Positions 1 to 25,761 of a stretch of 25,761 nucleotides of DNA are shown one piece after another; the first letter of the stretch is position 1; each line of letters starts with the position of its first letter. Location of the stretch: IMG/VR virus record IMGVR_UViG_3300035698_013550, positions 1 through 25,761 of that record; one strand, 5' to 3'. Under the pieces are notes generated by a model. It saw only the letters and a program-made list of their open reading frames with translations, was not told the origin of the DNA and searched no databases. This stretch comes from a virus. Both the position numbers and the translations under genes were made by a program.

Positions 1-189
1 AGTCCCATCAGTTCCTACTGCTACATAAGTTATATTACAATCATTACCTTCTCCGGCAAGTCTTTTTGCTATCATATTTAAGCCCGAAGTCACTATAATA
101 TTATTAAATTCTCTAATCCGTTTTTCTCCAGTATAGATATTTGTAAAAATCAGTTCCCAATGACATTTAATTTTTAAGTTTATCCCCAT
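1..189 (-). CDS. Distal tail protein, N-terminal part (cut by window edge)
   Basis: An open frame of 63 codons starts at ATG 189 and runs off the window at position 1. The start overlaps the end of the tail hub gene by 10 bases (ATGGGGATAA), which suggests coupled translation. Visible motifs are a WELIF segment near residue 11, SGLNMIAKRLAGEG at about 35-48, and TYVAVGTDGT at the cut end. This pattern (a loop with a 'NxIA..LAG' helix followed by 'YVAVGTGTT') is common at the N-terminus of phage tail proteins encoded downstream of the tape measure gene. The role, probably baseplate or fibre attachment, is inferred. The C-terminus is not in the window. Confidence 0.65.
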   Translation of the reverse strand, partial: MGINLKIKCHWELIFTNIYTGEKRIREFNNIIVTSGLNMIAKRLAGEGNDCNITYVAVGTDGT

Positions 190-1637
190 GTTGCTAATCC
201 CCATTTTGCTTGAGGTGAAGTTAAACCCCATTTAGTAGGATGAGCATTTAATTCAGTACTCACGAGTAAATCAGTAACTGTCGTATTTTCTGCAAGAATC
301 TTCAGAATATCAACAGTTTCATCGGCTCTTAATTTTAATCGACTAAATCCCCGCACTAAAGCTAAAAGAAAATCTTTTAATTCATAAAGAGTAGATGCAA
401 ATTCGACTTGATAAGATTCATCATTTGGACCGGCAGCTGTAATTGTAACTCGTTGAATTTGATAATTACCATCCAAAGCTTCATATCCTGGAACATTAAC
501 TGCTGCAAATTGCCCAGCAATAAATCCACTTTCAAACGTTTGGAAATTTCCATTTATTTGAGCATTTCCAAATTGATTCACTTCAGCTATAGCTCGATCC
601 TGAGCAACAGATTTTGAATCAATAGAGTCATCCCTTATAATATCCTCATAAATGCCGTCACCACCTTCTATGGCCGCAATAGCTGCTTGTGAGTCTCCAT
701 TATCAGCACGCACTAATACTGGAATTTGATAATAATATGTTGCAGCAATTACTACCCCAGCCCCTGGAGTAGGTGTAGGGGTGCCATCACCAGCTCTAAT
801 ATATTTTTCATTACTGTTCCAATAGTATTCAAAAGTTCCATCATCAGAATTTAAATATTCAACCCCAACTGTCTTAGCAACGCCACCAACAGTTAGAGTT
901 AGAGAGGATGATTCATCATAAGATAAAGGCCATATTCTTTCCTCTCCATCTGCTTCCCAAGATTGAACAACTGGGGAAGAAGAGGTTTGAGTGCTTCCTC
1001 GAACATAAACACGATTTCTAACTTGACTATAATCTGGAGTGATACTAAAATTATTTATTTTTGTTGTTACAGCTGTATCATCAATTGCAAATGGAGCAGA
1101 CCTACTTTCTTTTTCAAAAAAATGTATATCTTTATCAGAATCTACATACCAATCCCATTCAAGCAAATCAGCTAATTGCTGAAGAGCTCCAGCCACTGGA
1201 GTATAATTGAAAACTACTCTTGTTATTGTCCTACTCACTCCGACATTAGTGGTTGTAAATCCAAATGAAGCATCCGTAAATTGAGAAACTATATCTGCAA
1301 TAATATAGTCAGATTTCTTACTCACATACGTTTCAATTACAAGTCTTTGATTTAGAAGTTTGCTGTAATCTTGGCATTCAACTTGATATGAGTATTCTCT
1401 ATCTGAAGCCGTTACACTGGGAGCAAGTTTTACCTGCCTTATAGATACAACTACTCCACCAAACAAAACCGTTCCGCTGGAGGAATCTAACCTGCATTCT
1501 ACTATCTGACCAGCCAAAGGAACATTATCAGGAGCATGTAATATAAAAGTACATGAATCCGGTTCATGTGTTATGGCATTTATAATTGAAACACCTGTTG
1601 TAACTGTCTCAATTCCATTTATAATAACAGCAATCAT
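180..1637 (-). CDS. Tail hub / tail-associated protein
   Basis: This 485-residue protein lies four bases after the tape measure gene, where siphophages encode the distal tail or hub proteins. The N-terminus has a short beta-rich segment (AVIINGIETVT) followed by HEPDSCTFIL. Residues about 80-175 hold the pattern YQVECQDYSKLLNQRLV, then SDYIIADIVSQF and LADLLEWDWYVD. I associate this with phage hub proteins of the gp27/Tal type that form the ring under the tail tube. The C-terminus ends in a repeated KWGL/TWG motif. AAGG about 8 bases before ATG 1637 supports the start. I see no peptidase motif. The hub assignment rests on pattern and position. Confidence 0.6.
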   Translation of the reverse strand: MIAVIINGIETVTTGVSIINAITHEPDSCTFILHAPDNVPLAGQIVECRLDSSSGTVLFGGVVVSIRQVKLAPSVTASDREYSYQVECQDYSKLLNQRLVIETYVSKKSDYIIADIVSQFTDASFGFTTTNVGVSRTITRVVFNYTPVAGALQQLADLLEWDWYVDSDKDIHFFEKESRSAPFAIDDTAVTTKINNFSITPDYSQVRNRVYVRGSTQTSSSPVVQSWEADGEERIWPLSYDESSSLTLTVGGVAKTVGVEYLNSDDGTFEYYWNSNEKYIRAGDGTPTPTPGAGVVIAATYYYQIPVLVRADNGDSQAAIAAIEGGDGIYEDIIRDDSIDSKSVAQDRAIAEVNQFGNAQINGNFQTFESGFIAGQFAAVNVPGYEALDGNYQIQRVTITAAGPNDESYQVEFASTLYELKDFLLALVRGFSRLKLRADETVDILKILAENTTVTDLLVSTELNAHPTKWGLTSPQAKWGLATWG

Positions 1638-1641
1638 CTAG

Positions 1642-4023
1642 TTACCTTTTGAAATTAGTTTGAAGAGCTAATTGTCTCATGATAACATCACCAGTTTTCT
1701 TAGCAATTAAATTTACATCAAGCATCGAATTGATATTGTTCCCAGTAATAGTTATATTCATTCCCTGTCCAATATTTGTACTATGTCGAGGATCATTACG
1801 GGTCAAAACTTCTTCTCCGGCAAGAGCATTAATCAAACGTTCTTGCCCAATCAATCCTGGAATGATACCTCCCATGTGGAATGATGGGCCTAAAAATGGA
1901 CCTACTCTTTTTGTTTTATTAGCATTTAATGATTTTGCCCATCTTGTAACTAATCCACCTTCATCATATAATGCCTGTTGCTGTTCTAATGAGAGAACAT
2001 TATCCCAAAGAGTTTTTAGTGTCTGAAAACTCTTCGGTCCAGCTACTTCCAGAGTAGAATCTTTCATTGCTGAAATCATTGGTGACATGACATCAACAGT
2101 ATCACCAGGACGTTCACCACCTGTAACACCGAGAAAGTCATTAACTTGATCTTTAACTGAGTTTCCAGAACCAGTTAGTGCCTTAGCAATATACGCTGCA
2201 GCAATCAATCCACCAACAGCTAGAATAGCACCCATAGATATAGCAGCTCCAGCTCCTGCAACTCCACTAGCTCCACTAGCTCCACCACCTCCACCACCTC
2301 CACCAAGAGCACTTGAAATTGACCCTACAACTCCACTACCTCCACCTGAGCCACCAGATAATGCTCCAACAACTTGCTGACCGAGACTCTTTATGAAGGT
2401 TTTTTCTAGTTCAACTAACATCTCAGCAGCAACATCTAAAACGGCTCCTTTGAATGAATTTGCAAAGTTACCGAAAGCTCCTTTCATATCTCCTTCAAGA
2501 ACGGAACGATTAAAATCAAAAGCCATTCCTTCAAGTGCTGAAGAAAACTTACCTCGTATATCTTCAAAGAATAATTCCCAAGGAGTTGGTGCTGTTACAT
2601 CTGTAATAAAAGTCTGCCAATCTTCACCCATTAAAGCAAGAGATTGTGCTTGAGCTAATTCTTCAGCAGTAAGTAATTCTCCAAATTCATTTTCAATCTC
2701 ATCCATTGTTTCAGTGGAATCTTCAGCCCAGACATCATTTGCTTCTTCTTCTTCATCAAGAATTTCTTGAATCATTTCTCCGTGTTTTGAACTTCTTCGT
2801 TTTCTAAAGGCTGTCTCTTTTTCTTCATTTGCTAATCTTATAACTTCTTTTTTTTCTGCTAATTCTTTTTCTTGAGTTTCTATGCTGACTGTGACTTTAG
2901 TATGTGCTTTTTCATTCTCGTTCATGTTTTGTTTAAAACCAATACGAAACTTATTCCATTTTGCCTGAATATTACCTACTGCATTTGCATTACTATCTGC
3001 CATTTCTTCAAATAAGAATCCAACATCTGGTAACTCAATTCCGAGTTTATCAAAGAGCCATTTGAAAACATCAAAAATCTTCCCAATAGAAAGCAAAACA
3101 GTGTTCACGATTCCATTAAAAACATCCTCAACAACTACAAACATCCCAAGCCAACCATCAACAATATTTCCAATAAAATTAATAACTCCCTCAACAACTC
3201 CTTTTATTTTATCTTGATTTTCCTGGAAAAATAAACCAACTTCTTTTAGAATATCAGCAAGGGCATTTGCAACAGTTGTAAGTGTAGGAAGTAATGCTGT
3301 TGTTAGTGAAGTAACTGTTCCTCTAATTGCAGCTTGAAAATTTGATTGAGCATCAACAGCATCAGCTCCCATTGCTGCCGTATTATCATCAATTACAACT
3401 CCTAATTCAGCAGCCTCAGCTGTGAGTGCCTTCATTCCTTCTGCACCTTCAGCAAACAAAGGAAGTAATTCAGTTCCAGCCCTACCAAATATATCTTGAG
3501 CTAGAGCAGACTTTAGAGTACTGTCCTCCATATCTTTAGTTGCATCTGCAAACTCAAATAATAAATCCGAACCAGTTTTTAATGAACCATCAGTATTTGT
3601 GACAGTAATTCCAAGCTGCTCAAAGGCATCCTTTGCTTCCCCAATACCTTGAGAAGCATCATTCATATTTCCAGCAGCACGTTTAATAGCTTTTTCAATA
3701 GTTTCAATACTCGAACCACTACGCTCTGCAGCAAAAGCTAATCCTGATAAAGTCTCAGCTGTCTCTCCTGTTCTCAATGACATTTTATTGACATTATCAG
3801 CAAAAGTAGCTGTAGATTTTACAGCAGCAACTAAAGCCCCAGCAATTGCAACTCCAGCTATTCCAAAAGCAGTTCCGGCTTTATTAATAGACTTCCTTCC
3901 AGCATCTGCTTTTTCCTTGAAAGATTGCATCCCTCCGCCAGCTTCTTGCATACCTTTCTTAAAATCCGAAAGCTGCGAAACAACGCTTACTATTAGATTC
4001 CCTACTGTAATATCATTAGCCAT
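1642..4023 (-). CDS. Tail tape measure protein
   Basis: This protein sets tail length and occupies the tube lumen before DNA ejection. I take ATG 4023 as the start (793 residues) because GGGCAGG lies just before it; the longer frame needs a TTG start inside the chaperone gene. A hydrophobic stretch covers residues 50-68. It is followed by the conserved-looking segment MSLRTGETAETLSGLAFAAE, typical of phage tape measure N-terminal domains. A charged, helical middle follows. A glycine-rich linker lies at about 555-595 and a second hydrophobic segment at about 593-615. At about 0.15 nm per residue the tail would be near 120 nm long. The start overlaps the chaperone stop by 8 bases. Confidence 0.93.
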   Translation of the reverse strand: MANDITVGNLIVSVVSQLSDFKKGMQEAGGGMQSFKEKADAGRKSINKAGTAFGIAGVAIAGALVAAVKSTATFADNVNKMSLRTGETAETLSGLAFAAERSGSSIETIEKAIKRAAGNMNDASQGIGEAKDAFEQLGITVTNTDGSLKTGSDLLFEFADATKDMEDSTLKSALAQDIFGRAGTELLPLFAEGAEGMKALTAEAAELGVVIDDNTAAMGADAVDAQSNFQAAIRGTVTSLTTALLPTLTTVANALADILKEVGLFFQENQDKIKGVVEGVINFIGNIVDGWLGMFVVVEDVFNGIVNTVLLSIGKIFDVFKWLFDKLGIELPDVGFLFEEMADSNANAVGNIQAKWNKFRIGFKQNMNENEKAHTKVTVSIETQEKELAEKKEVIRLANEEKETAFRKRRSSKHGEMIQEILDEEEEANDVWAEDSTETMDEIENEFGELLTAEELAQAQSLALMGEDWQTFITDVTAPTPWELFFEDIRGKFSSALEGMAFDFNRSVLEGDMKGAFGNFANSFKGAVLDVAAEMLVELEKTFIKSLGQQVVGALSGGSGGGSGVVGSISSALGGGGGGGGASGASGVAGAGAAISMGAILAVGGLIAAAYIAKALTGSGNSVKDQVNDFLGVTGGERPGDTVDVMSPMISAMKDSTLEVAGPKSFQTLKTLWDNVLSLEQQQALYDEGGLVTRWAKSLNANKTKRVGPFLGPSFHMGGIIPGLIGQERLINALAGEEVLTRNDPRHSTNIGQGMNITITGNNINSMLDVNLIAKKTGDVIMRQLALQTNFKR

Positions 4024-4264
4024 TTGTACCTGCCCACTGTCCAGTTGCTGCAAATTGAGTTTTTAGATTATCTAACTGCTGTTCAGGTGTTTCAGTAGCT
4101 CCATTTCGTATAATTCTATTTGCTACCATTAATACAGAACAATCAAAATCAAATTTCTCTTTAGGATTTTGTATCTCCATTATCTCTGATGGTCTCTGAT
4201 GATACGTCTCCGCTACCCTGTGAAGAAGAATTACTTGGTGCTCTTTTTGGAAAAAATGGTGCAA
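4016..4264 (-). CDS. Tail assembly chaperone, C-terminal frame (expressed by frameshift)
   Basis: This frame overlaps the end of the upstream chaperone gene by about 100 bases and ends inside the tape measure start, the classic position of the lambda G-T type frameshift product. The only early start is a TTG with no clear ribosome binding site, and an in-frame TGA lies two codons before it, so the frame is probably reached by ribosomal slippage. The segment HRVAETYHQRPSEIM followed by KFDFDCSVLMVAN resembles the 'YxxxPSE' region of chaperone extension domains. A 54-residue version could start at ATG 4180, but its Shine-Dalgarno is weak. The fused product would have about 217 residues. Confidence 0.6.
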   Translation of the reverse strand: MHHFFQKEHQVILLHRVAETYHQRPSEIMEIQNPKEKFDFDCSVLMVANRIIRNGATETPEQQLDNLKTQFAATGQWAGTNG

Positions 4265-4670
4265 ATTTCATTGCACCACCCCTAACACATTTAGAAAAAA
4301 TAAACATCACATCTATAAAATCAAGATCATAAGCATTAATAGAACCTGGATCACCATTCAGAGATAACTTAGGAGAAATAACTGCTTGAACTGCAAAGAT
4401 ACGTGCAAGATCATCAATTTCTTTCATATTATCATCAGTAATATTTTCAAGTTCTTTTTTCTTCTTTTGTTGATTATCTATTACTTTAAATCCAGCAGAC
4501 ATTAAAGAATCTAGCAGATCCAAAGAAAGAAAACCTCTTGAAGCCATAGTTTCTAGATCAACATCCTTGACTTTAAATATTGCTCCAGATGGAAGTTCAA
4601 GAACTCTCTCATTAAGATTCTTTTTTTTCCATTGAGAAGCAGTAACCACTTTTTTTACTTTTGCATTCAT
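4161..4670 (-). CDS. Tail assembly chaperone (gpG-like)
   Basis: This 169-residue protein lies between the major tail protein and the tape measure genes, where the gpG-like chaperone that coats the tape measure during tail assembly is expected. The body is helical and charged (KVVTASQWKKKNLNERVLEL near the N-terminus, then VKDVDLETMASRGFLSLDLL). The last 25 residues are a low-complexity Ser/Gly tail that runs opposite the shifted frame, as expected when the conserved product is the fusion. AGGAGGG lies about 8 bases before ATG 4670. The codons CCA TTT TTT CCA AAA AGA at 4242-4259 are the best slippage site. Confidence 0.72.
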   Translation of the reverse strand: MNAKVKKVVTASQWKKKNLNERVLELPSGAIFKVKDVDLETMASRGFLSLDLLDSLMSAGFKVIDNQQKKKKELENITDDNMKEIDDLARIFAVQAVISPKLSLNGDPGSINAYDLDFIDVMFIFSKCVRGGAMKFAPFFPKRAPSNSSSQGSGDVSSETIRDNGDTKS

Positions 4671-4692
4671 AATCCAACCCTCCTGATTAACA

Positions 4693-5238
4693 TTATGCAG
4701 TAGCTGTGCTATCTCCTAACAAAAAGAACTGTTTCTTCACTGCTTTCGTAGTATCCTGTTTTGCTGTAAATGTAACTGGAACAAAACGAACACCATCCTT
4801 TGTGAATGACTGCTCAGGATGTGTCATTGGGATACAGAGATAAACAGTAACTTTTAGATTTGCATCTGTTGCTACAGTACTAGAACCATCAATGAGCGGT
4901 GTGATAATAAGCTCTTTATAATCAGAACTTGCAATCTGACCACCACCAACTTCAATTTTTTTCTTAACTGCACTTGCATCTAGAGTATAGGTTCCGCCTA
5001 CATAAGCCCACTGAAGTTTGGTCAAATTCAATTCAGTAAGGTTAGCAGTCACCTGACATGTCTCCTGAGTAATAAAATGCCGTACTGGCATTGAGACCTG
5101 ATCAACAAAAACTTCATTTACCGTTGCACTTGGTGTAAAAGTTACACCTCCATCAGTAGATCCAAGATCAACTCCACCAAAGGTTAACTGTGCTGCGGCC
5201 ATTTGAATATCACTGGGAGTAACTGACGAAACAGCCAT
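4693..5238 (-). CDS. Major tail tube protein
   Basis: The 181-residue product is a beta-rich protein of the size usual for siphophage tube subunits. Its N-terminal pattern GGVDLGSTDGGVTFTPSATV is what tail tube proteins show at the inner-ring strand. The later parts EVFVDQVSMPVRHFITQETCQVTANLTEL and VRFVPVTFTAKQD also fit this fold. The gene sits directly before the chaperone pair and tape measure gene, the standard order. AAAGGAG lies ahead of ATG 5238. It probably polymerises as hexameric rings around the tape measure protein. Confidence 0.85.
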   Translation of the reverse strand: MAVSSVTPSDIQMAAAQLTFGGVDLGSTDGGVTFTPSATVNEVFVDQVSMPVRHFITQETCQVTANLTELNLTKLQWAYVGGTYTLDASAVKKKIEVGGGQIASSDYKELIITPLIDGSSTVATDANLKVTVYLCIPMTHPEQSFTKDGVRFVPVTFTAKQDTTKAVKKQFFLLGDSTATA

Positions 5239-5250
5239 TTTAAAGCTCCT

Positions 5251-5682
5251 TTATTTAACAATTTTTCCACGTAAGAACTTATCTAAAGCCTTGCTTAAAA
5301 TCTGTAAAGCATCATTTGATTTTTCCTGAGCCGCTGGAAGAAGGAAAGCTCTCGGTTTCATGTTCTTAGTTCCAAACTCGATATATGGTGCATATTTCTG
5401 CCTGGAACGAACAATGACTGTCATATTTCCATTTTGATTCACCGCAGCATCAGACGTTGTTCGTGCTCTCAAAAATCCCGTCCGTATATATCCCCTTTCT
5501 GGTGTATTATATATTTTCTCATTCAATATATCTTTTGCTTTTGCCTCAACAGTTTTTCCTATGGCGGACATAGCTTGTAAAAGTACAGTACTGGAGTCAA
5601 TATCGTTGAAGTAATTTCTGAATGTCCCTAAAAGAGACTCAACTCCAGTTACTTTCATTTCAAAAGCAGCTTTTCCAGCCAT
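5251..5682 (-). CDS. HK97 gp10-like head-tail / tail component
   Basis: The 143-residue product has the typical HK97 gp10 layout: an N-terminal helix-rich part (VTGVESLLGTFRNYF), then RGYIRTGFLRA at about residues 64-74, YAPYIEFGTKNMKPRAFLLPA at about 97-117, and a C-terminal helix. The EFGT and P-R-F-L-P-A signatures are the strongest evidence. Members of this family act at the head-tail junction or in tail completion. The start codon shares a base with the end of the upstream terminator gene (5682), so translation is likely coupled. Confidence 0.85.
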   Translation of the reverse strand: MAGKAAFEMKVTGVESLLGTFRNYFNDIDSSTVLLQAMSAIGKTVEAKAKDILNEKIYNTPERGYIRTGFLRARTTSDAAVNQNGNMTVIVRSRQKYAPYIEFGTKNMKPRAFLLPAAQEKSNDALQILSKALDKFLRGKIVK

Positions 5683-6122
5683 TAGGATTCGATCCTTCGC
5701 ATTACAGTATTATAAATCACAAAATACTGCACTAATTGGGAATCAGGATCATCTAATCTCTGCTTTCCAGTATTGCGAAGCATAGTCAAACAAAAGACAT
5801 CATCACTGATTGCTTTTGGTCCGAGCCTATGGAGTTCATCATCCACTCTAGCCATTAGAGTTTTAGCTGTTGCAACGGAATCTGATCTTACCCACACTTG
5901 AACGAGTGGTTTATCTAAATTTAGATAAGTATCACTCAAACCACCCACATCACGTACCATTAAACACGTTTTAGGGACGTTCTCCTGATCCGAATTGAAT
6001 TCATAGAGGAAAACCCTAATCCCACTGCCAGAATACCCTGTAAGCCGTCCCTGTACTTCTGCAGTTAGAAGGTAAGTTCTCAGCGCATTCTCGACATCAA
6101 CCATTGCAGTTCCATCAGCCAT
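5682..6122 (-). CDS. Tail terminator / minor capsid-type protein
   Basis: The 146-residue product fits the tail terminator fold by length and pattern: an N-terminal helix (VDVENALRTYLLT), a strand with RVFLYEFNSDQENVPKTCLMVRDVGG, a PLVQVWVRSD strand, then a helix (KTLMARVDDELHRLG) and final strands ending in QYFVIYNTVMRRIES. Such proteins cap the top of the tail tube and join it to the neck. Its position between the neck genes and the tube gene agrees. GGTAG lies before ATG 6122, and the upstream stop is only a few bases away. Confidence 0.65.
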   Translation of the reverse strand: MADGTAMVDVENALRTYLLTAEVQGRLTGYSGSGIRVFLYEFNSDQENVPKTCLMVRDVGGLSDTYLNLDKPLVQVWVRSDSVATAKTLMARVDDELHRLGPKAISDDVFCLTMLRNTGKQRLDDPDSQLVQYFVIYNTVMRRIES

Positions 6123-6125
6123 GAT

Positions 6126-7235
6126 TTAATCTACCTTTGTATAAATGATACAAGCAGTTAAACGAGCAATTGAAGTAGCTGTTCCAGTTTCAAGATATTG
6201 CATCTCAATACTCTCAGTACTTGAAATTTTAGCATACGTATCATTGATAGTTCCTATACTCTGGAAAATACCAGCTACAAAAGCAGTTTCAGATGTTGGT
6301 CCATCAATGTAACGATCAGCAATCAGATTATCAGAATCATCAGTAAGCTTCACTTGCATGAAATTCGTATCTGAATCTGCAGCATGAGCAACATCGGTTG
6401 CAATATAAGCAGCCTTAATCTCAATCGTAGAATTAGGTTTAAATACTACAGATTTTTTTGCAGCACTATCTGCTGTAGCAATAGTTCCGAGATTTGCACA
6501 TTGCATATAGTACATATCAGGAGGAGTGTAATCACAGCCAGGAAGCATAATACCATCTACATCAACTGTCAAAACAGTGGTGCCATTTCTTCTGACCCGT
6601 AGATGATCTCTGGTAAGATGATCTGACTGAATAAGACCATCGGTTCCTGCTTCTCCATTTATTACTCTTATAACATTATCAGTAGCTGTTCCGCTGGCAG
6701 CCTCAGGAATATCAATGGTATAAGTGACAGCTACCGTTACTCCAGAAAGAGCAGTTCCGGTAGATGCTTTTGTAAAGGTCATATTTAGAGACCTTCCAGC
6801 AGCAATCTTCCCGAGCGTTGGAGAAATACCTGCAAATGCTCTAGGAGCATGAACAGTGAATCCAGTTGCTGCAGTTGTCATCGCTGTACACATCGCTGTA
6901 CTTGAAGCTGAGTTATATACATTGATAGTTTGATATAACGTAGCACTGGAGGCAACTGTAGTATCGGTTGCAATTTCGATATTCTCAATTGTAATAGGAA
7001 CATTCGTTGCCAGTAATGGAATTGTAAAAGCATCTGAGTCAGCTGCTACATCACCAATATTGACCTGCACCTGTCGTTTTTCCCATCCACCACTGGAAAA
7101 AAGATAACCATCTTTTGTAATACGAAAAACATTAGTGCCAGAATCAAAAAATGAGAAGGCATCCCTACTATTGCCAATATCAATATCAATTGCTGGTCCA
7201 CTTCCTTGAGTATCTTCGGAATCTATAAAAGCCAT
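6126..7235 (-). CDS. Modular beta-rich virion protein with two repeat units
   Basis: I do not recognise a named family. The 369-residue sequence is rich in Thr, Ala, Asp and Ser and has almost no long charged helices, like phage appendage or decoration proteins. It contains a short stalk-like motif twice (GTNVFRITKDGYLFSSGG at about 33-50 and GTTVLTVDVDGIMLPG at about 218-233). Each copy is followed by a beta-sandwich-like stretch of about 130 residues. The first stretch (VNIGDVAADSDAF ... ALSGVTVAVTYTI) matches the neighbouring upstream gene, so the two are paralogues. GGGGG lies before ATG 7235. It is probably a neck or head fibre. Confidence 0.5.
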   Translation of the reverse strand: MAFIDSEDTQGSGPAIDIDIGNSRDAFSFFDSGTNVFRITKDGYLFSSGGWEKRQVQVNIGDVAADSDAFTIPLLATNVPITIENIEIATDTTVASSATLYQTINVYNSASSTAMCTAMTTAATGFTVHAPRAFAGISPTLGKIAAGRSLNMTFTKASTGTALSGVTVAVTYTIDIPEAASGTATDNVIRVINGEAGTDGLIQSDHLTRDHLRVRRNGTTVLTVDVDGIMLPGCDYTPPDMYYMQCANLGTIATADSAAKKSVVFKPNSTIEIKAAYIATDVAHAADSDTNFMQVKLTDDSDNLIADRYIDGPTSETAFVAGIFQSIGTINDTYAKISSTESIEMQYLETGTATSIARLTACIIYTKVD

Positions 7236-7249
7236 ATTATTTCACCCCC

Positions 7250-7789
7250 TTATGAGGACATTGTATAATAAATTATGAAAGATAAACCAGACATTGCAAG
7301 TCCACCAGTAGTTTTGGTATAATCCACATATAGATATTCTCCAGAGGCAAGAGCAGTATTACCTGCAGCACCTAGAGTAGTCCATGTAGCTGCAGCAACT
7401 CCAGGATTTGCAGCTGGAGTAGTAGCCCCAAAAACCTCATTATCATCAGAGCTTCGCTTGATACTGAAAGTCTGCTTATTTGTTGTACCATCAGCAGTAT
7501 CAGTATCAACTGCATAATCACCATCAGTTATAACAACGCCACCTCTGAACTCACAAAGAAAATTTTCAATAGCATCAGAATCTGCTACAATATCACCAAC
7601 ATTAATTGTAATTGATCTAGTAGCCTGACCACCTCCAGGATCTGGAAGCCCTGAAGAATCAACTGAGAATGTTTCAGAATTATTTTTCTCAAATTTGATG
7701 AAATCAGCTGCAGCTCTTGTTCCAGAACCTTGATCTCCACGAATCAGTGGTCCAGTACCAGGAACATTTTCAAGTTTAAGATCAGCCAT
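7250..7789 (-). CDS. Modular beta-rich virion protein, one repeat unit (paralogue of downstream gene)
   Basis: The 179-residue product shares its architecture with the gene at 6126-7235. The N-terminal anchor is MADLKLENVPGTGPLIRGD (downstream copy: GSGPAIDIDIG). A stalk with FEKNNSETFSVDSSGLPDPGG follows, then the domain TINVGDIVADSDA ... GEYLYVDYTKTTGGLAMSG. The matching spacing of GDIVADSDA and the final strands makes duplication likely. The function is not known; a structural role is inferred from the position among neck genes. The start ATG 7789 follows AGGAGG by about 10 bases and overlaps the stop of the small gene upstream by 8 bases. Confidence 0.5.
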   Translation of the reverse strand: MADLKLENVPGTGPLIRGDQGSGTRAAADFIKFEKNNSETFSVDSSGLPDPGGGQATRSITINVGDIVADSDAIENFLCEFRGGVVITDGDYAVDTDTADGTTNKQTFSIKRSSDDNEVFGATTPAANPGVAAATWTTLGAAGNTALASGEYLYVDYTKTTGGLAMSGLSFIIYYTMSS

Positions 7790-7940
7790 TCTTTTTAGTC
7801 CTCCTCACTGAAGCAGATTTAGATGTTCTCAACGTATCAACTTGTTTCATTACTAATGGATTTGCTTCAGCAGCTTCCTTTTCTTCTTTAGAAAGAGTTC
7901 TTGCTACATAACCATCAGCGAGTTGTAATCGTGTTAGCAT
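7782..7940 (-). CDS. Small basic protein, 52 residues, unknown
   Basis: I find no known family. The sequence begins MLTRLQLADGYVARTL, continues with an acidic helix (SKEEKEAAEANP) and ends in a basic tail (SASVRRTKKNG). A strong GGAGG lies 6 bases before ATG 7940. The stop lies 8 bases inside the next gene, so translation is probably coupled. Its place between the head stopper and a modular virion protein suggests a virion or assembly role, which is inference only. Confidence 0.6.
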   Translation of the reverse strand: MLTRLQLADGYVARTLSKEEKEAAEANPLVMKQVDTLRTSKSASVRRTKKNG

Positions 7941-7949
7941 TTCTACCTC

Positions 7950-8330
7950 CTATTTTATAACGGGTTCACCTTGCTCTAAAGCATCTGTAAATATTCTTCG
8001 TCTTTTAAGCCCACATCTATAATATCTGACTACATCTAATATTCTATCTCGTAATGGTGTAACTGGAGCAAACACTACATATTCAATATTATCCATTACA
8101 ATCAAATCCGTTTCTAAGATTTCAGTTTCTATTCTAAATTTTCCAATTGAGGTTAAATCTCTTCCTTCATTATCTTGTTCTTCCCATTTCCCAGGATCTT
8201 CTATCAATAAGCATGGAACATTTTCAGCAAATACATCATATTGATCTGCTCCAATACCACCATCTTTGACAGTATCTTTTCTACGCTTGATAGTGCAAGA
8301 ATCAATAAATTGTGAAGTAGCACAGCTCAT
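7950..8330 (-). CDS. Head-tail stopper / head closure protein
   Basis: The 126-residue product fits SPP1 gp16/HK97 gp9-type stoppers, which close the portal channel after packaging. It opens with SQFIDSCTIKRRKDTV, a typical first strand of this beta-barrel family. It then has an acidic loop (EDPGKWEEQDNEG), a KFRIETEILETDLIVMDNIEYVV segment and a basic C-terminal strand (RYYRCGLKRRR). The four-base overlap with the connector gene and the standard connector-then-stopper order support this. I rely on pattern and position, not on a search. Confidence 0.65.
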   Translation of the reverse strand: MSCATSQFIDSCTIKRRKDTVKDGGIGADQYDVFAENVPCLLIEDPGKWEEQDNEGRDLTSIGKFRIETEILETDLIVMDNIEYVVFAPVTPLRDRILDVVRYYRCGLKRRRIFTDALEQGEPVIK

Positions 8331-8950
8331 GCTGAGAATCCTCGTCCAATGGGTGTAAATCCAAATGGCTTTGGAAGTCTTTTTAATTGTGCTCCCAATG
8401 GATCATCTCCAAATTTACAAACATCGCCTTGTAGATTAATTTCACTTACCAATAATGGATCTCTGAGGAGAACTAAAGCAACTCTAGCCTCAATTCCTTT
8501 TATCATTGCATAATCTTTATGACTCGAGGTATATCCATAAACATACGTGATTGAAATATCTCCTACAGGAACATCTTTCGTTTCACCAATACCGCTCAGA
8601 GTGAGTAAGCTAATCTGTCCAATTTCTTCATTCAATTCGTAATCAGTTCCTTCAGTTTGAGTAGTATCACCAATTGTAAAAGATGTAATAGATTGAACTG
8701 GGTAATTGAGCCATATACTAACAAGCCCTGTATTATGACTGCTAGATCCAATATGATTTACATAGTCTTGATTCCTAAAAGAACTTCTTTGAACTGAATA
8801 ATCCTCGCTGGAGAAAACTTCGGTCTCAGTAGTAGCTGTCCAGCGAAGTATGGAAGCTCGATCCATAATAGATTTTGCTTCATCGAGCTGAGCCTGATTG
8901 AAAGCAACTCCGACAACATTATCCGTTGAATCCGCAGTATTGTATGACAT
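8327..8950 (-). CDS. Head-tail connector (adaptor) protein
   Basis: This 207-residue protein lies directly before the stopper gene. It has an N-terminal helix (FNQAQLDEAKSIMDRAS), a strand-rich central part (WLNYPVQSITSFTIGD ... YELNEEIGQISLL ... DISITYVYGYT) and a C-terminal helix with a proline-rich end. The Y-x-L-N...G-x-I motif followed by ITYVYGY is common in phage gp6/gp15-like adaptor proteins, which bind under the portal. AAGGA sits about 7 bases before ATG 8950, just past the end of the upstream gene. Confidence 0.65.
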   Translation of the reverse strand: MSYNTADSTDNVVGVAFNQAQLDEAKSIMDRASILRWTATTETEVFSSEDYSVQRSSFRNQDYVNHIGSSSHNTGLVSIWLNYPVQSITSFTIGDTTQTEGTDYELNEEIGQISLLTLSGIGETKDVPVGDISITYVYGYTSSHKDYAMIKGIEARVALVLLRDPLLVSEINLQGDVCKFGDDPLGAQLKRLPKPFGFTPIGRGFSA

Positions 8951-8953
8951 ATT

Positions 8954-9556
8954 CTAATCCTTATGGTAATGCTCGACCCATGAAGCACTGAACTGTACGA
9001 TGTTGTCAGCAGAACTACTTGTGAACTTTCTGAGATATACTGTATTTCTCTTCATGATTATTTTACTTTCTCGTGAACCAGTACCACCGGATGTATATTT
9101 TCTTCCATTTAAGCCCCACTTGGCTTTTGAAATGATCGTGCCACCTGTTTGATCTGTCACACCGGAGGTAATGGCGACTTTGGATGTATTCGAACTATTG
9201 CGATCACTGTTGAATATTGTCACCGGAGAGCCACCCGTCATTCCGCCTGTGGCATCTTCATATAGGTCAGCTTGCAAAATACCACTGGATGATATAGACC
9301 ATATAAAATCCATATCAATATTTAGGTTATCCGCTGGCGTGACGAGCTTGATATTCAATACAGTTGTCACAGCATCCTGCAATGTTGTATACCCATCAAT
9401 GTAATAATGAATACCCTCATTGACTGCATGTTCAGCAAAGTTCATTGTTGTGATGGCACCCGTATGGTCATCAACCGTCACGACCTCATACGTTGTATCA
9501 CCTGTTTTCCCAAGCATTCCCATTACATTTCTGGGAGTATTTTTATCCAACAACAT
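8954..9556 (-). CDS. Beta-rich putative virion protein
   Basis: I do not recognise a named family. I choose ATG 9556 (200 residues) because AAAAGGA lies about 6 bases before it. A longer frame from TTG 9607 would run through a perfect hairpin and has no Shine-Dalgarno. The product is Thr/Ser/Gly-rich and largely beta (NLNIDMDFIWSISSSGILQADLYEDATGGMTGG). It ends with a strand segment (YLRKFTSSSADNIVQFSASWVEHYHKD), as in small jelly-roll-like virion surface proteins. The gene belongs to a cassette between the capsid and connector genes. The surface or decoration role is inferred. Confidence 0.45.
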   Translation of the reverse strand: MLLDKNTPRNVMGMLGKTGDTTYEVVTVDDHTGAITTMNFAEHAVNEGIHYYIDGYTTLQDAVTTVLNIKLVTPADNLNIDMDFIWSISSSGILQADLYEDATGGMTGGSPVTIFNSDRNSSNTSKVAITSGVTDQTGGTIISKAKWGLNGRKYTSGGTGSRESKIIMKRNTVYLRKFTSSSADNIVQFSASWVEHYHKD

Positions 9557-9571
9557 AGCATATCCTTTTGC

Positions 9572-9605
9572 GGAATATAGCGGCAGTTTATTACCGCTAT
9601 ATTCC
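9572..9605 (-). promoter_or_regulatory. Perfect hairpin before the 8954-9556 gene
   Basis: In the minus-strand transcript the arms GGAATATAGCGG and CCGCTATATTCC form a perfect 12-bp stem with a 10-base loop. It lies between two genes and ends 15 bases before ATG 9556, leaving only the AAAAGGA ribosome binding site between. There is no U-tract after it, so a simple terminator is unlikely. An RNA-processing, stability or translation-control element fits better. Confidence 0.6.
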
Positions 9606-9616
9606 AATTAATATTA

Positions 9617-10219
9617 TTAGACTGCTCTTTCATGCCACATGAATGAAAATAGCATGGAAGCCGAAAGAGCTGCCGTGCTGTATGCTGCAACAAAGCTGCC
9701 AGGAGGAATAATAATACTCCCATCAAAATCAATGACATTCGGTGATCCGAGTGTACCTGCTGAAGTTGCTTCAGCCCATGCGATGGCAAATGCCTCAAGC
9801 AATATAGGTGTTGCAATAGTACAGCTATCCTCACACCATGCAATTGAAGCTGCACCACCGAGATACCTGTTCTTTGGTGTCAACGTACTTGCAAGTGCTG
9901 TCATCTGACCACCCATGATGCCAATAGAAGTAGCTGCAGGAATAGCAACAGTAGCAGCATAGGTCATACGATTGAGAATAAGGTTTTTACCTGTTCCTGC
10001 AGCATTACCAATGAGCAGTCCAGTATAAGTTGTAGCAAGTGCAGCGGTAACTGCAACTGCTGCCTGATTAGATACACTGAATAGAGACTCATCTTCAGCC
10101 TGTTCATAATATTTACCACCAATAGGAGTAACGGCAAGTGCTCCCTCGGTATTTGTCCTCAACGGATTTACACTACCAGCAGCAGCGGTAATCTGGCCAA
10201 CTCTTCCTTCAACTTGCAT
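9617..10219 (-). CDS. Beta-rich putative capsid decoration-like protein
   Basis: This 200-residue protein has an N-terminal motif EGRVGQITAAAGSVNPLRTNTEGALAVTPIGGKYYEQ (parts of residues 3-40) that I recall from structural proteins of other tailed phages. A long strand-rich body with many Ala, Thr and Gly follows, ending in the aromatic segment SASMLFSFMWHERAV. The pattern KYYE ... LFS (about residues 36-47) then alternates strands and loops. AGGAG about 7 bases before ATG 10219 sets the start. Decoration of the capsid surface is a guess from composition and position. Confidence 0.45.
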   Translation of the reverse strand: MQVEGRVGQITAAAGSVNPLRTNTEGALAVTPIGGKYYEQAEDESLFSVSNQAAVAVTAALATTYTGLLIGNAAGTGKNLILNRMTYAATVAIPAATSIGIMGGQMTALASTLTPKNRYLGGAASIAWCEDSCTIATPILLEAFAIAWAEATSAGTLGSPNVIDFDGSIIIPPGSFVAAYSTAALSASMLFSFMWHERAV

Positions 10220-10238
10220 AATATTGCTCCTTTTTTAA

Positions 10239-10427
10239 TTATGCTCTACTTGCCTCATAGGCAGCATATATTATTCGTAGATCTTCAACCCACTGAGTTT
10301 CATTATAAACCCATTGCTTCCCGGTATTTGATTCGTGAAAAGTTGATCCTACAGAAGGATTCGTTGGTTTAGTGTCTGTACTTAACCCAATCCAATTCTG
10401 GATAGCTGTTACCAATACTACTGCCAT
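10239..10427 (-). CDS. Small protein with head-associated context, 62 residues
   Basis: I take ATG 10427 as the start because AAAGGAGG lies directly before it; the longer frame would run through the hairpin. The product reads MAVVLVTAIQNWIGLSTDTK and continues with a GSTFHESNTGKQWVYNETQWVED segment. This W/G/T-rich pattern is common in small beta-rich phage proteins that attach to larger appendages. No confident family name. It lies between the beta-helix gene and a decoration-like gene. Confidence 0.55.
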   Translation of the reverse strand: MAVVLVTAIQNWIGLSTDTKPTNPSVGSTFHESNTGKQWVYNETQWVEDLRIIYAAYEASRA

Positions 10428-10441
10428 AATTCCTCCTTTTA

Positions 10442-10481
10442 GAGCCTCCTCAGCACTGTCCATAGGATACTAAGGAGGCTC
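10442..10481 (-). promoter_or_regulatory. 12-bp hairpin before the 10239-10427 gene
   Basis: In the minus-strand RNA, GAGCCTCCTTAG pairs with CTGAGGAGGCTC (12 pairs, one G-U) around a 16-base loop. The stem ends 14 bases before ATG 10427, with TAAAAGGAGG between. The preceding bases (about 10483-10505) are noticeably more GC-rich than the surroundings. The absence of a U-tract argues against an ordinary terminator. Confidence 0.6.
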
Positions 10482-10518
10482 CGGCGACCAACCCGACTAG
10501 TGGGCTGATTATATTAGT

Positions 10519-11487
10519 TTATGCACCCCATGCAGTGACAGACTCAATAAGTGCTGTACCACCTGCAGATCCAGGTTCACATGACCATACACCATTGAAA
10601 TAACTTGCATCACCACCAACGACAGGTGCAGTAGTTGTATGCGGGCCATAAACATAAACATTTTTGAAATACCACACAGCACTAGTATCAAGAGTGATAC
10701 AAAGATTATCTCCACCAGCATTAGCAATTATAGAATCTTCAATTGTCCAAAGAGTATTGGCATTCGTTCCTTGATCTGCTTGAATAGTGTTGTCTGCAAA
10801 TGTACCAAAGATTCGACAATTTTTAATGAGAACATAAGTAGCACCAAGAGAACCGTCCGTCACTGAGAGGAATGATTCATCATTACCAGCACCACCTTCA
10901 TAAGAAACTTCATCGAGAGTAATACTTGTAACTGCTCCACCAGCATCCAATATTGTGATAACACCATATCCATCAGCAATACCAAGTTCCGTTGTAGCTG
11001 TCGAATAAAAGTCAACTTTCTTTAAGGTATTATTACTGCCTGAAATTCCAAAAGTACTGTTAGAACCACCTGTCTTGCCTCCAACAATTTTAACATTCTC
11101 AAGAATACAATTAGCTGCTGTCCATGAAATAGGTGCATCAACTGCACCAGTAGTAATAGTAAATATTGGTCTTGTAGCATTCCATCCGAGACCCTTGATT
11201 CTAATACCAGCTACATCAATAATTATAGCTGCAGCAGCTGCCAAAGTCTCAGCATGACCTGGCATTACATAAATAATATCTCCGTTATTTGCTGTACATT
11301 GACTAATAGCATAATCAAGAGTCAAAAAGGGTTTCTCTGGATTTGCTCCAAATCCATCAGAGTCACCACCCGTTGCTGTTTTACCAGAGTCAACATAAAA
11401 CCGATCACCAGTTGTAATATCCTGGCTTTCGATTGACATGACCCCACCGAAACTTCTGCCAAATAGTGCTGTCTTTGTTCCACTCAT
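10519..11487 (-). CDS. Right-handed beta-helix type virion protein
   Basis: The 322-residue product starts with a short N-terminal anchor (SGTKTALFGRSFGG). It continues with DRFYVDSGKTATGG...NPEKPFLTLDYAISQC at about residues 28-66, a motif found at the N-terminus of pectate-lyase-like phage proteins. NGDIIYVMPGHAETL, GIRIKGLGWN and repeated NCILENVKIVGG / NNTLKKVDFYST / IKNCRIFGTF turns (about 70-235) follow, spaced as in parallel beta-helix rungs. I see no obvious lyase catalytic set, so it is better read as a structural appendage than an enzyme. GAGG before ATG 11487 supports the start. Confidence 0.65.
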   Translation of the reverse strand: MSGTKTALFGRSFGGVMSIESQDITTGDRFYVDSGKTATGGDSDGFGANPEKPFLTLDYAISQCTANNGDIIYVMPGHAETLAAAAAIIIDVAGIRIKGLGWNATRPIFTITTGAVDAPISWTAANCILENVKIVGGKTGGSNSTFGISGSNNTLKKVDFYSTATTELGIADGYGVITILDAGGAVTSITLDEVSYEGGAGNDESFLSVTDGSLGATYVLIKNCRIFGTFADNTIQADQGTNANTLWTIEDSIIANAGGDNLCITLDTSAVWYFKNVYVYGPHTTTAPVVGGDASYFNGVWSCEPGSAGGTALIESVTAWGA

Positions 11488-11524
11488 AATATTGATCCTC
11501 TCTGGGTTTCAACCAGTATAGGGA

Positions 11525-12019
11525 TTACTTCTCCACTGGAGATTGTTTCATCATTTTGTCTTTTCCAAGATTTGGTTTCCGAGGAATTGTTATATCTTTT
11601 TTCCCATCTTCCTCTTCAATCTCAAATCTAAGATTAGCTTTACATGATTCAGCTGCAACTTCAGTTCTCAAATTAGACAGCAATTTGAGAGTACTAATAT
11701 GCTTCGACTTAGTTTTATCATTAGGATATTTCTTATCAGGAATTATCATAACAGTTTTAAGATCCACCTTCAAATTATTCTCATTAATGAATTCTATTAA
11801 TTCTTTTCGATGCATACGATTAATATCATTCACCATTGCTACCTCCCCAGGATCAATATTCACTTTAGGAAAATAGACATTCTTCTTAGGATTACTCTCT
11901 GGAGGATCACAAGTCTCAGCTATATTATATTCAATAAGCCGTAACGCAGTTGATTCATTCAAATTGATGAAAGTTCCTTTTGGATTATTCATCCACGATT
12001 TTTTTAATTTTGTCCACAT
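11525..12019 (-). CDS. Unknown protein with SAP/HeH-like helix segment
   Basis: This 164-residue protein is very different in composition from the Thr/Ala-rich neighbours: it is basic and rich in Lys, Asn and Pro. A middle segment (VNDINRMHRKELIEFINENNLKVDLKTV, about residues 63-90) has the 'kxELixxixexnLkvd' pattern of small helix-extended-loop-helix (HeH/LEM-like) modules, which in other phages lie in head-end proteins. The C-terminus is highly charged. The start ATG 12019 follows GGAGGG and GGTACT. Function unknown. Confidence 0.5.
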   Translation of the reverse strand: MWTKLKKSWMNNPKGTFINLNESTALRLIEYNIAETCDPPESNPKKNVYFPKVNIDPGEVAMVNDINRMHRKELIEFINENNLKVDLKTVMIIPDKKYPNDKTKSKHISTLKLLSNLRTEVAAESCKANLRFEIEEEDGKKDITIPRKPNLGKDKMMKQSPVEK

Positions 12020-12045
12020 AGTACCTATTCCCTCCAGCGGTTTTA

Positions 12046-12342
12046 TTATTTCTTTCTTGAAAATTTTGATTTCGGTTTTGAGTTAACTTTCACTTCCGAA
12101 ACCTCTATTTTCTTGATTATAACTTTTTCCTCAACTTTCACTGGAACCAGTTTAGGCTTTAATTCTTTCTCAACCTTTATTACAGGTTCTGGTTTCGGTT
12201 CCGGTTTTGGTTTTGAAGGCTCTACATAAACTTCTCCCATGCCTCTTCCCATATCCCTGAGACGACTGGGAGCAGTTACTGTAATTATTCCACCTTTCAA
12301 ACCATATTTACAATCCTCAAGGAGTTTATATTTTACAGACAT
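12046..12342 (-). CDS. Small protein with Pro/Lys-rich tail
   Basis: The first 40 residues (VKYKLLEDCKYGLKGGIITVTAPSRLRDMGRGMGEVYV) look like a small beta-barrel-like phage module ('YKxLxDxxxGLKxGxxVxV'). The rest is a repetitive, disordered Lys/Pro/Glu/Val tail (KPKPEPKPEP and later KVEEKV). AAAGGAG before ATG 12342 sets the start. Low-complexity tails like this often link or tether to other virion parts. Role unknown. Confidence 0.5.
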   Translation of the reverse strand: MSVKYKLLEDCKYGLKGGIITVTAPSRLRDMGRGMGEVYVEPSKPKPEPKPEPVIKVEKELKPKLVPVKVEEKVIIKKIEVSEVKVNSKPKSKFSRKK

Positions 12343-12353
12343 AATTCACTCCT

Positions 12354-13064
12354 TTAGGCTGACGTAGCAACATATTTCTGAGCGCCCAAAGATGCTGGCA
12401 TTGGAATACCACGGTATCTCGGACCACTGAGAACGACTATCCCACTAGCAATAACAGCTGCCCCAGGATCAGTTAGAGCAACCTGGAAATGATCATAACC
12501 ATCTTCAACTGTTAGACTGTCAGCATCAACTTCGATTGCATAGCATTTGAATGTTACCGCTGGGACAGTAATTGTTGAACTTGGAGCAGTATAACCAGGA
12601 ATAAGCAAATCCTCACTCTCCCCAGTTCCAACGATAGCACAGGTAGCACCCGAAGTTCCACCAGTGAGAGTTTCAGTAGTTGTCCAAGTTGTTCCACCAG
12701 TAAGGCATCTAACAACTATGAAATCACTCCCAACTGAAAATACTTCTGCGGTGAGGCTAGAAGATCCACCAGTAATTGTTTCACCAATTGTAAATGTACC
12801 GGTATGTGCTCCAGTAACCAGTTTCTGACCTGTAGACCTAAAATTTGTATATGCAAGAGTCTGTTCACCAGTACCTGTGGCTGCTGTGGCCTCATTCAAC
12901 GTAATTGCAAACGTTCCACCTGCAGTGTCCCCAACCATGACATAAACTGTTGCATGTGAATAGTTAGCAAGACTGATCCATTCACTATCTACTGCAGCAT
13001 CATTCAGATCCTGAGGAGGAATCATTACTGCGCCTGAATTTTGTGTAAATTCCTGTCCAAACAT
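12354..13064 (-). CDS. Putative capsid decoration protein with inserted repeat domain
   Basis: The 236-residue product sits directly after the capsid gene, the usual place of head decoration proteins. The N-terminal part (FTQNSGAVMIPPQDLNDAAVDSEWISLANYSHATVYVMVGDTAGGTFAITL) and the C-terminal part (KCYAIEVDADSLTVEDGYDHFQVALTD...) look like halves of one beta-sandwich. Between them, about residues 85-150 contain two similar units, GTFTIGETITGGSSS and TTTETLTGGTSGAT, that look like an inserted repeat domain. AAGGAG precedes ATG 13064. The role is inferred from position and composition. Confidence 0.5.
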   Translation of the reverse strand: MFGQEFTQNSGAVMIPPQDLNDAAVDSEWISLANYSHATVYVMVGDTAGGTFAITLNEATAATGTGEQTLAYTNFRSTGQKLVTGAHTGTFTIGETITGGSSSLTAEVFSVGSDFIVVRCLTGGTTWTTTETLTGGTSGATCAIVGTGESEDLLIPGYTAPSSTITVPAVTFKCYAIEVDADSLTVEDGYDHFQVALTDPGAAVIASGIVVLSGPRYRGIPMPASLGAQKYVATSA

Positions 13065-13138
13065 TGTACTCTCCTTATAGTTGTTTTCCTTTTAAGCGGA
13101 AAGGATTCTAAAAACCGTATTAAAGAGTGTTTTAAGCA

Positions 13139-13205
13139 GTTCTAAGAGGTTTCATTGGATTAGGATATATAGTTTTATTAATTCCTCTTTTAAACCCCTT
13201 AGAAC
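13139..13205 (-). repeat. 14-bp inverted repeat between capsid gene and next gene
   Basis: In the minus-strand RNA, GTTCTAAGGGGTTT (13205-13192) pairs with AAACCTCTTAGAAC (13152-13139), with one G-U pair and a 39-base loop. A second smaller hairpin (TCCTTT/AAAGGA) lies further downstream, closer to the next start. It follows the capsid stop and could adjust expression between the abundant capsid gene and downstream genes by RNA processing or partial termination. No U-tract follows. A weak -35/-10 pair can be drawn in the loop, but I do not call it a promoter. Confidence 0.6.
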
Positions 13206-13215
13206 GCATTCATTT

Positions 13216-14496
13216 TTATGCTCTTGTGGCAGTTGTAACAAACGGCGAACGAGGATCACCATTCAGCGGCTGGAACTCCTCAGGCCACCAAGGCTGACCA
13301 TCTACATAAAATGTTGCCTGGAATGCTGTCTGTCGATAATCAAATTTCAGATGCATGGATTCGCTCATCTGGAGACCAGCACCACCAGAACGCTGTCCAA
13401 CAAGATACTGAGACCAATCAGCGAGAAGAATATCACCAACTGTTCCGAGAGTAGGCATTACATCCTGATAATCGAGACCCATCCCATAAAGAGTCGCAGG
13501 GAAAGAACCAGTTGCATTAGAAGCAAAGATGGCTGATCCACCAGTACCTACAGCAACCTGCAAAACACCAAGCTGAGGAATTGTATTTCTGTTTGCATAC
13601 CACGTTCCTCTTCCCCAAGCCTGAGCAAGCATCTGGAGAATATTCTCATTAATCAGCGTAGTGGCAGGCTGACCTGATTCCTTAGCTACAGATACAAGAG
13701 CATCAGAATTGAGAACACCTAGAGGCTCACCTGCTCCAGTTCCATTCACAAACGAATTGGAAAGGAATAGATCAAGAGCATCATCAAGAGCAGTAGTCAG
13801 GAACGGCTCAATGGATATAGGTGAAAATTCCATGAGCTTATTGCTGACATAAATAAGTGCATTTGCTTCTCGAAGAGTAAGAGTAACATTTTCGAACTCA
13901 ACATCATTTCCAGTTGCCGAAGCATTCTCAGATACCATACGGAATTTGACATTACCTGCAACCAATCCCTGTGATTCATTAAAACCATTAATGAATGGGA
14001 TACTCAGAACATCAGTTGCCATTGGAACAGTACGAGCAAGACTAAGAATATTGCTACGATCTCTCGCCCTGGAAAGAGCAGTCCGACTAAACTCTGGAGG
14101 AACTAATGCCCCACCAGCCTGAAGTGAACTCAGGTTCTGTGAAGGAGTTCCTGCTGCTTTGTTAATCTCAGTTTGAATACTATCTGCTTTCTCTGCCCAT
14201 ACCTGTAGTTTCTTACCTTCAACTGTCCGAGGACTATTGATACCTGCAAGATTTTCACCACAATCATAAACACCTTTAGCAAATTCTGCCATAGATGCAA
14301 ATCCACCTGAAGGATCTTCTCTCGGTGCTACTTCTTCAAATGTTGGAATCTTTTTCTCAAACTCTTTCAAGGATTCATCAATTTGCTCTTTCACTGCACC
14401 AGCAATACTCTCATTCCATTCTTTACCATGAGCTGCTGTTGCTACCTGAGCTTTTTCCTCAATCAGAGTCTCAAGGGCTTCTTTAGTCATTTCCAT
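13216..14496 (-). CDS. Major capsid protein, HK97 fold
   Basis: This 426-residue protein has the layout of the HK97 capsid family. Residues about 1-115 are a helical, charged, scaffold-like delta domain (KEALETLIEEKAQVATAAHGKEW ... EFEKKIPTFEE). The fold proper follows: GGALVPPEFSRTAL near 128-141, RSNILSLARTVPM, and an E-loop with SENASATGNDVEFENVTLTLREANALIYVS. Helices FLTTALDDALDLFLSNSFVNGTGAGEPLGVLN come next, with FDYRQTAFQATFYVDGQPWWPEEFQPL near the end. The neighbouring protease would remove the delta domain. AAAGGA lies before ATG 14496. Confidence 0.95.
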   Translation of the reverse strand: MEMTKEALETLIEEKAQVATAAHGKEWNESIAGAVKEQIDESLKEFEKKIPTFEEVAPREDPSGGFASMAEFAKGVYDCGENLAGINSPRTVEGKKLQVWAEKADSIQTEINKAAGTPSQNLSSLQAGGALVPPEFSRTALSRARDRSNILSLARTVPMATDVLSIPFINGFNESQGLVAGNVKFRMVSENASATGNDVEFENVTLTLREANALIYVSNKLMEFSPISIEPFLTTALDDALDLFLSNSFVNGTGAGEPLGVLNSDALVSVAKESGQPATTLINENILQMLAQAWGRGTWYANRNTIPQLGVLQVAVGTGGSAIFASNATGSFPATLYGMGLDYQDVMPTLGTVGDILLADWSQYLVGQRSGGAGLQMSESMHLKFDYRQTAFQATFYVDGQPWWPEEFQPLNGDPRSPFVTTATRA

Positions 14497-14531
14497 TGCT
14501 CTACATCCTTTTTTGCTTTGAATTTCTTAGA

Positions 14532-14595
14532 CTGATATTTCCAACCTGATATTTCCAGTTCATTAGAACCTAATATCTCCGGTCTAATATCTCCA
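14532..14595 (-). repeat. Four imperfect 12-bp direct repeats before the capsid gene
   Basis: The 12-base unit (plus strand CTGATATTTCCA or CTAATATCTCCA/G) occurs at 14532-14543, 14546-14557, 14570-14581 and 14584-14595. The repeats form two pairs with 14-base spacing and 24 bases between pairs. They lie between the protease stop and the capsid start. In the transcript each reads as GGARATATYAG, so they could be protein-binding RNA or DNA sites. Their function is not known. Confidence 0.65.
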
Positions 14596-14596
14596 T

Positions 14597-16030
14597 CTAG
14601 ACTTTTCCACGGACTTGCTGAATCGTGGTTCGAATTATTTCACTAACGCTACCTTTTAAAATGTTTTCTACTCGTGTCTGTATCAAACTATCAATGTCTT
14701 TTTCTTCTATGCTTATCATCTCTGGAGATGGTTCAATGAGGTTCAAAAAAGATTTCTCATCCTCTTCATCTTCTTTTGGTTTATCTTCCAAAGCATTATC
14801 TGCTTCTGATCCTTTCGGTTTATCAGACTCCTTTAGAAGAACTGCTAATGCCTCTGCAGCAGATCCCATTGCTTCTGCTGCTTTTACCATTATCCGTCTT
14901 GTTTTATCACTGAGTGTACGTCCTGCTTTTTCTCTAAACCCTTCGAAAGCTTTACTTGGTTTATAAGTATCCTCAAGCTCAGCAAATTCAGTCGAAAGTT
15001 TAACTACACCATCTGCATATTTATAATCATACTGCAAAAACTTCTGCCCAGATGAAGTATCTTCAATTATTACATGACCATCAGGATATTTAGTGGGATA
15101 TAGATCAGCAACCCATTTAGTATAACTGTTATCTCCTGGAGGACGGAGCTGTCTATGTATTGCATCCAGGACATCCCAGATTGAAGGATTACCTTTTATA
15201 TCCATTCTCTTCTCTTCCAAATCTTTTCCTACACCTGGACGCTCTGCTCTTCTCATTTCTCCATCACACTCCTTACATTTAATATCTTTGCAATGTTTCT
15301 TCGATGTTGTTTTCCACCCACATTCAATACATTCACATTCATAAGTTTCTTCTGATTCGAGAATTGTAAGCACTTCTTCTTCTGTCACACCATACTCAGG
15401 AGCTTCTTTCGCTGGGATTAGAGATTTGCTAACAGCGATTGCAACAGCTTCCGGATTGGAAGGTACCGGAACATCACTGTACTCCAACAGAATCCACTTT
15501 GTAAACTTGCGTCTCACACCTGCTTTTGCTTCCGGTGTTCCATCTCCTTCTGAGAAACTTGTCCATTCAAGAGGAATAAAACCTATTGAATAGGCTAAAG
15601 GAAAACCAGCTTTACGATATTCAAAGATTTGGTTTCCAATAGGATTTGCAGCTTCAGGTGTATACTCAGTTTTAGCAATTAGAGATTTCTTATCATCACT
15701 AAGTTTGATCCAGATATTTTTCCCCACTGGGAGTGATCTATGATCATGACCAAATAATACGACTGGATTTTTTTTGTACTCAGTTAGGATTGCTCCAGCA
15801 GGATCAACTATCTCGCTATCTCTGTCTTTTGATGTTGTGGTAATTGTACTAACAACCGCTCGTTCATCTCCTTTGAATTGCAAATCACTAGGGGTAATTC
15901 CTTTCTGTATAAATTCTGCCGTATCATTCTCCAGCCCATACTCTTTCAAATCCAAATCGGGGAATCTCTGCCCAAAATCAGGATAAGCCTCCTTCAATGT
16001 AGAACATCTTGTTATCAAATCTTTGAGCAT
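14597..16030 (-). CDS. Prohead protease fused to zinc ribbon and scaffold-like tail
   Basis: The 477-residue product joins three parts. Residues about 40-200 are an S78 HK97-type prohead protease: FGHDHRSLPVG (His95) and GFPLAYSIGFIPLEW (Ser148) hold the expected catalytic His and Ser. Residues 230-257 have CxxC pairs (Cys234/237 and Cys252/255) forming a zinc ribbon. A small domain (residues about 283-360) and a helical, acidic C-terminus (about 360-477) follow and could serve as scaffold. ATG 16030 is chosen because GGAGG lies 8 bases before it, so the longer start (16078) inside the previous gene is unlikely. It cleaves the capsid protein and scaffold during maturation. Confidence 0.85.
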   Translation of the reverse strand: MLKDLITRCSTLKEAYPDFGQRFPDLDLKEYGLENDTAEFIQKGITPSDLQFKGDERAVVSTITTTSKDRDSEIVDPAGAILTEYKKNPVVLFGHDHRSLPVGKNIWIKLSDDKKSLIAKTEYTPEAANPIGNQIFEYRKAGFPLAYSIGFIPLEWTSFSEGDGTPEAKAGVRRKFTKWILLEYSDVPVPSNPEAVAIAVSKSLIPAKEAPEYGVTEEEVLTILESEETYECECIECGWKTTSKKHCKDIKCKECDGEMRRAERPGVGKDLEEKRMDIKGNPSIWDVLDAIHRQLRPPGDNSYTKWVADLYPTKYPDGHVIIEDTSSGQKFLQYDYKYADGVVKLSTEFAELEDTYKPSKAFEGFREKAGRTLSDKTRRIMVKAAEAMGSAAEALAVLLKESDKPKGSEADNALEDKPKEDEEDEKSFLNLIEPSPEMISIEEKDIDSLIQTRVENILKGSVSEIIRTTIQQVRGKV

Positions 16031-16044
16031 TATCATTCCTCCGT

Positions 16045-16953
16045 TTATGGTTTTTCTAATAAGGGCTTCAAGGCACATCTACAATTTATAACTTCAGCAG
16101 CATCTCCTGCTTGATCTCCAGGATATTCCAAACCTATACTGAAGTCATCTCCCAGTTTTACAGCTTCACCACTGAGAGTTAATTCTTCATGAGATTCACG
16201 TACTCTATCATCCAGAGCAGCTAACCATTGATGTCCCCAGACTACTCCACTTTGTTTGCTTCCTTCTAAAGCACCTTTATTCACAGCCCCTATTATTTCT
16301 GTCTGAGCAATCCTTGTCGATCTGGTTTTCGTATTAAAGTCTGTAATGGTGGCTACTCGTTTTGCAATTTCTTTTGTGCCTTCGCCATTCTCTATCCCAG
16401 CTGTGAGTGATCGCCTGAGAAGTTTGTCCGTTGTTTCATTTACCTGCAATGAAGAAGCAAAAGCTCTTTTCTTTACAAACGAAACTACTTTTGCATCCGT
16501 TGGATCGAATTCTGTTGCTGCATCTAAAGCTTCCAAAGTAGCTACTCCACCACTTACAGTTCCTTCTGCTATATGAGGTGCTTCTACATTCTGAAATTCT
16601 TTTGCCCATTTCTTTTTGTCAAACATCCAAAGATTTATAAACCGTTCCTGCTCTGGAGTAAGTTTTTCAGCTTTCTCTTTTCCTTCAGGAATAGGATGAG
16701 CATTTACATTTGCTAAAACGTCTTTCCCTTGTCTTATAAACAAAGGCTTTAAATCCTTTTCCATCTTCCTAACTCTAGGATCAGTGTAATTGATAAACTT
16801 GTTCCAAAGATGTTGCCAGACTTCAATTGTGACAGGCTCTCCATAAGAAACAGTACCTTTACTGATCAAGTACTCTCTATGCTCTCTGAGAAGTAAGCAC
16901 ACTTGATCTTTGATCTCGCTGTAGTTTCGTTTTAGGAGAGTTGCTGAATTCAT
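16045..16953 (-). CDS. Minor head protein, Mu F / SPP1 gp7 family
   Basis: The 302-residue product ends in the conserved C-terminal domain of this family. RIAQTEIIGAVNKGALEGSK (about 215-234) is followed by WLAALDDRVRESHEELTLSGEAV, YPGDQAGDAAEVINCRC. The D-R-V-R-x-S-H and I-N-C-R-C motifs are characteristic. The N-terminal part is helical. These proteins enter the procapsid with the portal and affect DNA ejection or head assembly. The gene overlaps the portal stop by 4 bases (ATGA), and GAGGCAGG precedes ATG 16953. Confidence 0.9.
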   Translation of the reverse strand: MNSATLLKRNYSEIKDQVCLLLREHREYLISKGTVSYGEPVTIEVWQHLWNKFINYTDPRVRKMEKDLKPLFIRQGKDVLANVNAHPIPEGKEKAEKLTPEQERFINLWMFDKKKWAKEFQNVEAPHIAEGTVSGGVATLEALDAATEFDPTDAKVVSFVKKRAFASSLQVNETTDKLLRRSLTAGIENGEGTKEIAKRVATITDFNTKTRSTRIAQTEIIGAVNKGALEGSKQSGVVWGHQWLAALDDRVRESHEELTLSGEAVKLGDDFSIGLEYPGDQAGDAAEVINCRCALKPLLEKP

Positions 16954-18365
16954 GATACCTGCCTCAATAATTGTTCTACTATTTCATTGCTCAGCTCTTG
17001 AACCATCTTCTCTTCATCTACTTCTTTTGGCTCTTCTACTTCTTCTTGGGCTGGCATTCCAAACTGTGCTGCTGTAATAGGTATGAAGCCCTGTCCTATA
17101 TAAGGAACTGCTCCAGCACCATCAGGAAGTGGCTCCATTTCTCTCGTAAGTCTTATCTCATCTATTGATTTAATTGAAGCCTTTGCTAATTCAGTATCTT
17201 CCCTGAGCTGGAGTTCTCTATCAGCTGGCACTACATTATCAAAGGCAAAGAATAATTTTTCATCAAACATCGGTGCTAATTGCTCATTTAGTTTCTCTTC
17301 AAATCTTCTATGTCGAGGTTGAATACAATATTTTGCATATACATATTGAGATGCTTCTGCATTAGCTCTATTTGCTTTCTCACTGAACAATCCTGAAGGA
17401 GTATCATAAGCTTCATAGATTTCCTTTTTCGTCCATTCTCTTCCCTTCATGAAACCGAGTTCTCTGGGAGAAAAATTAAGTGGAGTATATTTCAAACCAT
17501 GACTAAGTAGACCACTCTTTCCTGCGTTGAATACTCCCTGATACATTTCAGATAACATCTTAGTCAATCGTTTTGTATCAGAACCATCAAGCTCTTGCTC
17601 TGTAGTCCATAATCCTTCTGGTCTAGCATTATTAGTGAATAGAGCATTTTCAAATGTATTCATATTCTGATTAATATTATAACTATCTGAAACAGCCTGA
17701 AGAGGACTTGCCCCATAATACATATCAGTTGGATTAGGAAATTTGAAATGCACTATCTCATCTATTTCAAATTGCGTTCCTCCACGCTGGAAGGAAGATA
17801 AAGATGTAAAAAATCTATACTCTTTTATAAACAGTTTAGGATCTGGTATAATCCTTACACGGTCTGGAGGTAAAGGCCATATTTCAGCAGGAACTCCAAG
17901 AGCATTCTTTACAATATACCAGAAAGAATTACCAGTCAATTCTTCATACAGATCACTTAGTTCTAACAGATCACTTTGATTCATAAACGGATTAACATTA
18001 TGCATCAAATCAATTGCAGGATGCTCAGTTATCTCTTCTATCTCAACAGCTTTTACAACCTGAGGAAGAGATGCAATTTTAGGATTGCTTCTGAGATAGA
18101 GTGAATGTTTCTTTGAAATGCTTCTAGTAGGGGCTAAAAGTTTCGTCGATGATTTAGGCTTTGCTACAAATAATCGTAAAGGAGTAGCTGCAAAGGTAGC
18201 TGCATTCCGACTCGCACAAACATAGACCCAGGATTTATATGCGTTTAGCAATGAGGTCATATCCTGGCTTGACGCCCAATTCTTGCCAAAGAACCAAGGC
18301 ACCATTGCATGTGGTGTGAACTTGTTTGTAAGGGCTTTAGTTATGTGGAAGCCAAAAAATTTCAT
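16950..18365 (-). CDS. Portal protein, HK97 family
   Basis: This protein forms the twelve-subunit ring through which DNA is packaged and ejected. I choose ATG 18365 (471 residues), with AAAGGAG ahead. The longer frame (491 residues) would start in the preceding short open frame, without a clear site. Signatures are LLNAYKSWVYVCASRNAATFAATPLRLFV near the N-terminus, then DLMHNVNPFMNQSDLLELSDLYEELTGNSFW, a clip-type strand region (PPDRVRIIPDP), and KFPNPTDMYYGASPLQA. The C-terminus is acidic and helical. Position after terminase and before the minor head gene is the standard order. Confidence 0.93.
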   Translation of the reverse strand: MKFFGFHITKALTNKFTPHAMVPWFFGKNWASSQDMTSLLNAYKSWVYVCASRNAATFAATPLRLFVAKPKSSTKLLAPTRSISKKHSLYLRSNPKIASLPQVVKAVEIEEITEHPAIDLMHNVNPFMNQSDLLELSDLYEELTGNSFWYIVKNALGVPAEIWPLPPDRVRIIPDPKLFIKEYRFFTSLSSFQRGGTQFEIDEIVHFKFPNPTDMYYGASPLQAVSDSYNINQNMNTFENALFTNNARPEGLWTTEQELDGSDTKRLTKMLSEMYQGVFNAGKSGLLSHGLKYTPLNFSPRELGFMKGREWTKKEIYEAYDTPSGLFSEKANRANAEASQYVYAKYCIQPRHRRFEEKLNEQLAPMFDEKLFFAFDNVVPADRELQLREDTELAKASIKSIDEIRLTREMEPLPDGAGAVPYIGQGFIPITAAQFGMPAQEEVEEPKEVDEEKMVQELSNEIVEQLLRQVS

Positions 18366-18381
18366 ATAGCAGCTACTCCTT

Positions 18382-18468
18382 TTATAAACGTTTCCAAACA
18401 TATCTAATAGCAACAACCAGAGCAATGATAATACCCCAGTTGATTAGATTATAGCTGAGAGATTGCAT
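18382..18468 (-). CDS. Possible 28-residue single-membrane-span peptide
   Basis: A short frame begins with ATG 18468, just after the stop of the previous gene, and ends at TAA 18382. The product (MQSLSYNLINWGIIIALV and then VAIRYVWKRL) is one hydrophobic helix with a basic end, like many tiny membrane peptides. The Shine-Dalgarno is weak (GAG). It might be real or a chance reading of the 5' region of the portal gene. Confidence 0.35.
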   Translation of the reverse strand: MQSLSYNLINWGIIIALVVAIRYVWKRL

Positions 18469-18469
18469 A

Positions 18470-18802
18470 TCACTCTACATCTTTGGTTGCTATGATCTCA
18501 GGCTCATCTGTTGAATCAGTTTCAATTGACTCAGGAGGATCTTCAGGATCAGGGGTCATGTAGCCTCCTAATTCATTTTTCTCCCACATCACTTCTTTCT
18601 TCATAACCCCTACCTTTGTCCCTTCATCAAGGATCAGTATTTTGTTCGTTGGAAACATTCTCTTCATATGTTTCAGTATTTCCTCACTATGTTCATCAGA
18701 CAGGAAACTTTCACACATAATTACTACTATATCCTGATCGCCTACTACCAATACTCCGAACTGTGCTTTAAGCTCTTCAATGTTCTCTGGAAACTTTTTC
18801 AT
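18470..18802 (-). CDS. Unknown small acidic protein between terminase and portal
   Basis: The 110-residue product is not recognised. It has an alpha/beta pattern: VLVVGDQDIVVIMCE (about 17-31), a helix (SDEHSEEILKHMKRMFP), then NKILILDEG and VGVMKKEVMW. The C-terminus is acidic and low in complexity (PDPEDPPESIETDSTDEPEI). AGGAGG lies 5 bases before ATG 18802. Similar small proteins occur between terminase and portal in other phages, but I cannot assign one. Confidence 0.55.
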   Translation of the reverse strand: MKKFPENIEELKAQFGVLVVGDQDIVVIMCESFLSDEHSEEILKHMKRMFPTNKILILDEGTKVGVMKKEVMWEKNELGGYMTPDPEDPPESIETDSTDEPEIIATKDVE

Positions 18803-18816
18803 TCTACCCTCCTAGA

Positions 18817-20334
18817 TTAGAATGATACTGCCATCGGTCGAGACTTACTTATCATCTCTGCAAGTCCTGTCAATGTATCAGGTGCATCATCATTAGTATT
18901 CTTTCCAGCTTTCTGATAACCGATTAAATCTTTGAAGAATCTTGGCCATCTTTCTGACCAATTAACTGGGAAATAAATATGCTGCATAACAAAATTACTA
19001 TTGCTAAGAATCCTTGCTCTCTTGTTTTCAGTTTGATGAAACCATTTTATCCCTACTAAACTCCACTCACGTTCTTCATCAGAAATTTCTTCTGTATCTT
19101 CTAATTCAACATGATCTTCTATTATCTTCTTAACATTCCGTGCAAATCCACGCCCACCATTATTTGATTCTATCTTCGCTGTATTGACATGATTTATATT
19201 TAGAAATTTTGCAGTAGCTGGCTCTGTAATTTCCATCCCATCTTTTGTATAATAAACATCCAATAGATAACCTTCTCCATTGTATTCACCCATACAGATA
19301 CTACAAAGAAAATCATTACCTTCATCTGCTGTATCTGTATAATTGATAATTCTTTCAAATACACAATTATCTTCTTCATCCATCGGTATCTTTGTATATG
19401 TCTTAAAGTGTGTATAGAGCTTCCCTAAGACATCAATAGGCTCCTGGTGGTAGTTAGCTCTAAAGATTGCTTTATCCATCCCTACTTCAGGATCTGAATA
19501 TTCATCATACTCTTCTTGATTCAGAATCTCAGGACAAAGTAATCCTTTGCCTTTCTTTGCTTCAAACTTCAATACTTTCCAATACTTTGCCCTTTTACTT
19601 GCAAGAATTCTTCCACAAGGATCATTCTTGCTCCACCGTGTCATATTAATAACATCTATAACCCTACCTGATTTTCGACTGAGCCATGTCCCTGTAAGCC
19701 ATCGCCATACCCTATCGAGAACATTATCATTGTAAGCTTCTTCAGCATTCTTAATAGGATCATCAATAATACGAATATTGCCACCCTTACCTGTCACTGT
19801 TCCCTGAATACCACAACCAAGATACGAAAAATAGAAACCAACCAATGCCCATCGCTGGACAGAAGCAGTTCCTGGCCTTATCCTTACCCAAGGAAAAATA
19901 TCTCTATAGATTATGCTTTCATTATTAACACGTTCTTCAGAAATTATATCTCTAGTATATTTAGAAAAGTCACCAGCAATAAGATCATTATAAGAGGCAA
20001 GAAGTATCTTTGTAGAGGTATCTTTACCAAAGCACCAAGCTCCCCAAAATTGCAAAGTTCTAGACTTTCCAAATTGAGGAGGCATGTTAATCATGAATTT
20101 ATTATATGGTTCATTATCGAATGGTCGGAGCAAAGTCTGGTCAAAGATACCCTGGAGTGTTTGGCATAGGCGCCATAAGTAGGTTTTGTCATCTGTGTAG
20201 AACTCTGGTTGTAGAGTCTGACAAAATATCCAGAAGTTATCTCTTGAGCTTCTGAGTCGCTGTTCCCTTTTTAGAACGTACAGTTCCTCTAGTTCCGAGC
20301 GATTCAAGTTCTGCAATACGGTCTCTGAGGTCAT
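18817..20334 (-). CDS. Terminase large subunit
   Basis: This is the ATP-driven packaging motor and nuclease. In the 505 residues the Walker A-like motif MPPQFGKS lies at 84-91, Walker B IRIIDDP at 187-193 and NMTRWS (motif C) at 230-235. The nuclease domain begins with YTDTADEGND near 332-341, and IESNNGG (389) and DAPDTLTG near the C-terminus supply further acidic residues. ATG 20334 lies 98 bases inside the small terminase gene. No alternative ATG exists before residue 81, and the N-terminal helix is consistent with family starts. Confidence 0.95.
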   Translation of the reverse strand: MTSETVLQNLNRSELEELYVLKREQRLRSSRDNFWIFCQTLQPEFYTDDKTYLWRLCQTLQGIFDQTLLRPFDNEPYNKFMINMPPQFGKSRTLQFWGAWCFGKDTSTKILLASYNDLIAGDFSKYTRDIISEERVNNESIIYRDIFPWVRIRPGTASVQRWALVGFYFSYLGCGIQGTVTGKGGNIRIIDDPIKNAEEAYNDNVLDRVWRWLTGTWLSRKSGRVIDVINMTRWSKNDPCGRILASKRAKYWKVLKFEAKKGKGLLCPEILNQEEYDEYSDPEVGMDKAIFRANYHQEPIDVLGKLYTHFKTYTKIPMDEEDNCVFERIINYTDTADEGNDFLCSICMGEYNGEGYLLDVYYTKDGMEITEPATAKFLNINHVNTAKIESNNGGRGFARNVKKIIEDHVELEDTEEISDEEREWSLVGIKWFHQTENKRARILSNSNFVMQHIYFPVNWSERWPRFFKDLIGYQKAGKNTNDDAPDTLTGLAEMISKSRPMAVSF

Positions 20335-20602
20335 TGTCCTTCATGTGGTCAAGGTTTATGCTACCAGAAACATTCACATCACTTTCAACATATTTGAGAT
20401 CAGGCATTACCTTTTTCAGAATAGCATTAGCAAGAGCTGGTTCAGTCTTAGCTTGCCTTAAACAATGTTCTACAAAAGATTCATTGTTCTCTTTCTTAAA
20501 TTCATCTAAGGCATCATTTAACTCTTGAACATATTTGTTCTTAGGTCTGCCATTAGGGTTTGCTCGATCCCCTTTTTTCCATGTAGTGCTACTTCTTCCC
20601 AT
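20237..20602 (-). CDS. Terminase small subunit-type protein
   Basis: The 121-residue product starts with WKKGDRANPNGRPKNKYVQEL, the short basic 'G-x-x-x-N-P-x-G-R-P' motif of DUF5681-like phage packaging or DNA-binding proteins. A helical domain (ELNDALDEFKKENNESFVEH ... LANAILKKVMPD) and a charged, coiled-coil tail follow. Its position directly before the large terminase supports the small-subunit role (DNA recognition). It overlaps the large subunit start by 98 bases. The Shine-Dalgarno is weak. Confidence 0.72.
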   Translation of the reverse strand: MGRSSTTWKKGDRANPNGRPKNKYVQELNDALDEFKKENNESFVEHCLRQAKTEPALANAILKKVMPDLKYVESDVNVSGSINLDHMKDNDLRDRIAELESLGTRGTVRSKKGTATQKLKR

Positions 20603-20655
20603 ATTATGTCATTCCCAGTTTTTCCCTGTTAGCATTACCCTCTTTTTACTGCTAT

Positions 20656-20684
20656 ATAATAATAAAAAACCCCCCATTTGTAAA
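20656..20684 (-). promoter_or_regulatory. Putative sigma70-type promoter for the packaging/head operon
   Basis: On the minus strand, TTTACA (20684-20679) and TATTAT (20661-20656) are separated by 17 bases; each matches five of six consensus positions. The spacer holds a run of G and then T. Transcription would start near 20649, about 47 bases before the small terminase start. It lies in the 157-base gap between the clamp-like gene and the terminase genes and is the clearest gap before the head operon. Confidence 0.45.
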
Positions 20685-20759
20685 GTGTTATTTTTTACTA
20701 AAATGAAGGATTTTTTATTATATTAAAAATACTATTTAGTATAGACTCTTATTATTTAG

Positions 20760-21449
20760 TCATCTACGTTCCTTTTTTATTTTTAAAATATATTTCGCTT
20801 TATCTATAATTTTCTTTGCCCACGTATTCAAAACGATCCATTTTCCCTCAATTCCCTTGTATGAATTCATCAAAGCAATGACTTGCTGACCTGTTTTACT
20901 ACTTTCTCCCATTATAATCACATCATTTTCTTTTGTAAACTCAATATAAATAGGGGTTTCAGCTACACTATCCCCACATATCTTTTCTACAGTCTGAAGT
21001 AAAGCAATAAGACGTTTCAAGTTTAAAACTACTCTAGAACCACTAGAAATATTCTCAAAGGCTTTCTGTATAACATCTTGATAATCTATATACTTACGAT
21101 CATAAGGCTTTCCTATAAGTTCATGCTTACGTTTACCATCGGTTAGGGTAAATGTGCCATTCTTCAGATCAACAAACTCTAATAATCCCCCAAATTGCAC
21201 ATCTCTAGGAAGATTCTTGAGCACCTGTTTAATAGTTTCAGAAGCATAAGTTCCTCCATCAACTCCTGAATCATCTACAGGTACACTCTTCCGTATCTTA
21301 TCAGGTACAGGAGATACAGCTATCAATCCTCTCCCAGAAGATGCTACAGTTGATCCATCCTCAGCAATATGAATATTATTCAATACAGGTATTTGTTTAT
21401 CAACTGAAATACATTCTACTACCAACAAATTCTTTTTAGACAAGATCAT
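20760..21449 (-). CDS. DNA polymerase sliding clamp (beta)-like protein
   Basis: The 229-residue product starts at ATG 21449, preceded by GGGGAGG. Residues about 1-50 read like the first beta-clamp domain: KKNLLVVECISVDKQIPVLNNIHI then DGSTVASSGRGLIAVSPV, matching 'iPvLnnihi..dg.lvatDg..lav..pv'. A C-terminal segment (TPIYIEFTKENDVIIMG) with a late strand (QQVIALMNSY) resembles the last clamp strands. At 229 residues it is shorter than the bacterial clamp (about 366), so it may form a different ring or be a divergent relative. It should be tested by fold prediction. Confidence 0.5.
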   Translation of the reverse strand: MILSKKNLLVVECISVDKQIPVLNNIHIAEDGSTVASSGRGLIAVSPVPDKIRKSVPVDDSGVDGGTYASETIKQVLKNLPRDVQFGGLLEFVDLKNGTFTLTDGKRKHELIGKPYDRKYIDYQDVIQKAFENISSGSRVVLNLKRLIALLQTVEKICGDSVAETPIYIEFTKENDVIIMGESSKTGQQVIALMNSYKGIEGKWIVLNTWAKKIIDKAKYILKIKKERR

Positions 21450-21586
21450 CAATACCTCCCCAAAAACCTTTTTTTACTTGGTTTGAAATCATCCATCAAA
21501 TCACTTTTATTTTGCTTTTCTACAATCCTCTTCAAAGCTGCTACTTCTGATTCGAGTTTAGTCAAACGTTCTTCAAGACTAGACAT
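21449..21586 (-). CDS. Small coiled-coil protein, 45 residues
   Basis: The product (MSSLEERLTKLESEVAALKR and then a basic end) is a short coiled coil. GGAGG lies 6 bases before ATG 21586, and its stop TGA overlaps the ATG of the clamp-like gene by one base (TGATG), suggesting translational coupling and perhaps a partner role. No family recognised. Confidence 0.65.
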   Translation of the reverse strand: MSSLEERLTKLESEVAALKRIVEKQNKSDLMDDFKPSKKRFLGRY

Positions 21587-21848
21587 CAAAATCCTCCATA
21601 AAAAAAAGTTAATAAAAAATTACTAAAGTGAACCCCCCACCCCCTTTCTTCTTTATACTCTCTTATTAAGATAAGGTAATATTTAATAATAATAATAAAT
21701 ATATACCCCATGTTGTAGAATATTAACTTTTTATTAATTTTGTGCGTAGATGTGGGTTCAGTAAGCCTTTGCAACAAAAAATGTAAGTTTAAAAACCACC
21801 CAAAAATCAATGAAAATCATCAAAATCCAATAATATGCGAAATTATTT
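21587..21848 (-). other. AT-rich intergenic region with inverted repeat
   Basis: No convincing gene is present in these 262 bases, the longest gap in the window. The region has runs of A and T, an AATAATAATAATAAATA tract near 21680-21700, and a perfect 12-bp inverted repeat (AAAAAGTTAATA at 21603-21614 and TATTAACTTTTT at 21721-21732). A downstream GGAGG serves the next gene. It may hold regulatory or replication sites, but no clear promoter or iteron array is seen. Confidence 0.5.
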
Positions 21849-22076
21849 TTAAAAAATGAACAATTCCAAAATCTCCAAAACAATCAAAATTCCCAAGAAA
21901 AACCGAATCCCTGAAAGTAAATCATCAACCCGAATCAACAGCAAAGCAACCTTCTTCAAAGAATTTTCACCCTCAGAGTCAGCAAAATTTTCCTCTAAAT
22001 CCTCATCAAATCCGCCCGAATCAGAACCTGAACCAGAATCAGAATCAGCACCAGAAAACAGTTTGTTAGAATTCAT
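21849..22076 (-). CDS. Small acidic membrane protein, 75 residues
   Basis: An Asp/Ser/Gly-rich first half (SGADSDSGSGSDSGGFDEDLEE) is followed by a hydrophobic stretch (RFFLGILIVLEILELFIF) at the C-terminus that probably inserts in the membrane. GGGAGGG lies 6 bases before ATG 22076, and the start directly follows the stop of the lipoprotein gene. No family is recognised. A role near the cell envelope or in lysis is a guess. Confidence 0.5.
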   Translation of the reverse strand: MNSNKLFSGADSDSGSGSDSGGFDEDLEENFADSEGENSLKKVALLLIRVDDLLSGIRFFLGILIVLEILELFIF

Positions 22077-22388
22077 CTAGTCCCTCCCACAATTACATTT
22101 TTCAGTGCCTTCGAATGCCTCAAATTTGAATGTACTTTTCTCACAACCACTGTATATTTTCCCCCATTTATAAGTATAAGACAATCCATGAGAATACCAA
22201 GACAATGTTCTCTGATAACTCCCTCCTGATTCAAATTTAGAATCACTATCTGGTGCACCGAGTTCTTCAATAGCTTTCTTAATACGATCCGCACAGGGAT
22301 TATACTTTGAGCTAAAAATATTATCCTCACCACAAGATATACTGAAGCAAATAAGACAAATGAGACAAATCAACATTAATGTTTTCAT
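22077..22388 (-). CDS. Probable lipoprotein, 103 residues
   Basis: The N-terminus has a signal-peptide-like stretch (MKTLMLICLICLICFSISCG) with a possible lipobox ending in Cys19; the residue at -3 is Ser, which is unusual. The mature part is charged and Cys-rich with GLSYTYKWGKIYSGCEKSTF and a final CNCGRD. AAGG lies about 8 bases before ATG 22388. It could modify the host envelope, for example superinfection exclusion or lysis, but this is inference. Confidence 0.55.
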   Translation of the reverse strand: MKTLMLICLICLICFSISCGEDNIFSSKYNPCADRIKKAIEELGAPDSDSKFESGGSYQRTLSWYSHGLSYTYKWGKIYSGCEKSTFKFEAFEGTEKCNCGRD

Positions 22389-22403
22389 ATTATTACCTTA
22401 CTT

Positions 22404-22919
22404 TCAAAATTCTTCAATATCCCAACGACGTAATTCCTTCTCCAAACACTCTACCATACCATCAACTTCATCCCAGCAATCTAATCCATCCCGAAACTTC
22501 ACCATAAAAGCATCAAACTCAGTACAACAACGAACTTCTCCAAGCTCAAAAAGAGGACAGCCAAAACATTCAAATTCTAAAGAACGTCCAACACGAAACT
22601 CCATACAAAGAGAACATGGATCCTCAGCATAGACCTCAACCATTTCCTCCAGTGATCTGCAAATTCTCATTCGATTCCATTTTACCAGACCATCAGAAAG
22701 CAAAGGCAAAACCCTAGCACGCCGTTCCGCGACCGTGAAGAATAGCCATGCAATAGACTCATAAACAAATTCGAGCAATGTTCTGGGAGCAGGTCCAACC
22801 CTGGAGAAACGAAACCCAACCAGAGATGCAATCAGAACAGCAGCCCAGAGCACAATCAGCAAAGGAACTTTCCAGATTAGATGGAAGAGCCAGGCAAAGG
22901 AACCGAAGCGAGATATCAT
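22404..22919 (-). CDS. Membrane protein with CxxC-type cysteine cluster
   Basis: The 171-residue product has one strong hydrophobic segment (about residues 7-36) and a second hydrophobic stretch near 50-62, then a soluble part. The cysteines form a CxxC (102/105), CFGCPLFELG (118/121) and CC (131/132) arrangement, likely a metal site. The C-P-x-x-x-x-x-G-x-x-x-C spacing recalls small zinc-binding proteins of phages and bacteria. GGAGG lies 5 bases before ATG 22919, and a 4-base ATGA overlap links it to the coiled-coil gene upstream. No family name. Confidence 0.55.
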   Translation of the reverse strand: MISRFGSFAWLFHLIWKVPLLIVLWAAVLIASLVGFRFSRVGPAPRTLLEFVYESIAWLFFTVAERRARVLPLLSDGLVKWNRMRICRSLEEMVEVYAEDPCSLCMEFRVGRSLEFECFGCPLFELGEVRCCTEFDAFMVKFRDGLDCWDEVDGMVECLEKELRRWDIEEF

Positions 22920-23101
22920 TTTTCCTCCAGAGAAGAAAAAGCCTTGGAATACTTTTCCAACTGAGCTTCATGCCTACATATAACTCCTTGTAACTTTGCA
23001 ATCTCAAGTGACAAGGTAAGACAAACACTTTTCAGGTTATCATCACGAATATCATGATCTAGTTTGCTCATTATAATTCTTTGCGTATCATCGCGTGTCA
23101 T
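22916..23101 (-). CDS. Small coiled-coil protein, 61 residues
   Basis: The product (MTRDDTQRIIMSKLDHDIRD...) is mostly helical with a heptad-like C-terminus (LEIAKLQGVICRHEAQLEKY). GGAGGG lies about 9 bases before ATG 23101, and its stop overlaps the next start by 4 bases. No family recognised. Confidence 0.6.
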   Translation of the reverse strand: MTRDDTQRIIMSKLDHDIRDDNLKSVCLTLSLEIAKLQGVICRHEAQLEKYSKAFSSLEEK

Positions 23102-23148
23102 CTTTTTTACCCTCCAGAGTTATAGAAAATGATAGAAGCAAAACATTA

Positions 23149-23304
23149 TTAATAATCAGATGCAGAATCAAGAGCTTTTAGCTCAACATCAGCAGAACGA
23201 ATTAAAGTATTTCCCAGCTTTGTGTTGATTTTTCCTTTTCTCAATTGCTTACGTAATTTAGACATTTCATCTGCAATACTCAGTCGCCTTTTTTGATAAT
23301 TCAT
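23149..23304 (-). CDS. Small basic helical protein, 51 residues
   Basis: Reads MNYQKRRLSIADEMSKLRKQ then LRKGKINTKLGNTLIRSADV; mostly helical, basic in the first half. AGGAG lies 6 bases before ATG 23304. Its start overlaps the stop of the zinc-finger gene upstream by 4 bases, so the two are probably coupled. No family is recognised. Confidence 0.6.
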   Translation of the reverse strand: MNYQKRRLSIADEMSKLRKQLRKGKINTKLGNTLIRSADVELKALDSASDY

Positions 23305-23822
23305 GGCATCTCCTTTATAAAGCGTTTGGTTAGAATAATTTGACGTTTTGCTTCTATCAATTCTGGAGTAATGTTTTTGAAACCTGACTTTTTTAATGAT
23401 TCTCTTACATAAGTATCCTCCAAATTTAATACAATTTCTTGTTTTCTCTCTCTTATATATTTTGAAAATCTTATTTTATTATTCTTCCTCCATTCTTTAG
23501 CTTTTTTTTCTACTTTTTCATAATTATCTTGTTTATACTTATTACATGAATCTCTACATTTCTGTAAATTATTTTGTCTGTATTTTTCACTATTCTCAAT
23601 ATTCTTTTGTTTATAGTTCTCCTCATGTTTATGATTTTTTGTAAATTTTCTACTAGATAATAATCTTTTTTCTGGATTTTCTTGATCATATAACTTAGCT
23701 CTTGCAATAGCACAAAGTATACAATTACTATTACCCTTATATCTCAAACTCTTCCCAGTCCCCTCCCAGTCATGCCCTCGTTTGCATAAGGAGCCCAAAT
23801 ACTTTCCTTCAGGGATTTCCAT
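23301..23822 (-). CDS. Zinc-finger protein with YRxNN repeats
   Basis: I choose ATG 23822 (173 residues) because GGAGG lies 9 bases before it. The longer frame (219 residues) starts in a hydrophobic reading of another gene. Residues 11-40 hold CKRGHDWEGTG (Cys13, His17) and SNCILC (Cys34, Cys37), a zinc site seen in small phage and mobile-element proteins related to HNH endonucleases. The middle has repeated YKQKN, YRQNN, YKQDN, WRKNN units. The C-terminus has TYVRESL...ITPELIEAKRQII, a pattern I recall from such phage proteins. I see no complete HNH active site, so nuclease activity is not claimed. Confidence 0.55.
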   Translation of the reverse strand: MEIPEGKYLGSLCKRGHDWEGTGKSLRYKGNSNCILCAIARAKLYDQENPEKRLLSSRKFTKNHKHEENYKQKNIENSEKYRQNNLQKCRDSCNKYKQDNYEKVEKKAKEWRKNNKIRFSKYIRERKQEIVLNLEDTYVRESLKKSGFKNITPELIEAKRQIILTKRFIKEMP

Positions 23823-23826
23823 TTTA

Positions 23827-23979
23827 TTAATCCTCCGGAAAAACAGGCATTGGTTCAAAATGCTCATCCTGTTCTGCCCTGGAAAAGATTTTACGATTAA
23901 AAGGATGTTTATGTTTAGCAACAACGACAGGCTCAGATTGATCTTCCTCAGCGATGACATCTTCAGTTTTGGATTTCAT
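23827..23979 (-). CDS. Small acidic protein, 50 residues
   Basis: The product starts MKSKTEDVIAEEDQSEPVVV and ends with FEPMPVFPED; it is acidic, likely disordered, with a short basic middle. GGAAGG lies 8 bases before ATG 23979. It overlaps the HTH gene end by 17 bases and stops 4 bases before the next start. Function unknown. Confidence 0.55.
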   Translation of the reverse strand: MKSKTEDVIAEEDQSEPVVVAKHKHPFNRKIFSRAEQDEHFEPMPVFPED

Positions 23980-24274
23980 TTCCCAAACCTTCCTTCTGAA
24001 AGTTTCTTGGCATTGTAGCTGAACATAAACCGAGCGCTTCAGCCCATTTTCTTGATCGAGCTGTAGGTATTAATCTACGCCCAGAAAGTATAAGAGATAA
24101 AAAACTTGAACTTATTCCAATTATATTTGCAAACTCAGCAAAGTTTCTATACTTACTTAATATTATTTTTTTCATTCCATCAGCATCACCTTTATACATA
24201 TCTCTCTTCATTTTACAAACATCAGGTCTCGTTGCTCTTTTAATACGCCTATCATTCCAGGGATGTCCTTTCAT
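23963..24274 (-). CDS. Cro/CI-type helix-turn-helix regulator
   Basis: The 103-residue protein has a HTH region at about 43-83: FAEFANIIGISSSFLSLILSGRRLIPTARSRKWAEALGL, with the G-I-S-x-x-x-L-S-x-I-L-S-G-R-R pattern typical of XRE-family DNA-binding proteins. The N-terminal 33 residues are basic (KGHPWNDRRIKRATRPD). The start is the ATG that overlaps the upstream gene (ATGA). ATG 24175 (residue 34) is an alternative that keeps the HTH. It probably regulates this phage's early genes. Its operators are not identified. Confidence 0.7.
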   Translation of the reverse strand: MKGHPWNDRRIKRATRPDVCKMKRDMYKGDADGMKKIILSKYRNFAEFANIIGISSSFLSLILSGRRLIPTARSRKWAEALGLCSATMPRNFQKEGLGNEIQN

Positions 24275-24591
24275 TTCAGACCAAACCTCCAGAGTTTACG
24301 GAGCCATTTCCAATTCAGATTATCCCAGCGATAGATTTCCAGCCCTCGGAAAAACCAATAAGAAGCTTCCCATAAACAGCCTGAAATCACCATCACTGGG
24401 ATAACCAATAGCAAAGCCCATTTAAAGCTCGTACAGACTGTTAAAACGAGGAATACAGGTATTGTATTACGTATTCCTTTTAGTATATGCCAGAGTTCCA
24501 GCAAATCCTGTGCTCCTTTAGCATGATCAATAGCATCACAGGCAGCATCCAGGATGAGAAATAAAGCAACTAAACCAAACATCCAGATCAT
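24271..24591 (-). CDS. Membrane protein, 106 residues
   Basis: I choose ATG 24591 because GGGAG lies ahead and it overlaps the stop of the tiny membrane gene upstream (ATGA); a longer frame to 24684 would run through that gene. Hydrophobic segments occur near residues 3-17, 46-63 and 64-82, and the C-terminus is Trp- and Arg-rich (WKWLRKLWRFGLK). It could be a holin-like or envelope protein, but no family signature is seen. Confidence 0.5.
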   Translation of the reverse strand: MIWMFGLVALFLILDAACDAIDHAKGAQDLLELWHILKGIRNTIPVFLVLTVCTSFKWALLLVIPVMVISGCLWEASYWFFRGLEIYRWDNLNWKWLRKLWRFGLK

Positions 24592-24719
24592 CTCAAAAAT
24601 CTCCCTTCTTTCCAAAACATGAGAAATCCTACAATCAAGATCATAACAAAAAAAGCTATCCCAATAATACAAATCCACATCCAAGGATCATACATGAGCC
24701 AAAGGAGCACTTTATTCAT
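24588..24719 (-). CDS. Small single-span membrane protein, 43 residues
   Basis: Reads MNKVLLWLMYDPWMWICIIG and continues with IAFFVMILIVGFLMFW and a basic end (KEGRFLR), one hydrophobic helix of about 25 residues. GGAG lies before ATG 24719, and its stop overlaps the next gene start by 4 bases. A holin or regulator role would be a guess. Confidence 0.6.
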   Translation of the reverse strand: MNKVLLWLMYDPWMWICIIGIAFFVMILIVGFLMFWKEGRFLR

Positions 24720-24891
24720 TTGTAACTCCACTTATTGTGATAGACCGTTGCCCAGTGTTCTCATCATCATAAATTTTCATTGTAAAAATGCAACTTAGTT
24801 TGCTGATCTGATAATCAATACTTCTATGTCCTGATCTCTGTTGATTATCACCAAGAGCAAAATGTTTCTCTTTAATTAGTTTCTTTCCCAT
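24712..24891 (-). CDS. Small protein, 59 residues, unknown
   Basis: The product begins MGKKLIKEKHFALGDNQQRS and ends QRSITISGVTNE. GGGGAG lies 6 bases before ATG 24891 (the frame also has ATG 24894, with tighter spacing). Its end overlaps the next start by 8 bases. It shows no recognised motif. It is the first of the tightly packed small genes after the gap near 24900. Confidence 0.5.
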   Translation of the reverse strand: MGKKLIKEKHFALGDNQQRSGHRSIDYQISKLSCIFTMKIYDDENTGQRSITISGVTNE

Positions 24892-24906
24892 CATACACTC
24901 CCCTTT

Positions 24907-25082
24907 TCATTGTTGTGTCATAGATATTCCAATGCACTTGGTGGATAGTGCCTCTGCCATCGTCTGTATCACCGCGTCCTTGCGCTCAAGCTCCTGCTTG
25001 ATGTGGTGTCAATATTAGGATTGTTAGTTTTTACCGTATTATTGTATTCTATTTCGCCCCACTCATCAATCCGCTGTTGCAC
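24907..25082 (-). pseudogene. Possible frameshifted or short coiled-coil gene
   Basis: No intact gene of normal size fits here. From GTG 25082 a frame reads VQQRIDEWGEIEYNNTVKTN for 37 codons and ends. In another frame, from the TGA at 25009 to the stop at 24907, IKQELERKDAVIQTMAEALS reads like the rest of a coiled-coil protein. Skipping two bases near 25013 would join them. It could be a degenerate gene, a sequencing or assembly error, or chance. Confidence 0.3.
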
Positions 25083-25761
25083 TGTTAGCTGTGAGTATCC
25101 AGTATTTATGACCGCAACCTCGTGAACCTCGTGAAGATTTCCATGAAACTACAGTATCATCATTATCTAAAAAGTGTTCTTGATATTTAGCGTATCGAAA
25201 CTCACCAGTGAACTTAAAGTCTTCCCCATATTCTTCGCCATTGTAATGTGCTGGCTGTGACGGCTTATCACTGATGATAACTCCATTGATGTTTTCAGGC
25301 TCATTGATGACCGGATACTTGGCTGGCTTGGCATTATGACTAGTTGCAGGTGTCCGGTATTTGCGGATTACCCATTCTTCTGTTTCCCATTTATCACCAA
25401 TATTAGTTGCTATATCTTCTGCGATCTCATACATCAAATCTCGCACCTCATCCACACTCACCTGTTTGGCAGGAATAGTCGGACGTTCATCATCTACCAT
25501 GCGTTGCATATGTGACTCACCGGACTCCTTCGTGTCGATGCTAGGGTCAGGCGCTGCATCCTCACCATCAAACCGTGCGAATGTATCATCAACGCAACAT
25601 AAAAATGAATCTATATCATCTTTATTTAGTGAGCTATCCCACTCGGCAAGTACTACTCGTGACAATTCCCGCACATCATTAACACTCGGACGCTTGGCAA
25701 GTTCAGCCATGAGGATGCCTACCTCTGCCTGCAATGATTGATATTTATTCATCAATTCATC
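25066..25761 (-). CDS. Unknown protein, possibly cut at the N-terminus by window edge
   Basis: The frame is open to the window edge (the first possible ATG is at 25752, 228 residues), so the N-terminus may lie outside. Residues 22-35 (SVNDVRELSRVVLA) and 97-111 (VSVDEVRDLMYEIA) are similar, suggesting an internal repeat. The C-terminal part (EDFKFTGEFRYAKYQEHFLDND ... HKYWIL) has the 'GEFR....E.(F/Y)L....... YWIL' pattern of small phage domains. A tandem 9-base duplication at 25116-25133 gives SRGSRG near the end. No function is assigned. Confidence 0.55.
   Translation of the reverse strand, partial: DELMNKYQSLQAEVGILMAELAKRPSVNDVRELSRVVLAEWDSSLNKDDIDSFLCCVDDTFARFDGEDAAPDPSIDTKESGESHMQRMVDDERPTIPAKQVSVDEVRDLMYEIAEDIATNIGDKWETEEWVIRKYRTPATSHNAKPAKYPVINEPENINGVIISDKPSQPAHYNGEEYGEDFKFTGEFRYAKYQEHFLDNDDTVVSWKSSRGSRGCGHKYWILTANSATAD

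Follow-up and report, generated by a model that had tools for sequence, protein, structure and literature searches.

What occupies the interval between the major capsid protein (MCP) gene and the head-tail connector gene of this virus, and do the genes found there form a single inserted cassette? The window, by which we mean the whole 25,761-nt stretch analyzed, carries PHROG matches in the order of an HK97-type head module (TerL, portal, protease, MCP, and connector). Seven open reading frames (ORFs) on the minus strand, here called genes A to G, fill ~4.3 kb between MCP and connector (Table 1), which confirms the seven-gene block noted in a preliminary description. That description assumed that the connector usually directly follows the capsid gene, which proved too simple: in relatives with a recognizable connector, the capsid-connector interval measures 2.1 to 6.0 kb, with gene A usually first and a variable gene set after it. 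Scans of the window for tRNAs and Rfam families were empty.

Table 1. Features of the capsid-connector interval and its flanks
Feature	Position	Strand	Evidence or remarks
Major capsid protein, HK97-fold type ("MCP1 type")	13216..14496	-	phrog_10 E 7.7e-40, phrog_617 E 3.5e-16
Gene A, decoration-type protein, 236 aa, beta-sandwich core	12354..13064	-	AlphaFold2 pLDDT 89
Inserted repeat in A, residues about 81-161, GTFTIGETITGG type	12582..12824	-	absent from most ~160-aa family members
Gene B, small domain and Pro/Lys-rich tail	12046..12342	-	relatives L003, L004, L105
Gene C, small N-terminal W..G domain, Lys-rich	11525..12019	-	16 family ORFs found
Gene D, right-handed beta-helix, proposed head fibre/spike	10519..11487	-	AlphaFold2 pLDDT 83.8; place after MCP and A
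D N-terminal 21 residues, proposed capsid-docking peptide, class c1	11425..11487	-	conserved, low pLDDT, tracks capsid type
Gene E, small protein	ORF 10239..10463, likely 10239..10427	-	relatives L005, L111; signal-peptide versions L110, L105
Gene F, beta-rich, 200 aa	9617..10219	-	relatives L005, L006; L111 has two copies in tandem
Intercistronic hairpin between F and G	9571..9606	-	z -5.86 for region
Gene G, beta-rich, 200 aa	ORF 8954..9607, likely 8954..9556	-	phrog_5335 E 1.6e-8
Head-tail connector, closing the interval	8327..8950	-	phrog_442 head-tail adaptor E 9.2e-5; relatives L005, L006, L105, L111

A synteny search for the block in other genomes, as the preliminary description had proposed, recovered it in part. 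The order of A, D, E, and F is preserved in L005 and L006 at 39 to 66% identity, and the block is thus more than a set of chance ORFs, but wide recurrence was found for A and D only, and the presence of E, F, and G varies from one relative to the next. A single inserted unit of seven genes is therefore not supported and, judged by gene content across relatives, the block is not a one-off insertion. PHROG and Pfam profile searches found no enzyme family for any of the seven proteins, in line with the enzyme motifs having been described as absent.

In most of the mapped MCP1 relatives, A follows the MCP gene directly. The best structural match to the model of A (VIA) was YomS (6i5o; Z 10.9, 110 of 112 residues, rmsd 2.8), with the next best at 8.2, placing the predicted core of A in the YomS/XepA fold. 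As far as the model goes, this likeness is one of fold only. Foldseek gave no convincing PDB match for A, and a profile built from the 54-row A alignment (60 non-redundant relatives, of which 8 were left out, with L005 and the window added) matched no PDB sequence at E ≤ 1. By its position and modelled fold, A looks like a head decoration protein. The inserted repeat noticed earlier is real, since residues 81-125 and 141-161 correspond to gaps in >70% of 42 short family members. Some members of the family touch tail-fibre and baseplate PHROGs. Two candidate kinships of A were discarded, one with the decoration protein 9kmg (E 0.49) and one with H (7250-7789; profile comparison E 0.63).

The beta-helix protein that had been recognized in the block is D, whose AlphaFold2 model consists of parallel beta-helix coils, as VIA also found. 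Its best fold matches were polysaccharide lyases and phage tailspikes; against alginate lyase 6kfn, the model scored a VIA Z of 23.9 with 247 residues aligned. The D profile matched pectate lyase (E 0.0011), and a search of BFVD with D returned A0A1B1IT72 (E 3e-10). The D alignment (A7, 43 rows) was assembled from 52 D references of >290 aa, minus long fusions and L020, plus the window, L005, and L006. One scan of IMG/VR yielded 260 relatives of D, compared with 1 in 50,697 GenBank phage records. Relatives of D lie just 3′ of capsid genes of two types, and before the connector where one is recognized.

The first ~20 residues of D come in two main classes that accompany the two capsid types. 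The c1 front end (RTxLFxRKQxGG) occurs with the MCP1-type capsid, and the c2 front end (FPNGVxSFGVP) occurs with a phrog_371-like capsid (MCP2); the anchor of the window's own D is a somewhat divergent c1 (TALFGRSFGGVMSI). When loci were chosen by the anchor DNA pattern, MCP1 lay upstream of c1 in 35/38 cases and MCP2 in none, the rest being untyped, and A was present in 36/38. The c2 loci had MCP2 upstream in 88/91 cases, a count aided by the higher sensitivity in this set of an MCP2 profile that had been widened once using hits from c2 loci; none had MCP1, the rest were untyped, and A was found in none. Anchor and capsid type were thus never crossed in the 123 typed loci. The same held for 80 loci chosen by the D body alone, in which c1 occurred 46 times with MCP1 and never with MCP2, and c2 occurred 8 times with MCP2 and never with MCP1. 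Other anchors in this set stood with MCP1 (13 loci, 12 of them c1-like by eye), with MCP2 (4 loci), or with an untyped capsid (4 loci); the remainder comprised 4 c1 loci with too little upstream DNA and 1 without a readable N terminus. Among the loci then collected, no c1 front end was found on a non-D protein. Four non-D ORFs from the c1 scan were rejected, three being 24 to 78 aa long and the fourth, of 128 aa, matching only internally. As far as tested, beta-helix-like bodies alone carried the c2 front end: 58 of 111 matched the D profile, and nine further c2-fronted bodies, once aligned, matched D at E 1.6e-21.

The bodies behind these anchors have crossed repeatedly between capsid types. 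On a tree of 80 D bodies, the label requires 11 changes, at least 6 of which are forced by well-supported branches. In the pair L198 and L260, 226 of 280 body residues are identical (81%), compared with 10 of 26 in the front, and both front end and capsid type differ. Divergence in pairs of this type falls mainly in the first ~60 residues and, the front end of D adjoining the capsid genes, such a pattern could also arise from linkage only, with recombination breaking within the 5′ part of D and the front end staying in place by position with no docking role. We consider this unlikely. Linkage leaves unexplained why so short a peptide is recognizable across very divergent MCP1 phages despite turnover of the body and why a front end predicted to be flexible is nevertheless conserved, and it sits poorly with the lack of any crossing in the typed loci chosen by anchor.

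We favor, at a probability of roughly 0.6, the reading that this interval serves as a slot for display on the head surface. A, whose synthesis directly follows that of the capsid protein, would decorate the shell, probably as a beta-sandwich ring of the YomS fold. D would form a head fibre or spike, a right-handed beta-helix with a short, flexible peptide at its N terminus that docks either to A, perhaps as a ring, or to the capsid protein; the body of D would point away from the shell, its most likely ligands being host or environmental glycans. As a module, this body would be exchanged among phages of unlike capsid type and would function in its new setting only behind the docking peptide that belongs to the capsid there. 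The analysis establishes the gene order, the predicted folds, the match of anchor to capsid type, and the repeated crossing of bodies; virion presence, docking, stoichiometry, and glycan binding are inferred. The preliminary description's view of the genes as virion surface parts is thereby retained for a decoration-like A and a head-fibre-like D (its "whisker") and given up for a seven-gene unit. The kinship of the D fold with lyases and tailspikes, together with the baseplate-wedge PHROGs touched by up to 3 of 43 D members, would also suit a tail-acting tailspike or depolymerase whose gene merely happens to sit with head genes. This is a still less probable account, given that D comes after the capsid gene for both capsid types, precedes the recognized connector rather than lying among tail genes, has only a short N-terminal extension, and carries an anchor that tracks the capsid.

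We regard the other five genes (B, C, E, F, and G) as accessory. The products of B and C are small and Lys-rich; C has a conserved C-terminal end of the xxMVxxSPVxK type, and its earlier HeH-like assignment found no Pfam match. E carries the motif TKPTxxxVGSTFxExxTGxxWxYxxxxW and most likely starts at an internal ATG (~10427), since its relatives align from residue 12 or 13. The best match of F in the PDB reached E 0.22, and kinship between F and G was rejected (E 0.11 over 16 columns). The start of G is most likely ATG 9556 and not TTG 9607, because a strong hairpin lies in between, and in L005 a hairpin of this kind likewise precedes the G relative, whose start there is the equivalent ATG. 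This F-G hairpin recurs in the same place, with the loop GGTAATARA, in L005 and L006, and 12 pairs are kept in all three. Intrinsic termination was rejected as an explanation for the hairpins: of 30 found, 25 tails were inspected, and just 1 had at least 5 T in 8. Elsewhere G is lost or occurs in full, mini, and remnant forms, reduced in two relatives to a 71-residue ORF or a 15-codon remnant. Viral scans with a single G or a single capsid protein as the query gave no matches, so alignments were used as queries instead.

Sec signal-like N termini were enriched among interval proteins of the relatives (11/110 clusters versus 8/485 elsewhere; Fisher p 1e-4), also after weak calls had been removed by hand (8/110 versus 5/485; p 6e-4), and they occur on some E and G relatives and on other proteins in the same slot. 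Not every slot product need therefore be in the virion and, going by these N termini, some may be exported instead. That the slot as a whole encodes proteins for secretion or for the host envelope, produced late in infection, is improbable, as none of the seven window proteins has a Sec signal peptide, the A and D families lack them (save for two calls in A, both at internal Met residues and apparently false), and so do most interval proteins. A wider and distinctly tentative possibility is that surface modules that bind glycans (beta-helix, lectin-like, and beta-sandwich) form a common pool among uncultured phages and are addressed by their N termini, a capsid-lineage peptide sending a body to the virion head and a Sec signal peptide sending related bodies of the slot to the host envelope, with the post-capsid interval as the trading post for both.

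Searches for a host gave two MAG contig matches, one strong in Chitinivibrionales and one weaker in Parcubacteria. A class-wide search found matches in 6 of 40 genomes, strong only in the Chitinivibrionales one; with a single strong match and the rest weak, no host was called. If the display-slot reading is correct, head fibres share the modularity of tail fibres in a large group of uncultured phages, and a docking peptide readable from sequence would make head fibres recognizable across metagenomes. It would also supply two capsid families with an anchor code that can be tested, along with candidate peptides for protein display on laboratory phage heads.

In phage tail fibres and tailspikes, a conserved N-terminal anchor stays with the particle while the receptor-binding body is exchangeable. 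The modular logic proposed for D is the same, except that the anchor would be a short peptide and would stay with the head. We found no description of anchor exchange in head fibres in the mostly open-access literature searched, PMC12796354 included. Several of the known head decoration proteins (lambda gpD, Soc, Hoc, phage L Dec, and phi29 gp8.5), head-surface accessories of the sort proposed for A and D, bind host surfaces; the five decoration fold classes named in the abstract of a review (beta-tulip, beta-tadpole, OB, Ig-like, and knotted helical) include no right-handed beta-helix (PMC7602432). YomS, which shares its fold with the modelled core of A, is pentameric, and YomS and XepA are described as lytic cassette proteins (PMC6834076), whereas A follows the MCP gene, is longer, and carries the inserted repeat. 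By analogy, D with A would resemble the head spikes of RcGTA, with D perhaps seated on a ring of A. According to published accounts, each of those spikes has a jellyroll base pentamer (Rcc01079) and a 325-residue fibre (Rcc01080) that is held by an N-terminal peptide and binds capsule (PMC7296036, PMC10218006). The two systems would share a beta-sandwich base on the capsid, a fibre of ~320 residues, an N-terminal peptide that holds it, and an outward polysaccharide-binding body. The likeness is one of proposed architecture, with the base identity, pentamer state, and location putative here; D differs in being a right-handed beta-helix, and here the fibre bodies are traded between two capsid types.

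Every head and tail gene in the 25.8-kb record lies on the minus strand, in the order likely TerS, TerL, portal, MuF-like, prohead protease, capsid, A to G and connector; TerS, a gene overlapping TerL, is a likely assignment from position. Capsid and connector lie ~4.3 kb apart, a distance that in related loci (L-numbers) with a recognisable connector is 4.3 kb (L005), 3.0 kb (L006), 2.9 kb (L105), 2.1 kb (the L035 group) or 6.0 kb (L111), and the cultured Caulobacter phage W2 has a single gene there. When profiles built from the window proteins were searched against 2,334 ORFs of related loci, the gene content of this interval proved variable around one constant member, A. In the map of capsid relatives, the gene immediately downstream of the capsid gene is A for the majority of loci, those without it there being mainly contig ends or cases in which a minus-strand ORF was picked in its place. 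The A core is ~160 residues, and the forms of 230 to 250 residues (window and nearest kin) carry an inserted repeat. Downstream of A the make-up changes from locus to locus: some have B+C+D+E+F, some C+D, some D alone or a pair of D genes, and some lectin-like or different genes. The full-length G of the window corresponds to 71 residues in L005 and to a remnant of 15 codons in L006. The conserved C-terminal end of the C family might serve in binding or be a site of cleavage. The seven-gene block that the preliminary description saw as a surface-protein cassette is real and of a known kind, namely putative head-surface accessory genes. Its new aspect is exchangeable beta-helix bodies with capsid-matched front ends.

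Features in the window and related loci
Locus	Coordinates	Strand	Feature
Window	12354-13064	minus	A
Window	11525-12019	minus	C; family (also L003, L158, L114) keeps C-terminal [DK]xMVxxSPVxK, the rest variable and Lys-rich
Window	10519-11487	minus	D
Window	8954-9556	minus	G
Window	9571-9606		Strongest hairpin of the window, between F and G
Window	14597-16078	minus	Prohead protease; S78 match just under cut-off; Cys-rich, zinc-ribbon-like stretch C-terminal to the protease domain (by eye)
Window	7250-7789 and 6126-7235		Pair of beta-rich paralogues encoded between connector and tail-terminator genes; 72-75% identity to L005/L006 relatives vs 57% for the capsid protein
Window	22077-22388		Small ORF, signal- or lipoprotein-like N-terminus (MKTLMLICLICLICFSISCGED)
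L105	11513-12190		Sec signal-like N-terminus among head genes; single protein of signal, E domain and G domain
L110	11668-12855		Sec signal-like N-terminus among head genes
L005	9300-10160		Sec signal-like N-terminus among head genes
L111	13213-14694		~500-aa D protein; one part in common with a signal-peptide protein of L113
L118	8847-10367		~500-aa D protein; as L111
L119	6588-7191		Lipoprotein-like signal, then caspase domain (Pfam Peptidase_C14, above cut-off); four genes downstream of the capsid gene
L161	527-2644		Large terminase with apparent intein (by eye), Chitinivibrionales MAG phage

By position, the D gene is part of the head module. Scanning IMG/VR with a D alignment brought up 260 relatives, the best 80 of which were retained. 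Upstream DNA of at least 1.5 kb was available for 45 non-redundant D genes (4 further ones had too little); of these 45, 31 had a capsid gene of the window's type, MCP1, within 3 kb upstream, and A stood directly between capsid and D in 21 of those 31. For ten of the D loci without an MCP1-type capsid, one upstream protein each was scanned against PHROG; nine had matches among the major head protein or head protease families, with phrog_371 accounting for seven. At L102 the scanned protein had no head-family match, yet a gene of the phrog_371-like capsid type, MCP2, was found upstream in later typing. Across 50,697 GenBank phage records, D matched only podovirus MW202647, where it sits immediately 3' of the annotated capsid gene.

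Front ends of D track the capsid type. There are two conserved D N-termini, c1 (RTxLFxRKQxGGxFxI) and c2 (TxFPNGVSSFGxPxxG). In a set of 80 loci chosen by the rest of the protein (the body), near-identical loci included, c1 occurred with MCP1 in 46 and c2 with MCP2 in 8, with no crossings. Other front ends accompanied MCP1 in 13 loci (12 of them c1-like by eye, L075 being the exception), MCP2 in 4, and stood in untyped loci in 4; the remainder were four c1 loci with short upstream sequence and one unreadable N-terminus. Choosing instead by anchor pattern gave 45 c1 ORFs of at least 120 aa; 38 of them had 1.2 kb or more of upstream sequence, which held MCP1 in 35, neither type in 3 and MCP2 in none, with A in 36. 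The same approach gave at least 111 c2 ORFs, and the 91 among the matches listed that had enough upstream sequence had MCP2 in 88, neither type in 3, and MCP1 or A in none. The motif fell inside the first 40 residues in 44/45 c1 ORFs and in 111/111 c2 ORFs among the matches listed.

Bodies have passed from one capsid type to the other. In a tree built from 80 D bodies with front ends removed (50 c1, 30 c2; a quick method, with some long branches), the anchor label has to change 11 times, against 24 for shuffled labels, and starred branches force at least 6 of the 11 changes. L198 (c1, MCP1) and L260 (c2, MCP2) share 226/280 body residues and 10/26 at the front; the corresponding identities are 191/278 and 4/26 for L213/L267, 172/279 and 6/24 for L193/L101, and 161/282 and 5/20 for L168/L285. 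An incoming body thus carries or acquires the front end of the recipient phage. Tail-fibre anchors display the same pattern, the front end staying with the particle type. This is what docking predicts.

The interval is also rich in Sec signal-like N-termini (defined by a simple rule: positive start, hydrophobic run and cleavage-like site). Among 787 clusters at 50% identity, these were called in 11/110 from the interval (1.7 expected from shuffled N-termini), 6/306 upstream, 0/39 capsid, 2/140 downstream, 6/113 from open intervals and 3/79 others; after three weak calls each from the interval and the controls had been removed by hand, the comparison was 8/110 vs 5/485 (p = 6e-4). None of the seven window proteins A to G has a signal peptide. 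The G and E families have one in L105 and L110, and a further family has one in L141, L142 and L146 and none in L080, L084 and L118. The lectin-like family has a signal in L005 (Pfam SO2946-like_C and Laminin_G_3 above cut-off) and none in L028 (Laminin_G_3 just under its cut-off). Signal-like proteins also occur among the head genes of L141, L142, L146, L148 and L113.

A hairpin with a GGTAATARA loop motif recurs at the same F-G site in L005 and L006. All three hairpins share twelve pairs, with 7 two-sided changes between window and L005, 4 between window and L006 and 4 between L005 and L006. Over 99 capsid loci, the intergenic DNA of the interval (51.8 kb) contained 30 strong hairpins and that elsewhere on the same contigs (80.9 kb) contained 5, making them ~nine times denser in the interval, where they mostly lack a T run. 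They may stabilise upstream messages and thereby govern how much accessory protein is made relative to shell protein.

The AlphaFold2 model of A (54 rows; pLDDT 89, pTM 0.84) gave no convincing PDB match in Foldseek, and VIA-align placed it on YomS (6i5o) with Z 10.9 and rmsd 2.8 over 110/112 residues, the next match having Z 8.2. The YomS paper describes a pentameric disc of unknown place, the capsid vertex being among the possibilities that its authors raise (PMC6834076). D was modeled (43 rows; pLDDT 83.8) as a right-handed beta-helix, with low confidence over residues 1 to ~20. Its top VIA matches were polysaccharide lyases and tailspikes, and the closest viral model was A0A1B1IT72 (TM 0.71 and 0.77).

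Since c2 phages lack A, the c2 peptide would have to bind another partner, perhaps the capsid protein. For MCP1 phages, the head spikes of RcGTA offer an analogy: a capsule-binding fibre of 325 residues is gripped through its residues 2-10 by a jellyroll pentamer at each penton (PMC7296036, PMC10218006). By that comparison, A would be the base, like Rcc01079, and D the fibre, like Rcc01080.
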